Positions 1 through 64,000 of a stretch of DNA of 64,000 nt are shown piece after piece (the first letter of the stretch is position 1; each line of letters begins with the position of its first letter). This DNA is from Burkholderiaceae bacterium (GTDB taxonomy: Bacteria; Pseudomonadota; Gammaproteobacteria; Burkholderiales; Burkholderiaceae_C). The translations under genes were made by a program, and so were the position numbers. The notes beneath the pieces are model-generated. The model worked only from the letters and a program-made list of their open reading frames with translations. It did not search any database and was not told the origin of the DNA. The DNA lies in assembly GCA_016790515.1 (NCBI GenBank), contig JAEUOY010000079.1, positions 1-64,000 of the forward strand, read 5' to 3'.

Positions 1-602
1 CCGCCACCGGCGCGGCGGTGCCGGCCAAGACCATCACCCTGGGCGGCGCCTTCGGCACGCCCTACACCTACAACCACGCCGGGCTGCAGGTCGTGCCCAG
101 CGCCTTCACGCTGGGCACCACCGCCGTACCCGCGGGCAGCCGGCTGGTGTTCAACGGCTACGCCAACCCCGACCGCATCGTCGCCGTCGACCCCGCCGAC
201 GGCTCGGTCATCGCCAGCCTGGCGCTGGCCGGCAACTACGACCTCACCGCCGGTCTGTACGACGCCACCAGCGGGCATCTGTTCATCACCGACAACTCCT
301 CGGTGATGCGCGAGATCGACCCGCTCAACGGCGCGCAGGTCGGCGCGAACATCGCGTTGCCGATCAACGTGCAGTCCTGGGCCGGCATCGCCATCGACCC
401 GCTCAGCGGCAACTTCTGGATCGGCAGCAGCGGCGGCGGCGCCCGGCTCGTGGAAATCCGGCGCGACGGCAGCGAGGTCAGGCGCATCGACACCGTCAGC
501 CAGGGCCTGGACCAGGGCGAGATCTCCGGCCTGGCCTTCGCCCCCGACGGCAAGCTCTGGGTCGCCTCCACCCAGGGCGTGATCTACCGCATCACGACCT
601 GA
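1..602 (+). CDS. C-terminal part of a beta-propeller-like exported protein (5' end outside window)
   Basis: The frame is open to the left edge, so the start is outside the window and only about 200 C-terminal residues are seen. They contain repeated blade-like segments (RIVAVDPADGSV, LYDATSGHLFITD, IAIDPLSGNFWIGS, LAFAPDGKLWVAS), the pattern of NHL/YVTN-type beta-propellers. There is no C-terminal anchor, PEP-CTERM or RTX motif. It lies 49 bp upstream of a run of secretion-type genes on the same strand and could be the tail of a large surface protein exported by them; that link is inference. The specific family cannot be named from the fragment. Confidence 0.7.
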   Translation, partial: ATGAAVPAKTITLGGAFGTPYTYNHAGLQVVPSAFTLGTTAVPAGSRLVFNGYANPDRIVAVDPADGSVIASLALAGNYDLTAGLYDATSGHLFITDNSSVMREIDPLNGAQVGANIALPINVQSWAGIAIDPLSGNFWIGSSGGGARLVEIRRDGSEVRRIDTVSQGLDQGEISGLAFAPDGKLWVASTQGVIYRITT

Positions 603-651
603 TGATGGATCCGGCAATGCGCTTCATCGTCCAGCGTCCACGGGTTGCCGC

Positions 652-2490
652 ATGAACCTGCGTGACGACGCCGCGCTGCTGGCGACTGTCGCGGCCAACC
701 AGCCCGACTGGGCCAGGCTGCTGGCCGGGCCGTCGCGCGCCGCGATGGCCGAGTCCTGGCTCGGCTGGCTGTGGCCGCAGCTGCCGCAGCCGCAGCGGGC
801 GGTCGTGCTGTTCGACGAGGGCCGCGGCCTGCTGCAGGCAGTGGCCAGCCTGCCGGCCGGCGAAGGTCTGCAACCGCTGTCGCCGTGGATCGGCCGGGCT
901 GCCGCCAGCGGCCAGCCGCTGCGGCTGGCCGACGAGCAGCGCGCCGGCCATCCCTGGGTGCTGGCCCACCCGGCGGGGCTGGCTGGTCGGGTGCGGCTGG
1001 TGGTCTGCGTCGAGCTCGCGGCGGTTCCCTCGGCCGACGCCGACCGCGCCGCCGACACGCTGCAGTGGGGCCTGGGCTGGCTGGTCGCGGCGATCGCCGG
1101 CGGCCAGCAGGGCCAGGCCGAGTTGCACCTGCAGCGCTCGCGGGCGATGTTCGACCTGACGCTGGCCACGCTGGCGCACGACAGCTTCGAGCAGGCCGCG
1201 CTGGCCGCCGTCAACGGCCTGGCGCAGCGCCACCAGGCCACGCTGGTGCAGCTGGGCTGGCTGGACGGCCATGGCCTGGTGCTGCGCTCGCGCTCGAACA
1301 CCGCCTGGCACGACGAGCGTTCGGCGCTGGTGCTGCTGGCCGAGCAGGCGATGAACGAGGCGCTGGACGAGCGCCGCAACCTCGCGCTGGTCAGCGCCGA
1401 CGCTGCCGCCGCCAGCGCGCTGACGCCGGCGCTGGCCTACGCCCGTGAAGCCGGCGCCGCTGCGCTGGCGGTGGTGCTGATGCACGACCACGAGCACCCG
1501 GTCGGCGCGCTGCTGCTCGAACGGCCGCAGGCCTTCAGCGACGACGATCTGGCCTCGCTGGAGGCCCAGGCGCTGCTGCTGGCGCCGGTGCTGGCGCTGA
1601 AGCAGCGCGCCGCGCGCGGCCTGTGGGCCCATGCCCGCGAACGCAGCGCGGCCGCGCTGCACGCCACGACGGACACCTCCCGTCCGGCGCTCAAGCTGGC
1701 CGGTGCCGGCGTGGCACTGGCGCTGGCGCTGGCGGCCCTGCTGCCGGTGGACTTCCGCGTCAGCGCACCGTCGGTGGTCGAGGGCGAGATCCAGCGCGCC
1801 GCGGTGGCGCCGTTCCAGGGCTTCATCCGCGAGGCGCCGGTGCGCGCCGGCGACCCGGTCAAGCGCGGCCAGGTGCTGGCGCGGCTGGACGACAAGGACC
1901 TCCGGCTCGACCAGGCCCGCTGGGAGGCCGAACTGGAGGTCGCGCTGCGCAAGGAGCGCGAGGCCCTGGCCAGCGGCAACCGGGTCGACCAGCGGCTGGC
2001 GTCGGCGCAGGCCGCGCAGGCCAGCGCGATGCTCGAACTGGCGCAGGACAAGCTCGCGCGCACCGAGATCGTCGCGCCCTTCGACGGCGTGGTCGTTCGC
2101 GGCGACCTGTCGCAGCAACTGGGCTCGCCGGTCGAACTGGGCAAGCTGCTGTTCGAGCTGGCGCCGCTGGATGCCTGGCGGGTGATCCTGAAGATCGACG
2201 AGCGCGACATCGCCCATCTGCAGCCCGGTCAGCGCGGCGAACTGGTGCTGGCCAGCCTGCCCGGCCAGGTGCAGCCGTTCACCGTCAAGCGCATCACCTC
2301 GGTGGCGGTGGCGGAGGAGGGCCGCAACTACTTCCGGGTCGAGGCCGAACTGGCCGAGAAGACGGCACCGCTGCGCCCCGGCATGGAGGGCGTGGCCAAG
2401 GTCGACGCCGGCCGCGCGAGCCTGCTGTGGGTCTGGACCCACCGCTGGCTCGACTGGCTGCGCCTGACGGCCTGGGAATGGCGCCCGTGA
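652..2490 (+). CDS. GAF-like/HlyD fusion, membrane-fusion adaptor
   Basis: 612 residues. Residues 1 to about 340 are soluble and probably cytoplasmic. They look like one or two degenerate GAF-type sensor domains, for example the stretch around AQRHQATLVQLGWLDGHGL and the later VGALLLERPQAFSDDDL. One membrane helix follows at about 346-365 (LAGAGVALALALAALLP). The rest is an HlyD/periplasmic adaptor: the half-lipoyl segments FIREAPVRAGDPVKRGQVLARLD and KLARTEIVAPFDGVVVRGDL flank a coiled-coil hairpin, then come beta-barrel segments (GQRGELVLASLPG). Adaptors of this family bridge inner-membrane exporters to the outer membrane. A sensor-type N-terminus on an adaptor is unusual. The next gene starts 10 bp downstream. 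Confidence 0.8.
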   Translation: MNLRDDAALLATVAANQPDWARLLAGPSRAAMAESWLGWLWPQLPQPQRAVVLFDEGRGLLQAVASLPAGEGLQPLSPWIGRAAASGQPLRLADEQRAGHPWVLAHPAGLAGRVRLVVCVELAAVPSADADRAADTLQWGLGWLVAAIAGGQQGQAELHLQRSRAMFDLTLATLAHDSFEQAALAAVNGLAQRHQATLVQLGWLDGHGLVLRSRSNTAWHDERSALVLLAEQAMNEALDERRNLALVSADAAAASALTPALAYAREAGAAALAVVLMHDHEHPVGALLLERPQAFSDDDLASLEAQALLLAPVLALKQRAARGLWAHARERSAAALHATTDTSRPALKLAGAGVALALALAALLPVDFRVSAPSVVEGEIQRAAVAPFQGFIREAPVRAGDPVKRGQVLARLDDKDLRLDQARWEAELEVALRKEREALASGNRVDQRLASAQAAQASAMLELAQDKLARTEIVAPFDGVVVRGDLSQQLGSPVELGKLLFELAPLDAWRVILKIDERDIAHLQPGQRGELVLASLPGQVQPFTVKRITSVAVAEEGRNYFRVEAELAEKTAPLRPGMEGVAKVDAGRASLLWVWTHRWLDWLRLTAWEWRP

Positions 2491-2500
2491 CCGCCCCCCG

Positions 2501-4651
2501 ATGAGCAGCGCGCTGGGTTCGGGCCAGTGGTACCGCATCGCCGGGCTCTCGCCGCGGCTGCGCGCCCACCTGCGGGTCCACCGCCATGTCTACCGCGGCA
2601 AGGTCTGGTATGCGGTCGAGGACCGCGTCTCCGGCCGCCAGCACCGCTTCAACCCGGCGGCCTGGCGGGTGCTCAGGCAGCTCGACGGCCGGCAGACGAT
2701 GCAGGCGATCTGGGACGCCCTGCTGACCGACCTGCAGGACGACACCCCGACCCAGGACGAGATCGTCCAGCTGCTCGGCCAGCTCAATGCCGCCGACCTG
2801 CTGAGCCTGGACGCCACGCCCGATGTCGCCGAGCTGTTCCAGCGCCGCGAGAAGCAGCAGCGCCAGCGGCTGATGAGCCGGGTGCTGAACCCGCTGTCGC
2901 TGCGCTTTCCGCTGTGGGACCCCGACCGGGTGCTGCAGGCCCTGGCCCGGGCCCTGGCGCCGTTGCCGCAATGGGGACTGGTCCTGGGCTGGCTGGCGGT
3001 GGTGCTGCCGGCGCTGCTGATGCTGCCGCCGCACTGGGCCGAGCTCAGCGGCAACTTCGGCGAGCGGCTGATGGCCGCCGACAACCTCTGGGTGCTGGCG
3101 CTGAGCTTCCCGCTGCTGAAGGCGGCACACGAGATGGCGCATGGCCTGGCAGTGCGGCTGCGCGGCGGCGAGGTCCACGAAATGGGGCTGATGCTGCTGC
3201 TGTTCTACCCGGTGCCCTATGTCGACGCGTCGGCGGCGAACGCCTTCGCCGACAAGCGCCAGCGCATCGTGGTGGGCGCCGCCGGCATGGCCGCCGAGAT
3301 CTGGCTCGCCGCGCTGGCCTTCTTCGCCTGGCTGCTGCTCGAGCCCGGCCTGGCGCGTGCGCTGGCCTACAACCTGATGGTCATCGGCGGCATCAGCACC
3401 GTGCTGTTCAATGCCAACCCGCTGCTGCGCTACGACGGCTACTACATCCTGGCCGACGCGATCGAGATCCCCAACCTGGGCCAGCGCGCCAACGCCTGGT
3501 GGCTGTACCTGATCTCGCGCCATGCGCTGGGCGTGCGCTCGGCCACGCCGCCGCCGGGCACCCGGGCCGAGCGCCGCTGGTTCCTCGCCTATGCCCCGTC
3601 GGCCGCGGCCTACCGGCTGTTCGTCAGCTTCGGCATCGCCTGGTTCGTCGCCCAGCATTACTTCTTCGTCGGCGTGCTGCTGGCCGCCTGGTCGCTGGTC
3701 ACGGTGCTGCTGCTGCCGCTGGGCAAGGGGCTGAAGGCGCTGCTCACGCAGCCGCAATACACCTCGCGCGCCAGCCGGGTCTGGGGCGCTCTGGGCATCG
3801 CCACGGCGGCACTGGTGCTGGCGCTGTTCGTGCTGCCGATGCCCCACCACACGCCGGCGCAGGGCATCGTCGGTCTGCCCGACAACGCGATGCTGCGCGC
3901 CGGCGCCGACGGCTTCGTCGTGCGGGTGATCGCGGCACCCGGCACGATGGTCGACGCCGGCCAGCCGCTGCTGGAGACCCACGACCCGGCGCAGCTGGCC
4001 CGCTGGCGCGAACAGCAGGCGCGGGTCGCGCAGCAGCAGGCCCGGCTCGACGCCGCCTGGAACAAGCCCGCCGAAGCCGGCCGCATGAACGACGAGCTGC
4101 AGCGTGAAACGGCCGCCCTGGCCCGGCTGGAGGACGAGCTGGCGCAATGGCAGCTGCGCCCGGCCGCGGCCGGGCGGCTGTTGATCGACCAGCCCGAGGA
4201 CCTGCCCGGCCGCTTCGTGCGCAAGGGCGAGCGCATCGGCCATGTGCTGGGCGACCAGGTGCCGCTGGTGCGGGTGATCGTGCCGCAGGCCGAGGCCGAA
4301 TGGGCGCGCTCGCGCACCCGCGCGGTCGAGGTGCTGCTGCCCCAGCACAGCGGCCAGATCCTGCCGGCGCGGCTGGTGCGCGCGGTGCCGCAGGCCAGCC
4401 GCGAGCTGCCCAGCCCGGCGCTGGGCCAGCAGGGCGGCGGCGCGCTGGTGACCGACCCGCGTGAACGCGACGGCAACAAGGCGATGCAGGCGCTGTTCGA
4501 GTTCGAGATCGAGGTGCCGGCGCTGCGCGCCGCGCAGCCGCTGCCGCTGGGCAGCCGGGCCCAGGTCAGCTTCGAGCATGCCGCCGAGCCGATCGGCTGG
4601 CGCTGGCTGCGCCGGCTGCGCACCCAGCTGCTGTCGCAGTTCCACCTGTGA
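2501..4651 (+). CDS. PqqD-like/M50 site-2 protease/HlyD fusion
   Basis: 716 residues. The N-terminal 110 residues resemble a PqqD domain (HRFNPAAWRVLRQLDG, then QDEIVQLLGQLNAADLL). PqqD domains bind leader peptides of modified peptides. Several membrane helices follow with M50 metalloprotease motifs: H210-E-M-A-H214 in a helix and NPLLRYDGYYILAD further on, the usual NxxxxxDG site. From about residue 460 the protein becomes an HlyD-type adaptor with a lipoyl half-motif (GADGFVVRVIAAPGTMVDAG), a coiled coil around RWREQQARVAQQQARLDAAW, and beta-barrel. I infer recognition, processing and hand-over of an exported substrate. It sits between two genes of the same apparent export system. Confidence 0.82.
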   Translation: MSSALGSGQWYRIAGLSPRLRAHLRVHRHVYRGKVWYAVEDRVSGRQHRFNPAAWRVLRQLDGRQTMQAIWDALLTDLQDDTPTQDEIVQLLGQLNAADLLSLDATPDVAELFQRREKQQRQRLMSRVLNPLSLRFPLWDPDRVLQALARALAPLPQWGLVLGWLAVVLPALLMLPPHWAELSGNFGERLMAADNLWVLALSFPLLKAAHEMAHGLAVRLRGGEVHEMGLMLLLFYPVPYVDASAANAFADKRQRIVVGAAGMAAEIWLAALAFFAWLLLEPGLARALAYNLMVIGGISTVLFNANPLLRYDGYYILADAIEIPNLGQRANAWWLYLISRHALGVRSATPPPGTRAERRWFLAYAPSAAAYRLFVSFGIAWFVAQHYFFVGVLLAAWSLVTVLLLPLGKGLKALLTQPQYTSRASRVWGALGIATAALVLALFVLPMPHHTPAQGIVGLPDNAMLRAGADGFVVRVIAAPGTMVDAGQPLLETHDPAQLARWREQQARVAQQQARLDAAWNKPAEAGRMNDELQRETAALARLEDELAQWQLRPAAAGRLLIDQPEDLPGRFVRKGERIGHVLGDQVPLVRVIVPQAEAEWARSRTRAVEVLLPQHSGQILPARLVRAVPQASRELPSPALGQQGGGALVTDPRERDGNKAMQALFEFEIEVPALRAAQPLPLGSRAQVSFEHAAEPIGWRWLRRLRTQLLSQFHL

Positions 4652-4667
4652 TCACCCCGGCGTGGCC

Positions 4668-6695
4668 ATGAGGACCTCCCCGCTGCTGCTGCCTGCCGGC
4701 CTGGCCGGCGGCGAGCACAGCACGGTGGCGCGCAGCGTCTACGCCCAGCGGCCCGACAGGCCGGATCGACCGCTCGACGACTGGGTGCGCGCCAGGCTGG
4801 GGCCCATCGGCCACCGCTGGCACGACCGCGCGGCCTGGCTGCGCGGCATTGCCGCGGCGGCCGCGCAGCGGCGCGCCGCGGTCCAGTCGCTGGACGACCC
4901 GGCGCTGCGCTCGCGCCTGCCGCTGCTGGCGCGCCAGGTCTGGCAGGGCGGCCACCCGGCGCGGCCCGACCGCGCGGCCCAGGCGGTGGCGCTGGCCGAG
5001 GGCCTCGCGCTGGTGCGCGAGATGGCCCGCCGCACGCTGGCGATGGAACCCTACGAGGCCCAGCTGATGGGCGCCGCGGCGCTCGCCGCCGGCCTGCTGG
5101 CCGAGATGCAGACCGGCGAAGGCAAGACCCTGACCGCCGGCATCGCCGCCGCGCTGATGGCCCATGCCGGCGTGCCGGTGCACGTGGCCACCGTCAACGA
5201 CTACCTGGCGCAGCGCGATGCCGACGAGATGCGGCCGCTGTTCGACCGCCTGGGCCTGCGGGTGGGCACCATCGTCAGCGGCATGGACCCGACCAGCCGG
5301 CGCGCCGCCTACGCCTGCGAAGTGACCTACTGCACCGGCAAGGAACTGGTGTTCGACTACCTGAAGGACCGCGCGGCGATCGGCGCCGAATCGAGCCAGG
5401 CGCGCCAGCGGCTGGGCGGCCTGCTCGGCGCCGGCCCCGCGCCGCTGCTGCTGCGCGGCCTGCACTTCGCGATCATCGACGAGGCCGACAGCATCTTCAT
5501 CGACGAGGCGCGAACACCGCTGATCCTGTCGGAGAAGGCCGGCGCGGCGCCCGACGGCGGGCTCTACGCCGAGGCGCTGGCGCTGGCGAAGCAGATGGCC
5601 GAGGGCGAGCATTTCCTGATCCGCCACGCCCACCGCGAACTGCTGCTGACACCTGCCGGCCGCCAGTGGCTGACCGAGCGCTGCCTGACGCTGGGCCGCG
5701 AATGGACGGTGCGCACCGCGCGCGAGCAGCTGGCCTCGCAGGCCCTGCGCGCGCTGCACCTGTTCCACCGCGACCAGCACTACATCGTGCGCGACGACGA
5801 GGTGCAGATCGTCGACGAGCAGACCGGCCGCGCGCTGCCCGGCCGCATCTGGGAACAGGCGCTGCACCAGATGGTCGAGTGCAAGGAGGGCTGCGCCTAT
5901 TCCGACGCCACGCGAACGCTGGCGCGCATCACCTACCAGCGCTTCTTCCGCCGCTACCTGCGGCTCGCCGGCATGACCGGCACCGCGCAGGAGGTGCGCG
6001 GCGAGCTCTGGCGCGTCTACGGCCTCGAGACCGTGGTGATCCCGACCCACCGGCCCTGCCAGCGCCGCCACGGGCCCACCCGCTGCCTGGCCACCGAGGC
6101 CGACAAGTGGCAGGCGATCGCCGAACAGGTCCGGATGCTGGCGGCGGCCGGCCGGGCGGTGCTGGTGGGCACCCGCTCGGTCGCCGCCTCCGAGCGGCTG
6201 GCGGCGGTGCTGACGGCCCGGGGCGTGCCGCACCGGGTGCTCAATGCCCGGCAGGATGCCGACGAGGCCGCGCTGGTGCGTGCCGCCGGCGAGCCCGGCA
6301 CCGTGACGGTGGCCACCAACATGGCCGGGCGCGGCACCGACATCAAGCCGCCGGCAGCGGTCAAGGCGCGGGGCGGGCTGCACGTGATCCTGAGCGAGTT
6401 CCACGAATCGCCGCGGGTCGACCGCCAGCTGTTCGGCCGCGCCGCGCGCCAGGGCGACCCGGGCAGCGTCGAGGCGATCGTCAGCCTCGAGGATGCGATC
6501 TTCGTGCACCATGCCGGCGCCGCGCTGACGCTGGCCGGGCGGCTGGGACGCTGGTCACGGCACCGCCGCGTCGTCGAGCTGCTGCGGCGCAATGCCCAGC
6601 GGCGGGCCGAACGCATCCACGCCCGCACCCGCGCCGCGGCGATGAAACACGACCAACAGATCGAGACCCTGCTGTGCTTCTCCGGAAAGAACTGA
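4668..6695 (+). CDS. SecA-like translocation ATPase, short paralog
   Basis: 675 residues against about 900 for housekeeping SecA. Hallmarks are present: Walker A GEGKT near residue 150 (LLAEMQTGEGKTLTAGIAAA), VATVNDYLAQRDADEM, IIDEADSIFIDEARTPLILS near 270, GMTGTAQEV, VATNMAGRGTDIK, and RQLFGRAARQGDPGS. The protein stops soon after the second RecA domain and lacks the C-terminal SecB/zinc-binding tail. The scaffold and wing regions are also reduced. I take ATG 4668 as the start, 16 bp after the upstream stop; the open frame upstream is only a shadow of the previous gene. Expected role: powering membrane passage of a dedicated substrate, like accessory SecA2 proteins. It overlaps the next gene by 22 bp. 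Confidence 0.85.
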   Translation: MRTSPLLLPAGLAGGEHSTVARSVYAQRPDRPDRPLDDWVRARLGPIGHRWHDRAAWLRGIAAAAAQRRAAVQSLDDPALRSRLPLLARQVWQGGHPARPDRAAQAVALAEGLALVREMARRTLAMEPYEAQLMGAAALAAGLLAEMQTGEGKTLTAGIAAALMAHAGVPVHVATVNDYLAQRDADEMRPLFDRLGLRVGTIVSGMDPTSRRAAYACEVTYCTGKELVFDYLKDRAAIGAESSQARQRLGGLLGAGPAPLLLRGLHFAIIDEADSIFIDEARTPLILSEKAGAAPDGGLYAEALALAKQMAEGEHFLIRHAHRELLLTPAGRQWLTERCLTLGREWTVRTAREQLASQALRALHLFHRDQHYIVRDDEVQIVDEQTGRALPGRIWEQALHQMVECKEGCAYSDATRTLARITYQRFFRRYLRLAGMTGTAQEVRGELWRVYGLETVVIPTHRPCQRRHGPTRCLATEADKWQAIAEQVRMLAAAGRAVLVGTRSVAASERLAAVLTARGVPHRVLNARQDADEAALVRAAGEPGTVTVATNMAGRGTDIKPPAAVKARGGLHVILSEFHESPRVDRQLFGRAARQGDPGSVEAIVSLEDAIFVHHAGAALTLAGRLGRWSRHRRVVELLRRNAQRRAERIHARTRAAAMKHDQQIETLLCFSGKN

Positions 6696-7501
6696 ACCGA
6701 TCCGCCCTTGCGCTGGTGCTGGCCGTGCTGACGCTGGCGCCGGCCGCCGTCGAGGCCGCCGGCGCCAGCCTGTGCCTGATGGAACCCTGGGCGCGCATCT
6801 CGCTGCGCAGCCCGATCACGACGACCATCGCGGCGATGCTGGTCGACCGCGGCGCGCAGGTGCGCAAGGGCCAGCCGCTGGTGCAGCTGGACGCCAGCGT
6901 CGAGCAGGCGGCGCTGGCCGGCGCCAGGTACCGCGTCGTGATGGAAGGCGCGGTCAAGGCCGCCGAGGCCCGGCTGGCACACGCCAAGGCACGGCTGCAG
7001 CGGCGCGACGAGCTGCGCCAGCAGAACTACATCTCGGCGCAGGACCGCGACGACGCCGAAGCCGAGGTGCGCATCGCCACCGCCGACCTGGCCGAGGCCA
7101 ACGACAACCGCGAGATCGCCCGGCTCGACGTGCTGCGACTGACCGCCGAGGTCAACCGCCGCACCATCACCAGCCCGATCAACGGCGTCGTCACCGAGCG
7201 GCTGCAGCACCCCGGTGAACTGGCACAGAGCGGCGACACCGGCCAGGCCGTGCTGAAGCTGGCGCAGACCGACCCGGTGCGCGTCGAGGTGGTGCTGCCG
7301 GCTGCGCGCTACGGCAAGACCCGCGTCGGCGACCTGGTCACGGTCAGGCCCGAGCCGCCGTTTTCCGGCAGCTACAAGGCCGTCGTGCGGGTCGTCGACC
7401 CGGTGGTCGACTCGGCCAGCGGCACCTTCGGCATCCGGCTGGAGATCCCCAACCCCAAGGGCGAGGTGCTGACCGGCGTGAAGTGCTCGGCCGAGCTGTA
7501 G
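6674..7501 (+). CDS. HlyD-type periplasmic adaptor protein
   Basis: 275 residues from GTG 6674, which lies inside the end of the SecA-like gene and gives a clean signal peptide (RSALALVLAVLTLAPAAVEA). No ATG exists at a suitable place. Family features: the half-lipoyl motif AAMLVDRGAQVRKGQPLVQLD, an alpha-hairpin containing RLQRRDELRQQNYISAQDRD, the second lipoyl half (RRTITSPINGVVTERLQHPG) and a beta-barrel ending VLTGVKCSAEL. It resembles short RND/type I adaptor subunits. The overlap with the ATPase gene suggests the two are translationally coupled. No RND pump, ABC exporter or TolC-like gene is visible in this window. Confidence 0.8.
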   Translation: MLLRKELNRSALALVLAVLTLAPAAVEAAGASLCLMEPWARISLRSPITTTIAAMLVDRGAQVRKGQPLVQLDASVEQAALAGARYRVVMEGAVKAAEARLAHAKARLQRRDELRQQNYISAQDRDDAEAEVRIATADLAEANDNREIARLDVLRLTAEVNRRTITSPINGVVTERLQHPGELAQSGDTGQAVLKLAQTDPVRVEVVLPAARYGKTRVGDLVTVRPEPPFSGSYKAVVRVVDPVVDSASGTFGIRLEIPNPKGEVLTGVKCSAEL

Positions 7502-7513
7502 CCCGGCCGCCGT

Positions 7514-9115
7514 TCAGGCCGGCGCCAGCACCTGGAAGCCGTGGGTGCCGTCGCGGCCGAGCTGCGCGACCAGGCCGAACTCCCAGTCCAGATAGGCCTG
7601 CATTGCCGCGCGCGGCGCATCGGTGCCTTCGTAGGGGCGGCGGTAGCGGTCGATGCGCGGGCTGAGGCAGCCGGCCTCGCCGCTGGCCAGCGGCCGGCCT
7701 TCGGCAGCCCAGGCGGCGGTGCCGCCGGCCAGCACCGCGACCGGCCGGCCGCTCAGCCGCGCGGCATCGGCGGCGGCCAGGCGTGCCAGGTCCTCGGGGC
7801 CGGTGACGACGATCCGGCCGGACCGCGGCAGGCGTGGCAACACATGGGCCAGCTGCGCGCGCAGCACCCACTGCGCGCCGGGGACGTGGCCCTTGACATG
7901 CGCGGCGCTGGTGCCGACGTCGAGCAGCTGCACCTCGCCGCTCGACAGCGCTGCGGTCAGCGCGGCGGGCGTGAGGGTCGGCACCGTGGGCAGCTCGGCG
8001 CCCGGCGGCACCCAGGCTCCGGTGGCCAGCGCGGCCGGCGGCGCATCGGTCAGCCAGGCGACCTCCCAGCCGAGCTGGGCCAGCCAGTGCGCGGTCATCG
8101 GCGCACGCACGCCGTCGCTGTCGGGCCCGCCATCGGCCAGCACGATGCGCGCGCCGCGCACCGCGGCGTAGACATCGGTCTCCTGCACGAGCTGGCCGCC
8201 GGGCGCGCTGCCGAAACCCGGGCGGTGGCCGGCCGCGTAGTCCTCGGGCGTGCGCACGTCCCAGCAGTACAGCGTGCGGCGGCGGTCGGCTTGCCAGGCA
8301 GCCAGGCCGGCGGCGTCGAGCCGGATCGCGCCAGCGCGGTCGGCCAACGATTGCGCGGCGCGGCGGGCCGCGGCCAGGCTTGCCGCGCTGGCCGGGCCGA
8401 AGCGGCGCTGCGCACCATGGTCGAGTTCGAAGCCGGCCAGCGTCCAGCCGATCGTGCCGTTGCGCAAGGCCGCCACCGGGTTCGGGATGCCGGCGTTGAC
8501 CAGGCTCTGCGTGCCGATGATGCTGCGGGTGCGGCCGGCGCAGTTGACGATCACCCGGGTGGCCGGGTCGGGCGCCAGGTCGCGCACATGCAGCACCAGC
8601 TCGGCGCCGGGCACGCTGGTGCCGCCCGGGATGCTCATCGTCCGGTATTCGTCGAAGCGGCGGGCGTCGAGCACGACGACATCGGCGCCGCCGTCGATCA
8701 GCGCCTTGACCTCCTCGGCCGGCAGCGACGGCGTGTGGCGCTGATGCTCGACCAGTTCGCCGAAGGCCTTGCTCGGCACGTTGACGTCGCGGAACAGCTC
8801 GCCGCCGCCGTCGCGCCAGCCCTGCAGCCCGCCGGCAAGCAGCCGCACATCGGTGTAGCCCAGGTCCTGCAGGCGGCGCGCCGCCGGCTCGGCCAGGCCT
8901 TCGCCGTCGTCGTAGACGGCGATCGGCACGTCGCGCCGCGGCAGCCGCCACGGTGCGTCGAGCTCGATGCGGCCGGCCGACAACTGCACCGCGAACAGCG
9001 GGTGGGCCTGCGCGTAAGGGTCTTCCTCGCGCACGTCGACCAAGGCGATCTCGCGCTTCGCGCGCAGCGCCTCGCGCACCGCCTCGGGGTGGATCGTCGG
9101 CAGCGGCGCGGTCAT
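7514..9115 (-). CDS. Four-domain rhodanese-type sulfurtransferase
   Basis: 533 residues with four rhodanese-like repeats of roughly 125 residues each. Only the second has a canonical active-site loop (C192 in VNCAGRTRS). In the others the cysteine position holds Asp or Gly (VYDDGEG, LADGGPD, VTGPEDL), so they are probably structural or regulatory. ATG 9115 is preceded by a strong GGAGGG site and overlaps the stop of the thiol dioxygenase gene by 4 bp (ATGA). Rhodaneses move sulfane sulfur. Here the likely job is to handle sulfur or sulfite products from thiol oxidation by the partner gene; that role is inferred from context. Confidence 0.9.
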   Translation of the reverse strand: MTAPLPTIHPEAVREALRAKREIALVDVREEDPYAQAHPLFAVQLSAGRIELDAPWRLPRRDVPIAVYDDGEGLAEPAARRLQDLGYTDVRLLAGGLQGWRDGGGELFRDVNVPSKAFGELVEHQRHTPSLPAEEVKALIDGGADVVVLDARRFDEYRTMSIPGGTSVPGAELVLHVRDLAPDPATRVIVNCAGRTRSIIGTQSLVNAGIPNPVAALRNGTIGWTLAGFELDHGAQRRFGPASAASLAAARRAAQSLADRAGAIRLDAAGLAAWQADRRRTLYCWDVRTPEDYAAGHRPGFGSAPGGQLVQETDVYAAVRGARIVLADGGPDSDGVRAPMTAHWLAQLGWEVAWLTDAPPAALATGAWVPPGAELPTVPTLTPAALTAALSSGEVQLLDVGTSAAHVKGHVPGAQWVLRAQLAHVLPRLPRSGRIVVTGPEDLARLAAADAARLSGRPVAVLAGGTAAWAAEGRPLASGEAGCLSPRIDRYRRPYEGTDAPRAAMQAYLDWEFGLVAQLGRDGTHGFQVLAPA

Positions 9116-9705
9116 CGTGTGCCCTCCTTCGAGCGGTCCCACAGGTTCGGCACCCACTCGTTCGAATAGCCCGAGACGAAGGGCTTGCGCGTGCCGTCGG
9201 CGGCGTAGACCCAGCGCTGCACCGCGCCGATGTTGGCGCCGTAGACATGGATCGAGACCGACGTGCGGTCGTCGAAGGCATTGGCGACCTGGTGGATGTC
9301 GCCGATCGTCGGCGACACCGCCTCGACCTGGCCGGGCTTCAGCGTCACGGGCTCGCCCTGCGCCACCAGCCGGCCGGCGGCGTCGAAGCCATGGGGCTGG
9401 GCCGTCTCCTCGCCGCGCAGCATGCCGATCAGGCCCCACACGGTGTGGTCGTGCACCGGCGTGCGCTGGCCCGGGCCCCAGACGAAGCTGACGACCGAGA
9501 AGCGCTCGAGCGGGTCGGCGTGCAGCAGGTACTGGCGGTAGAACTCGGGGTGCGGCCGGGCCAGTTCGTCGGGCAGCCAGTCGTCGCGGCTCACCAGCGC
9601 GGCCAGCGCTTCGCGCAGGATCGCCAGCCGCTGGGCTTCGGGCCGGTCGTGCGCCATCTCGCGGGTGGCGGCGGTGATGAAGTCGCGCAGCGGCGCTGGG
9701 TTCAA
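9112..9705 (-). CDS. Thiol dioxygenase (cysteine dioxygenase type I family)
   Basis: 197 residues, the normal size for bacterial cupin thiol dioxygenases. The iron triad is visible: H85 and H87 in PVHDHTVWG and H138 in GDIHQVANAF. These enzymes insert O2 into a thiol to give a sulfinate. The substrate may be cysteine or 3-mercaptopropionate; the two subfamilies cannot be separated safely by eye. The gene is the first of a two-gene operon with the rhodanese, an association that fits complete oxidation of organic sulfur. About 95 bp separate it from the lipoprotein gene behind it; I see no clear promoter there. Confidence 0.9.
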   Translation of the reverse strand: MNPAPLRDFITAATREMAHDRPEAQRLAILREALAALVSRDDWLPDELARPHPEFYRQYLLHADPLERFSVVSFVWGPGQRTPVHDHTVWGLIGMLRGEETAQPHGFDAAGRLVAQGEPVTLKPGQVEAVSPTIGDIHQVANAFDDRTSVSIHVYGANIGAVQRWVYAADGTRKPFVSGYSNEWVPNLWDRSKEGTR

Positions 9706-9800
9706 GGTGGTCTCCGGGTCCGCGGTTCAGCGGCTGTGATGAATTCGAGCGGGCATGATCGAAGAATCACAAGCTCACAGACGTCGATTCTGCCGCCGCC

Positions 9801-11072
9801 CTACCGGTCCTTGCGCAAGGTGCCTGCCGCCGCCGCGGCGTCGCCCAGCACGAACACCGAGTAGTTGGCGCCCGGCAGCAGGACCTGGTCGACCGCGCCG
9901 AACAAGGGCGCAGCCAGGCCGGGCGCGGTGACCGAGAGCCGGGCCGTCGTGGTCGACGCCAGTGCGGCATAGGCCGAGCCCGAGCCCGCCGCGACGTTGT
10001 CGGCCACCGGCACCAGGTCGGCGGTCATCGCCAGCGGCGTGGCCAGACCCGCCACGCCGTTGACCAGGCGCAGGCGGGCTTGGCTGCTGTCGGCCGGCAG
10101 GTGGTTGTCGTCCTCGATCCAGCTCACCAGCGGCGAGGCCGCCGTGCCATGGACCAGCAGCGTGTAGTCGGCCCCGGCCGACAGCATGGCGGTCGACGCC
10201 GGCAGGGCGGTGCCGGCGACCGCCACGGCCACGGGCTGGCTGCCGGCGGGCAGCAGCGCATAGACCCCGACCACCGGCGAGGCGGTGTTGCTCAGCAGCG
10301 TGCTGCCGGCCACCGCCGCCGTCACCGCAGCGCCGGCGGCCACGCCCGCGGCCACCCGCACGCGCGCCTGGGTGGCGTCCTGGCGGCCGATCTCGCCCTG
10401 CTGCTGCAGCAGCAGCGCGCTCACCAGCACGCCGCCGCGCCCGGGGGTCAGCACCAGGGTTGCGACCTGCTTGCTCGCCGCCACCAGCGCCGGCAGGTCC
10501 AGGCGCAGGTCGGTCTTGCTGCCGGCCGCGCTGATGCGCAGGCGCCAGGTCGCGCTGTCCACCGTGAACCAGGGGCCCACGGCACCGACCGCCGCGCCGG
10601 ACTGCACCGGCACCGAGGCGGCCAGCAGGTCGTCGGCGCCGGTGATGTAGACGTCCAGCGCGCCGGCGTCGGGCGCGGCGTTGACCACCCGCAGCAGGGT
10701 CTTGCCGCCGTCGGGTTCGCCGGCGTTGTCGTCGAGCTGCAGCTGCTTCAAGGCACCCTGGGCGCCGTAGGCCAGCACGGAGTAGTGCTGGCCCTTGGTC
10801 AGCGCCGGGGTGAACGACAGCAGCGCGGTCGCCGAGCCGGGGCGGGTCAGCGTGCTCGCCGCGTCGTTCGGGTCGACCTCGACATAGCTGGCCGTCGCGC
10901 CGTAGCCGACCGCGCCCTGGCGCAGCTGGCCGTCGACGTTCAGCTCGAGCTCGGCATAGCCGCTGCTGGCGTTGACCAGCCGCAGCCTGGCCTTGGTGCG
11001 GTCGTCACCCCCGCCGCAGCCGATCAGCAGCAGCGCGGCAGCCGCCAGCGCGGCGATCCAGCGAAACATCAT
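9801..11072 (-). CDS. DUF4397-domain lipoprotein
   Basis: 423 residues beginning MM; the second Met at 11069 is equally possible. The signal peptide has a lipobox (LLLIG followed by C19), so the protein should be lipidated and sent to the outer membrane or periplasm. The mature part has DUF4397-type repeats, recognised by ARLRLVNAS, LLRVVNAAPDAGALDVYITG and ARLRLVNGVAG, alternating with segments such as YSVLAYG, YTLLVHG and YSVFVLG. It is rich in Ala, Val and Ser. Function of the family is unknown; carbohydrate or surface binding is often suspected. The gene is divergent from recC, with about 83 bp between the starts. Confidence 0.85.
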   Translation of the reverse strand: MMFRWIAALAAAALLLIGCGGGDDRTKARLRLVNASSGYAELELNVDGQLRQGAVGYGATASYVEVDPNDAASTLTRPGSATALLSFTPALTKGQHYSVLAYGAQGALKQLQLDDNAGEPDGGKTLLRVVNAAPDAGALDVYITGADDLLAASVPVQSGAAVGAVGPWFTVDSATWRLRISAAGSKTDLRLDLPALVAASKQVATLVLTPGRGGVLVSALLLQQQGEIGRQDATQARVRVAAGVAAGAAVTAAVAGSTLLSNTASPVVGVYALLPAGSQPVAVAVAGTALPASTAMLSAGADYTLLVHGTAASPLVSWIEDDNHLPADSSQARLRLVNGVAGLATPLAMTADLVPVADNVAAGSGSAYAALASTTTARLSVTAPGLAAPLFGAVDQVLLPGANYSVFVLGDAAAAAGTLRKDR

Positions 11073-11155
11073 CGGTCCTGCCCTCGTGAACCTGTCCAGG
11101 CTGCCATCATGCCGCGGTCGGCGGGCGCTCCGCCGCACAATCGGCGCCAAAGTCG

Positions 11156-14100
11156 ATGCTGACGATCCACTTCGCCAACCGTCTCGAGACGCTCGAAGCG
11201 CTGCTGACCGATGCGCTGGCCGCGCCGGGCGCGTCGCCGTTCACCGCCGACGAGGTGATCGTGCCCAGCGCCGCGCTGCAGCGCCGCCTGACGCTGGCGC
11301 TGGCCCGCGAACACGGCATCTGCGCCCAGGTGCGCTTCTCGTACCTGGCGCAGTGGCTGTGGCAGCAGGCGGCGCTGGTGCGATCGGCAGTGTCGGGCCG
11401 GCCGGCGCAGGCGCGGCCGCCGCTGCAGGCCGAGCCGCTGGCCTGGCGCATCTACGCGGCGTTCGCCGACGACGGCTGGGTGGCCGCACACCCGCGGCTG
11501 GGCGCCTACCTGGTGCAGGCCGACGCCGTGACCCGGCTCGACCTGGCGCAGCGCCTGGCCGGCCTGTTCGACCAGTACGCCACCTACCGCCCCGACTGGC
11601 TGGCGCGCTGGTCGGCGGGCGAGACGGCCTTTCGTGCCCTGCCCGCTGTGCCCGACGAGCCCTGGCAGGCCTCGCTGTGGCGCCGGCTGGCGGCCGAGCT
11701 GGCGCCGGCGCCCGATGTCGAGGCGCTGATCCATCCACTGGGCCCGCTGCCGCCCGACGCCGCGCTGCCCGCCGGCGCCGGCCTGCCGGCGGCGGCGCAT
11801 GTGTTCGGCCTGCCGGCGATTCCACCGGTGCACCTGGCGCTGCTGCAGCAGCTGGGGCGCTGGATCGACCTGCAGGTCTACGCGCTGAACCCCTGCCGCC
11901 AGTACTGGTTCGACATCGTCGACCGCCGCCGCCTCGCCCGTCTGGCCCATTTGGCCGCCCGCGGCCAAGCCGGCCACCATGAGGAAGGCAACCGCCTGCT
12001 CGCCGCCTGGGGCCGGCAGGCGCAGGCCCAGCTGGCCGGCCTGGTCGAGGCCTGCGGCGACGCGGTGATCGACGACGAGCACTACACGCCGCACCCGGCG
12101 CCGACCCGGCTGGCCGCGCTGCACAACGCGATCCTCGACCTGGTCGAGCTGGCGCCGGGCAGCGTGGCGCTGCGCGACGACGACCGCAGCCTCGAAGTCC
12201 ATGTCTGCCACTCGCTGACCCGCGAGCTGGAGGTGCTGCAGGACACGCTGCTGGCGCTGCGGGCCGAGCCCGACGCACCGGCGCCGGGCGAGATCCTGGT
12301 CGTGATGCCCGACCTGGAAGCCTGCGCGCCGCTGATCGACAGCGTCTTCGGCACCGCGCCGCGCGAGCGCTCGCTGCCGTACACGATCACCGGCCTGGCC
12401 CCCAGCCGGGTCAACGCACCGGCGCGCGCGCTGCTCGATGCGCTGGCGCTGGCCGGTTCGCGGGCCCCGGTCGGCGCGGTGTTCGGCCTGCTGCAGCAGC
12501 CGGTGGTGGCGCGGCGCTTCGGCCTGGACGACGAGGGCCTGGCCCGGGTGCACCGCTGGCTGCAGGACGGCGGCGTGCACTGGGCGCTGGACGAAGCGCA
12601 CCGCGCCGCACTGGGCCTGCCGCCGGACGCCCGCCACGGCCTGGCCGACGGCCTCGAGCGCCTGTATCTCGGCTATGCGCTGCCCGGCGCTGCCGCCGAA
12701 CCGTTCGACGGCCTGCTGCCCGCCGGCGGCGCCGAGGGCAGCGACGCGCTGGCCCTGGGCGCGCTGTGGCGCTTCGCCGAGCTGCTGGCCGACCTGCGCA
12801 TCCGGCTGGCGAAGCCGCTGCCGCCGGCCGAGGCGCTGGCGCTGCTGAGCGGTCTCTCGGCGTCGCTGCTGCAGCCCGACGCCGGCGAGCGCGCCGACCT
12901 CGCTGAGCTGCACGAGGCGATCGCCACGCTGGCCGAGCGCTGGCAGCAGGCCGAGCTGGTGCAGCCGCTGCCGGCCGAGCTGCTGCGCCAGGCGCTGGCC
13001 CAGGTGCTCGACGACCCGGCGCGCGGCGGCGTGCCGACCGGCCGCATCACCTTCTCGGCGATCAGCAGCCTGCGCGGCCTGCCGTACCGGATGGTCTGCG
13101 TGCTGGGGCTGGACGACGGTGCGTTCCCGACCGCGCAGCGACCGGCCGAGTTCGACCTGATGGCCGCCGCGCCGCGCCCGGGCGACCGCCAGCGCCGCAG
13201 CGACGAGCGCAACCTGTTCCTCGACCTGCTGCTGGCCGCCCGCGACCGGCTGCACCTGAGCTACACCGGCCGCAGCGTGCGCGACAACGCGGTGCTGCCG
13301 CCATCGGTGCTGGTCGCCGAACTGCTCGACACGCTGCTGCCGGCGCTGGCCGCCTCGCCGCAGCGCGCCCGCGACCGGGTCGTGATCGAGCACCCGCTGC
13401 AGGCCTTCGACCCCTCGCTGTTCGATCCGGCCGGCGATGCGCGGCGGCGCAGCCACCAGCAGGACTACGCGCTGGCGCTGGCCGCCGCGCGCGCCGGCGC
13501 GGCGGCGCAGGCCGCGGCGAGGGCCGCGCCGGCGGTCGAGACCCCACCCGACGACGCGATCCAGGACACGCTCGACACCACCGAGGCCGACGACGACGCC
13601 GGTGCCGACGACGACGACCGCGCCGAGGAAGGCCCGGCACCGCCGTTCTTCGCGCGGCCGCTGGCGCGGCCGCCGGCCAGCGCGCGGCGGGTCACGCTGG
13701 ACGCGCTGCAGCGCTTCTTCCGCAACCCCAGCCGCCACCTGCTGCAGCAGCGCCTGGGCCTGTCGCTGCGCCGCGCCGACGAATCGCTGGCCGACGACGA
13801 GCCCTTCCTGGCCGGCTTCGACGCCCGCCAGGCGCTGGCCCGCCGGCTGCTGCCGGCGCTGCAGGCCGGCGCCGACGACGACGCGCTGCACGCGCTGGCC
13901 GCGGCCTGCCCCGAACTGCCCGGCGGCCTGCCCGGCCGCCAGTTCGTCGCCGCCGAACTGCCGCTGCTGCGCCGGCATGCCCAGGCGCTGGACGCGCTGA
14001 CCGCCGCGCCGCCGCTGCCGCCGCAGCAGCGGCTGCTCGAGTTCGACATCGACGGCGAACCCTGGCAGCTGGACATCGCGCTGGCCACACTGCGGCCCGA

Positions 14101-14590
14101 CGGGCAGCTGAGGCAGCGCTACGACGACGCGCGCGCCGGCGACTACCTCGCGACCTGGATCGCCCATGCCGGCCTGTGCGCCTGCGCGCCGGTCGGCGTC
14201 GAGCCACAGACCGTGTGGACCGGCCGCGACGGCGCGTTCACGTTCCTGCCCTGCGACGATGCGACCGCGGTGCTGCAGGCATTGCTGCGGCTGTACGCGG
14301 CCGGCCAGGTCGAGCCGCTGTACTTCTTCCCGCGCAGCGCCTGGGCCTGGCTGCGCCCGGGCGGCAGCCTGGCGCAGGCGCGGCAGGCCTGGACGCCGAC
14401 CCGGCAGCGGCCGAACGGCGAGCAGTCCGACGCCGCGCACCGGCTGGCGCTGCGCGGGATGCCCAACCCGCTGGGCGATGGCCTGCCGCGCTTCGAGGCC
14501 GCCGCCCGGGCGGTTTTCGAACCGCTGCTGCGCTGCCTGGACGACCCGCGCTTTCCCGCTCACCGGCCCGATCTCGACGCCGCACGATGA
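11156..14590 (+). CDS. recC: RecBCD subunit RecC (exodeoxyribonuclease V gamma chain)
   Basis: 1144 residues, close to the 1122 of E. coli RecC. The N-terminus (LTIHFANRLETLEALLTDAL), VIVPSAALQRRLTLALAREHGI and FSYLAQWLWQQ are typical. Later parts (ISSLRGLPYRMVCVLGLDDGAFP, RNLFLDLLLAARDRLHLSYTGRS) match the inactive helicase folds that form the Chi-scanning tunnel. An acidic, Ala-rich insert lies near nt 13540-13640 (TTEADDDAGADDDD). The stop overlaps the recB start as ATGA. Together with recB and recD it forms the double-strand-break repair and foreign-DNA-degrading complex. Confidence 0.95.
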   Translation: MLTIHFANRLETLEALLTDALAAPGASPFTADEVIVPSAALQRRLTLALAREHGICAQVRFSYLAQWLWQQAALVRSAVSGRPAQARPPLQAEPLAWRIYAAFADDGWVAAHPRLGAYLVQADAVTRLDLAQRLAGLFDQYATYRPDWLARWSAGETAFRALPAVPDEPWQASLWRRLAAELAPAPDVEALIHPLGPLPPDAALPAGAGLPAAAHVFGLPAIPPVHLALLQQLGRWIDLQVYALNPCRQYWFDIVDRRRLARLAHLAARGQAGHHEEGNRLLAAWGRQAQAQLAGLVEACGDAVIDDEHYTPHPAPTRLAALHNAILDLVELAPGSVALRDDDRSLEVHVCHSLTRELEVLQDTLLALRAEPDAPAPGEILVVMPDLEACAPLIDSVFGTAPRERSLPYTITGLAPSRVNAPARALLDALALAGSRAPVGAVFGLLQQPVVARRFGLDDEGLARVHRWLQDGGVHWALDEAHRAALGLPPDARHGLADGLERLYLGYALPGAAAEPFDGLLPAGGAEGSDALALGALWRFAELLADLRIRLAKPLPPAEALALLSGLSASLLQPDAGERADLAELHEAIATLAERWQQAELVQPLPAELLRQALAQVLDDPARGGVPTGRITFSAISSLRGLPYRMVCVLGLDDGAFPTAQRPAEFDLMAAAPRPGDRQRRSDERNLFLDLLLAARDRLHLSYTGRSVRDNAVLPPSVLVAELLDTLLPALAASPQRARDRVVIEHPLQAFDPSLFDPAGDARRRSHQQDYALALAAARAGAAAQAAARAAPAVETPPDDAIQDTLDTTEADDDAGADDDDRAEEGPAPPFFARPLARPPASARRVTLDALQRFFRNPSRHLLQQRLGLSLRRADESLADDEPFLAGFDARQALARRLLPALQAGADDDALHALAAACPELPGGLPGRQFVAAELPLLRRHAQALDALTAAPPLPPQQRLLEFDIDGEPWQLDIALATLRPDGQLRQRYDDARAGDYLATWIAHAGLCACAPVGVEPQTVWTGRDGAFTFLPCDDATAVLQALLRLYAAGQVEPLYFFPRSAWAWLRPGGSLAQARQAWTPTRQRPNGEQSDAAHRLALRGMPNPLGDGLPRFEAAARAVFEPLLRCLDDPRFPAHRPDLDAAR

Positions 14591-17500
14591 GCGACACCGC
14601 CGCGCTCGACGTCTTCGGCTGCCCGCTGGCCGGCCAGCGGCTGATCGAGGCCTCGGCCGGCACCGGCAAGACCTGGGCGATCTGCGGCCTGTACCTGCGC
14701 CTGCTGCTCGAGCAGCGCTTCAGCGTGCAGCAGATCCTCGTCGTCACCTTCACGAAGGCCGCCACCGCCGAGCTGCGCGACCGCGTCCGCCAGCGCCTGG
14801 TGCAGGTGCTCGCGGCGCTGCGCGCGCCGTCCGGCGAAGCCGATTCGGTCGATCCGTTCGTCGCCGGGCTGCTGGCCCGCCTGCGCCGGCGCCCGGGCCA
14901 CGACGAGGCCGAACTCGCGCCGGCACTCGAACAGGCGCTGCAGACCTTCGACGAGGCCTCGATCTTCACGATCCACGGCTTCTGCCAGCGCGCGCTGGCC
15001 GACACCCCGTTCGCCGCCCGGCTGCCGCTGGTGCAGGAGCTGCTGGCCGACGACAGCGAACTGCGCAACGAGGCGGTGCACGACTTCTGGCGCCGCCGGG
15101 TCGCCGCCGCCGACGCCGACCCGGCGCTGGTGGCCCACCTGCTCGAACGCGGCGACAGCCCCGAGCGCTACGCCCGCCTGCTCGAGCGGCAGCTGGCGCG
15201 GCCGCTGTCGCGGCTGCGCTGGCCTCAGTACATCGACGACGCGACCGACTTCGCCGCCGCCGCAGCCGCGGTGGCCGGCCATTTCACCGCCGCCCGCGCG
15301 CTGTGGCAGCGCGACGCGCCGGTCATCGTCGACACCGTGATGGCCGCGCTGAAGCGGCTCAACGGCAACACCTACCGCAAGGACGCGGTGGCCGCCGCGG
15401 CCGACGGCTGGAGCACCTTGCTGGCCGCCACGCAGCCGCCTCGCGCGGGCACCGGCCTGCCGGCGAAGATCGAACTGCTGGGCACGCGGCAGTTGGCCGC
15501 GCGGGCGAACAAGGGCCAGCAGCCGCCGAGCCATGCTTTCTTCGACGCCGCGCAGGCCCTGCTCGACGCGCTGCAGGCCGAGGCGCGGCAGTTCGGACTG
15601 GCGCGGCTGCGGCTGCTGCGCGAGCTGCTGACCGAGGGCGCGCGGCAGCTGCGCGAGACCAAGCGGCAGCGCCGGGTCGTCGCCTTCGACGACATGCTGT
15701 TCAACCTGCACCAGCGGCTGGCCGAGCCCACGGGCCCGGCGCTGGCCGCGGCGCTGCGCGCGCGCTTCCCGGCGGCGCTGATCGACGAGTTCCAGGACAC
15801 CGACCCGCTGCAGTTCGCGGTGTTCCAGGCGATCTACCCGGAAGCCGACGCGCCGCTGTGCCTGGTCGGCGACCCGAAGCAGGCGATCTACAGCTTCCGC
15901 CATGCCGACCTGCACACCTACCTGCGGGCGCGCCGGGGCGTTGCTGCAGCCAGCACGCTGCTGGAGAACCAGCGCTCGACCCGGCCGCTGATCGACGCGC
16001 TGAACCGGCTGTTCGGCCAGAACCCGCGCGCCTTCGTGCAACCGGGGCTGGACTACCACGCGGTGGCCAAGGGCCAGCGGCCGCTGCCGCCGCTGCTCGA
16101 CCGCAGCGCGCAGCGCGCCGCGCTGCAGGTGTGGACGCTGCCGGCCGATCCGCGCAGCGGCCAGCCGCTGCCCAAGCCCGACGCGACAGGCCTGGCCGCG
16201 GCGGTCTGTGCCGGCGAAATCGCCCGCCTGCTGACCGAGGCCGCGGCCGGCGCAATCACGCTGGGCGAGCGGCCGCTGCGCGCGGCCGACATCGCGGTGC
16301 TGGTGCGCACCCATGCCCAGGGCAGCGCGATGCGCCAAGCGCTGGCTGCGCTGGGGGTGGGCAGCGTCGAGCTGTCGCAGGCCAGCGTCTTCGGCGGCAG
16401 CGATGCCGAGGAGCTCGAGCGCCTGCTCGCGGCGGTGCTCGAGCCGGCCCGCGGCGCGCTGCTGAAGGCCGCGCTGGCGACCCGCTGGCATGGCCTGGAT
16501 GCGGCGCAGATCGACGCGCTGGCCGACGACGAGCCCGGACTATCGGCGCTGCTGCAGCGCTTCTCGGCCTACCAGGCGCTGTGGCGCAGTCGTGGTGTCG
16601 GCTTCATGCTGCGCCAGTGGCAGCAGCAGGAGCAGGTGGCGCAGCGGCTGCTGGCCGCCGCCGACGGCGAGCGGCGGCTGACCAACCTGCTGCACCTGGC
16701 CGAATGCCTGCACCAGGCCGCCGCCGAGCACCCCGCGCCCGAGGCCCTGCTGCGCTGGCTGCAGGCCCGGCGCGAAGGCGGTGCCGCCGGCGACGAGGCG
16801 ACCCAGCTGCGGCTGGAGAGCGACCGCAACCTAGTGCAGATCGTCACGATCCACAAGAGCAAGGGGCTGGAGTACCCAGTGGTGTTCTGCCCCTTCCTGT
16901 GGGACGGCCGGCTGCGCCCGGCCGGCGATGGCATCGAAGGCGCCGCCCGCCACGACGACGACGGCGAGGCGGTGATCGACTTCCGCGCCGGGCTCGACGA
17001 CGGCTTCGACGAGGCCGCGGCCAAGGCCGAGGCCCGGCTCGAGGCCGCCGCCGAGACGATGCGCCTGATCTACGTGGCGCTGACCCGCGCGATGCACCGC
17101 TGCTACCTGGTCGCCGGCAGCTACCGCAGCCGCGCCGGCCGCTACTGGAGCACCGCCGAAAGCCGCCGCAGCGCGCTGAACTGGCTGGTCGCCGGCGGCG
17201 GCAGCGCGCCCGAAGCCTGGTTCGCCGCGAAAAGCCAGGCTGCCGCCCCGGCGACCGTCGACGCGGCGTGGGCCGCGCTGGCCGACGGCGATGGCGCTGC
17301 GCCGGCGTTCGCGGTCGCGCCGCTGCCGCCGGCCTGGCGCCAGCCGTTGCCGGTCCAGCACGACGGTGCAGCAGCGCCGCAGGCGCTGCCGCCGCCGCAG
17401 GACCTGGGCGCCGCCTGGTGGATCGGCAGCTACAGCGCGATGCTGCGCACGGCGGACGGGCCCGCCGCCGACACGGTGCCGGCAGCAGCGCCGCCGCCGC

Positions 17501-18372
17501 TGCGCCCGAGCGACGAGCGCGAAGCGGGCGGCCGCGCCGCCGCCGACCACGACCTGCTGGCCAGCGCCGAGACCGCGGCGGTCGAGCCCGGGCCCGGCGG
17601 CGCGGCGCTGGCGGCCGACGACATCCTGGGCTTCCCGCGCGGCGCGGTGGCCGGCGAATGTGTTCACGCGCTGTTCGAGGAGGCCGATTTCGGCGACCGC
17701 AGCCACTGGCCGATGGCGGTCGCCCGCGCATTGCAGCGACACCCGCCGACGACCGATGCGGCCGCCGCCGCGCGGGCACCGGGCCAGCTGCAGCGCCTGC
17801 TGGCCGACGTGCTCGACACCCCGCTGCCGCTGGGCGGCAGCCGGCCGCTGCGGCTGGCCGAGCTGCCTGCGCAGCGGCGGCTGGCCGAACTGGAGTTCCA
17901 CCTGCCGGTGCCGCGGCTGGCCAGCGCGGACCTGGCAGCGCTGCTGGCGAAGCTGGGCTATGCGGGCGCGGCGCCCGACTTCGGCCTGCTGCAGGGCTAC
18001 CTGAAGGGCTTCATCGACCTGGTGTTCGAGCACGACGGCCGCTTCTTCGTGGCCGACTGGAAGTCGAACCACCTCGGCGACGCGGCGGCCGACTACGGCG
18101 AAGAGCCGATCGCCGCGGCGATGGCCGAGCACCACTACCACCTGCAGTACCTGCTGTACACCGTGGCGCTGCACCGCTGGCTGGGCCGGCGGCTGGCCGC
18201 TTACGACTACGAGCGCCATGTCGGCGGCGTGCTGTACCTGTTCGTGCGCGGGCTGCGGCCGCCCTGGCGCGACGCCGGCGGCCGGCCGACCGGGCTGTTC
18301 TTCCACCGGCCGGCGGCGGCGGCCATCGAGTCGCTGTCGGCACTGCTCGCCGGCGACGAGGGTCCGCAGTGA
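14587..18372 (+). CDS. recB: RecBCD subunit RecB (helicase-nuclease)
   Basis: 1261 residues, slightly longer than E. coli RecB (1180). The UvrD-type helicase motifs are in order: EASAGTGKT at 21-29, VTFTKAATAELRDRV, LIDEFQDTDPLQF, LVGDPKQAIYSFRHAD, TIHKSKGLEYPVVF and LIYVALTRAMHRC. The C-terminal nuclease domain is intact: GYLKGFIDLVFEHDGRFFVADWKSN gives the GxxD and D-x-K residues near 1156. A Pro/Ala-rich linker sits at about nt 17270-17560. The ATG at 14587 overlaps the recC stop. It moves 3'-5' and supplies the only nuclease site of the complex. Confidence 0.96.
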   Translation: MSDTAALDVFGCPLAGQRLIEASAGTGKTWAICGLYLRLLLEQRFSVQQILVVTFTKAATAELRDRVRQRLVQVLAALRAPSGEADSVDPFVAGLLARLRRRPGHDEAELAPALEQALQTFDEASIFTIHGFCQRALADTPFAARLPLVQELLADDSELRNEAVHDFWRRRVAAADADPALVAHLLERGDSPERYARLLERQLARPLSRLRWPQYIDDATDFAAAAAAVAGHFTAARALWQRDAPVIVDTVMAALKRLNGNTYRKDAVAAAADGWSTLLAATQPPRAGTGLPAKIELLGTRQLAARANKGQQPPSHAFFDAAQALLDALQAEARQFGLARLRLLRELLTEGARQLRETKRQRRVVAFDDMLFNLHQRLAEPTGPALAAALRARFPAALIDEFQDTDPLQFAVFQAIYPEADAPLCLVGDPKQAIYSFRHADLHTYLRARRGVAAASTLLENQRSTRPLIDALNRLFGQNPRAFVQPGLDYHAVAKGQRPLPPLLDRSAQRAALQVWTLPADPRSGQPLPKPDATGLAAAVCAGEIARLLTEAAAGAITLGERPLRAADIAVLVRTHAQGSAMRQALAALGVGSVELSQASVFGGSDAEELERLLAAVLEPARGALLKAALATRWHGLDAAQIDALADDEPGLSALLQRFSAYQALWRSRGVGFMLRQWQQQEQVAQRLLAAADGERRLTNLLHLAECLHQAAAEHPAPEALLRWLQARREGGAAGDEATQLRLESDRNLVQIVTIHKSKGLEYPVVFCPFLWDGRLRPAGDGIEGAARHDDDGEAVIDFRAGLDDGFDEAAAKAEARLEAAAETMRLIYVALTRAMHRCYLVAGSYRSRAGRYWSTAESRRSALNWLVAGGGSAPEAWFAAKSQAAAPATVDAAWAALADGDGAAPAFAVAPLPPAWRQPLPVQHDGAAAPQALPPPQDLGAAWWIGSYSAMLRTADGPAADTVPAAAPPPLRPSDEREAGGRAAADHDLLASAETAAVEPGPGGAALAADDILGFPRGAVAGECVHALFEEADFGDRSHWPMAVARALQRHPPTTDAAAAARAPGQLQRLLADVLDTPLPLGGSRPLRLAELPAQRRLAELEFHLPVPRLASADLAALLAKLGYAGAAPDFGLLQGYLKGFIDLVFEHDGRFFVADWKSNHLGDAAADYGEEPIAAAMAEHHYHLQYLLYTVALHRWLGRRLAAYDYERHVGGVLYLFVRGLRPPWRDAGGRPTGLFFHRPAAAAIESLSALLAGDEGPQ

Positions 18373-20303
18373 GCACCATCGAACAGGTCCCCGAAGCGGC
18401 GCTGGCCGAGGGCTTCGCCCGCCAGGTGCAGCGCTGGGCGACGGCCCGCGGCGCGAGCCCGCCCGCCGCCGCGGCGGTGGCGGCGGCGGCGCGGGCGGTC
18501 AGCCTGGCGACCAGCGACGGCCATGTCTGCCTCGACCTGGCCGAATGGCTGGCCCTGCCGCCGGGGGCAGACCCGGCGCCCGACCGCGCCGCGTGGCGCC
18601 AGCGGCTGCTGGGCTCGGGCCTGGTCGGCACGCCGCAGCAGCCGGGCGTGCTGCCGCTGATCCTCGACGCCGCCGATCGCCTGTACCTGCACCGCTACTT
18701 CGACTTCGAGCGCCGGCTGGCGCAGCGGCTGGTGCGCTGCATCGCCGCGCCGAATGAAGGCCTCGATGAAGGCCTCGACGGGGCGGACACCGCAGCGCTG
18801 CTGACCCGGCTGTTCGGCGCCGACGCTGTCGAGCCATCGCCCGACTGGCAGCGGCTGGCCGCCGCGCTGGCGCTGCGCAAGCGCCTGACGGTGATCAGCG
18901 GCGGCCCGGGCACCGGCAAGACCACCACCGTGGTCAACCTGCTGGCCTGCGTGCTGGCAGGCCAGCCGGGCTCGCGCATCGCGCTGGCCGCGCCCACCGG
19001 CAAGGCCGCGGCGCGGCTGGCCGAGGCGCTGCGCCAGCGCGCCGGCCACCTCGACGAGCCGCTGCGCCGGCTGCTGCCCGACGAAGCCTTCACGGTGCAC
19101 CGGCTGCTGGGCGTGCGGCCCGAGGGCAGCCCCGACGCCGCCGACGGGCCGTTCGTTCACCATGCCGGCAACCGCCTGCCGCTGGACCTGCTGGTGGTCG
19201 ACGAGGCCTCGATGCTCGACCTGGCGCTGGCCACCCGGCTGCTGGAGGCGGTGCCCGACAGCGCCCGCATCGTGCTGCTGGGCGACAAGGACCAGCTCGC
19301 CGCGGTGGCCGCGGGCGCGGTGTTCGCCGAGCTCGGCGCCGACCCGTCGCTGAGCCCCGCCTGCCGCGAGCAGCTCGGCGCGCTGTGCGCCGTCGCGCCG
19401 TCGCGCATCGTGCCGGCCGCGCCGCTGCAGCCCAGCGTGCTCGCCGACAGCGTGGTCTGGTTCGACCGCAACTTCCGCTTCGCCGCCGATTCGGGCATCG
19501 GCCGGCTCGCCGCCGACACCGTCGCCGGCCGCAGCGACGCGCTGCTGGGCTGGCTGCGGGCCGGCGCCGACGCCTCGGTGCAGTGGCTGGCCGACGCCGA
19601 CGAGACCTTGACGCCGGCCATGCTGGCGGCGATCGACCAGGGCTTTGCCGGCTACCTCGCCGCGCTGCGCGCGGGCCTGGCCGATGCCGACGCGCCGGCG
19701 CGCATCACCGAGGCCTTCGGCGCCTTCCGCGTGCTGTGCGCGCTGCAGGACGGGCCGCGCGGCGTCGCCGCGGTCAACCAGGCCGTCGGCCGCCGCGTCG
19801 TGCAGGCGCTGGGCGAGGTCGCGCCACGGCCCGACCCGCGCTCGGCGTGGTTCACCGGCCGGCCGGTGATGGTGCTGCGCAACGATGCCGCGCTGAAGCT
19901 GTTCAACGGCGACATCGGCATCACGCTGCCCGGTGCCGACGGCGCGCTGCAGGTCGTCTTCCCCGCCGCCGACGGGGGCTTTCGCGCGCTGTCGCCGCTG
20001 CGGCTGCCGCCGCACCAGACCGCCTTCGCGATGACGGTGCACAAGTCGCAGGGCTCGGAATTCGACGCGGTGCTGGTGCTGCTGCCGGCGCGCCAGAGCC
20101 GGGTGCTGAGCCGCGAGCTGGTCTACACCGCGGTCACCCGGGCGCGGCGCCGCGTCGCGCTGGCCGCCCCGGCGCCGGTGCTGGCCGCGGCGCTGCAGGC
20201 GGTCACGCGTCGCCACTCGGGGCTGCTGGACCGGCTGCGCGAGGCGGTGGCCGCAACGGCCGGAGCGGCCGCGACGGTGGCGCCCGCGGTCCCGCCGGTG
20301 TAG
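18369..20303 (+). CDS. recD: RecBCD subunit RecD (5'-3' helicase)
   Basis: 644 residues from GTG 18369, overlapping the recB stop by 4 bp (GTGA). The large open frame upstream in this phase is a shadow of recB. Helicase superfamily 1B motifs: [16 protein letters not shown] near residue 178, [56 protein letters not shown], and [13 protein letters not shown]. It has the usual N-terminal RecB-contact domain. The recC-recB-recD order with double 4-bp overlaps implies strict co-translation of the subunits. Confidence 0.95.
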
Positions 20304-20338
20304 GCTGGCCGGACCGCCAACCGCCTGAGGAGCACCGC

Positions 20339-20548
20339 ATGTCGAGCCATGTCTACAAGATGCTGGAACTCGTCGGATCGTCGACCGTCGGCACCGACGA
20401 CGCGATCCGCAACGCCATCGCGACGGCGTCGAAGACGCTGCGCCACATCGACTGGTTCGAGGTGCTCGAGACGCGCGGCCACATCGCCGACGGCAAGGTG
20501 GCGCATTTCCAGGTCACGCTGAAGGTCGGCTTCAGGCTCGAGGCCTGA
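20339..20548 (+). CDS. Dodecin, flavin-storage protein
   Basis: 69 residues, the standard dodecin length. Diagnostic pieces are [14 protein letters not shown] at the N-terminus, [22 protein letters not shown] with the flavin-stacking Trp, and [15 protein letters not shown] at the end. Dodecins form hollow 12-mers that bind FMN or riboflavin in stacked pairs and buffer free flavin. The start is supported by GAGGAG seven bases upstream. It lies 35 bp after recD on the same strand but has no functional link to it. Confidence 0.92.
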
Positions 20549-20572
20549 ATCCCGCCTGATCCGGGCCGGCCT

Positions 20573-21733
20573 TCAGCGGCTCAGGCCGCGCGCCGCGACC
20601 GGCCAGATCGCCTCGACGATGCCGCCGCGCAGCGCAACGATGTCGTCGTGCAGGTTCAGCGTCGGGTCGCAATGGCCCGGCACCAGCAGCAGCTGTGCGC
20701 CCAGTTCAGGCCGCGGCGCGGCCGCGTCGCGGCAGCGGACGATGCCGTGCTCGTCGTTGGCCGCGGCGTAGACGAGCTGCGGGCTCTCGGCGCCGGCGTG
20801 CCAGACCGTGGGCAGGCCCGAGTCGACCGCCAGCGACTTGAGCCCGGCGTCGACGATCACCCGCGTGCCGTCGCCGACGCTCATCACCGTGCAGGCGAGG
20901 AACAGGCTGTGCTCGAAGCGCCATGCCGAAGACGCATCGTTGCGGCCGTAGTCGCCGTCCATGAAGACGTACGAGCCCGGCTGCAGCTCGGTGTAGACGC
21001 CGCTGGCCAGGTCGAACTCGACGCTGCCGGTGCCGCCGCCGGTCACCGTCGGGCAGGCGACGCCGGCCTGCGCGAGCGCCGCGACGACCTCGCCGGCGCG
21101 CGCCGCGGCGCGTTGCGCGGCGTCGCGCCGGTCGGCCTGGCGCCGCACGTGCTGCACCCCACCCTGGTAGGCCTGCAGCCCGCCGAAGCGCAGCTGCGGG
21201 TGCGCCGCCAGCGCGTCGAGCAGGCGCAGCACCGCCGGCGCGTCGGGCACGCCGCAGCGGCCCTGGCCGATGTCGACCTCGACGAACACCGCCAGGGCGC
21301 TGCCGTGGCGGGCCGTGGCCTCGGCCAGCGCGGCCACCTGCGCGGGATGGTCGACGCAGACGCTGAAGCGGCCCTGCCGCGCCATGCGCGCCAGCAGGTC
21401 GGCCTTGGCCGCCCCGACGACCTCGTTGCTGACGTGGATGTCGGCGATGCCGGCGGCCAGGAAGGGCAAGGCCTCGCTGACCTTCTGGCAGCAGATGCCG
21501 ACTGCCCCGCGCCGCAGCTGCGCCAGTGCGATCGCCGGGCACTTGTGCGCCTTGGCATGCGGGCGCAGCGCGACGCCGGCGGCGCCGGCGGCGGCCTGCA
21601 GGCGGTCGAGGTTGCGCTCGAACGCGTCGAGGTCGAGGACCAGCGCGGGGGTGTCGACCGCCGTGAGCGGGTCGCCCGGGCGGGCCGCGGGCGGCAGGGC
21701 CAGGTTCGGAGGGTATGCAGTGGTCTGGGTCAT
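20573..21733 (-). CDS. D-threonine aldolase-like PLP enzyme (DSD1/alanine racemase-N fold)
   Basis: 386 residues. An N-terminal alanine-racemase-type barrel carries the PLP lysine (K61 in RPHAKAHK) and GGGTGSVEFDLAS for phosphate binding. The C-terminal metal site reads PGHCDPTLNLHDDIVALRGG, as in metal-dependent D-threonine and D-3-hydroxyaspartate aldolases. The expected reaction is cleavage of a D-beta-hydroxy-amino acid to glycine plus an aldehyde; the exact substrate cannot be told from sequence. It is last in an apparent four-gene operon, 23 bp after mtnA. Confidence 0.85.
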   Translation of the reverse strand: MTQTTAYPPNLALPPAARPGDPLTAVDTPALVLDLDAFERNLDRLQAAAGAAGVALRPHAKAHKCPAIALAQLRRGAVGICCQKVSEALPFLAAGIADIHVSNEVVGAAKADLLARMARQGRFSVCVDHPAQVAALAEATARHGSALAVFVEVDIGQGRCGVPDAPAVLRLLDALAAHPQLRFGGLQAYQGGVQHVRRQADRRDAAQRAAARAGEVVAALAQAGVACPTVTGGGTGSVEFDLASGVYTELQPGSYVFMDGDYGRNDASSAWRFEHSLFLACTVMSVGDGTRVIVDAGLKSLAVDSGLPTVWHAGAESPQLVYAAANDEHGIVRCRDAAAPRPELGAQLLLVPGHCDPTLNLHDDIVALRGGIVEAIWPVAARGLSR

Positions 21734-21756
21734 GGTTGCCGGGTTCGCCTGCTGGT

Positions 21757-22832
21757 TCAGCCCGCCGCCCGCAGCGCGGCCTCATTGGCCGGCCACACGC
21801 CGCGTTCGGTGACCAGGCCGGTCACCAGCCGTGCCGGCGTGACGTCGAAGGCCGGGTTCAGCGCCGCGCTGCCGTCGGGCACCAGCTGCACCTCGGCGAG
21901 GCCGCCGTCGGCGGCGCGGCCGCTGACATGCGTCAGCTCGCGCGCCGACCGATGCTCGATCGGGATCTCGGCCAGGCCGTCGTGCAGCCTGCGGTCCAGC
22001 GTCGACAGCGGCATCGCGACGTAGAACGGCACGCCGTTGTCATGCGCGGCCAGCGCCTTCAGGTAGGTGCCGATCTTGTTGCAGACGTCGCCGCGGGCGC
22101 TCACCCGGTCGGCTCCGACGATCACCACATCGACCTGGCCGTGCTGCATCAGGTGGCCGCCGGCGTTGTCGGCGATCACCGTGTGGGCCACGCCCTGCTG
22201 GCCCAGCTCCCAGGCCGTCAGGCTGGCGCCCTGGTTGCGCGGCCGGGTCTCGTCGACCCAGACATGCACCGCCAGCCCGGCCGCCTGGGCCTGGTAGACC
22301 GGCGCCAGCGCGGTGCCCCAGTCGACCGTCGCCAGCCAGCCGGCGTTGCAGTGGGTCAGCAGGTTCAGCGGCCGGCCAGGGCTGTGCGCCGCCAGCGCCT
22401 GCAGCAGCGCCAGGCCGTGGCGGCCGATCGCGGCGTTGACCGCGACGTCCTCGTCGGCGATGGCCTCGGCCTCTCGCCAGGCCGCCGCCTGCCGCTGCGG
22501 CAGCGGCAGCGGCAGCAGCGCGGCCAGCATGCGCGAGGTGGCCCAGGCCAGGTTCACCGCGGTCGGTCGGGCGCCGTCCAGCGTCGTCTTGGCCGCATGC
22601 AGCGCCTCGTCGTCCACCGCATCGGCGCATTGCAGCGCGATGCCGCAGGCGGCCGTGGCGCCGATCAGCGGCGCGCCGCGCACCACCATCTCGGCGATCG
22701 CCGCCCTGACATCGGCCAGGCTGGACAGGCGGGCGACCTCCAGCCGGTGCGGCAGCCGGCGCTGGTCGATCGCGAAGCAGGCCCGCCGATCCGGCGCCGG
22801 CCACAGGCTGCGGCGATGGACGCCGGCGACCT

Positions 22833-22836
<4 letters not shown>
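21757..22836 (-). CDS. mtnA: S-methyl-5-thioribose-1-phosphate isomerase
   Basis: 359 residues from GTG 22836, overlapping the mtnP stop by 4 bp (GTGA). Family motifs: AEMVVRGAPLIGATAACG, the catalytic Cys in LLTHCNAGWLATVDWGTA, QGASLTAWELGQQG, the catalytic Asp in IVGADRVSARGDVCNKIGTY, and FYVAMPLSTLD. It converts the open product of MTA phosphorolysis into methylthioribulose-1-phosphate in methionine salvage. The open frame running further upstream is a shadow of mtnP. Confidence 0.94.
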
Positions 22837-23747
<911 letters not shown>

Positions 23748-23762
23748 GAACGCTCCGTCAGT

Positions 23763-24794
23763 TCAGGAAACCGCATTGTCGACGGCCGCGGCGCCGAGCC
23801 GGGCCTGGTGGGCCTGCCGGGCCACCTCGCGCAGCGGCAGCACCTTCATCCGGTGGTCGCTCCAGACCTGGCGCCAGCGGCGCGCGCCGGGGCAGCCGTT
23901 CCACAGCCCCAGCATGTGGCGGCTGATGTGCGGCCAGGGCACGCCGTGGGCGGCCTGCTGGGCGTCGGCGTAGTCCCACATCCGTTCTTCGAGTGCCAGG
24001 CGCCAGTCGTCGTCGACCGCCGGCGCGCTGCCCTCGAGCCAGAAGCGCGCGTCCCAATCGGCCATCAGGCTCGGGTGGTGGTAGGCCTCGCGGCCGATCA
24101 TCACGCCGTCGACCACGGCCAGCTGCTCGGCGATCCGGTCGTTGCTGCGCAGCCCGCCGTTGATCAGCACCGTCAGCTGTGGCATCTCGCGCTTGAGCCG
24201 GTGCACCAGCTCGTAACGCAGCGGCGGCAGCTCGCGGTTGTCCTTGGGGCTGATGCCCTGCAGCCAGGCGTTGCGGGCGTGCACGATGAACACCGTGCAG
24301 CCGGCCTCGGCCACGGTGGCGACGAAGTCGCGCAGGAAGTCGTAGCGCTCGATGCGGTCGATGCCGATGCGGTGCTTCACCGTCACCGGCAGGTCGTCGC
24401 CCAGCACGTCGCGCATCGCCTTCACGCCGTCGCGCACCAGCGCCGGCTCGGCCATCAGGCAGGCGCCGAAGGCGCCGCGCTGGACCCGTTCGCTCGGGCA
24501 GCCGCAATTCAGGTTGATCTCGTCGTAGCCCCATTGCCGCGCCAGCCGCGCGGCCTGCGCCAGCTCGGCCGGCTCGCTGCCGCCAACCTGCAGCGCCAGC
24601 GGATGCTCCGCGGCGTCGAAGTCCAGGTGGCGCCGCAGGTCGCCGTGCAGCAGCGCGCCGGTGGTCACCATCTCGGTGTAGAGCCGGGTGCGGCGGGTGA
24701 TCAGACGGTGGAAGAACCGGCAGTGGCGGTCGGTCCAGTCCATCATCGGCGCGACGGACAGGCGCCAGGGGCTGAGTGTTTGTCTGGATTGCAC
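23763..24794 (-). CDS. dusA: tRNA-dihydrouridine synthase A
   Basis: 343 residues from GTG 24794. An alternative ATG at 24869 adds 25 residues that do not look conserved; family members usually start about ten residues before WRLSVAPMMDWTD, which fits the GTG. Motifs: the FMN barrel, LYTEMVTTGALLHG, the catalytic Cys in INLNCGCPSERVQ, VKHRIGID, IVHARNAWLQGISPKDNRE, INGGLRS and GVMIGREAYHHPS. It reduces uridines in the D-loop of tRNA (U20/U20a in E. coli). First gene of the salvage operon. Confidence 0.93.
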   Translation of the reverse strand: MQSRQTLSPWRLSVAPMMDWTDRHCRFFHRLITRRTRLYTEMVTTGALLHGDLRRHLDFDAAEHPLALQVGGSEPAELAQAARLARQWGYDEINLNCGCPSERVQRGAFGACLMAEPALVRDGVKAMRDVLGDDLPVTVKHRIGIDRIERYDFLRDFVATVAEAGCTVFIVHARNAWLQGISPKDNRELPPLRYELVHRLKREMPQLTVLINGGLRSNDRIAEQLAVVDGVMIGREAYHHPSLMADWDARFWLEGSAPAVDDDWRLALEERMWDYADAQQAAHGVPWPHISRHMLGLWNGCPGARRWRQVWSDHRMKVLPLREVARQAHQARLGAAAVDNAVS

Positions 24795-25150
24795 TGATCC
24801 CCTCGATCCCGGCCCGGCACCTTGCGCCACGAATGAAACGCCTGCATCGACCCTCGCGACGCGGTTCATGCATGGTAATCAATCGGTTGAGCACGGTGAT
24901 CGGGCTTCGGCGCGCAGGGCCGTGACGCCCTTGCGGTCCGCCCTGCCCGGTGCCGGTGCTGCCGATTCGCCACGACCCTCGCACCTGCCGTCGCGGACGC
25001 GATCCGCGCCGACGAAATGCGCAACCTGGAGCAGCGCCCGGCTTCCTGTCCCAGCCAGCCTTCGGGCCACGCAGTCGGCAGGCTGCAGGACGCCCGGCGA
25101 CCCCGAGCGGCCCCAGGGAATCAGGGCGAGCAGTCACCCGCTGCCAGCGG
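24795..25150. other. Intergenic region between dusA and the COG0523 gene
   Basis: About 356 bp lacking a convincing gene. It should contain the dusA operon promoter. I looked here for the missing C-terminal domain of the neighbouring COG0523 GTPase in all three minus frames and found nothing resembling it. Small open frames here are short and unlike any family I know. Confidence 0.5.
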
Positions 25151-25771
25151 TCAGCCCTTGGCGGCCACGCACTGCGCCAGCCCGTCGAGCGGCAGGTCGT
25201 CGATGGCGGCCACGCCGTGTCCCGCTTCGCCGATCCTGGCGCGCGGGTTCATCTGCACCGGGCGCTGGCGCAGCCGCGCCACGTCGGCCGGTTGGACCAC
25301 GTCGGTCTGGGTGATCAGGATGCGGTCGGCAAATCCCACCTGCTCCTGGGCCTCGTGGTGCTCGTCGAGCTGTTGCGGCGCAGGCCTGGCGTCGACCATC
25401 GTGACGATGGCGTCCAGCAGGTACTGCCGGCCGATCTCCTCGTCGACGAAGAAGGTCTGCGCCACCGGGGCAGGGTCGGCGAGACCCGTGGTCTCGATGA
25501 TCACGCGGTCGAATTCCAGCTGCCCGGCTGCCTTCCTGGCGTGCAGCTCGCCGAGGATGCGCACCAGGTCGCCGCGCACGGTGCAGCAGATGCAGCCGTT
25601 GTTCATCTCGATGACCTGCTCGCCCTGGTCCTGCACCAGCAGTTCGTTGTCGATGCCGGCCTCGCCGAACTCGTTCTCGATCACCGCGATGCAGTGCCCG
25701 TGCTGCTCCTTCAGGATGCGGTTCAGCAGCGTGGTCTTGCCGCTGCCCGGGAAGCCGGTGAGGATGGTCAC
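25151..25771 (-). CDS. COG0523 (CobW/ZagA-like) metal-chaperone GTPase, short form with damaged start
   Basis: 206 residues if read from GTG 25771. GTPase motifs: TILTGFPGSGKTTLLNRIL, the metal-binding CxCC in MNNGCICCTVRGDL, ETTGLADP, and LITQTD in the NKxD position. The usual C-terminal CobW domain of about 100 residues is absent. An ATG at 25785 with a good GGAG site reads M-S-L-T-P then stops; adding one base in the adjacent run of Cs would give the family-typical start MSLTPVTILTGF. A one-base loss is therefore likely, with possible rescue from GTG. It is last in the leftward zinc cluster. The family delivers Zn to client enzymes under zinc starvation. Confidence 0.65.
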   Translation of the reverse strand: MTILTGFPGSGKTTLLNRILKEQHGHCIAVIENEFGEAGIDNELLVQDQGEQVIEMNNGCICCTVRGDLVRILGELHARKAAGQLEFDRVIIETTGLADPAPVAQTFFVDEEIGRQYLLDAIVTMVDARPAPQQLDEHHEAQEQVGFADRILITQTDVVQPADVARLRQRPVQMNPRARIGEAGHGVAAIDDLPLDGLAQCVAAKG

Positions 25772-25816
25772 GGGGTGAGGCTCATGGGCCGTTCTCCAGA
25801 GGGGCGGACGCCATGA

Positions 25817-26566
25817 CTAGGCGCGTGGGGCCGAGCCGTTGCGCAGCGCGCTCGAAGCGCCGTACGCCGACAGCGCGAGCGCGACGCAGGCTCCGCTGGG
25901 GGCATCGAAGCCCCAGCTGGCGGCCAGGCCTGCCGCGCAGGCGGCCACCGCACCGGCCCAGGCCAGAAGGCGAGCGGCGCCGGCGCGTTGCCACAGCGCC
26001 GGTGCGATCAGCGCGGCGAATACCAGGAACAGGCCGAGCACCGGCACGGCCAGGCTGGCCACGATCGCAAACAAGGGGAAGAAGACGCCGTCTCGCGCCA
26101 GGCGCCGGCCGGCCACCAGCACCACCGCGGCACAGACGGCCAGCACCGCCACCTGGGGCCACTGGGCCCACAGCACGTCGGCGGCGAGCAGCTCGGACAT
26201 GCGCTCGCGGCCATGCGGGTCCTGGCGCGCGCCCAGCAGTGCGACGCTGGCGCCCAGCACGTACAGCAGCCCGATCAGCGCCTCGCGCTGCTCGGGCCAG
26301 CGGCGCGACAGCAGCGCCACGGCGCCAGCGCAGGCCAGTGCGCCGGCCACGGCGAACGCCTGGGTGGCGAGCCAGTCGGGGTGATCCACCAGCGAACCCA
26401 CCCACAGCGCCGAGGCAGCCGCGGCCTGCGCGACGGCGAGGTCGATGAACACCACGCCGCGCGCCAGCACCTGCGCACCCAGCGGCGCCAGGGCCAGCAC
26501 GCCGAACAGCAGCGCGGCCATCGGCAGCTCGAACCAGGCATGCCGCAACAGTGCCTGCACGCTCAC
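25817..26566 (-). CDS. ABC-3 family metal (zinc) transporter permease
   Basis: 249 residues from GTG 26566, overlapping the binding-protein stop by 4 bp (GTGA). It has seven or eight predicted hydrophobic helices. ABC-3/ZnuB-like signatures are GVVFIDLAVAQAAAASALWVG near the N-terminus and FLVFAALIAPALWQ near the C-terminus, where transported-metal permeases have an L-L-P-x-A-x-A segment. No ATPase gene accompanies it on this strand; the nearest is 4 kb away in the rightward operon. It would take zinc from the adjacent binding protein into the cytoplasm. Confidence 0.85.
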   Translation of the reverse strand: MSVQALLRHAWFELPMAALLFGVLALAPLGAQVLARGVVFIDLAVAQAAAASALWVGSLVDHPDWLATQAFAVAGALACAGAVALLSRRWPEQREALIGLLYVLGASVALLGARQDPHGRERMSELLAADVLWAQWPQVAVLAVCAAVVLVAGRRLARDGVFFPLFAIVASLAVPVLGLFLVFAALIAPALWQRAGAARLLAWAGAVAACAAGLAASWGFDAPSGACVALALSAYGASSALRNGSAPRA

Positions 26567-27501
26567 CGCCCGGCCACCTGCAGCAGTTCGCGCAGCAGGC
26601 CGTCGAACCAATGTGCGAGCTCACGCTCGCCGCCGTCGTCGGGCACCGTGGCGGGCAACACCAGCAAGGGCACGCGTGCGCCGGCGCTCGCCAGTTGCCC
26701 GCTGAGCCAGCGACCCGGGCGCGGGTCCTGGTAGCCCGAGATCACCACGGCCATCGGCGGTGCTGCACGCAGACCGTCCAGCAGGCGCTGCAGATGCCCG
26801 GGCGTCGGCGACATGCCCGGCTTGGGCTCCAGGTCGGCCGTCTGCCGGATGCCCAGCCAGTGCCACAGGTAGCCGAACCCGGTGTGCTGCGCCGCCACCT
26901 GCCGGCCGCGCAGCGGCGCAGCGAGACGCTCCCACTCGAGGATGCGTTGCCGCCAACGCAGCTCGAACGCCGAGCGGCGCGCCTCGATGCCGGCACGTTC
27001 GGCGGGCGCTTCCTTGCCCAGGCGCTCGGCAAGTGCCTGGGTCACTTCGAGCAGCTTGCGCGGATGCACATGCAGGTGCGGGTTGCCCTCGGCATGCACG
27101 TCACCGGCCCAGGGCGTGCCGATGGCGCCGGGTTGCGGATCGATCAGCTCCACATGATCGGCGGCAAGGAACACGTCGCGCGCGCGCGCATTGCCGGCAC
27201 GCTCCTGCAGCGACGGCAGCCAGCCCGACTCGAGCGACGCGCCGGTGCACACCGCCAGATCGGCCGAGCGCAGCTGTGCGATCAGCGCCGGCCGCGCCTC
27301 GATGTGATGCGGATCCTGCCCTGCGTGCGTGGCCACGTGCACACGCGCCGTGGGCAGCAGCACACGCGTCAGCGCGGCCCACTCGGGCTCGCAGGCGAAC
27401 ACGGTGAACGCGGCGGCCGGCGTCGCCAGCCCCAGGCTCGCCCACACCGGCAAGACGGCGCCAAGCCGCCCCAGGCCCCGTTCAGTAGGCGTGCGCACCA
27501 T
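26563..27501 (-). CDS. Zinc ABC transporter substrate-binding protein (cluster A-I)
   Basis: 312 residues with a signal peptide ending TPAAA. Metal-ligand histidines occur in the family positions: VHVATHAGQDPHHIEARP, and GDVHAEGNPHLHVHPRKLLE, a short His-rich segment. Other features are LAVCTGASLESGWLP and VISGYQDPRPGRWLSGQLAS. It has no long His-rich loop as in enterobacterial ZnuA. It overlaps the beta-barrel gene upstream by 20 bp and the permease downstream by 4 bp. It differs clearly from the second binding protein at 32370, so the two probably serve different affinities or donors. Confidence 0.85.
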   Translation of the reverse strand: MVRTPTERGLGRLGAVLPVWASLGLATPAAAFTVFACEPEWAALTRVLLPTARVHVATHAGQDPHHIEARPALIAQLRSADLAVCTGASLESGWLPSLQERAGNARARDVFLAADHVELIDPQPGAIGTPWAGDVHAEGNPHLHVHPRKLLEVTQALAERLGKEAPAERAGIEARRSAFELRWRQRILEWERLAAPLRGRQVAAQHTGFGYLWHWLGIRQTADLEPKPGMSPTPGHLQRLLDGLRAAPPMAVVISGYQDPRPGRWLSGQLASAGARVPLLVLPATVPDDGGERELAHWFDGLLRELLQVAGR

Positions 27502-28636
27502 GAGCCCCGAAAGCGATCACGTACTGCAGTTGCACCGTGCGCTTCGCCGGATCGGCGAACCCGACCGCGTCCCATTGGGTCGTGAACTGCAGCCGCAGCG
27601 ACTGCATGTGGCTGGGCTTCCAGACCGCCATCAGCGCCGCCTCGCGCAGCAGGCCGTTGTCGAAGTGCTCGCCGTGCTGGATGCGCACGCGCAGCCAGTC
27701 GGCGCGGGCGCCCACCTCCCAATCGGGCCGGAAGCGCCAGACCCCCCGGATCGAGTTCGACTCGTCGCGGTCCTGCGGCGTGGCGTAGCGGTTCAGATCG
27801 GTGATGCGCCCCGCCTCGAAGCCCGCGCGCAGCTGCTGATTGCGGCTGTTGCCGTCGGGCGCCCATTTCCAGACGCCGTCGATCATCCAGGTCTTGCCGC
27901 CGGTGAACTGCGCGCCGTGGTGGTGGTCGTGGTCGTGCTCGTCCTCTTCTTCTGCATGGTCCTCGACGGCTGCCTCGCGGCGGTTGCGGATGTACGACAG
28001 GCCCAGCTGCCAGCTGTGCGAACGCCCGAGGTCGGCGCCGGTCTTGACGACGAAGGTCGTCACCCCGGGTCGGCCCGGCTCGTTGGCGGTCTCTTCGACC
28101 AGGCGCTTGCCTCGGAAGGCCTCGACGCCGAGCATCAGGTAGAACGGCGTCGGCGCGGTCCAGTTCAGGCGCAGCCCGTCGTCGTTCCAGTGACCGCCGT
28201 AGAACCCGCGGTACAGCAGCGGACGCTCGACGAAGTCGTCCGCGTGCGGGTGCTGCTGGTTCAGGTAGCCGATCTGCGACGCGAAACGGCCGGCCCGCAT
28301 CTGCAGCCCGGCTGGCAGGCGCGTGGTCTCGAGCCAGGCCTCCTCGAGGGCGCCCTCGAGCTTGCGCTCGTGCGTCTCGACGGTGGCGGTGAGCTTGGCC
28401 GTGAACCACGAGCCCAGCGGGCCGCTGGCCGTGAGGTCGCTGTGGCCGAGCTGCGGCCCCTGGTCGCGGCCGCCGAGGGCGAGCGTGTGGGTGGTGTAGG
28501 CGACATCCAGCACCGCGCCGAACTGCCAGCCGCCGAGGCCGGGGGCGCCCTGGGCGCGGGCGTGGCCGGGCAGTGCACAGAAGGTGGCCAGCAGCATCAG
28601 GCACGGCCACGTGGCACGAACGCATGCGGTTCTCAA
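27482..28636 (-). CDS. Outer-membrane beta-barrel protein with His-rich loop, zinc-linked
   Basis: 384 residues from TTG 28636, chosen because GAGGAG lies nine bases upstream and a signal peptide follows (LMLLATFCALPGHARAQ). The body has alternating amphipathic strands and ends in aromatic Tyr. Residues 226-241 form an acidic and His-rich loop containing HDHDHHHG, likely exposed and metal-binding. No TonB box or plug domain is visible, so it is more porin-like than a TonB receptor. Its place between the aztD-like gene and the binding-protein gene suggests zinc passage over the outer membrane; that is inference. Confidence 0.75.
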   Translation of the reverse strand: MRTACVRATWPCLMLLATFCALPGHARAQGAPGLGGWQFGAVLDVAYTTHTLALGGRDQGPQLGHSDLTASGPLGSWFTAKLTATVETHERKLEGALEEAWLETTRLPAGLQMRAGRFASQIGYLNQQHPHADDFVERPLLYRGFYGGHWNDDGLRLNWTAPTPFYLMLGVEAFRGKRLVEETANEPGRPGVTTFVVKTGADLGRSHSWQLGLSYIRNRREAAVEDHAEEEDEHDHDHHHGAQFTGGKTWMIDGVWKWAPDGNSRNQQLRAGFEAGRITDLNRYATPQDRDESNSIRGVWRFRPDWEVGARADWLRVRIQHGEHFDNGLLREAALMAVWKPSHMQSLRLQFTTQWDAVGFADPAKRTVQLQYVIAFGAHGAHAY

Positions 28637-28646
28637 TGCGTGCTCC

Positions 28647-29944
28647 TCAACGGTTGATGCCCAGCCACGCGAGACCCGAAGGCGTGTAGCCGAGGTCGCG
28701 CCGCGTCACCACGGCGCCGGTGGTGCTGTCGACCACCACCAGCTGCCGCGCCACCGGGTCGGTGTGGTAGACCTCGTCGCGTGCGCCGTTGGCGGCGATG
28801 GCAGGCCAGGGCGCGGCGGTGGGCATCGCGGGAATCGCGCCGGCCACGCGCGCCAGATTCACCCAGCTGCCGCCCTGGCGCTGCGCGACAGTCAGCGTGC
28901 CCTGATCGTCGACGATGAAGAAGCGCTGGCCGCTGCGGTCGAAGCCATGCGCGCGGCGTACGCGGCCGGTGGCCCAGCCCTCGGGCGTGAAGTCGCTCAC
29001 CGTGGCCGTTTCGCCGTTCACGGCGTAGAAGCGCGTCGTCACCGGTGCCGGCGCGGCGCCTTCGGTCGCGATGCCGATGAAGTGGTCCGGCAGCCTCGGG
29101 TGGCCCGCGATCGTGCCCACGCGCAGCGCGGTGGCCAGGCGCTGGCCGTCGCTGACGGTCGTCGCCGTCGGGTGCCTGACCAGCATCATGCCGTCGATGC
29201 AACCCACCAGCGTGCTGCTGCCCGTGCTGAAGCTGCCGTGCATGCCGTTGCAGGCCGTCGGCAGTTCACGATCGAGCAGATAAGCGGTGCCGTTGCGTTG
29301 ATGCAATGCCAGGCGGGTGGGCAAGGTGTCGGCACCCGCGCTCCAGCCGGCCAGGAGCTTGGCGCCCACCGGCTCGGCCAGGCCGTGCATCGGCGAACCC
29401 AGATCGAGCGAGGCGACCACGCTGCCGGCGGCGATGGAGGCATCCGTCAGCAGGCGCACGCCGGCGTTCTGCACCGGCGAGTCCGCGCTGTTGCCGTCCA
29501 GGAAGACGGCCGCCTGGACGCCGGCCTGGATGTCGTAGTGCGTAGGGCGCGAACCCGCCAGCACGAAGCTCATGAGGCGCGACGCCTGCTTGTAGTCGTG
29601 CAGGTGGTCTGCAGGTCCTCCTGCCAGATGTCGCCGTCGACGAACTGCACCCGATCCTGGGTGCGCTGCGGTACCACGGCGTAGCGACCGCCCGGGCTGG
29701 CGTACACCGCCGATGGGGCGCTCTGCATGACATGGCTGGCTTCGACGCTGCCGCTGTCCAGGTCGTGCACGCGCAAGGTGGTGGCATTCGCCTCCGCGAC
29801 CGCCAGGCGCCCCGCGGTGTCGATCGTGACCTCGTCGTGATCGTGGTCGTCTTCGCTGTCGACGCCGCCACCGCATGCGGCAAGCACGGACGTGGCGGCC
29901 AGGCCGGCCAGCAGCCACCGGCGGATCGGGTTCTCGGGTCTCAC
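28647..29944 (-). pseudogene. aztD: AztD-like periplasmic zinc metallochaperone, frameshifted
   Basis: The reading frame from ATG 29944 gives a lipoprotein signal (LAATSVLAAC) and a metal-binding N-terminus (EDDHDHDEV), then beta-propeller blades up to about 29610 (VQFVDGDIWQEDL). The next frame continues without a break of sense from HLHDYKQASRLMSFVLAG to the stop at 28647. One missing base near 29603-29612 explains this. The joined protein of about 430 residues resembles the zinc chaperone AztD, which hands zinc to AztC: CNGMHGSFSTGSS corresponds to AztD's cysteine/His segment, and the C-terminus reads VVVDSTTGAVVTRRDLGYTPSGLAW. It is first in the leftward zinc operon. Assignment is moderate; a sequencing error is possible. 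Confidence 0.6.
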
Positions 29945-30091
29945 CGTGGTTTCCTCCTGGTTGCGTGGTTCAGAGTTCGTGGACGTCCGTGCGCCTGGGC
30001 CGCGACCTCGGTGCGCTGCCAGTTCGAGAGGGGCTCGGGCAGGCGAGGAGGGCTCATGTCGGCGGCGCGAGCGACCCGGGTCTTATTCGTA

Positions 30092-30109
30092 ATGGTAATG
30101 CATTATCAT
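30092..30109. promoter_or_regulatory. Zur-like operator palindrome
   Basis: ATGGTAATGCATTATCAT is an 18-bp inverted repeat with 16 of 18 positions symmetric and a perfect 10-bp core (TAATGCATTA). It is strikingly AT-rich in a region otherwise near 70% G+C. It lies in the only divergent intergenic space of the zinc region, 90 bp before the Fur/Zur gene and about 150 bp before the aztD-like gene, so one site could repress both operons when zinc is plentiful. Shape and size fit Fur-superfamily boxes. Confidence 0.7.
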
Positions 30110-30199
30110 GTAAGCCGACCGATGCGCTGAGGGCGACGCCTGCCGGTCCCGCCACATTGCGACCGAAGGCCACCCCTCCACTTCCGGTACCCTTGATGC

Positions 30200-30643
30200 A
30201 TGGAACGCAACACCCGACAGCGCAGCGCGATCCGCGACGCCATCGCGCAGGCCGACCGCCCCCTGCTGCCGCAGGAGGTGCTGGATGCCGCCCAGAAGGA
30301 AGTGCCGGGCCTCGGCATCGCGACCGTCTATCGCAATCTCAAGGTGCTGGTCGAGGAAGGCGAGTTGCAGGCGGTCAACCTGCCCGGGGAGAACCCGCGC
30401 TTCGAGCTGGTGGGGCACCAGCACCACCATCACTTCCAGTGCCGGCAGTGCCAGCGTGTGTTCGACGTGCATGCCTGCCCGGGCGACCTGTCGCGGCTGG
30501 CGCCGCAGGGTTTCACGGTCGAGGATCACGACCTGACGCTGTATGGACGCTGCAGCGACTGCGGGCCGCCGACTCGCCCCGCCCGGCGCGTGGCGGCCAA
30601 GTCAGCCGCGGCACACGGCCACACGCACCGGCATCGGGGCTGA
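30200..30643 (+). CDS. zur: Fur-family regulator, probably Zur
   Basis: 147 residues. A winged-helix N-terminus (QRSAIRDAIAQADRPLLPQEVLDAAQ, IATVYRNLKVLVEEGEL) is followed by a dimerisation domain with metal ligands: HQHHHHFQCRQCQRVFDVHACPG and YGRCSDCG, giving the structural Cys4 zinc site plus sensing histidines. A His-rich tail (HGHTHRHRG) ends the protein. Gene context (zinc ABC transporter, ZrgA-like and AztD-like genes) favours zinc as the signal rather than iron. It is the first gene of the rightward operon and probably autoregulated through the palindrome at 30092. Confidence 0.88.
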   Translation: MERNTRQRSAIRDAIAQADRPLLPQEVLDAAQKEVPGLGIATVYRNLKVLVEEGELQAVNLPGENPRFELVGHQHHHHFQCRQCQRVFDVHACPGDLSRLAPQGFTVEDHDLTLYGRCSDCGPPTRPARRVAAKSAAAHGHTHRHRG

Positions 30644-30668
30644 CCCGGCAGCCCGTCAGGGGCCTGGC

Positions 30669-30758
30669 ATGTTGACGGCGGGCGCCGCCGTGCGCCTGGC
30701 CTGGGCCAGCGTGGCGATCGCCGCGATGTGGCTGGCCGTGGGGTGGGCGCTGTCGTGA
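30669..30758 (+). CDS. 29-residue single-span membrane peptide
   Basis: ATG 30669 with AGGGG eight bases upstream opens a 29-codon frame. It is almost wholly one hydrophobic helix (VRLAWASVAIAAMWLAVGWALS). Its stop overlaps the GTG start of the ABC ATPase by 4 bp (GTGA), the same coupling used all along this operon. That placement argues for real translation, either as a leader that couples expression or as a small transporter-associated subunit. No homolog is recognised, and the reading frame also continues upstream inside zur, so it could be chance. Confidence 0.45.
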   Translation: MLTAGAAVRLAWASVAIAAMWLAVGWALS

Positions 30759-31489
30759 GCCCCGCCGTGCGCATCCGCGACCTGACGGTGGCCTACCGCG
30801 GCCACCCGGCGGTCCATCACCTCAGCGGCGACTTCGGCAGCGGCCAGTTGACCGCCGTGGTCGGCCCCAATGGCGCGGGCAAGAGCAGCCTCCTGGGCGC
30901 GCTGGGCGGCACGATCCGCGACTACGAGGGCCGCATCGAGCGCGACCCGGCGCTGCCTGTGGCCTATTTGCCGCAAGCCTCGGCACTGGACCGCAGCTTT
31001 CCGGTGCGCGTGAGCGAGGTCGTGGCAATGGGCTTGTGGGCGCGCATCGGCAGCTTCGGCGGACTGCGGCGCGACGAACGCGTGCGCATCGACCAAGCGC
31101 TGGCCGCCGTGGGCCTGAGCGGGTTCGGGCAGCGCTGGCTGGGCGAGCTCTCGGCCGGCCAGGCGCAGCGTGTGCTGTTCGCCCGCGTGCTGGTGCAGGA
31201 CGCCGGGCTGATCCTGCTCGACGAACCCTTCAACGCCATCGACGCTCGCACCACGGCCGACCTGCTGGCGCTGCTGCATCGCTGGAAGCACGAGGCGCGA
31301 ACCGTGATCGCCGTGCTTCACGACCTGGAGCAGGTGCGCGAGCACTTCGAGCAGGTGCTGTTGCTGGCCCGCGAGCGCGTGGCCTGGGGGCCGACGGCCG
31401 AGGTGCTGAGGGCCGAGCACCTGTTCAAGGCACGGCAGATGGCCGAAGCCTGGGACGAGTTCGCGCCGCGCTGCGAGGTGTCGTCGTGA
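30755..31489 (+). CDS. Zinc ABC transporter ATP-binding protein (AztA-like)
   Basis: 244 residues from GTG 30755. ABC motifs: Walker A VVGPNGAGKSSLLGAL, Q-loop YLPQASALDRSFP, signature LGELSAGQAQRVLFARVL, Walker B LILLDEPFNAID, and H-loop VIAVLHDLEQVREHF. VAMGLWARIGSFGGL and ERVAWGPTAEVL are typical of the zinc/manganese subgroup, and the whole resembles AztA. It is the only intact transporter ATPase in the zinc region, so it may energise both the permease next to it and the one at 25817. It overlaps its neighbours on both sides by 4 bp. Confidence 0.9.
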   Translation: MSPAVRIRDLTVAYRGHPAVHHLSGDFGSGQLTAVVGPNGAGKSSLLGALGGTIRDYEGRIERDPALPVAYLPQASALDRSFPVRVSEVVAMGLWARIGSFGGLRRDERVRIDQALAAVGLSGFGQRWLGELSAGQAQRVLFARVLVQDAGLILLDEPFNAIDARTTADLLALLHRWKHEARTVIAVLHDLEQVREHFEQVLLLARERVAWGPTAEVLRAEHLFKARQMAEAWDEFAPRCEVSS

Positions 31490-32364
31490 GTCTTCCGGCT
31501 GCAGCGTTGTGGGAGCCGTTCGTCGAGTTCGCGTTCATGCGCCGCGCGTTGGTGGCCACGCTGGCGCTGTCGCTGGGCTGCGCCCCCATCGGCTGCGTGC
31601 TGGTGCTGCGCCGCATGAGCCTGGTCGGCGATGCGATGGCGCATGCCGTGCTGCCCGGTGCGGCGGCGGGGTTTCTGCTCGCCGGGCTGTCGCTGCCGGC
31701 CATGAGCCTGGGCGGCTTCGTCGCCGCGCTGGCGGTGGCGCTGGCGGCCGGCTTCGTCACCCGCGGCACGCCGCAGCGCGAGGACGCCAGCTTCGCGGCC
31801 TTCTACCTGATGGCGCTCGCACTCGGCGTGCTGCTGGTGTCGTGGCGTGGCAGCCAGGTCGACCTGATGCACATGCTGTTCGGCAGCGTGCTGGCGGTGG
31901 ACGACGCCGGGCTGCTGCAGATCGCAGCGGTGACCAGCGCCACGCTGTGGGCGCTGGCGCTGATGTACAGGCCGCTGGTGCTGGAGAGCTTCGACCCCGG
32001 CTTCCTGCGCAGCGTGGGCGGCCCGGGGGCACACGCACACATGCTGCTGCTGGTGCTGCTGGTGGCCAACCTCGTCAGCGCCTTCCAGGCGATCGGCACG
32101 CTGATGGCCGTCGGCCTGATGATGCTGCCGGCCGCCGCCGCGCGATTCTGGGTCGCCGGACTGCCGGCGATGGCGGCCTTCGCGGTCGCCATCGGCGCTG
32201 TGTCCGGCACGGCCGGGCTGTTGCTGAGCTATCACGCCGAACTACCCTCCGGCCCTAGCATCGTGCTGGCCTGCGGTGCGGCCTACATCGCCTCGGTGCT
32301 CCTCGGCGCCCGCGACGGCATCGTCACGCGGCGCCTGCGCGCCACGGTCCACCTCGTCCGTTGA
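31486..32364 (+). CDS. ABC-3 family zinc transporter permease (AztB-like)
   Basis: 292 residues from GTG 31486 (GTGA overlap with the ATPase). About eight hydrophobic helices. Family signatures are VLRRMSLVGDAMAHAVLPGAAAGFLLAG, the cytoplasmic loop LMHMLFGSVLAVDDAG, and NLVSAFQAIGTLMAVGLMMLPAAAARFW. It forms the membrane channel of the zinc importer with the ATPase before it and the binding protein after it. It is more canonical than the permease at 25817, which is shorter and lacks the M-M-L-P-A-A-A-A-R motif. Confidence 0.92.
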   Translation: MSLPAAALWEPFVEFAFMRRALVATLALSLGCAPIGCVLVLRRMSLVGDAMAHAVLPGAAAGFLLAGLSLPAMSLGGFVAALAVALAAGFVTRGTPQREDASFAAFYLMALALGVLLVSWRGSQVDLMHMLFGSVLAVDDAGLLQIAAVTSATLWALALMYRPLVLESFDPGFLRSVGGPGAHAHMLLLVLLVANLVSAFQAIGTLMAVGLMMLPAAAARFWVAGLPAMAAFAVAIGAVSGTAGLLLSYHAELPSGPSIVLACGAAYIASVLLGARDGIVTRRLRATVHLVR

Positions 32365-32369
32365 ACACC

Positions 32370-33263
32370 ATGAGACCCATCCGTCGCCGAGCCTTCTGCC
32401 AGGGCAGCGCCGCCCTGACCACGCTGTTCCCGCTGGCGATCGGGGCGCAGCCCCCCGCGCCCCGCGTCGTCGCCAGCTTCTCGATCCTGGCAGACATGGC
32501 GCAGGAACTCGTGCCCGCCGGCGTGCAGGTCACGGCCCTCGTGGGCCCGGATTCCGATGCGCATGTCTACGAGCCCAGCCCGGCCGACGGCAAGCGTCTG
32601 GCCCAGGCCGACCTGGTGCTGGTCAACGGACTGGGGTTCGAAGGCTGGATCGAACGCATGGTCAAGGTCTCGGGCTACCGCGGCCCGGTCGCCGTGGCGA
32701 GCCAAGGCATCCAGCCTCGCAGCGGCGGTCACCACGACGGCGATCCCCACGCCTGGCAAGACCTGGCCCTGGCACGCCGCTATTCGGCCAACATCAGTGC
32801 AGCCATCGCCCAGCGCTGGCCAGGCCAGCGCGACGAGATCGCCAGGCGCAACGCCGACTACGTGGCGCGCATCGACCTGCTCGACGTAAGGGTGCGCCAG
32901 TGGCTGGGCGCCGTGCCGCGCGCGCAGCGCCGCGTGATCACGTCGCACGACGCCTTCGGCTATTTCGGTGTCGCCTACGGCGTGGACTTCCTGGCGCCGC
33001 AGGGCTGGAACACGCACAGCGAGCCCTCGGCAGCCGCGGTGGCGCGGCTGATCCGCCAGATCAGGAAGGACGAGGCGCGCGCGATCTTCGTCGAGAACAT
33101 CAGCGACCCGCGCCTGGTGGAGCGCATCGCCCGCGAGGGCGGCGCACGCGTTGGAGGAACGCTCTACTCCGACGCGCTGTCCAAACCCGGCGGTCCTGCC
33201 GCGACCTACCTGCAGATGTTCGAGCACAACGCGCGCAGCCTGGCAGCCGCCCTGCAGGTCTGA
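32370..33263 (+). CDS. Zinc ABC transporter substrate-binding protein (AztC/ZnuA-like)
   Basis: 297 residues from ATG 32370; TTG 32361 overlapping the permease stop is an alternative adding three residues. The N-terminus MRPIRRRAF plus a hydrophobic run ending AIGA is a signal peptide. Ligands at family positions: DAHVYEPSPADG, a short insert with HHDGDPHAWQD, TSHDAFGYFG, and GGTLYSDALS. FVENISDPRLVERIA is typical of cluster A-I binding proteins. There is only a short His-containing loop, as in AztC. It delivers zinc to the permease encoded just before it. Confidence 0.9.
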   Translation: MRPIRRRAFCQGSAALTTLFPLAIGAQPPAPRVVASFSILADMAQELVPAGVQVTALVGPDSDAHVYEPSPADGKRLAQADLVLVNGLGFEGWIERMVKVSGYRGPVAVASQGIQPRSGGHHDGDPHAWQDLALARRYSANISAAIAQRWPGQRDEIARRNADYVARIDLLDVRVRQWLGAVPRAQRRVITSHDAFGYFGVAYGVDFLAPQGWNTHSEPSAAAVARLIRQIRKDEARAIFVENISDPRLVERIAREGGARVGGTLYSDALSKPGGPAATYLQMFEHNARSLAAALQV

Positions 33264-33297
33264 CGCCCTCTACACCCCCCTGCCGAAGGAGCCTCCA

Positions 33298-33849
33298 ATG
33301 CACCGACCCGCCTTCACTCGCTCAATGGTCGCCCTGGCCATCGCATGCAGCGGGGGCGCCAGCGCGGTCTGGGCCGCCGGCAAGGCCCACGAGCACGGCG
33401 CCCTCAGGCTCGACGTGGCCATCGAGGGCAACAAGCTCACCATCGCGATGGAAGCGCCGCTGGACAACCTGCTCGGCTTCGAACGCGCACCGCGCACCGA
33501 TGCCGAGCGCAAGGCGGCGGCCGACCTGCTGGCCCGCCTGCGCAGCCCCGGCACGGGCGTGCCGCTGTTCGCGCCGGACGCGGCGGCGCAGTGCACGCTG
33601 AGCCGGTCCGACGTGCAGGCACCGGTGCTCGAACCCGGGGCCGGGCCGGCGGCGAAGGATGAACATGCCGACCTCGATGCCAGCTACGAGTTCAGCTGCG
33701 CGAAACCCGACGAACTGCGCACGCTGGACGTCGGCCTGTTCGAGGCCTACAAGCGCACCCAGCGGATCGACGTGCAGGTGGCCGGTCCGAAGGGCCAGGC
33801 CAGGGTGACGCTCAAGCGGCCGGCGCGCACGGTCCGGCTGGCGCGGTGA
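33298..33849 (+). CDS. ZrgA-like periplasmic zinc-uptake protein (DUF2796)
   Basis: 183 residues with a signal peptide ending SAVWAAG and a GAAGGAG site before ATG 33298. The mature start AHEHGALRLDVAIEGNKLTIAMEAPLDNLLGFERAPRTDAER is the hallmark of the DUF2796/ZrgA family, and DEHADLDASYEFSC follows. Members are Zur-regulated and help zinc uptake. The long His-rich stretch seen in some relatives is absent here. It is placed after the transporter genes in the rightward operon; its stop overlaps the start of a broken ABC ATPase gene. Confidence 0.85.
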   Translation: MHRPAFTRSMVALAIACSGGASAVWAAGKAHEHGALRLDVAIEGNKLTIAMEAPLDNLLGFERAPRTDAERKAAADLLARLRSPGTGVPLFAPDAAAQCTLSRSDVQAPVLEPGAGPAAKDEHADLDASYEFSCAKPDELRTLDVGLFEAYKRTQRIDVQVAGPKGQARVTLKRPARTVRLAR

Positions 33850-34103
33850 GCAACGGGGCCGGGCCGTCCCCGGCGGCGCTGACGCTCGACGGCCTTCGCT
33901 ATCGCCGGCCGCGCGCCGGCGCCGACACGCTGGGCCTCGAGCGCCTGCACCTGCAGCGGGCCGAACGCGTGCTGGTGCCGCAAGCCGGACAGGTCTGCCT
34001 GCCGGGCCAGGACTGGCGGACCCTGTCCGCCGGTCGGCGCGACCGCCCGCGTGCCCACTACATCGGCGACATCCTCCAGCAATCCGACCTGCTGCCTGGC
34101 TGA
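33846..34103 (+). pseudogene. Remnant of an ABC transporter ATPase lacking Walker A
   Basis: An 85-codon frame from GTG 33846 (GTGA overlap with the ZrgA-like gene). The first part (LTLDGLRYRRPRAGADTLG, ERLHLQRAERVLVP) matches the start of LolD/MacB-type ATPases. It then jumps to the segment expected about 20-25 residues later (QVCLPGQDWRTLSAGRRDR, IGDILQQSDLLPG), so the P-loop has been deleted. The frame stops where the Q-loop region should continue; signature and Walker B are missing. A dead fourth transport component at the decaying end of the zinc operon. Confidence 0.6.
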
Positions 34104-34173
34104 CGACCATCACCTTGGTCGGCTGACGACGACGGTCTTGGCCGGTTGGGGCCGACGCCGGGCAGGTCCGGGG

Positions 34174-34313
34174 TGGCCTTGCCCGCGTTTCCCGGATCCC
34201 ATAGCTGAGACTGTCATGCGGCTTGCCTTTGCTGGGCGGCAAGCCATTGCCCCTCGAACTTCATGGGGCTGACGTAGCCCAGCGACAAATGCAGTCGCCG
34301 GTAGTTGCGGTGC
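34174..34313 (-). mobile_element. IS3-family remnant: right end and transposase C-terminus
   Basis: On the minus strand the last 30 or so codons of an IS3-type OrfB remain: NYRRLHLSLGYVSPMKFEG, stop at 34214. This is the conserved tail after the DDE domain. Beyond the stop, 34174-34200 begins TGGCCTTGCCCGCG and ends GGATCCC, which I read as the terminal inverted repeat. The rest of the element is gone and the inner side joins directly to an unrelated broken gene at about 34311. Confidence 0.65.
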
Positions 34314-34872
34314 GGGACCAGGCGGTGACCGCCTACTTGCGCGGCGACAGCCGAGCAGCGCGGCAGGAACTCGACCGCGCGCGCAGCGAGATTGCCCGCA
34401 CCGGCAGCACCGACCTGCTGGCGCGCTCCGAGCTGACGGGCTGCGCCGCCAGGGTCGCCAGCCTCGAATTCGGTCGCTGTGACGCCTTCGAGCCGCTGCG
34501 GCCCGACGCCGCGGCAGCCGAGCGGGCCTATGCCGGCTACCTGGCCGGCCAGCTGCCACCCGCCCAGGCGGCAATGCTGCCGCCGGCGCAGCGCAGCGTG
34601 GCCGTATCGGACGATGCCGACAGCGCCGCCGCAGCGCTGTCGCAGATCGCCGATCCGGTCTCGCGCCTGGTCGGCGCCGCGGTGCTGTTGCAGACCGGCC
34701 GCGCAAACCCGGCCGCCATCGTGCAGGCCGTCGATACCGCGTCGGCCCAGGGCTGGCGCCGACCGCTCTGGCCTGGCTGGGGGTTCAGCTGGAGCGCGCC
34801 GAGCAGGCCGGCGACGCCGGCCCGGCGCAGCGCCTGCGGCGCCGCATCGCGCTGGTCGCGGGGCTGGCCTGA
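34311..34872 (+). pseudogene. Truncated and frameshifted gene of unknown function
   Basis: Starting at the IS remnant, an open frame without its own start reads DQAVTAYLRGDSRAARQELDRA and continues helical (Ala, Arg and Leu rich) to about 34770. The sense then moves to the next frame (LAWLGVQLERAEQAGDAG, ending at the stop 34870-34872). One base has been lost near 34770. The 5' end has been replaced by the insertion remnant. The style suggests a soluble helical repeat protein; I do not recognise the family. Confidence 0.45.
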
Positions 34873-34914
34873 ACGTGCCCGCCCATGAAGGGTCGGCAAG
34901 CGACGCGCAACCGG

Positions 34915-35106
34915 CTACCCGGCATCGTCACTCAGCGCCGGCGGCTGGACCAGGTCGGCATCGATGTTCATGAGCATGCTGGCCAGCGACAGCGCGCGCC
35001 AAAGGTCGTCCGGCATCACCAGGATGGCTTCGGGGCTCCGCACCCGGGTCACCCGCGCGTGGATGCGCGCATGCTGATCCGGGGTCAGCAGGTGGCGCTG
35101 CCGCAT
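34915..35106 (-). CDS. Hypothetical 63-residue protein or fragment
   Basis: A frame reading MRQRHLLTPDQHARIHARV and ending QPPALSDDAG. The LTPDQ...R element recalls small Spy/CpxP-like or regulator tails, but there is no signal peptide and no sure homolog. It lies in decayed DNA between the broken gene and the sugar kinase. It may be a remnant. Confidence 0.25.
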   Translation of the reverse strand: MRQRHLLTPDQHARIHARVTRVRSPEAILVMPDDLWRALSLASMLMNIDADLVQPPALSDDAG

Positions 35107-35276
35107 GTCGTCCAGGGTCTACATCGCTCGTCTTTCGGTCTGGCCGGCGCTCGTTTGCCTCCTTGCCCCATCATCGCGTCCGCCCGAGCCTGCTCGCTGG
35201 TGCAGCGGCGCCGCCAGCGCCACGCCGTCGGGCAGTGCTTCACCCAGCGGGAAGACTTGCTTCAGGTCGCCGAGGA
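35107..35276. other. Spacer after the sugar kinase
   Basis: A short stretch with a 54-codon minus-strand frame starting near 35277 that I cannot link to any family. With the preceding 1.1 kb it forms a decayed boundary between the zinc region and the hexuronate regulon. No terminator with a clear stem and T-run was found. Confidence 0.3.
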
Positions 35277-36215
35277 TCATGCGCTGCGGCGTTCGACAAG
35301 ACGGTGGACTTGTTCCGAGGTCGGCAGCGGATCGACCGCGCCGAAGCCGGTCGTCGCCAGGGCCGCGGCGGCGCTGGCCCAGCGTGCAGCCGTCACCGGG
35401 TCGGCGCCCTTGGCCACTTGTGCGAGATACGAGCCGTCGAAGCAGTCCCCGGCACCGGTGGCATCGACCGCGTCGACCGGGTGCGCCGCAACCGCAACGC
35501 AGCGCCGGCCGTCGGAGACCAGCGACCCGTGGCGACCGAGCTTCAGCACCACCGTCTTGGCGCCGATGCGGTGGCACCAAGCGACGATGTCCTCGGGCGC
35601 CGTCAGTCCGGAGACCAACTGCACGTCGTCCAGGCTGGGCAGGAAGTGATCGCAAAGCGGGATCGTCGCCAGGATGACCTCGCGCGCCAGCGCCAGCGGC
35701 CAGAGCTTCAGGCGCAGATTGGGGTCGTAGGCAATCAGCGCCCCGACCTCGCCTGCCAGGCGGATGGCGTGGGCGATGGCCTCGGTGGCCGACAGACTGA
35801 TCGCCTGGCTGATGCCCGAGACATGCAGGATCTTCGTGCGCCGCAGCAGCGCCGCGGGCAGGTCGGCAGGCTGCATGCGGCTGGCGGCCGATCCGGCGCG
35901 CAGATAGCTGAACGAATGGCCGCTGTGATCGTGGCAGACGAAGTAGATCCCGGTCGGCGCCGACGCATCGACGGCGACCGTATCGGTGGTGACGCCTTCG
36001 CGCTGCCACAGGTCCAGCAGCATGCGGCCGAAGTCGTCATCACCCAGTCGGGTGAAGTACGCGCAGCGTGCACCCTGCCGGCTGGCTGCGATCACGGCAT
36101 TCGAGGTGTCGCCGCCGAAGCCTTGCAGGTAGGTACGGCCGCCCAGGTCGCCGGTCTGGTTGAACTCCACCATCGCTTCGCCGATGGCGACGATGTCGAA
36201 GGACTTGTCGTGCAT
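35277..36215 (-). CDS. PfkB-family sugar kinase, probably 2-keto-3-deoxygluconate kinase
   Basis: 312 residues. Ribokinase-fold signatures are IVAIGEAMVEFNQTGDLGGRTYLQGFGGDTSNA at the start and DAVDATGAGDCFDGSYLAQVAKG near the end, with the catalytic Asp in DATGAGDCF. VVLKLGRHGSLVSDG is the ATP-site strand. The neighbouring mannonate dehydratase makes 2-keto-3-deoxygluconate, so phosphorylation to KDPG for the Entner-Doudoroff aldolase is the natural role. It starts one base after the dehydrogenase stop, last in the leftward operon. Confidence 0.85.
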   Translation of the reverse strand: MHDKSFDIVAIGEAMVEFNQTGDLGGRTYLQGFGGDTSNAVIAASRQGARCAYFTRLGDDDFGRMLLDLWQREGVTTDTVAVDASAPTGIYFVCHDHSGHSFSYLRAGSAASRMQPADLPAALLRRTKILHVSGISQAISLSATEAIAHAIRLAGEVGALIAYDPNLRLKLWPLALAREVILATIPLCDHFLPSLDDVQLVSGLTAPEDIVAWCHRIGAKTVVLKLGRHGSLVSDGRRCVAVAAHPVDAVDATGAGDCFDGSYLAQVAKGADPVTAARWASAAAALATTGFGAVDPLPTSEQVHRLVERRSA

Positions 36216-36216
36216 T

Positions 36217-37251
36217 TCAGCTGTCCAAGCCGAAGTCGAGCAACACCTTGCAGCTTTCGCGCGGGTTGCGCTCGGCAATGTCGAAGGCGCCACGCACGTC
36301 GCGGAAATCGACCTGGTGGGTGATGATCTGGCCGGGGTCGACCAGGCCGCGCGCGATCCAGTCGATCACGGTCGGGAACATCGCGCAGTTCAGCCGCGAG
36401 GCGTAGAGCGTCAGCTCCTTCTTCGTCAGCTCCTGCTGCGGGATCGCCGACGGCGTGTTCGAGAAGCCGAGCACGCCGATGCGCCCGGCCGGCGCGGCAA
36501 TGCGCACCGCTTCCTCGAGGATGGACGGGTGGCACACCGCGTCGTAAATCAGCGTCGGCCCGCCGGCCACGCCACGCCGCGCCAGCGCCTCGGGCAGCGG
36601 TTCGCGCAAGGTGTTGATGGTCTCGTCCTCGGCCGCACCGATGCTGCGCGCAAGCGCCAGGCGTTCGTCGAAGTGGTCGGTGATGTAGGCCTTGATGCCG
36701 TAGACCTTCTTCAGCACCTGCAGCAGGTTCAGGCCGACCGGGCCAGCGCCGTAGATCAGCGCGATGTCGCTGGGCAGCACGCCGGTGCGGTGCGTGACGT
36801 TGGCCGCCACCGCGAAGGGTTCGATCACCGATGCACTTGGCAGCGCGAGGCCGGCCGGGATGACATAGGCGTTCTTCTCCGGCGCGCAGACAAACTGGCT
36901 GAAGCCGCCGTCGCGGTGCACGCCGATGACCTGCAGCCGGCTGCAGACGTTCTGCCGGCCGATGCGGCAGGCGTGGCACTGGCCGCAGCTGATCACCGGG
37001 TCGACGACGACGGTCTCGCCGATGCGCGACGGGCTGACACCCTCGCCCACTGCACCGATGCGGCCGACGAACTCGTGGCCGATGATGCGCGGGTACAGCA
37101 CGAACGGGTTCATGCCGTGGAAGATGTGCAGGTCCGAGCCGCAGATGCCGGCGAAGCGCACACGCACGCGCACCTCGCCCGGCCCGGGTTCGGGCATCGG
37201 CCGTTCCAGGACGGCCATGCTGTTGGGTTGATCGACGACGACGCTCAACAT
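36217..37251 (-). CDS. Zinc-dependent medium-chain alcohol/sugar-acid dehydrogenase
   Basis: 344 residues. MDR features: the catalytic zinc site GICGSDLHIFHG and GHEFVGRIGAVGEGV, the structural zinc cysteines in CGQCHACRIGRQNVC, and the Rossmann segment ALIYGAGPVGLNLLQVLKKVYG. It is close in style to L-galactonate/L-idonate-5-dehydrogenases (LgoD/YjjN type). Position between KDG kinase and mannonate dehydratase suggests oxidation of a hexonate to a keto acid such as fructuronate or tagaturonate; the substrate is inferred. A GAGGAAAC site precedes ATG 37251. Confidence 0.85.
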   Translation of the reverse strand: MLSVVVDQPNSMAVLERPMPEPGPGEVRVRVRFAGICGSDLHIFHGMNPFVLYPRIIGHEFVGRIGAVGEGVSPSRIGETVVVDPVISCGQCHACRIGRQNVCSRLQVIGVHRDGGFSQFVCAPEKNAYVIPAGLALPSASVIEPFAVAANVTHRTGVLPSDIALIYGAGPVGLNLLQVLKKVYGIKAYITDHFDERLALARSIGAAEDETINTLREPLPEALARRGVAGGPTLIYDAVCHPSILEEAVRIAAPAGRIGVLGFSNTPSAIPQQELTKKELTLYASRLNCAMFPTVIDWIARGLVDPGQIITHQVDFRDVRGAFDIAERNPRESCKVLLDFGLDS

Positions 37252-37301
37252 GATTTGAAGTTTCCTCGGGGTTCGGGGGTGTTCAGGTGAGGTGGACTGG
37301 C

Positions 37302-38510
37302 TCACCAGTTCCACATCGAGCCGTCGCGCAGCCGCGCCACCGGCAGGTAGGCGCGCTCGTACGGGTACTTGGCGGCCAGCGCTTCGTCGATGTCGACGCC
37401 CAGGCCCGGCACCTCGTCCATCACCAGATAGCCGTCCTCGAAGCGGTAGTTGTGCGGGAAGACCTCATCGGTCAGCGGCGTGTGCGGCATCAGTTCCTGG
37501 ACGCCGAAGTTGGGCACCCACAGGCCGAAATTCACCGCCGCGGCCATCGTCACCGGCGACAGGTCGGTGGCGCCGTGGAAGCCGGTGCGCACCTGGTGCA
37601 TCGCGGCGAAGTCGGCGATGCGCCGCACATGGGTGATGCCGCCGGCATGCACGATGGTCGAGCGGATGTAGTCGATCAGCTGCTCGCTGATCAGCTGCTT
37701 GCAGTCCCAGATCGAGTTGAACACCTCGCCCACCGCCAGCGGCGTGGTCGTGTGCTGGCGGATCAGCCGGAAGGCTTCCTGGTTCTCGGCCGGCGTCGCG
37801 TCCTCGATCCAGAACAGGTGGTGCGGCTCGAGTTCCTTGCCCAGGCGCGCGGCCTCGATCGGCGTCAGCCGGTGGTGGGCGTCGTGCAGCAGGTGCAGGT
37901 CGGGGCCGACCGCATCGCGCACTTTGCGGAACAGTTCGGGCGTGTGGCGCAGGTAGAGCGCGGTGTCCCAGGGTTCTTCGGGCGGCAGGCCCTTCTCGGC
38001 CGGCTCGTAGAAACCCTGGGTCTTGCCGACGCCGTAGGTCTTGGCCAGGCCCGGCACGCCCGACTGCACGCGGATTGCCTTGTAGCCCTCCTCGACATGC
38101 TGCTGCACCGCCTCGACCGCCTCGGCGTGGTCGCGGCCGTTGGCGTGGCCGTAGACCATCAGTCCGCTGCGGCTCTTGCCACCGAGCAGCTCGTAGACCG
38201 GCATGCCGGCGAGCTTGCCCTTGATGTCCCACAGCGCCATGTCGATCGCCGCGATCGCGGTCATCGTCACCGGGCCGCGCCGCCAGTAGGCACCGCGGTA
38301 GAGGTACTGCCAGATGTCCTCGATCTGGCGCGGGTCGCGACCGATCAGGCAGGGCACGACATGCTCCTCGAGGTAGGCCTTGACCGCCAATTCACGCCCG
38401 TTGAGCGTGGCGTCCCCGAGGCCGTAGACACCGTCGTCGGTGACCACCTTGACGGTGACGAAGTTGCGTCCCGGGCAGGTGACGATGAGCTGGATGCGTT
38501 CGATCTTCAA
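37302..38510 (-). CDS. manD: D-mannonate dehydratase (enolase superfamily)
   Basis: 402 residues from TTG 38510 (M-K-I-E-R-I-Q), matching the fixed ManD length, with GAGGA eight bases upstream. Key residues: LHDAHHRL with metal-binding D210 and catalytic H212, [21 protein letters not shown] and [21 protein letters not shown]-like residues ([14 protein letters not shown]) lie in the ManD-specific region. It dehydrates D-mannonate to 2-keto-3-deoxygluconate. Some relatives act slowly on gluconate, but the neighbouring fructuronate-reductase-like gene supports a genuine mannonate route. Confidence 0.92.
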
Positions 38511-38542
38511 GGCAGATCCTCGGTGAGGCCTCAAGGGGCGGG

Positions 38543-39334
38543 TCAATCGGTGAAGTAGCTCGCCGGCGCCTGCTGACGCAGCGCGGCGAGGTGTTCGGTG
38601 ATGTGGTTGATGTGCGCGGCCACACTGGCGCCCAGCCCGGCGACGTCGCGCCCGGCCATCTGGGCGAGCATCTGCTCGTGTTCCCGCAGCGCGCGGTCGG
38701 CGTGCCCGGCGACATGGCCGAGCAGCAACCAGCGCACCCGGTCGAACTGGCGCTTGATCGGCTCCAGCATGGTCCAGACATGGGCGCGGCCGGCGAACTC
38801 GAACAGGCGCCGGTGCATCAGCTCGTCGAGTTCGGAGAACTGGTCGACCTGGCCATCGGCCACCGCCTGGCGCTGGCGCTCGACGATGCGACCGAACTCG
38901 GCCAGCTGCTCGGGCGTGATCGCCAGCGCCAGCTGTACATGGCTGGCGCATTCAAGCGTGCTGCGCACGAAGCGGCCCTCCTCGAGCAGCGACAGGCTGA
39001 CCGGCGCAACCAGCGTGCCGACCTGGCGGTAGATCTGCACCAGCTGCTCCTCGGCCAGCTGGGCCAGCGCTTCGCGCACCGGCGTGCGGCTGACGGCGAT
39101 CAGCGACGAGATCGTGGCCTCAGACAGCGCCGTGCGCGGGGGCAGCACACCGCGCAGGATGGCTTGCTGCAGCGCGTCGTGCACCTGCGCGGTGTACGAA
39201 CGCGCCGGATCGAGCTTGAAGTCCGCCAGTGCCGCCGCCAACGCGCCGTCGACGGCCGATTCTTCGGGCTTGCTGTCGCGGCTGGTGGGGCGGGTGGTCA
39301 TGGCGGAGCCTGGGTTCGATTTGTTGGTCTTCAT
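38543..39334 (-). CDS. GntR-family (FadR/FCD) regulator of the hexuronate genes
   Basis: 263 residues from ATG 39334; ATG 39301 is a possible shorter start. A winged helix ([44 protein letters not shown]) is followed by an all-helical FCD ligand domain with metal-type ligands ([29 protein letters not shown]). FCD regulators commonly sense hexuronates or their ketoacids. It is the first gene of the leftward operon and its start lies five bases from one copy of the 14-bp operator candidate, so it probably represses itself and the rightward operon. Confidence 0.9.
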
Positions 39335-39338
39335 GTTA

Positions 39339-39352
39339 CACCATGGTAGTGT
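39339..39352. promoter_or_regulatory. GntR operator candidate, copy 1
   Basis: CACCATGGTAGTGT, centred on the palindrome ACCATGGT. It is identical to the copy at 39435. It lies immediately upstream of the GntR start, where binding would block its own expression. CCATGG-centred sites are in keeping with FCD-type GntR operators. Confidence 0.6.
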
Positions 39353-39434
39353 GTTGTAAACTGAGCTTTATTTAAGGGTTTACACGGATAAGTTTGGTCA
39401 ATTCCGCCGTCTATGATGCGTCAAGTCGCCATGG

Positions 39435-39448
39435 CACCATGGTAGTGT
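39435..39448. promoter_or_regulatory. GntR operator candidate, copy 2
   Basis: Exact second copy of CACCATGGTAGTGT, 96 bp from the first (about nine helical turns), so both face the same side of the helix. It lies 85 bp upstream of the uxuB-like gene and just after a TATGAT element at 39412, a possible -10 box for the rightward operon. Confidence 0.6.
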
Positions 39449-39519
39449 TCAGAGAGATAGCACTGATTCTGCAACCTCCACAGGCCCCGAGAGATGCACC
39501 TGACCCGGTCGATTCAACG

Positions 39520-40989
39520 ATGAGCCCGTCGAAGACAAGGCTGTCGCAAGCGAGCCTGGCCGCGCTGAACGGCGCGGTCGAGCGCCCGGCCTACGACCGC
39601 AGCCAGCTGGCCACCGGCATCGTCCACCTCGGTCTGGGCGCCTTCCACCGCGCCCACCAGGCGGTCTACACCGAGGCGCTGCTCGCCGGCGGCGACAAGC
39701 GCTGGGGCATCGTCGGCGTCAGCCTGCGGGACCCGCGCCCGGCCGAAGCCCTGGCGGCGCAGGACCATCTGTACTCGGTCACCGAGCGCCATGGCGAATC
39801 CGCCCGCACCCGTGTCGTCGGCGCGCTTCGCGGCGCGCTGTTCGCGCCGCGGGCGATGCCGGCGGTGATCGCCGCGATCGCCGACCCGGCGACCTCGATC
39901 GTCACGCTCACCGTCACCGAGAAGGGCTACAGCCAGAACCCGGCGACCGGCGAACTGGACCTGGCCGACCCCGGCATCCGGCACGACCTGCTGAACCCCG
40001 ACACGCCGCAGACCACGCTGGGCGTGCTGGCCGCTGGCCTGCGCCGCCGCGCCGCCGGCGCGCCGATCTCGATCGTCTGCTGCGACAACATGGCCGGCAA
40101 CGGCGATACGCTGCGCAAGTTGCTGGTGCAGTACGCCAGCCAGGTTGACGCCACACTGGCGCGGCGTATCGAGTGCGACATCGGCCTGCCCAACAGCATG
40201 GTCGACCGCATCGTGCCGGCCGCCACGCCCGATTCGCTGGACTGGGCCGCCGCCCGGCTGGGCCAGCGCGACGAAGCGGCGATCGTCTGCGAGCCGTTCA
40301 CGCAATGGGTCATCGAAGACCGGTTCAGCGGCCCGCGCCCGGCCTGGGAAGACGCCGGCGCGGTGCTGACCAGCGACGTGCGCCCGTACCAGGCGATGAA
40401 ACTGCGCCTGCTCAACGGCACCCATTCGGCGCTGGCCTACGCCGGCCAGCTGTGCGGGCTGGAGACGGTGTCGGACGCGATGCAGCACCCGCAGGTCGGC
40501 GCATTCGCACGCCGGCTGATGCTGGAAGACCTGCGCGCGACCGTCGCTGCGCCAGCCGGCTACGACGTGCTGGCCTACTGCGGCGAGTTGCTGACGCGCT
40601 TCCAGAATCCGGCGCTGGCCCACCGCACCCAGCAGGTCGCGATGGACGGAACGCAGAAGGTGCCGGTGCGCTGGCTGCCGGCACTGCGCGAAAGCCTGGC
40701 TGCCGGCTTCGAGCGGCCCCAGCTCGAGCGCGCGCTGGCTGCCTGGCTGCATTACCTGGCCAGCGGCCGCAGCGACCTCTGCACTGCGCTGGTGATCAGC
40801 GACCCCGGCGCGCCGGCACTGGCCGACAAGTTGCGCTCGGCCGCCGATCCGCGCGCAGCGGTACAGGCCGCGCTGGCCCAGACCGCCGTGTTCGGCGCCG
40901 ACCCCTGGCCAACGGCCTTCGTCGACCGGTTGGCCACGCATCTCTCGACCCTGCGCCGCGGCGGCATCAGCGCCCTGCTCGGCGCCTGA
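39520..40989 (+). CDS. uxuB: Mannitol dehydrogenase family, probably D-fructuronate (mannonate) oxidoreductase
   Basis: 489 residues. Polyol-specific long-chain dehydrogenase signatures: GIVHLGLGAFHRAHQAVYTEALL, VTLTVTEKGYSQNP, ISIVCCDNMAGNGDTLRKLL, PNSMVDRIVP, and YQAMKLRLLNGTHSALAY with the catalytic Lys. It reduces fructuronate to mannonate with NADH, which ManD then dehydrates. The gene opens the rightward operon with the TRAP transporter. Mannitol or arabinitol specificity is possible on sequence alone, but the pathway context favours UxuB. Confidence 0.82.
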   Translation: MSPSKTRLSQASLAALNGAVERPAYDRSQLATGIVHLGLGAFHRAHQAVYTEALLAGGDKRWGIVGVSLRDPRPAEALAAQDHLYSVTERHGESARTRVVGALRGALFAPRAMPAVIAAIADPATSIVTLTVTEKGYSQNPATGELDLADPGIRHDLLNPDTPQTTLGVLAAGLRRRAAGAPISIVCCDNMAGNGDTLRKLLVQYASQVDATLARRIECDIGLPNSMVDRIVPAATPDSLDWAAARLGQRDEAAIVCEPFTQWVIEDRFSGPRPAWEDAGAVLTSDVRPYQAMKLRLLNGTHSALAYAGQLCGLETVSDAMQHPQVGAFARRLMLEDLRATVAAPAGYDVLAYCGELLTRFQNPALAHRTQQVAMDGTQKVPVRWLPALRESLAAGFERPQLERALAAWLHYLASGRSDLCTALVISDPGAPALADKLRSAADPRAAVQAALAQTAVFGADPWPTAFVDRLATHLSTLRRGGISALLGA

Positions 40990-41027
40990 CCCGTTCCCTA
41001 CTGCGACACCTCACTGGAGACCCCTAC

Positions 41028-42044
41028 ATGACGATCAACCTGACCCGGCGCCAGTTCGGCACCGCCTTCGCCGCCACCGGGCTGGCCACCAGCTTCCCCA
41101 GCGTTTTCGCGCAGGGAAGCGAGATCAAGCTGAAGTACGGCACCGCCTTCCCGGCCGACCACCCCGGCACGCTGCGCATCAAAGAAGCCGCCGAGGCGAT
41201 CCGCAAGGACACCGGCGGCAAGGTCGACCTGCAGGTCTACCCGACCAGCCAGCTCGGCAGCGAGCCCGACATGATCTCGCAGACCCGCGCCGGCGCGATC
41301 GACTTCATGTCGACGGCCGGCACCAACCTGCAGACCCTGGTGCCCACCGCAGGCATCAACGGCGTGGCCTTCGCCTTCAAGGACTACGACACCGTGTGGG
41401 CCGCGATGGACGGCGATCTCGGCGCCCATGTGCGCACGGCGCTGGCCAAGGTCAACCTCCACGCCTTCGACAAGGTGCTGGACAACGGCTACCGCAACAT
41501 CACCTCGGCGACCAGGCCGATCGTCACGCCGGCCGACCTGAAGGGCTTCAAGATCCGTGTGCCAGGCATCCCACTGTGGATCTCGATGTTCAAGGCGCTG
41601 GGCGCTTCGCCCACCGCAATTCCGTTCGGCGAGCTGTACTCGTCGCTGCAGACCAAGGTGGTCGACGGCCAGGAGAACCCGCTGGCGCTGATCCAGAGCG
41701 CCAAGCTCTACGAAGTGCAGAAGTTCTGCTCGCTGACCGGCCACACCTGGGACGGCCACTTCATCTTCGGCAACGCGAAGAAGATGCAGTCGCTGCCCAG
41801 GGAAGTGCAGGAGGCGCTGACCAAGCACCTCAATGCCGCCGCGCTGAAGCAGCGCGAGGACATCGCCCGGCTGAACCACGATGCGCAGGCGCAACTGACC
41901 AAGCTCGGCATCGCCTTCAACAAGCCCGATGCCGCGCCGTTCCGCGACCTGCTCAAGAGCGCCGGCTTCTACACCGAATGGAAGGCCAAGTACGGCGACG
42001 AAGTCTGGGCCAAGCTCGAGAAGTATTCGGGCAAGCTGGCCTGA
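41028..42044 (+). CDS. TRAP transporter substrate-binding protein (DctP family)
   Basis: 338 residues. The signal has a twin-arginine-like start (LTRRQFGTAFAATGLATS). DctP features: YGTAFPADHPGTLRIKEAAEAI, PTSQLGSEPDMISQTRAG, the carboxylate-binding Arg region LKGFKIRVPGIPLWISMFKALGASPTAIPFGELYSSLQTKVVDGQENPL. A ligand with a carboxylate is expected; hexuronate or hexonate is inferred from the catabolic neighbours. It starts 38 bp after uxuB and feeds the fused membrane component encoded next. Confidence 0.92.
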   Translation: MTINLTRRQFGTAFAATGLATSFPSVFAQGSEIKLKYGTAFPADHPGTLRIKEAAEAIRKDTGGKVDLQVYPTSQLGSEPDMISQTRAGAIDFMSTAGTNLQTLVPTAGINGVAFAFKDYDTVWAAMDGDLGAHVRTALAKVNLHAFDKVLDNGYRNITSATRPIVTPADLKGFKIRVPGIPLWISMFKALGASPTAIPFGELYSSLQTKVVDGQENPLALIQSAKLYEVQKFCSLTGHTWDGHFIFGNAKKMQSLPREVQEALTKHLNAAALKQREDIARLNHDAQAQLTKLGIAFNKPDAAPFRDLLKSAGFYTEWKAKYGDEVWAKLEKYSGKLA

Positions 42045-42086
42045 GCGGCCGCTTCCCAGACCCCACGCATCGCACAGGAGTCATCG

Positions 42087-43946
42087 ATGTCGATCGCTGC
42101 CGATCCACTCGTTCCCGCCGCGCCGGCAACGTTCCCCAGGCTGGACCGGCTGCTGGCCTGGATCACCGAACTGCCCGCCGCGGCCCTGGTGATGGCCGAG
42201 ATCGTCATCCTCGGGGGTGGTGCGTTTGCGCGCTATGCGCTGCACGCGCCGATCCCCTGGACCGATGAACTGGCCAGCATCCTGTTCCTGTGGCTGGCGA
42301 TGCTGGGCTCGTGCATCGCGCTGCGCCGCGGCGCCCACATGCAGCTGACGACCTTCGTGAAGGACTTGTCGCCCGAGCGGCGGGCCTGGGTCGACGCGCT
42401 GGGCCTATGCCTGGTTGTGGGCTTCCTGCTGATGCTGGTGGGTCCGGCCTGGGAGCGTCTGCACGAGGAACTCGAGGTCTCGACACCGGTGCTGGAGATC
42501 AGCGAAGGCTGGCGCGCCGCCGCGGTCTGTGTCGGCGCAGTGCTGATGCTGGTCACTGCGGTGACCCGGCTGCTCGAACAATCGGCCCGCAAGCAGATCA
42601 TCGTCAGTGCGGTCGCGGTGGCCGTGGCGGGTGCGGCGTTCTGGGCCCTGGCCCCGGCGCTGTCCAGCCTGGGCAACCTGAACCTGGTGATCTTCTTCCT
42701 GCTGATGCTGGTCGGCTGCATCGTGATCGGCGTGCCGATCGCGTTCGCCTTCGGGCTGGCGACGATGTCCTACCTTGCCTTCTCGACCTCGACGCCGCTG
42801 TCGATCATGCCGAACCGGGTGCAGGAGGGCATGTCGCACCTGATCCTGCTGGCGGTGCCGCTGTTCGTGTTCCTCGGTGCGCTGATCGAGATGACCGGCC
42901 TGGCGCGGGCGATGATCAACTTCCTGGTCGGCCTGATCGGCCATGTGCGCGGCGGCCTGCAGTATGTGCTGCTGGGCGCGATGTACATCGTCTCGGGCAT
43001 CTCGGGCGCCAAGGCGGCCGACATGGCCGCGGTGGCGCCGGCGCTGTTCCCCGAGATGAAGAAGCGCGGCAGCAAGGACGGCGACCTGATCGGTCTGCTG
43101 TCGGCTTCGGGGGCGATGTCGGAGACCATCCCGCCGAGCATCGTGCTGATCACCGTCGGCTCGGTCACCGGCGTTTCGATCACCGCTCTGTTCATCGGCG
43201 GCCTGATTCCCGCGGTGGTTGGCCTGGTGCTGATGGCCGGGGTCGTCTGGTTCCAGACCCGCAAGGAGGACATGACCGGCGTGAAGCGGGCCACGCGCGC
43301 GGATATCCTGAAGCTGCTGGGCATCGCACTGCCGGCGCTGGCGCTGCCGGTGATCATCCGCACTGCGGTGGTCGAGGGCGTCGCCACGGCGACCGAGGTT
43401 TCGACCATCGGCATCTTCTACACGCTGCTGGCCGGGCTGTTCGTCTACCGCCAGTTCGACTGGCGCCGCATCTACCCGATGCTGCTCGACACCGCGTCGC
43501 TGTCGGGGGCGATCCTGCTGATCGTCGGTTGCGCCACCGCGATGGCCTGGGCGCTGACGCAGTCGGGATTCGCCCAGGACCTGGTCAAGATCATGACCGC
43601 GGTGCCCGGCGGCAAGATGGGCTTCCTGCTGGTCTCGGCGCTGGCCTTCGTGATCCTGGGCAGCCTGCTCGAAGGCATCCCGGCGATCGTGCTGTTCGGC
43701 CCGCTGCTGTTCCCGATCGCCAAGCTGGTCGGCGTGCACGAGGTGCACTACGCGATGGTCGTGATCTTCGCGATGGGCCTGGGCCTGTTCGCGCCGCCCT
43801 TCGGTGTCGGCTTCTACGCTGCCTGCGCGATCGGGCGGGTCTCGCCGGACGTCGCGATGCCTCGCGTGTGGCCGCACATGGCGGCCTTGTTCGTCGCGCT
43901 GCTGTTGCTGGTGTTCGTGCCCTGGTTCTCGATCGGCTTCCTGTGA
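42087..43946 (+). CDS. TRAP transporter fused permease (DctQM)
   Basis: 619 residues. Residues 1 to about 175 form the small four-helix DctQ domain (PWTDELASILFLWLAMLGSCIALRRGAHM). A connecting helix follows, then a complete DctM domain of about 12 helices (VIGVPIAFAFGLATMSYLAF, GISGAKAADMAAVAPALFPEM, SGAMSETIPPSIVLI, GLFAPPFGVGFYAACAIG). Fusion of Q and M is known in sugar-acid TRAP systems. With the DctP protein it gives sodium-driven import. The operon seems to end here. Confidence 0.93.
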   Translation: MSIAADPLVPAAPATFPRLDRLLAWITELPAAALVMAEIVILGGGAFARYALHAPIPWTDELASILFLWLAMLGSCIALRRGAHMQLTTFVKDLSPERRAWVDALGLCLVVGFLLMLVGPAWERLHEELEVSTPVLEISEGWRAAAVCVGAVLMLVTAVTRLLEQSARKQIIVSAVAVAVAGAAFWALAPALSSLGNLNLVIFFLLMLVGCIVIGVPIAFAFGLATMSYLAFSTSTPLSIMPNRVQEGMSHLILLAVPLFVFLGALIEMTGLARAMINFLVGLIGHVRGGLQYVLLGAMYIVSGISGAKAADMAAVAPALFPEMKKRGSKDGDLIGLLSASGAMSETIPPSIVLITVGSVTGVSITALFIGGLIPAVVGLVLMAGVVWFQTRKEDMTGVKRATRADILKLLGIALPALALPVIIRTAVVEGVATATEVSTIGIFYTLLAGLFVYRQFDWRRIYPMLLDTASLSGAILLIVGCATAMAWALTQSGFAQDLVKIMTAVPGGKMGFLLVSALAFVILGSLLEGIPAIVLFGPLLFPIAKLVGVHEVHYAMVVIFAMGLGLFAPPFGVGFYAACAIGRVSPDVAMPRVWPHMAALFVALLLLVFVPWFSIGFL

Positions 43947-44417
43947 GAGCGGGGTATCCCTGTCGTTCGAAGCCAGCAGGACCATGGTGGTCGAGGTCGG
44001 AGGATCACAAACGGTCGGTCTGGAGAAGTCGTTCTATCACCTTCGACGAGGTGCTTGGGCCGAACGTGCCACTTGGCGATCCTTGACTGCCGGTTCCCGG
44101 ACGGCCGTGGCAATCCGCGCGCTGCGCCGCCTCAGCAGGTCACGAGGTCAGTTTGCGCAAGTCCCTTCGTGTAGTCGAGAACGGAGACGATCTCCGGAAT
44201 GACACGAAAGACAGCGACATCATCCGGCGCAGGCATCGTCATCTGAGTGGTCGCGGGCGGTGCGTGGGGGTACTTCTTTGGCAGCATCCCGAGCACCACC
44301 ACGCGAGCGGCGTCGTAACCCTGCTCGACCGACAGTTCGACGCCCAGCTCGCCGGTGACCAGGCTGCCATGGGCATAGATCCTTCTGCTGTGACTTCCTT
44401 GTTTCCTGCAAAGAAGT
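43947..44417. other. Decayed region with a RidA-like fragment
   Basis: No complete gene. On the minus strand, 44268-44385 reads IYAHGSLVTGELGVELSVEQ and continues GYDAARVVVLGML, which matches the middle of RidA/YjgF-like proteins. The frame then runs into unrelated residues and stops at 44132. The part nearest the TRAP gene (43947-44130) shows nothing I recognise. The whole looks like an eroded accessory stretch. Confidence 0.4.
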
Positions 44418-44573
44418 TCAGTGCATGACGCCGGCATAGACGTTCGGGAAGTGGTGCTCACGCAGATGCATGGTGGTGCCCATGACCTTGCACCCGTAGT
44501 CGGTGACGCGCCAACGCCGGGTGCGCGGAATCTTGGCGATGAGTCCGTGAGCGTGCAGCCGCCTGAAGCAGCG
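44418..44573 (-). pseudogene. Winged-helix protein fragment
   Basis: A minus-strand frame ending at 44418 reads RRLHAHGLIAKIPRTRRWRV, then TDYGCKVMGTTMHLREHHFP. The L-x-A-H-G-L-I-x-K-x-P-x-T-x-R pattern is that of a short winged-helix domain common in proteins near mobile elements. There is no start; it begins at the IS end described next. Only the C-terminal 50 or so residues survive. Confidence 0.4.
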
Positions 44574-44640
44574 TGACCTTGCCCCCGAAAACCGGATCCC
44601 TTGCTGAGTGATTCAATCCATGCAAGGAGAACGTGCCCGG
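44574..44640. mobile_element. Solo IS end related to the remnant at 34174
   Basis: 44574-44600 begins TGACCTTGCCCCCG and ends GGATCCC. It matches the repeat at 34174-34200 at 21 of 27 positions. The 40 bp that follow look like an IS leader (CAAGGAGAACGTG) but no transposase remains, and the LysR stop codon lies directly at the junction. I read it as the surviving left end of an IS3-type element. Confidence 0.5.
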
Positions 44641-45570
44641 CTACGCGCCCGTCGGCGGATCCAACAATGCATCGACCAGCGCACGAACCGTGTTCAGTGC
44701 CGCGCCCTGTGGCGTGATGCAGATGAGCAGTCGCCTCCGCGCCCAGGGGTCTGACAACGGAAGCACCCGGGTACCCAAGTCAAGGTAACGGGTCGCAGCA
44801 CTCTCCGGCATCACGGCGGCACCGGCGCCCGCCGCCACCAGCCGCGCGACGGCGTCGAACCCGCCCAGGCGCACCCGATGACGAGGTACGCGACCGCTGC
44901 GGCTGGCCTGGGCGGCCAGGAAGCGGCTGAGCCCGCTGTCGCGCGGCAGGCCCACCAGGGGCCCCTCCAGCAGTTCGCCGTAGCGGACGCTGCGTCGACG
45001 CCCGATCGCGTGGTGGCCTGGCAGCAGGGCCACCAGGCGGTCTTCGATCCATGGCTTCACGAGCAGTCCGGACGTGTCGACGTGGTCCGCCACGATGCCG
45101 AGATCAGCCGTGCCGCGGCGCAAGGCGTCGATCACGGCCTCGCTCGGCAACTCCTGCACGTCGACATCGAGGTCTGGCGTCGCCGAGAGGAAGCGCCCGA
45201 TCCTGCTCGGCAGTGCCTCGGACATCGCCGCGGTGTTGCACAGCAGTCTCAACGTGCCGCGCAGCCCGTGGCCGAAGCTGGCCATGTCGACATGCAGCGA
45301 CTCGAGCTCGGCCAGCACGCGGTTGGCGTGCCTGGCAAGGGCTCGTCCTGCATCGGTGGGTCTGACACCGGCCTTCGAGCGCTCCAGCAGTCGCGCGCCG
45401 GTAGCGTCCTCCAGGGCCTTCAGGCGGGCGCTGGCCGCGGCCAGCGACAGGTTCACCGCCGCGGCCGCGGCCGTGATGGTGCCGTGCTGCATCACCGCTG
45501 CGAACAGGTACAGATCGAAGGGGTCGATCCGGTAGTCGAGGGTTCGGCGTGCCCTGGCCATGGCGCGCAT
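44641..45570 (-). CDS. LysR-family transcriptional regulator
   Basis: 309 residues from ATG 45570, or 306 from ATG 45561. The N-terminal helix-turn-helix reads LYLFAAVMQHGTITAAAAAVNLSLAAASARLKALEDATGARLLER. The effector domain includes LPSEAVIDALRRGTADLGIVAD and GFDAVARLVAAGAGAAVMPESAA. It is divergent from the TauE/SafE-type transporter gene with 66 bp between the starts, the classic layout of a LysR regulator and its target. The inducer is unknown; an organic acid or sulfur compound may be guessed. Confidence 0.9.
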   Translation of the reverse strand: MRAMARARRTLDYRIDPFDLYLFAAVMQHGTITAAAAAVNLSLAAASARLKALEDATGARLLERSKAGVRPTDAGRALARHANRVLAELESLHVDMASFGHGLRGTLRLLCNTAAMSEALPSRIGRFLSATPDLDVDVQELPSEAVIDALRRGTADLGIVADHVDTSGLLVKPWIEDRLVALLPGHHAIGRRRSVRYGELLEGPLVGLPRDSGLSRFLAAQASRSGRVPRHRVRLGGFDAVARLVAAGAGAAVMPESAATRYLDLGTRVLPLSDPWARRRLLICITPQGAALNTVRALVDALLDPPTGA

Positions 45571-45636
45571 CCTACGGAACTGCCGAAGCCTGGGTGCGCA
45601 CCCTTGCGATGGACGGCGCCTGGGAGGATCGACACC

Positions 45637-46389
45637 ATGGGGTGCATGGACCTGTGGCAATTCGTGTCGATGAGCGGGGTGTTCGTCCTCGCCGGTGGCG
45701 TCAAGGGCATCACAGGCATGGGCCTGCCCACCGTGGCCATGAGCCTTCTCGGTCTGTGGATGACGCCGGTGCAGGCGGCGGCCATGCTCGTCGTCCCATC
45801 TTTGGCCACCAACGTGGCGCAGTGCCACGGCCCCCATCTGCGCCGGCTTGCCGTGCGGCTGTGGCCGGGCTGGCTGGCCATCGCCGTCGTGACCATCGCC
45901 GCGCCCGGTTTCGGCGGTACCGCCTCGACCGAGTCCGCGAAGCGTTGGCTGGGTGCCATCCTCATCGTCTATGGCGCATGGGGGCTTTGGCGACCGGCGC
46001 TGCCTGATTTCTCGCGCCGCAACCCTTGGCTGAGCGCCGTTGCAGGCGCGGCCACCGGCATGGTCACCGCATCCACCGCCGTCTTCGTGCTGCCTTGGGT
46101 TCCGTACCTGCAGTCGCTGCGGCTGAGCAAGGACGAAATGGTTCAAGCCCTCGGCCTCTCGTTCACGGTCGCCACCTTGGCACTGGCGGTCCGGGTACAG
46201 GCGTCGGCACCGCCGGGGTGGCTGTCCGCGTCAGGCATCGTCTCGGTCTGCCTGGCGCTCGCCGGCGCCTTTGCCGGACTGAAACTGGGTGAGGCGGTGC
46301 GCGGGCGCATCGCGGGCCCCGCGTTTCAGAAGGCGTTGTTCATCGTCTTCATCGCACTCGGCGCGGCAAACCTGTCGCGTGCCGGGTGA
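45637..46389 (+). CDS. TauE/SafE-family anion exporter-like membrane protein
   Basis: 250 residues with eight or so hydrophobic helices. Both family repeats are visible: GVFVLAGGVKGITGMGLPTVAMSLL in the first half and AVAGAATGMVTASTAVFVLPWVPYLQSLRLSKDEMVQALGLSF in the second. ATG 45637 has GGGAGGA nine bases before it. Family members move sulfite, sulfoacetate or other small organic anions. It is probably controlled by the divergent LysR gene. Confidence 0.88.
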   Translation: MGCMDLWQFVSMSGVFVLAGGVKGITGMGLPTVAMSLLGLWMTPVQAAAMLVVPSLATNVAQCHGPHLRRLAVRLWPGWLAIAVVTIAAPGFGGTASTESAKRWLGAILIVYGAWGLWRPALPDFSRRNPWLSAVAGAATGMVTASTAVFVLPWVPYLQSLRLSKDEMVQALGLSFTVATLALAVRVQASAPPGWLSASGIVSVCLALAGAFAGLKLGEAVRGRIAGPAFQKALFIVFIALGAANLSRAG

Positions 46390-46510
46390 ACGCCGGATGG
46401 ACTGCGCCGCGGATTGCCGGCGCTCGCGGCGATGCTGGAACGGGCCTACCGGCCGTCGCTGGTGGCGCAGGACGACCCGCCGTCCGCAGCCTCGATCTCT
46501 CGACCAGGTC

Positions 46511-46895
46511 TCAGGCGACGACGCCATGGAACGGCGACCAGCGCTGGGGCTCGACCCGGCGTGCCCGCAGTTCCGTCAATTCCACCTCGATCGGCCACTT
46601 GCCGCCCGGCATGGCGTGGCCGTTGGACTGGCGCGCGCGCGTCGTCGGCGCTGTCCCGCCCGGCCTCTGCGGTCGCGATCATCCGCGCCAGGCGCTCGGC
46701 CCGTTCGCCCTGCTGCGGCTTCAGCGCCTCTTCCCGCCGGCGGACCGTGGCCGCCGGGAGGGCCCGCTGCATCGAGGCCTTCGCTTCGGGCGCGGCGCCC
46801 TGGACCTGGCGCGCCACGGCGCCGAGCGACGCCTTGGGCAAACCGGCCTCCACTTGCCTTACGAGCTGTTCGACCGATGGGACCGCTTGACCGGG
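46511..46895 (-). pseudogene. MbcA/ParS-type (Xre/DUF2384) antitoxin, frameshifted
   Basis: Minus-strand sense begins without a good start (VEQLVRQVEAGLPKASLGAV) and runs through ALPAATVRRREEALKPQQGERAERLARMIATAEAG to ARAPVQRP near 46615. The final part is in another frame: MPGGKWPIEVELTELRARRV, stop at 46511. This is the N-terminal helix-turn-helix plus the C-terminal LGG-x-x-P-x-E-V-x-L-T-E-L-x-A-R signature of antitoxins that pair with RES-domain toxins. No RES toxin is found in the 120 bp behind it, so the module is a relic. Confidence 0.55.
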
Positions 46896-46913
46896 ATCCT
46901 GGAACCGGCCCCG

Positions 46914-47456
46914 CTATTTCGATCCCAGCCCGGCGCGTTCGCGGCACATCGCGCGCTCGTTCTCGTCGGCGATCGCGGCGCAGCGAACTGCGTCATCGTT
47001 GAGCGAACTGCCGGGGGCGGTGCCCGGCGCGCGCGCCGGGCCGTGGGTCGAATCCGGCGGCTTGCGGCCCAGCGGGATGCTGATCTGCGGTGCGACCTGG
47101 CGCTCGGGCTGCAGCTCGCCGGGCGCCATCATCGTGTCGCGCTTTTCCTCGGTGGTCAGCGGTCGCGGACTCGGCTTGCCGCGATAAGGCGTCGAGGCTG
47201 CCGGCGTGACGACGACCGGCGGCGCCGAGGCCGCGGCAGCCGGGCCCGCCGGCTTGGCGGCGGCCTTGTTGTTGGTCGCCTTGCTGTTGGCCGGAGCAGC
47301 CGGCGCCCTGGCCGCCGGCTTGCTCGCGGTGGCGGCCGCAGCGGCCGCAGCGCCATTGGCCTGGGCCATCGCGGCGGGGGCGCCAGCGGCGAGCGTCAGG
47401 GCGGCCGCCAGGACGGCCCCCCGCGAGATCATCGTGGGAATCGAGCGGAGCATCAT
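46914..47456 (-). CDS. Small Ala/Pro-rich exported protein of unknown function
   Basis: 180 residues from ATG 47456 (a second Met follows). The signal peptide is SRGAVLAAALTLAAGAPAAMA. A low-complexity Ala, Lys and Pro linker follows, then ISIPLGRKPPDS and a C-terminal segment RCAAIADENERAMCRERAGLGSK with two cysteines that could pair in the periplasm. It is divergent from the dbpA helicase gene, 88 bp apart. I do not recognise a family with known function. Confidence 0.65.
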   Translation of the reverse strand: MMLRSIPTMISRGAVLAAALTLAAGAPAAMAQANGAAAAAAATASKPAARAPAAPANSKATNNKAAAKPAGPAAAASAPPVVVTPAASTPYRGKPSPRPLTTEEKRDTMMAPGELQPERQVAPQISIPLGRKPPDSTHGPARAPGTAPGSSLNDDAVRCAAIADENERAMCRERAGLGSK

Positions 47457-47544
47457 GGCCTGTATTCTGGACCCGATCGCGCGACGGTTCGAAGGCGCGA
47501 CCGGGCCGGGCCGGCCGCTCGCCCCAGATCGCCGACAATCACGC

Positions 47545-48987
<1,443 letters not shown>

Positions 48988-49518
48988 CCGGCGTCCTGGC
49001 GTCCGGTCGACCTCGGTGTCGATCGCCGCGGCCAGTGCCACGCTGATCGGGCAACAAGCCGACGCGACCCTGCGCGCCGCGCGTCGATGCCGAGCGGCCG
49101 CCGCGGCGTCGGCAAGTCGTCGATCCTGCGCCAGGACGCCGGGTATCTGCGCTTGCCGCTGCCAAGCGGCGGGCATCCCGCTGCTCGACGAGCTGACCGC
49201 CGCCGAGGCGCGGTCGGCCATCGCACGGGCACGGCGCTGGCCGACCGGATGTTCCGCTTCGACGTCCAGTCGGCGATCGACGCCTTCCTCGACCACGCGC
49301 TGACCACCGGCGTCGAGCACGAGGTGATGGCCGACTCGCCTGCCAGGCGGGCTCGTCCAGCGCGGCCAGCGACACGCCGGTGACGACGGCGCCCAGCGTG
49401 GCGCCGGTGGGTACGATCTTCGGCGCGGGCATCGCGATCCCGTCTCGTCGTGTCGGCCGGGCTCGCAGCGCGAACCTACCCGGTCGGTGCGAGTCGGCCG
49501 CTGCAGGCGGCGGCCGGG
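48988..49518. other. Decayed region with a TauD/TfdA dioxygenase fragment
   Basis: No intact gene in 530 bp. On the minus strand an ATG near 49430 opens PKIVPTGATLGAVVTGVSLA, the start of a TauD/TfdA-type 2-oxoglutarate dioxygenase. The sense is lost after about 30 residues, at DEPAWQA. The remaining 350 bp give arginine-rich frames in all phases. Probably a deletion scar. Confidence 0.4.
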
Positions 49519-50862
49519 TCAGGCCGGCGCAGCGAGCCTGCGAACATCGCGCACGCTGTACGACAGGCCATGCTTCGAGCAGGTGGCACAGAACGGGTGC
49601 CGGTACTTGGCTGCCTCCAGTTCGGCATGCGGCGTGGCCAGGAAGTCCAGGCCGAGCATGTTGGGCTTGTCGTAGACGCTGCAGCACAGCGCGACGCTGC
49701 CGTCGTGGTTGATCACCGTCTGGTTGAAGCGCAGTTCGCAGTCATGCTGCTCGCTGCGTTGGGCGCGGATGCGCGGCAGGTAGACCTGCGGCGGCTCGAT
49801 CAGCGAATCGAGGATCGGATCGGGGGTGCCACGACCTTCGAGCAAGTCGACCAGGCGCTCGAGCGGCTGGTAGAACGCGGCGATCGGGTGGTGCTCGAAA
49901 CCCAGTTCGTCGCACAGGGCCCGCACCGCCGCCACCTCGGCCTCGCCGCCCTTGTACAGGTGGTGGCCCACCCAGACGCGGGTCGAGGCCTTGGCCTGGT
50001 CGAGCCAGTAGCGCAGCAGGTACATGTTGGCCTTGACCAGCCGAAGGTCGCCGCGCGCATGGGTGCGGGCATAGGACGCCGGCGTGAAGCCCGACAACGA
50101 GATCTTCAGGTTGTCGGGGTTGGCGCGCGCCAGCTCGCGCAGGCCGCGGTCGACATTGAGGTTGGTCGACAGATGCACTGCAAGACCATGCCGGCGCACC
50201 GCGCCGATCAGCGCCGGCAGATCGGGGTGCAGCAACGGCTCGCCCCAGTTGAAGAGCCAGACCGCGGGCCGTTCGGCCACCCGCTCGGCGACGATCTTGT
50301 CGAGGATGCGCTCGAACAGCGCCAGTTGCATGAAGCCCCTGGGCCGGTCGGCGGCTGCGAAGTTGCCGACCGGGCAGGTGGGACAGCGCAGGTTGCAGGT
50401 GCCGACGACATCGATCGCATAGACATAGGTCGCCGACTCGCGCGGCGCATGGCGCAGCAGCATGCGGCCCTGGGCGGGATCGAAGACCTCGGGCGCCAGG
50501 TGCTCTCGCGGACGGACCCGGTCGAGGGCTGCCTGCACCGCGGCATCGGGCATCCGCCGGGTCGCCGAACGCTCCAGCCAGTGCAGTGCGACCTCCCACA
50601 GCCCCAGCTCGTACAGCCGCATGCCGATCAGCGGCAGGCTGTCGAACCAGCAGGCGTGGCCGCCGTCCTCGGCGAAGGCCCGCTCCAGCAGGTCCAGCGC
50701 CGGCGCGACGGCCCGTTGCTCGAGCCGGATCATGCCCAGGTTGTGGCGCAGCCCGGGCTGCCAGGGATCGCCGGCCAGCAGCGTCTCGTAGGCGCTGGCG
50801 GCGGCGTCGAACCGCCCCTGGCGGTGCAGCGCCAGCGCCTGTTCGACCGCGTCGGCGCTCAA
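49519..50862 (-). CDS. TPR-linked radical SAM/SPASM-like protein
   Basis: 447 residues from TTG 50862, overlapping the glycosyltransferase stop by 4 bp (TTGA). Residues 1-115 form TPR-like helices (ALALHRQGRFDAAASAYETL, LRHNLGMIRLEQ). The radical SAM core follows: C156-x3-C160-x2-C163 in GTCNLRCPTCPVG, then WLFNWGEPLLHPDLP and LSTNLNVDRGLRELARANPDNLKISLSG. The C-terminus has extra cysteines (HDGSVALCCSVYDKP, FCATCSKHGLSYS) in SPASM fashion, for auxiliary FeS clusters. Such proteins modify peptides or sugars. It is last of a three-gene operon whose first product is a repeat protein, its likely target. Confidence 0.88.
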   Translation of the reverse strand: MSADAVEQALALHRQGRFDAAASAYETLLAGDPWQPGLRHNLGMIRLEQRAVAPALDLLERAFAEDGGHACWFDSLPLIGMRLYELGLWEVALHWLERSATRRMPDAAVQAALDRVRPREHLAPEVFDPAQGRMLLRHAPRESATYVYAIDVVGTCNLRCPTCPVGNFAAADRPRGFMQLALFERILDKIVAERVAERPAVWLFNWGEPLLHPDLPALIGAVRRHGLAVHLSTNLNVDRGLRELARANPDNLKISLSGFTPASYARTHARGDLRLVKANMYLLRYWLDQAKASTRVWVGHHLYKGGEAEVAAVRALCDELGFEHHPIAAFYQPLERLVDLLEGRGTPDPILDSLIEPPQVYLPRIRAQRSEQHDCELRFNQTVINHDGSVALCCSVYDKPNMLGLDFLATPHAELEAAKYRHPFCATCSKHGLSYSVRDVRRLAAPA

Positions 50863-52769
50863 GCGCTCACCTCGCCGGCCTGCAGCGCGGCGACGCGTCT
50901 CGCGTACACCGCCTCCAGCGCCCGCGCCAGGCCGGTGGCCTGCGCCAGCGGACTGGCCAGCAGCCGGCCGCGCAGGCTGCTGCGCCAGATTGCCCGGCGC
51001 TCGGTGTCGGCGGCCAGCGCAGCAGCGCGCTCGACAAACTCCTGCGGTGTGTCGACGGCGAGTTCGGGCAGGCCCAGGGACTGCACGATGGCCAGGGTCT
51101 GGCGCGACACCGGACGCTGCCACGGCAGCGTCAGCACCGGCACGCCCATGCAGAGCGCCTCCAGCGTGGTCTGCAGGCCCGAGAACGGGAACGGGTCGAA
51201 GGCGATGTCGATCTCGTCGTACTCGGCCAGCATCGCCGCGTGCGGCGAAGCCGGGCGCAGTTCGAGCCGGTCGGCGCCGATGCCGTGGGGGGCGAAGCGC
51301 CGGCGGGTGTGTTCGGCAAAGGCCGGGTCGGCGAAGCTGGCCCACTTCAGGATCAGCCGGCTGGCCGGCACCCGCAGCAGCACCCGCGACCACAGCGCGA
51401 CCGCCGCATCGCCCAGCTTCGCCGGGTTGTTGAACGAGCCGAAGCTCACCACGCCCATGCGCTGCGACGGCAGGCTGGACGCGAACGGCGGCAGGTAGGC
51501 GGGCGGCTGGTAGACGAAATGCAGCCCGGGCAGCCGCTCCAGCGGCTCGGTGAAGAAGGCCTCGGCACCCGGGCCGGCCAGACGGTCGCCCAGCACGACC
51601 GCATCGACCTCGGCCAGCCCGGTGCTCGCGAACCAGCCCAGCCACGACAACTGCACCGGTGCCGCGCGTTGCGCCAGCACGCCCGGGCGACCGTGCTCGG
51701 TGTGGCCCGACAGGTCGACCAGCACGTCGATGGCGTGCCGGCGGATCCGCTGGCCCAGCGCGGGGTCGTCCAGCGATGCCACCTCGTGCCAGTGTTCGGC
51801 ATCGCGGCGCATCTGCTGCGCCAGCGCATCGGGCGGGCCGGGCTGGCGCCGGTGGTCGAAACAATGGACTTCGACGGCATCCCGGTCATGCGCGGCGAGC
51901 AGGGGCGCAAACAGCCAGCCCACCGGGTGCTGCCAGAAATCGCCGCTGAGGTAGCCGATGCGCAGCCGGCCGGCGCGGCGGCGCGGAAACGGCAGCGATT
52001 CGGCGGCCGGCCACAGCCCGCCAGCATGGGCGGCGGCCTGGCGCAGTTCGCTGGCCGCCGGCGTGGGGTCGTACTGCATCGCCAGCAGCAGGTTCGAGGC
52101 GGCACGGCGATCACGCGGCGCGCAGCGCAACGCCTGCGTCAGCGCGGCGCGCGCCGATGCGACGTCGCCGCTGCCCAGCAGCGCCACGCCCAGGTTGATC
52201 CAGCCTTCGGTCAGGTGCGGATCGCGTGCCAGCGCATAACGGTACGCCGCGATCGCGTCGAACAGGCGGCCCTGGGCCTGCAGCGCGATGCCGGCGTTGA
52301 CATGCACCGCCGCCTGTTCGGGATCGAGCCGCAAGGCCTGCTGGTCGGCCGCTGCGGCGCCGGCCGCATCGCCGAGCTGGCGCAGGGCGAGCGCCAAGTT
52401 GACCCAGGCGGCCGCCAGCCCCGGCTCCAGTGCGAGCGCCGCGCGGTGGCGCTCGGCGGCCTCGGCCGGACGGCCCGACTCGTACAACAGCAGCCCGTGG
52501 TTGGTGAGCGCGGCTGCCGACCGTGGCGCCGCGACCACCGCCAGCCGCAGCACCGCCTCCGCCAGCGCGGTATCGCCTGCCGCGCGATGCTGCTGCGCCA
52601 ATGCCAGCCGGGCGACCAGCAGCCGATCCGCGCCCGCGGCGGCGCAGGCCGATTCGAAGCCCCGCAAGTCACCACTGCCCTGCGCCGCAACCGCCATCGC
52701 GGGCCAGCGCCCGGGCGAACGGCCGTCTCGGATCGCCGCGAGGTAGCGCTCGCGCGCCGCTGACCTCAC
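50859..52769 (-). CDS. SPINDLY-type O-linked N-acetylglucosamine transferase (TPR-GT41)
   Basis: 636 residues from GTG 52769, overlapping the stop of the repeat-protein gene by 4 bp (GTGA). About six TPR units occupy residues 30-230 (NHGLLLYESGRPAEAAERHRAAL, NLGVALLGSGDVASARAALTQAL). The GT41 catalytic region follows: LRIGYLSGDFWQHPVGWLFAPLLAAHD, VDLSGHTEHGRPGVLAQRAAPVQLSWLG, VSFGSFNNPAKLGDAAVALWSRVL, and FDPFPFSGLQTTLEALCMGVPVLTLP. Relatives attach a sugar (GlcNAc or fucose) to Ser/Thr of proteins. Direct coupling to a Ser/Thr-rich secreted protein suggests that protein is its substrate. Confidence 0.9.
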   Translation of the reverse strand: MRSAARERYLAAIRDGRSPGRWPAMAVAAQGSGDLRGFESACAAAGADRLLVARLALAQQHRAAGDTALAEAVLRLAVVAAPRSAAALTNHGLLLYESGRPAEAAERHRAALALEPGLAAAWVNLALALRQLGDAAGAAAADQQALRLDPEQAAVHVNAGIALQAQGRLFDAIAAYRYALARDPHLTEGWINLGVALLGSGDVASARAALTQALRCAPRDRRAASNLLLAMQYDPTPAASELRQAAAHAGGLWPAAESLPFPRRRAGRLRIGYLSGDFWQHPVGWLFAPLLAAHDRDAVEVHCFDHRRQPGPPDALAQQMRRDAEHWHEVASLDDPALGQRIRRHAIDVLVDLSGHTEHGRPGVLAQRAAPVQLSWLGWFASTGLAEVDAVVLGDRLAGPGAEAFFTEPLERLPGLHFVYQPPAYLPPFASSLPSQRMGVVSFGSFNNPAKLGDAAVALWSRVLLRVPASRLILKWASFADPAFAEHTRRRFAPHGIGADRLELRPASPHAAMLAEYDEIDIAFDPFPFSGLQTTLEALCMGVPVLTLPWQRPVSRQTLAIVQSLGLPELAVDTPQEFVERAAALAADTERRAIWRSSLRGRLLASPLAQATGLARALEAVYARRVAALQAGEVSA

Positions 52770-54316
52770 CGGCGCGTGACGCGTCGGCGCACGGACCAGC
52801 GCATCAGGCCGAGCGCCGCCAGGGCCGCAACCACCAGGCCGGGGCTGCCCGGCTCCGGCACGCCCTGGGCCGCAAAGGTACCGGTGAACTCGAAGACGAC
52901 ATCGCGGCCGTCGGCCCCCGGGTCGGCGAACTGATCGGTGCCCAGCGTCAGCGTCAGCGAGAACGGGCCAGGGCCCACGCCGGCGTGAACCTGCAGCAGC
53001 AGGTTCAGGTCGCCGCCGAACGGCATCAACAGGCTGCCTGGCACGAAGCCCAGCAGGTCGAACGCGCCGGCGTCGGCCCCACCGAGCATCGCGCTCAGCA
53101 GCCGCAGCCCGGTCAGTTCCGGCGGAAATCCGCCATCGCTGCTGGCGTTGAAGACATCGACGCCGAAGCCCTGGCCCGGCGCGAGCGGGCCGAGCGCATG
53201 ACTGCCGCCGGTGCCGTAGTTGCTGTCGAACTGCGGGCCGACCGCCGCGCTGCCGGCGTAGGTCGACGACGTGATCCGGCAGGCCGCGGCGGCCCCGTAC
53301 GAACTGCTGCCGGCCTCGCACGCGATCGCCTGGGTCGACCCCGCTGTGGGCACGTAGAAGCCCGGCGGCGCGGGATTGGGTGCCGTCGCACCCACGACGT
53401 CGACAAAGCTGCCCACCGGCGCCAGCAGCGCCGCCGACTGGCCGGCCGTCGGGACGTAGGTCCCCACCGGTGCCAGCAAGGCCGAGGTCTGACCGGACAT
53501 TGCCACGTAGCTGCCGGGGGGCGCCAGCTGCGCTGCCGACTGGCCGGGCGTCGGCACGTAGCTTCCCGGAGCTGCTGGTGTCGGGGCCGTGGCGCCGCCG
53601 GTGGAGTAGCTGCCGGCCGGCGTGACGGTCGCCGCTGTCTGGCCGATCAGGTCCACGTAGGTGCCGGGCGGTGCAGCGGTCGGTGCCGTGGCACCGAAGG
53701 ACGAAACGAAGCTGCCGGCGGGCGCCGGCAGCGCCTGCGACTGGCCGGCCGTCGGCACGTACCTGCCGGGTGGCGCGAGCAAGGCCGTGGTCTGGCCCGC
53801 CAGCGGCACGTAGCTGCCCGCAGGCGCCAGCAGCGCTTCGGACTGGCCGGCCAGCGGCACATACCTGCCCACAGGCGCCAGCTGTGCAGCAGACTGGCCG
53901 GCCGACGCCACGTAGCTGCCCGCGGGTGCCGGCGTCGGCGTGATGGCTCCGCCGGTGGTGTAGGTGCCGGCCGGCGTGAGGGTCGCCGCAGACTGGCCGA
54001 TCGAATTCACATAGGTGCCGGGTGGCGCAAGCGTCGCGGCCGTGGCGCCGGAACTCGGCACGTAGCTGCCGGCAGGTGCCAGCTGGTAACTGGTCTGGCC
54101 GCTGGTCGGGACATAGGTGCCCGGCAAGGCGGCCATGCAGGGTTCGTTGCCCGAGCTGCTGTAATAGCCCGGAGTGCATGCGGTATCCGCCCAGGCCATC
54201 GGGGACAGACCGAGCGCGCACAAGGCTGCCACGCTGGCATTCGGAACCCAGGGGAATCGGCCGGCAGGCGGCGCGATCGACTTGCGTCCGACCTGCGTCG
54301 GGATGGGCTTGTGCAT
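52766..54316 (-). CDS. PEP-CTERM surface protein with 16 tandem 17-residue repeats
   Basis: 516 residues. The signal peptide ends PMAWA near residue 43. A Cys-bounded seed follows (CTPGYYSSSGNEPC), then 16 repeats at about 62-333 of the form A-P-x-G-(S/T)-Y-V-P-x-x-G-Q-(S/T)-x-A-x-L. A beta-sandwich-like domain spans about 340-480. The end is a PEP-CTERM signal: VPEPGSPGLVVAALAALGL, then basic RRRVTRR. PEP-CTERM proteins are handled by exosortase and anchored or released at the cell surface. The repeats offer dozens of Ser/Thr and one Tyr each. ATG 54316 has GGAG nine bases before it. The gene heads an operon with a glycosyltransferase and a radical SAM enzyme. Confidence 0.88.
   Translation of the reverse strand: MHKPIPTQVGRKSIAPPAGRFPWVPNASVAALCALGLSPMAWADTACTPGYYSSSGNEPCMAALPGTYVPTSGQTSYQLAPAGSYVPSSGATAATLAPPGTYVNSIGQSAATLTPAGTYTTGGAITPTPAPAGSYVASAGQSAAQLAPVGRYVPLAGQSEALLAPAGSYVPLAGQTTALLAPPGRYVPTAGQSQALPAPAGSFVSSFGATAPTAAPPGTYVDLIGQTAATVTPAGSYSTGGATAPTPAAPGSYVPTPGQSAAQLAPPGSYVAMSGQTSALLAPVGTYVPTAGQSAALLAPVGSFVDVVGATAPNPAPPGFYVPTAGSTQAIACEAGSSSYGAAAACRITSSTYAGSAAVGPQFDSNYGTGGSHALGPLAPGQGFGVDVFNASSDGGFPPELTGLRLLSAMLGGADAGAFDLLGFVPGSLLMPFGGDLNLLLQVHAGVGPGPFSLTLTLGTDQFADPGADGRDVVFEFTGTFAAQGVPEPGSPGLVVAALAALGLMRWSVRRRVTRR
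53320..54133 (-). repeat. Tandem array of ~51-bp coding repeats
   Basis: Sixteen in-frame units, mostly 17 codons (two are 16), encode the PEP-CTERM protein repeat. Units 2-7 line up with units 9-14 better than with their direct neighbours: both blocks carry a shortened T-x-G-G-A unit in the same place (TPAGTYTTGGAITPTP and TPAGSYSTGGATAPTP). This points to duplication of a seven-unit block. The array could change copy number by recombination. Confidence 0.85.
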
Positions 54317-54430
54317 GTTCGCATCTCCGATGCGTCGCCAAGCCCGGACGCCGACGCCGTTGGACAGCTCGGATTCGGAAACGCTCGAACGATTCTAGGG
54401 TGGCGACCTCGTCGCGATTCACACGGCGGC

Positions 54431-54449
54431 CCCCCCTGGATCGCGGGGG
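54431..54449 (-). terminator. Possible hairpin after the CoA ligase gene
   Basis: Seven bases after the ligase stop, a C5/G5 stem with an eight-base loop can form on the minus strand. There is no T-run, so it may only be a weak stop or mRNA-stabilising hairpin between the aminobenzoate operon and the PEP-CTERM operon. Confidence 0.3.
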
Positions 54450-54455
54450 CACCGC

Positions 54456-56084
54456 CTAGGTCTGCCGCAGCCTGAAGCGCTGCAGCTTGCCGGTCTCGGT
54501 GCGCGGCAGGCCGCTGCGGAACTCGACGGCGCGCGGGTACTTGTACGGCGCGATGTTCGCCTTGACGTAGTCCTGCAGCGCCCGCGCGCAGGCCGCGTCG
54601 CCGGCCACGCCGGGCTTCAGCACCACGAAGGCCTTGACGACCTGGCCGCGCTCGTCGTCGGGCACGCCGATCACCGCGCATTCGGCGACGTCGGGATGGC
54701 GCAGCAGCATGTCCTCGACCTCGGGGCCGGCGATGTTGTAGCCGGCCGAGACGATCATGTCGTCGGTGCGCGACTGGTAGAAGAAGTAGCCGTCGGCGTC
54801 CTGCACATAGGCGTCGCCGGTGAGGTTCCAGCCGCCCTGCACGTACTGCGACTGGCGCGGGTCGTCGAGGTAGCGGCAGCCGGTCGGGCCCTTGACCGCC
54901 AGCCGGCCGACCTGCCCCGGCGGCAGCGGGTTCAAGCGCTCGTCGACGACGCAGGCGCGGTAGCCCGGGACGGCCTTTCCGGTGGCGCCGGGCCGCGCGG
55001 TCTGCTCGTCGGCCGAGATGAAGATGTGCAGCATCTCGGTGGCGCCGATGCCGTCGATCAGCTCGATCCCGGTGGCCTCGCGCCACAACGTGCGGGTGGC
55101 CGCCGGCAGCGCCTCGCCGGCCGAGACGCACTTGCGCAGCGTGCCGCCCTGCGGCTGCGACAGGCGGCGCTGCCGCGTGGCCTCGGCCATCGCCCGGTAC
55201 GAGGTCGGCGCGGTGAACAGCACGGTGGCGCGGTGGCGCGCGATGCCGTCGAGCAGGTCGGGCGGCGAGGCCTTGGCCAGCAGCACCGTCGCCGCGCCGA
55301 CATGCATCGGGAACAGCAGCAGCCCGCCCAGCCCGAAGGTGAAGGCCAGCGGCGGGCTGCCGATGAACACGTCGTCGGCGCCGGCGCGCAGCACATGCCG
55401 CGGGAAGCAGACGCAGGCCGCCATCACGTCGCGATGGCCGTGCATCGTGGCCTTGGGCTGGCCGGTGGTGCCCGAGGTGAAGGCCAGCAGGCAGATGTCG
55501 TCGGCCGCGGTGTCGACCGCCGCGAACCGGTCGCTCTGGCGCGCCATCCGCGCCTCGAGGCTGCATTCGGCCGTGGTGCCGAAATGGCGAACCTCACGCA
55601 GTGCCGGCGCGGCGGCCGCCGCCTGCGCCAGTTCGTCGGCCAGCGCCGCGTCGCACAGCGCGTGCGAGACCTGGGCCTTGTCGATGATCTGCGCCAGCTC
55701 CCGGGCGCGCAGCATCGGCATCGTGCCGACCGCGATGCCGCCGGCCATCACCACCGCGAACCAGCAGGCCGCCAGCATCGGCGAGTTGGCGGCGCGCAGC
55801 AGCACCCGGTTGCCGGGCACCAGGCCCATGTCCTGCACCAGCACGTTGGCGATGCGGTGGGCCCGGGACTGCAGCTCGGCATAGGTCCACGTCGTGCCGT
55901 CGGGCGCGATCAGGCAGCGGCGTTCGCCCCAGCCCTGCCCGATGCGCTTGTCGAGCAGCTCGGCCGCGCAGTTCAGCCGCCCGGGAAACTGCAGTTCGGG
56001 CAGCTCGAACAGGAACTCGGGCTGGTCGGCCGGCGCCGGCAGCCGGTCGCGGGCGAAGGTGTCGAGGTGGGCGGTGTAGGGCAT
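54456..56084 (-). CDS. 2-aminobenzoate-CoA ligase (aryl-CoA synthetase)
   Basis: 542 residues. AMP-dependent synthetase motifs: LAFTSGTTGQPKATMHGH, FTFGLGGLLLFPMHVGAA, GIGATEMLHIFISA, GDAYVQDADGYFFYQSRTDDMIVSAGYNIAGPEVE, and the catalytic Lys in LPRTETGKLQRFRL. It groups by eye with benzoate and 2-aminobenzoate CoA ligases. Its operon partner, the fused monooxygenase/reductase, acts on 2-aminobenzoyl-CoA, so anthranilate is the likely acid; salicylate is the alternative. Last gene of the operon. Confidence 0.88.
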   Translation of the reverse strand: MPYTAHLDTFARDRLPAPADQPEFLFELPELQFPGRLNCAAELLDKRIGQGWGERRCLIAPDGTTWTYAELQSRAHRIANVLVQDMGLVPGNRVLLRAANSPMLAACWFAVVMAGGIAVGTMPMLRARELAQIIDKAQVSHALCDAALADELAQAAAAAPALREVRHFGTTAECSLEARMARQSDRFAAVDTAADDICLLAFTSGTTGQPKATMHGHRDVMAACVCFPRHVLRAGADDVFIGSPPLAFTFGLGGLLLFPMHVGAATVLLAKASPPDLLDGIARHRATVLFTAPTSYRAMAEATRQRRLSQPQGGTLRKCVSAGEALPAATRTLWREATGIELIDGIGATEMLHIFISADEQTARPGATGKAVPGYRACVVDERLNPLPPGQVGRLAVKGPTGCRYLDDPRQSQYVQGGWNLTGDAYVQDADGYFFYQSRTDDMIVSAGYNIAGPEVEDMLLRHPDVAECAVIGVPDDERGQVVKAFVVLKPGVAGDAACARALQDYVKANIAPYKYPRAVEFRSGLPRTETGKLQRFRLRQT

Positions 56085-56096
56085 GGCTGGCGCGCC

Positions 56097-56489
56097 TCAG
56101 TCCGGGATCACCGCGGTGGCCTCGATCTCGACCCGCGCGCGGTCCTCGATCAGCGCGACGACCTGCACCGCGGTCATCGCGATGTCGAAGTGGCCGATGA
56201 TCTCGCGGAAGGCCTTGCCGACCTCGCGGCCGGCCGCCAGGTACTCGCGCTTGTCGACCACGTACCAGGTCATGCGCACGATGTGCTCGGGCCTGCCGCC
56301 GGCCTCGGCCAGCACGTCGACGATGTGCTGCAGCGCCTGGCGCGCCTGGGCCGCGAAGTCGTCGGTCTGGAACCGGCCCTGCGCGTCCCAGCCGATCATC
56401 CCGGCGATGAACACGGGGCGGCCGCGGGCCATGACACCGTTGGCATAGCCCTTGGGCCGCGGCCAGCCGGCCGGAAGCAGCGCTTGCAT
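56097..56489 (-). CDS. RidA/YjgF-family protein
   Basis: 130 residues. Family pattern: [27 protein letters not shown], then [40 protein letters not shown] and a terminal VEIEATAVI. RidA proteins hydrolyse reactive enamines or imines. In aromatic catabolic operons similar proteins deaminate ring-cleavage intermediates, which fits an aminobenzoyl-CoA pathway that must release ammonia. It sits between the hydratase (26 bp) and the ligase (12 bp). Confidence 0.9.
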
Positions 56490-56515
56490 GGGGGGGTCTC
56501 CTCGGGACGGCGGCG

Positions 56516-57385
56516 TCAGTTGCCCTGGAACACCGGCCTGCGCTTCGCGACGAAGGCCTGGTAGGCGCGGTGGAAGTCCTGCGTCAGCATGCACAGCGCC
56601 TGGGCCTGGGCCTCGGCCTCGATCGCCTGCTCGATCGTCATCGCCCATTCCTGCTGCAGCATGGTCTTGGTGATGCCGTTGGCGAAGGTCGGCCCGGCGA
56701 CCAGCTCGGCGGCCATCGCCTGCGCGTCGGCCAGCACCGCCTCGGGCGTGCAGAGCCGGTTGAAGAAGCCCCAGCGCTCGCCCTCCTCGCCGCCCAGCGT
56801 GCGGCCGGTGTAGAGCAGTTCGCTGGCCCGGCCCTGGCCGACGATGCGCGGCAGCATCGCGCAGGCGCCCATGTCGCAGCCGGCCAGGCCGACGCGGTTG
56901 AACAGGAACGCGGTCTTGCTGCGCGCGGTGCCGAAGCGCAGGTCGGAGGCCATCGCGACGATCGCGCCGGCGCCGGCGCAGACGCCGTCGATCGCCGCGA
57001 CGATCGGCTGCGGACACGATCGCATGTTCTTCACCAGCTCGCCGGTCATGCGGGTGAACATCAGCAGCTCGGGCGCGCTCAGCCGGATCAGCGGGCCGAT
57101 GATCTCGTGCACGTCGCCGCCCGAGCAGAAGTTGCCGCCGGCGCCGGTGACCACCACCGCCTGCACGTCGTCGGCGAACTTCAGTGTCGCGAACAGGTCG
57201 CGCAGTTCGGCGTAGGCGGAAAAGGTCAGCGGGTTCTTGCGCTCGGGCCGGTTCAGCGTGACGGTGGCGACGCCGCCGGCGACCTGCCACTGGAAATGGG
57301 TCGCGCGGTGGTCGGCGAGCTGCAGGCGGTTGCCGGCGATCAGCGCCGGGTCGACGCGGTCGGGATCGGTGGGGGTGTCGTTCAT
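56516..57385 (-). CDS. Enoyl-CoA hydratase/isomerase family protein
   Basis: 289 residues. The crotonase fold is shown by [25 protein letters not shown], the oxyanion-hole [39 protein letters not shown] and [24 protein letters not shown]. The [11 protein letters not shown] variant is characteristic of hydratases found beside 2-aminobenzoyl-CoA monooxygenases. It probably hydrates or opens the non-aromatic ring-CoA product. It overlaps the MarR gene by 4 bp (ATGA). Confidence 0.88.
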
Positions 57386-57924
57386 GGGGTCTCGTCCAGG
57401 GGGTTGTCCTTCAGCCGGGTCAGGTGCGTCAGGTGCACGCGCAGCACGCCGAGCTGTGCGTGCAGCTGCTGCACCGCATGGGCGTCGAGCCCGGCGAACA
57501 GCTCGAGGATCCACTGCTCGTGCTCGGCGGCCATCGCCTCGAAGCCGCTGCGGCCGGCTTCGGTCAGCCGCACGATCCACGACCGGCGGTCGGTCGGGCT
57601 GCTCTCGCGCTGCACCAGGCCCTCGCGCTCGAGCTCGTCGGTCAGCCCGGTGACGTTGCCGCCGGTCACCATCAGCTGGCGCGACAGTTCGCTCATCTTC
57701 AGGCCCTGCGGCGCGCGGTGCAGCTGGGCCAGGTAGTCGAAGCGCGGCAGCGAGATGCCGAAGCGCAGCCGCAGCCGGCGGCGGATCTCGTCCTCGACCT
57801 GCGTCGTGGTGGCCAGCAGGCGCAGCCACAGCTTCAGCGCTGCGTGGTCGCCGCCTTCGGCGCGGGCCTCGTGGCCCAGGCCGTCGGCCTGGCTCAGCAG
57901 CGCACGGCTGGCGTCGGCGTTCAT
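57382..57924 (-). CDS. MarR-family regulator of the aminobenzoate operon
   Basis: 180 residues. Winged helix: [88 protein letters not shown]. Many MarR proteins in aromatic pathways respond to the aryl-CoA. It lies second in the operon, overlapping the genes before and after by 4 bp each, so it is autoregulated if the operator at 60307 is its site. Confidence 0.92.
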
Positions 57925-60263
57925 GCCGGTTCGACCTTGGCCGGCGCGGCCGCGGCGCGCTCGCGGGCAAATCCCGCCTCGAGCTGGCTCTTGGCCGAGC
58001 GGTAAGGCTGCGGCCAGGCTATTGCCGTGTAGCCGATGCGCGCGGCCTCGGTCAGCGTCCAGGCCGGGTTGGCCAGGTGCGGCCGGGCGATCGCGCAGAG
58101 GTCGGCGCGGCCGGCGGCGATGATGCTGTTGACATGGTCGGCCTCGCTGATCGCGCCGACCGCGATCGTCGCGATGCCCGCTTCCTGGCGGATGCGGTCG
58201 GCGAACGGCGTCTGGTACATGCGGCCGTAGGTCGGCTGCTGGGCGGCGCTGACCTGGCCCGACGAGCAGTCGATCATGTCGGCGCCCGCGGCCTTGAACG
58301 CGCGGGCGATTTCCACCGCGTCGGCCGGCGTGGTGCCGCCGGCCATCCAGTCGTGCGCCGAGATCCGCACCGACATCGGCCGCTCGACCGGCCAGGCCTC
58401 GCGCACCGCGGCAAACACCGCCAGCGGGAAGCGCAGCCGGTTGGCCAGCGAGCCGCCGAACTCGTCGCCGCGCCGGTTGGTCAGCGGCGAGATGAAGCTC
58501 GACAGCAGGTAGCCGTGGGCGCAGTGCAGCTCGAGCCAGTCGAAGCCGGCGTCGGCGGCGCGGCGGGTGGCGGCGACGAAGTCGGCAGTGATGCGCGCCA
58601 TGTCCTCGTGGGTCATCGCGTGCGGCACGGCACCCTCGGGCAGGTACGGCACCGGCGACGCGGCCAGCAGCGGCCAGTTGTCGTCGTCCAGCGCCCGGTC
58701 GGCGCCCGCCCCCTGCCAGGGCACCTGGGTCGAACCCTTGGGCCCGGCATGGCCCAGCTGAATGCCGATGCGGGCGTCGCTGTCGGTGTGCACGAAGTCG
58801 ACGATGCGCCGCCAGGCGTCGCGCTGGTGGTCGTTCCACAGCCCCGGGCAGCCCGGCGTGATGCGCGCGTCGGCCGAGGTGCAGGTCATCTCGGCCATCA
58901 CCAGCGCGGCCCCGCCCATCGCCCGTGCGCCCAGGTGCATCAGGTGGTAGTCGCCGGGCACGCCGTCCTGGCAAAGGTACTGCGCCATCGGCGAGACGAC
59001 GACGCGGTTCTTCAGCGTGAGGCCGCGCACCGTCAGCGGCGTGAACATCGGCGGCGGCGCCGGCTGGTCGTCGGCCACGTTCAGCCCGGCGCGGCGGGCG
59101 AACCAGCGCTCGAAGCCGCCCAGCCAGCGCGCGTCGCGCAGCCGCAGGTTCTCGTGGCTGATGCGCTGGCTGCGGGTGAGCATCGAGTACATGAACTGCG
59201 CTCCGTCGAGCTGGTCGCAGTAGCGCTCGCCGCAGACCTCGAACCACTCCATCGCGTTCCAGGCGGCGTTCTGCAGCCGCAGCACGTCGATGCGGCGCAG
59301 CGCCTGGTAGCGCTGCAGCACCGCGGGCAGCGAGTCGGCGCCGTGGCCGGCCTCGTGCAGCAGGCCGGCCAGTTCGATCGCATCCTCGATCGCCAGCTTG
59401 GTGCCCGAGCCGATCGCGAAGTGCGCGGTGTGCACCGCGTCGCCCATCAGCACGACATGGCTGCGACCGTTGAAGAACGACCACTGCGCGCAGCTCACGC
59501 GCTGGAAGTTCAGCCAGGCCGAGCCGCGCAGGTGGCGCGCGTTGCTCAGCAGCGGCTGGCCCTGCAGGTTGGCGGCGAACAGCCGTTCGCAGAAGGCGAT
59601 CGACTGCGCGGTGTCGGCCTGGTCCAGTCCGTGCGCCTTCCAGACCGGTTCGGGGCATTCGACGATGAAGGTCGAGGTCTGTTCGTCGAACTTGTAGATG
59701 TGGGCCTGGAACCAGCCGTGCTCGGTCTTCTCGAACAGGAAGGTGAAGGCGTCGTACAGCCGCCTGGTGCCCAGCCAGATGTAGCGGTTGGGCCGGGTCA
59801 CGATGTCGGGCTGGAAGACCTCGGCGTGGGTGCTGCGCACCCGCGAGTTGATGCCGTCGCTGGCGATCACCAGGTCGGCATCGGGATAGTCGGCATCGCT
59901 CCCTGCCTCGCACTCGAACACCAGTTCGACGCCCAGCGCCTCGCAGCGCGCCTGCAGGATGTTGAGCAGCCGCTTGCGGCCGATGCCGACGAAGCCGTGG
60001 CCGCCCGAGCGGATCACCTGGCCCTTGAAGTGCAGCTCGATGTCGTCCCAGTGGTTGAAGGCCTGCTCGATCTCGGCGGCGGTGACCGGGTCGCAGCGCC
60101 GCATGTTGTCCATCGTCGCGTCGCTGAACACCACGCCCCAGCCGAAGGTGTCGTAGGGCTTGTTGCGCTCGACCACGGTGATGTGGTGCGCCGGGTGGCG
60201 CAGCTTCATCAGCAGGCCGAAGTACAGGCCGGCGGGGCCGCCGCCGATGCAGACGATCTTCAT
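57921..60263 (-). CDS. 2-aminobenzoyl-CoA monooxygenase/reductase (or salicylyl-CoA 5-hydroxylase), bifunctional
   Basis: 780 residues, two fused flavoenzymes. Residues 1 to about 390: a class A FAD monooxygenase ([65 protein letters not shown]). Residues about 400-770: an old-yellow-enzyme FMN domain ([83 protein letters not shown]). This fusion is typical of ACMR of the CoA-dependent anthranilate pathway and its salicylyl-CoA relatives. It hydroxylates and reduces the ring of the aryl-CoA. ATG 60263 is preferred over an artefactual extension to 60344. First gene of the operon. Confidence 0.92.
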
Positions 60264-60306
60264 GCGCGCTCCAGCACACCGGCGGGCTGCCGGCAGGCGA
60301 TCGATG

Positions 60307-60327
60307 AGGAGTAAATACTTTACTCCT
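60307..60327. promoter_or_regulatory. MarR operator candidate
   Basis: A perfect inverted repeat: arms AGGAGTAAA and TTTACTCCT separated by TAC. It lies 44 bp upstream of the monooxygenase/reductase start, in an AT-rich patch that should be the promoter. Its size and symmetry suit a MarR dimer, and the only regulator in the operon is MarR-type. Confidence 0.72.
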
Positions 60328-60385
60328 AAACAATCTGCCGTCAAGCCGGGACGGGCCCTGGGGCCCGATCAGCGGGCCCGCCGAT

Positions 60386-61435
60386 TCACACCGGTTCGAC
60401 CGTCACCGCCACCACCGGCGGTGCCAGACCGCCGCCGCGGATCACGCCGCGCAGCGGCGCCACGTCGCCGTAGTCGCGGCCCCAGGCCAGCGTGACATGG
60501 TCCTGGCCGGCGCCGATGTCGTTGGTCGGGTCCAGCGCCACCCAGCCGTGCAGCGGGCACCACACCGCCACCCAGGCATGGCTGGCGTCGGCGCCGACCA
60601 GCCGCGGCTGGCCCTCGGGCGGGTGGGTCAACAGGTAGCCGCTGACATAGCGCGCGGCCAGCCCCAGGCTGCGCATCGCGCCGATCATCAGGTGGGCGAA
60701 GTCCTGGCACACGCCCTGCCCCTGCTCCAGCGCCTGCAGCGCGTTGGTGGCGACGTCGGTCGCCTGCGGTTCGTAGTCGATGCGCTGGTGGATGCGGCCC
60801 ATCAGCGCCCATGCGGCTTCGAGCAGCGGCCGGCCGGGCTCGAACAGGTCGCGCGCAAACGCTGCCAGCCGGGCGTGCTGCGGCGCGAAGTGGCTGGGCA
60901 GCACGAACTCGACCGCGTCGGGCTGGGTGACGCCGGCCCGGTAGCGCAGCGCCTGGGCGGCTTCCTCCCAGGGCGGGCTGTGTTCGGCGTCGAACCGTGG
61001 CGGCACCGCCAGCAGCACCTGGAAGCGGCTGGTCACCGTCAGCCGGTCGTGCACCCGCGAATGGCTGAAGCCGTGACGCCAGTTGCCGAACACGTCGCGG
61101 CTTTCCTGCACCGCGGTGTCGGGCTCGGGGTCGATCTGCAGCGCCCAGCGCTGCACCTGCTGCAGTTCGGTGTCGCGCGGCCGCAGCCAGGCGCTGTGGT
61201 GCGCCACCTCCACCGGGGTGTCGTAGTCGTAGCGGGTCTCGTGGGTCACCGCCAGCAGGCGCGGCAGCAGCGGCCGGACCTCGCGCGCGTTGCTCGCCCT
61301 GCTCGCGCCGGCCGTCGGTGGTGGTGCCGGTGGCGGCGCCTGCGGTGGCGCTGCAGACTGGGTCTGGGTCTGATGCGGTGCGGGGCCGTCCGCGTCGGGG
61401 CCCGGGTCGCGCGCGACCGCCGGCGGTTGGTTCAT
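60386..61435 (-). CDS. Transglutaminase-like cysteine peptidase-fold protein
   Basis: 349 residues. A Pro/Ala/Gln-rich N-terminus is followed by the bacterial transglutaminase N-terminal domain (LLAVTHETRYDYDTPVEVAHHSAWLRPRD) and the transglutaminase core with the full triad: Cys in GQGVCQDFAHLMIGAMR, His in ADASHAWVAVWCPLHGW, Asp in VALDPTND. It overlaps the ATP-grasp gene upstream by 4 bp (ATGA). The pair is widely conserved in Proteobacteria and is thought to make or cleave peptide-like amide bonds; the substrate is unknown. Confidence 0.9.
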   Translation of the reverse strand: MNQPPAVARDPGPDADGPAPHQTQTQSAAPPQAPPPAPPPTAGASRASNAREVRPLLPRLLAVTHETRYDYDTPVEVAHHSAWLRPRDTELQQVQRWALQIDPEPDTAVQESRDVFGNWRHGFSHSRVHDRLTVTSRFQVLLAVPPRFDAEHSPPWEEAAQALRYRAGVTQPDAVEFVLPSHFAPQHARLAAFARDLFEPGRPLLEAAWALMGRIHQRIDYEPQATDVATNALQALEQGQGVCQDFAHLMIGAMRSLGLAARYVSGYLLTHPPEGQPRLVGADASHAWVAVWCPLHGWVALDPTNDIGAGQDHVTLAWGRDYGDVAPLRGVIRGGGLAPPVVAVTVEPV

Positions 61436-64000
61436 TGCCACACCGTCCGGTCGGGCGAAGCGACGTGGGCGAACAGGTGGCGCCCGACCTCGTCGGACAG
61501 GTTGCGCGCAGCGGCGCTGCAGTCGCGCAGGCGGCCGATCAGCTCGGCGTGGCATCCCTCGGCATCGGGGCGGGCCAATGCCGCCAGCGGCCAGTGCTGG
61601 GGCTCGGGCAGTCCGGCGGTCACCGCCTGCGCCCAGTCGGCGTCCTGGCGCGCCAGCTTGCGCAGGCGGTCACGCATCGTCCGCGCGACCCAGGCCAGGC
61701 TGCGCGGGTTGTCGGTGTCGGCCACCACCAGGTGCAGCAGCGGCAGCACCTCGCGCCGGCCCTGGAACTGCGCGCGGTAGGTGATCACGCTGTCGAACAG
61801 GCCCAGCAGCAGGTCGAAGCCGTCGTCGGCCTCGTGCACCTTCAGCTCGAAGCCCAGCGCCAGCGCGTGCGAGAGCATGTGCAGCCGCTCGATCTGGCGG
61901 CCCACGCTGAGCAGGCGCCAGCCGTCGTCGCGGGTCATGCGGTCGGTCTGGGCGCCGGTGATCGCGGCCAGGTGGGTGGCGGCGCGGCCCAGCACGCCCA
62001 GCACGTCGGGCGCCGGCGCGGTGCCCTCGCCCAGTGCCAGCACCACCGACAGGTGCTGCTCGAAATGGTCGTCGACCTCCTGGATCAGCTTCCAGTGCTC
62101 GGGCGACAGGCGCTCGCGCAGCGTCTGTGCACATTGCCGAAGGCTGCGCAGGTTGTGCGCGACGCTGGTGGTGCGGCTGGGGTGAGGGCTGGACGCGGCC
62201 ACCGCGCCGCCTGCGCCCGGCCGGTCGACGGCCAGGCCGTTGAGCAGCGCCCGCTCGAAGACCCGCGGCGCCTTCTGCAGCGCGGGCACGCCAGGCCCGA
62301 TCAGGCCATGGAAGCGGGCCAGCCGGTCGAGCAGCCTGAGCACCGGCTCGCTGGCATCGTGCAGGCTCTCCAGCATCACGCGCACCAGGCGCACCGAGTT
62401 CTCGGCGCGCTCGGTGTAGCGGCCCAGCCAGAACAGGTTCTCCGCCGCCCGGCTGGTGACGGTGCGATGCCAGCCGGCCAGCTCGTCGGCGGTCAGTGGC
62501 ATCGGCAGCAGCGAGGTCTGGTCGACCACGCCGCGGGTGATGACCCAGGTGTCGACGCTGGAGCTGCCATGCTGCATCGACAACCAGGGGTCGTGCTGGC
62601 CGGCCCCCTGCTCATGGTCGCGCCCGGCCACCCGCGTCAGCGCGCCCGGCAGCACCCGCCAGCCGCCGGCGCCATCGGCCAGCGCGAACACCCGCAGCAC
62701 CGCGGCGCGCGGATGCAGCTGGCCGCCGACCCAGACCGGCGTCTCGCTGGGGCGCACCCGGGCCTGCAGCGTGTAGGCGGCCGGCTGCTCGTCGATACGT
62801 TCGGCCAACGACTCCTGCTCGGCGTCGGACAGTTGGGCCACCACCCGGGGGCCGAAGCCGCTGTCGGGGAAGGTCGGCGCGGCGACGAACTCGGCCAGCC
62901 GGCTGCGCTGCGCACGCCACACCGCCGCCTCGCCGCACCACCAGCTGGTCGATGCCGGCAGCAGCAGGTCCTCGTCCAGCAGGCGCTCGGCCACGCCGGG
63001 CCAGAAGGCGGCCAGGCCCGGGCTTTCGAGCACGCCGGCGCCGGGCGCGTTGGCCATCACCACCTCGCCGGCGCGCATCGCCTGCAGCAGGCCGGGCACG
63101 CCCAGCTGCGAATCGGGGCGCAGCTCCAGCGGGTCGAGGAACTCGTCGTCGACCCGGCGCAGCAGCACATGCACCTGCTCCAGGCCGTGCAGCGTCTTCA
63201 GGAAGAGCTTGTTGCCGCGCACCGTCAGGTCGCTGCCCTCGACCAGCGTGATGCCCAGGTAGCGGGCCAGGAACACCTGCTCGAAGTAGGTCTCGTTCAG
63301 CGGCCCCGGGGTCATCAGCACGATGCGGCTGCGTTCACCGGCCGGGCTGGCGCGCATCAGGCCGTCGAGCAGGGTGCGGAAGGTGGCGGCCAGGCGCTGC
63401 ACATGCAGCCCGGCGAACTGGTCGTGGAACTGCGGCGCGATGATCAGCCGGTTCTCGAGCAGGTAGCCCAGCCCGGACGGTGCCTGCAGGCGCTGCGCCA
63501 GCAGGCGGAAACTGCCGTCCGGCGAGCGCGCGAGATCGAACGCGGCGATGTGCAGGCCCTGGCCCTGTCCACTCGCGCCGGCCGGCCAGACGCCGTGGGC
63601 CGGCCGCAGGTACTGCGGGTGGGCGAAGATCAGCGACGCCGGCAGCAGCGCATCGCGCAGCAGCGTCTGCGCACCGTAGATGTCGGCCAGCGTCGCCGCC
63701 ATCAGCCGGGCGCGCTGCAGCACGCCGGCCTCGATCGCGGCCCATTCCTGCGGCTGCACGATGAACGGCAGCAGTTCCAGCGGCCAGGGGCGGCTGCTGT
63801 GCTCGGCATAGACGTTGTAGGTGGCGCCGTCCTCGCGCACCCGGTGCTGCACCCGCAGCGCGCGTGCGCCGAGATCGGCCCAGCCGGCGGTGCCCAGCGT
63901 GTTGAAGAAGGCCTGCCAGTGCGGCGCCGGCGGGTGGCCCGCCGCCGCAGCCGTGCCCGCGGCGGCGGCGCTCCATTCGTCGAAATGCCCGGGCGTGGCA
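61432..64000 (-). CDS. Circularly permuted ATP-grasp/alpha-E fusion protein (5' end outside window)
   Basis: At least 855 residues; the frame stays open to the right edge, so an internal Met at 63852 should not be taken as start. First half: circularly permuted ATP-grasp (YNVYAEHSSRPWPLELLPFIV, LLRDALLPASLIFAHPQYLRP, RSRIVLMTPGPLNETYFEQVFLARYLGITLVEGSDLTVRGNKLFLKTL, QLGVPGLLQAMRAGEVVMANAPGAG). Second half: alpha-E helical domain (TSRAAENLFWLGRYTERAENSVRLVRVML). The family is expected to form amide bonds with ATP. It is coupled with the transglutaminase-like gene. Confidence 0.92.
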   Translation of the reverse strand, partial: ATPGHFDEWSAAAAGTAAAAGHPPAPHWQAFFNTLGTAGWADLGARALRVQHRVREDGATYNVYAEHSSRPWPLELLPFIVQPQEWAAIEAGVLQRARLMAATLADIYGAQTLLRDALLPASLIFAHPQYLRPAHGVWPAGASGQGQGLHIAAFDLARSPDGSFRLLAQRLQAPSGLGYLLENRLIIAPQFHDQFAGLHVQRLAATFRTLLDGLMRASPAGERSRIVLMTPGPLNETYFEQVFLARYLGITLVEGSDLTVRGNKLFLKTLHGLEQVHVLLRRVDDEFLDPLELRPDSQLGVPGLLQAMRAGEVVMANAPGAGVLESPGLAAFWPGVAERLLDEDLLLPASTSWWCGEAAVWRAQRSRLAEFVAAPTFPDSGFGPRVVAQLSDAEQESLAERIDEQPAAYTLQARVRPSETPVWVGGQLHPRAAVLRVFALADGAGGWRVLPGALTRVAGRDHEQGAGQHDPWLSMQHGSSSVDTWVITRGVVDQTSLLPMPLTADELAGWHRTVTSRAAENLFWLGRYTERAENSVRLVRVMLESLHDASEPVLRLLDRLARFHGLIGPGVPALQKAPRVFERALLNGLAVDRPGAGGAVAASSPHPSRTTSVAHNLRSLRQCAQTLRERLSPEHWKLIQEVDDHFEQHLSVVLALGEGTAPAPDVLGVLGRAATHLAAITGAQTDRMTRDDGWRLLSVGRQIERLHMLSHALALGFELKVHEADDGFDLLLGLFDSVITYRAQFQGRREVLPLLHLVVADTDNPRSLAWVARTMRDRLRKLARQDADWAQAVTAGLPEPQHWPLAALARPDAEGCHAELIGRLRDCSAAARNLSDEVGRHLFAHVASPDRTVWQ

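What the first reader, a model, noticed from the sequence alone, without database searches (positions are those of the whole stretch)
49519..54316. Repeat protein encoded with its own O-GlcNAc-type transferase and radical SAM enzyme
Three genes joined by GTGA and TTGA overlaps encode (1) a PEP-CTERM protein with 16 Ser/Thr-rich repeats each carrying one Tyr/Phe, (2) a SPINDLY-type GT41 transferase, and (3) a TPR-radical SAM protein with SPASM-like cysteines. The coupling implies stoichiometric production. I infer that the repeats are glycosylated and then further modified by the radical enzyme before or during exosortase-dependent export. Both enzymes carry TPR units that could read a periodic substrate. 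I know of no described system combining these three activities on one surface protein.
Basis: partly seen in the sequence, partly recalled or inferred. Interest (0 to 1): 0.85.

Follow-up and report, generated by a model that had tools for sequence, protein, structure and literature searches.

The report
Surface repeat protein modification gene trio
A surface protein built of a 17-residue repeat sits beside a sugar-attaching enzyme and a radical enzyme, and the same three genes recur together in unrelated bacteria, which suggests an undescribed way of chemically decorating surface proteins.

Summary
In detail: three minus-strand genes with GTGA and TTGA overlaps encode a 16-unit repeat protein, a GT41 transferase and a TPR-radical SAM protein. 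The trio is a real module: of 11 other distinct loci of this radical SAM family, 10 lie in genomes that also hold such an array and a GT41 of one dedicated group. Anchors differ (PEP-CTERM, autotransporter barrel, serralysin-type, FG-GAP), so the array, not exosortase export, is the constant part. The GT41 donor pocket has Phe or Tyr, never the Cys of O-GlcNAc transferase (11 of 11). Four of six radical SAM relatives examined sit in sugar gene clusters, and none of the six has TPRs. I favour GT41 adding a small hexose in the cytoplasm and the radical enzyme editing that sugar; peptide editing is the main rival. Against: three genomes carry such arrays without the radical enzyme. Ten searches of the held paper library found no description of the combination. 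No chemistry was shown.

The parts
52766..54316 (-). Repeat-array surface protein, 516 aa
   Evidence: Ephrin_rec_like PF07699 7.7e-10
54185..54316 (-). Signal peptide region (aa 1-44, by eye)
   Evidence: sequence reading; no signal-peptide program run
54131..54178 (-). N-terminal cysteine-type cap unit (aa 47-62)
53321..54130 (-). 16 consecutive cysteine-free (A-type) units, aa 63-332: proposed substrate
   Evidence: DNA period 51
53279..53320 (-). C-terminal cysteine-type cap (aa 333-346), by eye
   Evidence: sequence
52784..52861 (-). PEP-CTERM sorting motif (aa 486-511)
   Evidence: 16.1 of 16 bits NCBIfam, 14.6 of 20.7 Pfam
50859..52769 (-). GT41 glycosyltransferase with N-terminal TPRs (SPINDLY-like)
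49519..50862 (-). TPR-radical SAM enzyme with twitch/SPASM-like C-terminus
50374..50397 (-). CX3CX2C radical SAM motif (Cys156, 160, 163)
49579..49740 (-). Auxiliary-cluster region, invariant Cys375, 393, 394, 425, 428

Best explanation
The trio is a dedicated cytoplasmic modification system for a surface repeat array. Step 1 (inferred): the TPR-GT41 enzyme puts a small hexose, such as glucose or fucose rather than GlcNAc, on Ser/Thr of the cysteine-free units. Step 2 (inferred): the TPR-twitch radical SAM enzyme, related to enzymes found in sugar gene clusters and brought to a protein substrate by its TPR domain, oxidises, epimerises or dehydrates the protein-bound sugar. Step 3 (inferred): the decorated array is exported by whatever route the particular protein has (Sec plus PEP-CTERM here, autotransporter or other routes elsewhere) and serves as a surface rod or adhesin in which decoration replaces the disulfides of the ancestral unit. 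Shown: gene co-occurrence, grouping of the linked GT41s, loss of cysteines, variable anchors, kept catalytic residues. Not shown: any chemistry, any structure of the array. My estimates: dedicated module about 0.85; array is the GT41 substrate about 0.75; radical enzyme edits the attached sugar about 0.45.
For: Array and linked-group GT41 are both present in 10 of 11 other genomes with this radical SAM. In 399 same-order genomes, 3 of 3 with the enzyme have an array against 3 of 396 without (a weak hit in G238 without units not counted), Fisher p 1.9e-6, uncorrected for relatedness. The 11 linked GT41s (window included) lie on one side of a branch against 20 other GT41s: support 84/92, 0 of 500 shuffles as low. 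GT41 and radical SAM distances correlate, r 0.84, 0 of 5000 permutations. Catalytic Lys kept in 11 of 11, His in 10 of 10 that cover it; donor-pocket residue Phe in 9 and Tyr in 2 of 11, which by PMC9715652 section 12 argues for a sugar smaller than GlcNAc. Position 13 is Ser/Thr in 182 of 216 cysteine-free units. Six radical SAM relatives at 31-40% identity share the cysteine pattern but show no TPR (0 of 6), whereas linked ones do (7 of 12 A1 rows, where five rows were cut at the N-terminus or decayed; 5 of 6 longer frames, not the shortened L016); four of the six are in nucleotide-sugar or polysaccharide clusters. The joint core profile matches BtrN best in the PDB (6.7e-8). Ten hand-picked neighbours of five trio loci include no nucleotide-sugar gene, so the trio stands by itself. 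Precedent: HMW1C, a GT41 enzyme, glycosylates an adhesin in the cytoplasm before export (PMC3983070 passages).
Against: Three genomes (L105-L107) carry arrays with the same cysteine-free unit type but no radical enzyme found at E 1e-30 and no GT41 in the 18-19 kb fetched. Runs of more than one cysteine-free unit mark 8 of 11 linked and 0 of 3 unlinked arrays, p 0.055; three linked arrays (L009, L016, L064) alternate like the unlinked ones. BtrN leads only when sugar-cluster relatives are in the profile; with A1 alone it was not among the 60 rows shown of 75. PDB matches are weak, cover mostly the cluster-binding part, and tRNA- and lipid-modifying enzymes rank between BtrN and the other sugar enzymes. 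L012 has neither partner. Mirror-tree and Fisher figures can reflect shared ancestry. For relatives L067 and L070 the sugar context is weak, and 6 of 12 distant relatives found were not looked at for context.
Confidence: 0.45

Rival explanations
1. The radical SAM enzyme edits the repeat peptide itself (for example the conserved Tyr/Phe6, Val7 or Gly4), as RiPP maturases do, while GT41 glycosylates Ser/Thr independently.
For: Radical SAM enzymes with SPASM/twitch domains commonly act on peptides (PMC8326336 passages). Cysteine-free units have Val/Ile at position 7 in 187 of 216 units against 0 of 57 cysteine units, and an aromatic at 6 (the unit pattern itself demands G4 and Y/F6). Low-scoring NCBIfam matches include peptide and protein maturases, all far below cut-off.
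Against: Val7 also occurs in arrays without the enzyme (11 of 13 units) and may simply pack where the disulfide was. No RRE-type family appeared in the Pfam lists; the N-terminus is TPR. Thioether chemistry cannot be general in the window array, whose 16 central units have no Cys. Four of six relatives examined are in sugar clusters.
Confidence: 0.28
2. GT41 modifies the array but the radical enzyme makes the donor sugar (acts on a nucleotide sugar or free sugar) rather than the attached one.
For: Sugar-cluster relatives without TPR presumably act before transfer (inference).
Against: A TPR domain only in the linked enzymes suggests a protein substrate. No nucleotide-sugar gene among ten hand-picked neighbours in L007, L008, L009, L064 and L104, three of which matched nothing.
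Confidence: 0.15
3. The neighbours do not act on the array: the three genes share a genomic island and the enzymes modify other surface molecules.
For: Arrays exist without the enzymes. GT41s are numerous in these genomes.
Against: Recurrence in different orders and strands in distantly related bacteria, a dedicated GT41 group, and array presence in 10 of 11 other genomes with the radical enzyme.
Confidence: 0.1

Closest known systems
HMW1 / HMW1C two-partner adhesin with dedicated GT41 enzyme
   Same: A cytoplasmic GT41 enzyme serving one large surface protein before export (PMC3983070 passages); Phe in the donor pocket (F517 of ApHMW1C, PMC9715652 section 12).
   Different: HMW1C has an AAD domain, not TPRs, and makes N-links; no radical enzyme. 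NCBIfam NGTferase matches P0002 at only 24.6 of 1000 bits.
AIDA-I/Aah and TibA/TibC glycosylated autotransporters
   Same: Short tandem repeats of a surface adhesin modified by a neighbouring cytoplasmic enzyme (recalled; only the start of the TibA abstract was seen). One relative array here ends in an autotransporter barrel.
   Different: Heptosyltransferases of another family (recalled), no radical enzyme, other repeats.
Arabidopsis SPINDLY O-fucosyltransferase (7y4i, 8dtf)
   Same: Best solved match of the GT41 protein (7.6e-78); Lys665 and His495 equivalents kept.
   Different: Tyr744 is Phe and Ser496 is Pro in P0002 (mapped by hand); SPY is a plant nucleocytoplasmic enzyme.
BtrN-type twitch radical SAM enzymes (aminocyclitol/sugar)
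   Same: Best solved match of the core profile (6.7e-8); C-terminal one-cluster domain (BtrN's is recalled).
   Different: BtrN acts on a small molecule in butirosin biosynthesis and has no TPR (recalled); similarity is weak and partial.
Ephrin_rec_like / GCC2-GCC3 domain (PF07699)
   Same: Same 17-residue unit with G4, Y/F6, G11; over Pfam's cut-off in the window protein (38.9 of 23.1 bits) and in 4 of 9 other array proteins scanned (L009, L010, L064, L106).
   Different: The canonical unit has paired cysteines; 16 of the window's units have none, and 5 of the 9 other array proteins, mostly cysteine-free, score no match.

Membership tests
Ephrin_rec_like (GCC2/GCC3) repeats | Profile score over the curated cut-off | tested here: met
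   38.9 bits against 23.1
Ephrin_rec_like (GCC2/GCC3) repeats | Paired cysteines in each unit | tested here: not met
   0 of 16 central units; only the two caps keep them
GT41 glycosyltransferase | GT41 domain with catalytic Lys (K842 of OGT, K665 of SPY) | tested here: met
   PF13844 2.3e-31; Lys in 11 of 11
O-GlcNAc transferase | Small donor-pocket residue (C917 of human OGT) | tested here: not met
   Phe in window enzyme; Phe 9, Tyr 2, Cys 0 of 11; mapping, meaning
O-GlcNAc transferase | Transfers GlcNAc from UDP-GlcNAc | not testable with these tools
   needs an enzyme assay
Radical SAM | CX3CX2C cluster motif | tested here: met
   C156, C160, C163; invariant in 17 of 17 cores aligned (the shortened L016 was left out of that alignment)
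SPASM domain | PF13186 over cut-off, seven cysteines (recalled) | tested here: not met
   15.3 of 21.5 bits in P0003; five invariant cysteines; 12 of 12 members match weakly at E up to 0.1
RiPP radical SAM maturase | RRE domain and short precursor peptide | tested here: not met
   no RRE-type family in the Pfam lists, N-terminus TPR; partner is a 516-aa protein with a signal peptide by eye. RRE is common, not universal
PEP-CTERM protein | C-terminal sorting motif and an exosortase in the genome | tested here: met
   16.1 of 16 bits, below Pfam's cut-off; two exosortases
HMW1C/NGT | NGTferase model | tested here: not met
   24.6 of 1000 bits

The most novel reading that the evidence does not exclude
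A radical SAM enzyme that edits sugars after they are attached to protein: a TPR-guided pair first glycosylates and then radically remodels the glycan on a cysteine-free array, the decoration taking the structural place of the lost disulfides; a portable surface-protein modification system spread over up to three phyla.
Probability: 0.35. Interest if true: 0.9.

Novelty: new variant of a known kind. Interest (0 to 1): 0.74.

Why it matters
Dedicated glycosyltransferases for surface proteins are known, but a conserved partnership with a radical SAM enzyme was not found in the ten searches of the held paper library. If the radical enzyme edits protein-bound sugar or the repeat itself, it would add a new class of post-translational chemistry on large exported proteins. 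The set of loci, with arrays in cysteine-rich, alternating and cysteine-free forms, makes the question directly testable, for instance in Desulfosediminicola flagellatus IMCC35005, whose genome is complete (L009).

Tried and rejected
Rejected: that the cysteine-free unit is a private mark of the radical enzyme; three genomes have such units without it. Rejected: exosortase dependence as part of the mechanism, since anchors differ. Rejected: thioether (sactipeptide/ranthipeptide) chemistry as the general reaction on the window array, since the 16 central units have no cysteine. Led nowhere: a scan of viral contigs with A1 (39 pattern matches, none confirmed); a plasmid search for the radical enzyme (2 distant relatives) and for arrays (none); 247 genomes of the phylum of L009 with A1 (only that genome itself); a phylum sample of 398 with A1 (the window's genome and two distant relatives) and A2 (the window's genome and one weak hit, G520, not followed). 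A weak array hit in G238 showed no units. The large-sample genome searches scored only 4 to 15 first-look candidates a genome, so misses are possible; the A1 searches also had E limits of 1e-30 and 1e-60. Rows dropped: a GT41 row (G000_C31) was extracted on the wrong strand and dropped there, then read correctly; of 44 GT41 matches, the 14 without loci and L127 (stop inside) were not put in the tree. L006 and L007 are identical over 3.1 kb compared and were counted once; L014, L063 and G254/G772 are one locus. L007 has a run of N in its array, so its units were counted in two pieces. The 216 cysteine-free units include 4 stray pattern matches outside the arrays (two each in L015 and L104; checked), none with Val/Ile at position 7. 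The fold comparison with the PDB could not be run, so structural neighbours rest on sequence profiles only. A second fold job (array, A3) was never accepted. A pattern scan for promoters and terminators was at chance level (0 promoter-like, 2 terminator-like sites against 1.4 expected).
Full report
WHAT IS THERE. Three minus-strand genes lie at 54316-49519. The first encodes a 516-aa protein (by eye: signal peptide, repeat array, a globular domain, PEP-CTERM tail). The second encodes a TPR-GT41 protein, the third a TPR-radical SAM protein. The junctions are GTGA and TTGA overlaps. The window lies in a 5.0 Mb draft genome, 82% complete, with two exosortases over the cut-off. Its neighbours are an AMP-binding enzyme upstream and a DEAD-box helicase gene downstream on the other strand.

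THE REPEATS ARE DISARMED GCC2/GCC3 UNITS. Pfam assigns the array to Ephrin_rec_like, PF07699 (E 7.7e-10, 38.9 bits, cut-off 23.1). Laying out the units shows two types. The cysteine type, C-x-x-G-x-[YF]-[QSTN]-x3-G-[QA]-[ST]-x-C, is the canonical one. The cysteine-free type, A-P-x-G-[STY]-[YF]-[VI]-x3-G-[AQ]-[ST], lacks both cysteines. In the window, 16 cysteine-free units lie between a cysteine-type cap at each end. In 11 linked arrays (window included) the script counted 216 cysteine-free and 57 cysteine-type units; four of the 216 are stray matches outside the arrays (two in L015, two in L104). Position 7 is Val/Ile in 187 of 216 against 0 of 57, and position 13 is Ser/Thr in 182 of 216 and 47 of 57. 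L064, L016 and L009 alternate the two types or nearly so, L010 mixes them, and the window, L006/7, L008, L011, L013, L014 and L015 have long cysteine-free runs (5 to 36 units).

THE TRIO IS CONSERVED. A scan with the radical SAM protein found 11 loci; a search of 399 genomes of the same order added one more, G338. Counting duplicates once, there are 11 distinct loci besides the window. The array is on the same contig in 9 of 11 and in the same genome in 10 of 11; a GT41 is on the same contig in 8 of 11 and, in 2 more, on another contig of the genome beside a further piece of the array. For L013 and L014 the contigs break inside the array and for L011 the array is on another contig, so adjacency there is inferred. 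The exception, L012, has no array and only distant GT41s. In L016 both enzyme genes are shortened: the radical enzyme lacks its cluster-binding core and the GT41 lacks its N-terminal part. So trios without such damage number 9 of 11 (the GT41 frame of L010 is cut by the contig end). The records are titled Pseudacidovorax/Burkholderiaceae, Oxalobacteraceae, Betaproteobacteria, Lysobacterales, Acetobacteraceae, Rhodospirillales, Phenylobacterium, Desulfosediminicola (complete chromosome) and Cryomorphaceae; most are MAGs, and the Bacteroidota (Cryomorphaceae) member is a 6.6 kb contig whose binning I could not check beyond its G+C of 42%.

CONVERSE. A profile of four repeat units (A2) was run over the same 399 genomes: 7 had a match, namely the three with the enzyme, plus G220, G228, G198 and a weak G238. 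The last showed no units; the other three have alternating or very short arrays with cysteine-free units, no match to the radical enzyme at the E limit, and no GT41 in the 18-19 kb fetched, which reach at least about 4 kb beyond the array gene. They do hold other GT41s elsewhere. So the enzyme predicts the array (3 of 3 against 3 of 396, p 1.9e-6, not corrected for relatedness), but the array does not predict the enzyme. Runs of more than one cysteine-free unit occur in 8 of 11 linked and 0 of 3 unlinked arrays, p 0.055. A search of 17 genome handles (two of them one genome) with PF07699 itself gave matches in 4, and the 30 matches listed all lie in the arrays beside the radical enzyme; that model misses cysteine-free arrays.

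ANCHORS AND EXPORT. The C-terminal parts differ: PEP-CTERM (window, L008; L006/7 by eye), ESPR signal plus PEP-CTERM (L008), autotransporter barrel (L104, taken as the other piece of the L014 array), Ig-like domains with a marginal serralysin-type end (L013, 20.9 of 20.7 bits), FG-GAP repeats (L064, with an overlapping PF12256 cross-match); for L009, L010, L015 and L146 nothing was named beyond repeat-like cross-matches or a weak DUF11. Gene order and strand also differ; only the window, L006/7 and L008 are collinear. Exosortase and translational coupling are therefore not part of the common core. Ten hand-picked neighbours of L007, L008, L009, L064 and L104 are ordinary (cation efflux, WYL regulator, transglutaminase-like, sensor kinase, LysR, FG-GAP, one weak solute-binding match, three without a match); none is a nucleotide-sugar gene.

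GT41. The best solved match is Arabidopsis SPINDLY (7.6e-78), an O-fucosyltransferase. The Lys665 equivalent is kept in 11 of 11, the His495 equivalent in 10 of 10 that cover it. The residue equivalent to SPY Tyr744 and OGT Cys917 is Phe in 9 and Tyr in 2 of 11. PMC9715652 (section 12 and passages read) proposes that this residue sets donor size: Cys in GlcNAc-using OGT, Tyr in SPY, Phe in the glucose-using ApHMW1C. GlcNAc is thus the less likely donor. The 11 linked enzymes fall on one side of a branch against 20 other GT41s from these genomes and from G220, G228 and G198 (support 84/92; 85% of 200 bootstrap trees; root unknown). Distances of GT41 and radical SAM correlate (r 0.84 for 11, 0.86 without L016, 0 of 5000 permutations), though shared descent of the genomes would also give this.

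RADICAL SAM. The model has mean pLDDT 86.5 and pTM 0.84, with an all-helical N-terminus (residues 3-116) before the radical SAM and C-terminal domains. Members show CX3CX2C and five invariant C-terminal cysteines. Relatives at 31-40% identity (L065, L066, L067, L068, L070, plasmid L148) share those cysteines but have no TPR match (0 of 6 at E 0.01). Linked enzymes do: 7 of 12 A1 rows (which does not name them; five rows were cut at the N-terminus or decayed) and 5 of 6 longer frames (L011, L012, L013, L015, L064, not L016; weakest L012, E 0.0015, below the curated cut-off). For the relatives' surroundings I scanned 29 proteins: the six relatives and 23 hand-picked neighbours. An NAD-dependent epimerase/dehydratase gene lies directly beside the gene in L065, L066 and L068; further finds are C-methyltransferases, a DegT aminotransferase, DHQ-synthase-like and FGGY kinase genes, and an NTP-transferase gene on the other strand in L068; L148 has perosamine synthetase and asnB annotated and a GT2. 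L067 gave only HAD hydrolase and an aldolase-like gene, L070 an iron alcohol dehydrogenase. Of 12 distant relatives found, six were not looked at for context. A profile of linked plus these cores ranks BtrN first in the PDB (6.7e-8); the cytosylglucuronate decarboxylase (1.6e-6) and DesII (5e-6) come after tetraether-lipid and tRNA-modifying enzymes but before 5wgg (3.3e-5; CteB, recalled) and anSME (0.016). With linked members alone BtrN was not among the rows shown. This tilts, but does not settle, the case for sugar editing.

LITERATURE. Ten searches of the held library were made. 'Radical SAM' with 'SPINDLY' and 'PEP-CTERM': 0 papers; 'radical SAM' with 'O-GlcNAc transferase', 'tetratricopeptide' and 'bacteri': 0; 'radical SAM' with 'PEP-CTERM': 3, listing only, none about this by title. 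Papers seen in passages: PMC9715652 (also section 12 in full), PMC4683255, PMC3983070, PMC10991966, PMC8326336. Most subscription papers and all bioRxiv preprints are missing from the library, so absence is limited to it.

VERDICT. A real, recurrent three-gene module; ordinary parts, an unusual combination. Most likely a dedicated surface-array glycosylation system with a radical tailoring step whose target (sugar or peptide) is open.

Noticed in passing
L016 6900-9552: In a Lysobacterales MAG the array, radical SAM and GT41 genes are all present but both enzymes are shortened, the radical enzyme without its cluster-binding core: natural decay or a misassembly.
   Followed up: partly
L008 3715-6054: Array protein with both an ESPR extended signal peptide of type V secretion (47.1 bits) and a PEP-CTERM tail, to my knowledge an unusual pairing.
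   Followed up: no
L105, L106, L107: Three same-order genomes carry Ephrin_rec_like-type arrays without the radical enzyme; L106 and L107 end in a dockerin-like stretch (by eye).
   Followed up: partly
L065, L066, L068, L148: TPR-less relatives of the radical enzyme sit in apparent sugar gene clusters, with further radical SAM genes nearby; a possible undescribed sugar-modifying family.
   Followed up: partly
L130, L141 and further hits in G772; L131, L142 and further hits in G769: Some trio genomes hold up to seven GT41 proteins, each possibly with its own substrate.
   Followed up: no
window 48950-49439: A short minus-strand frame just downstream of the trio recalls the N-terminus of TauD-type dioxygenases by eye; Pfam found nothing.
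   Followed up: partly
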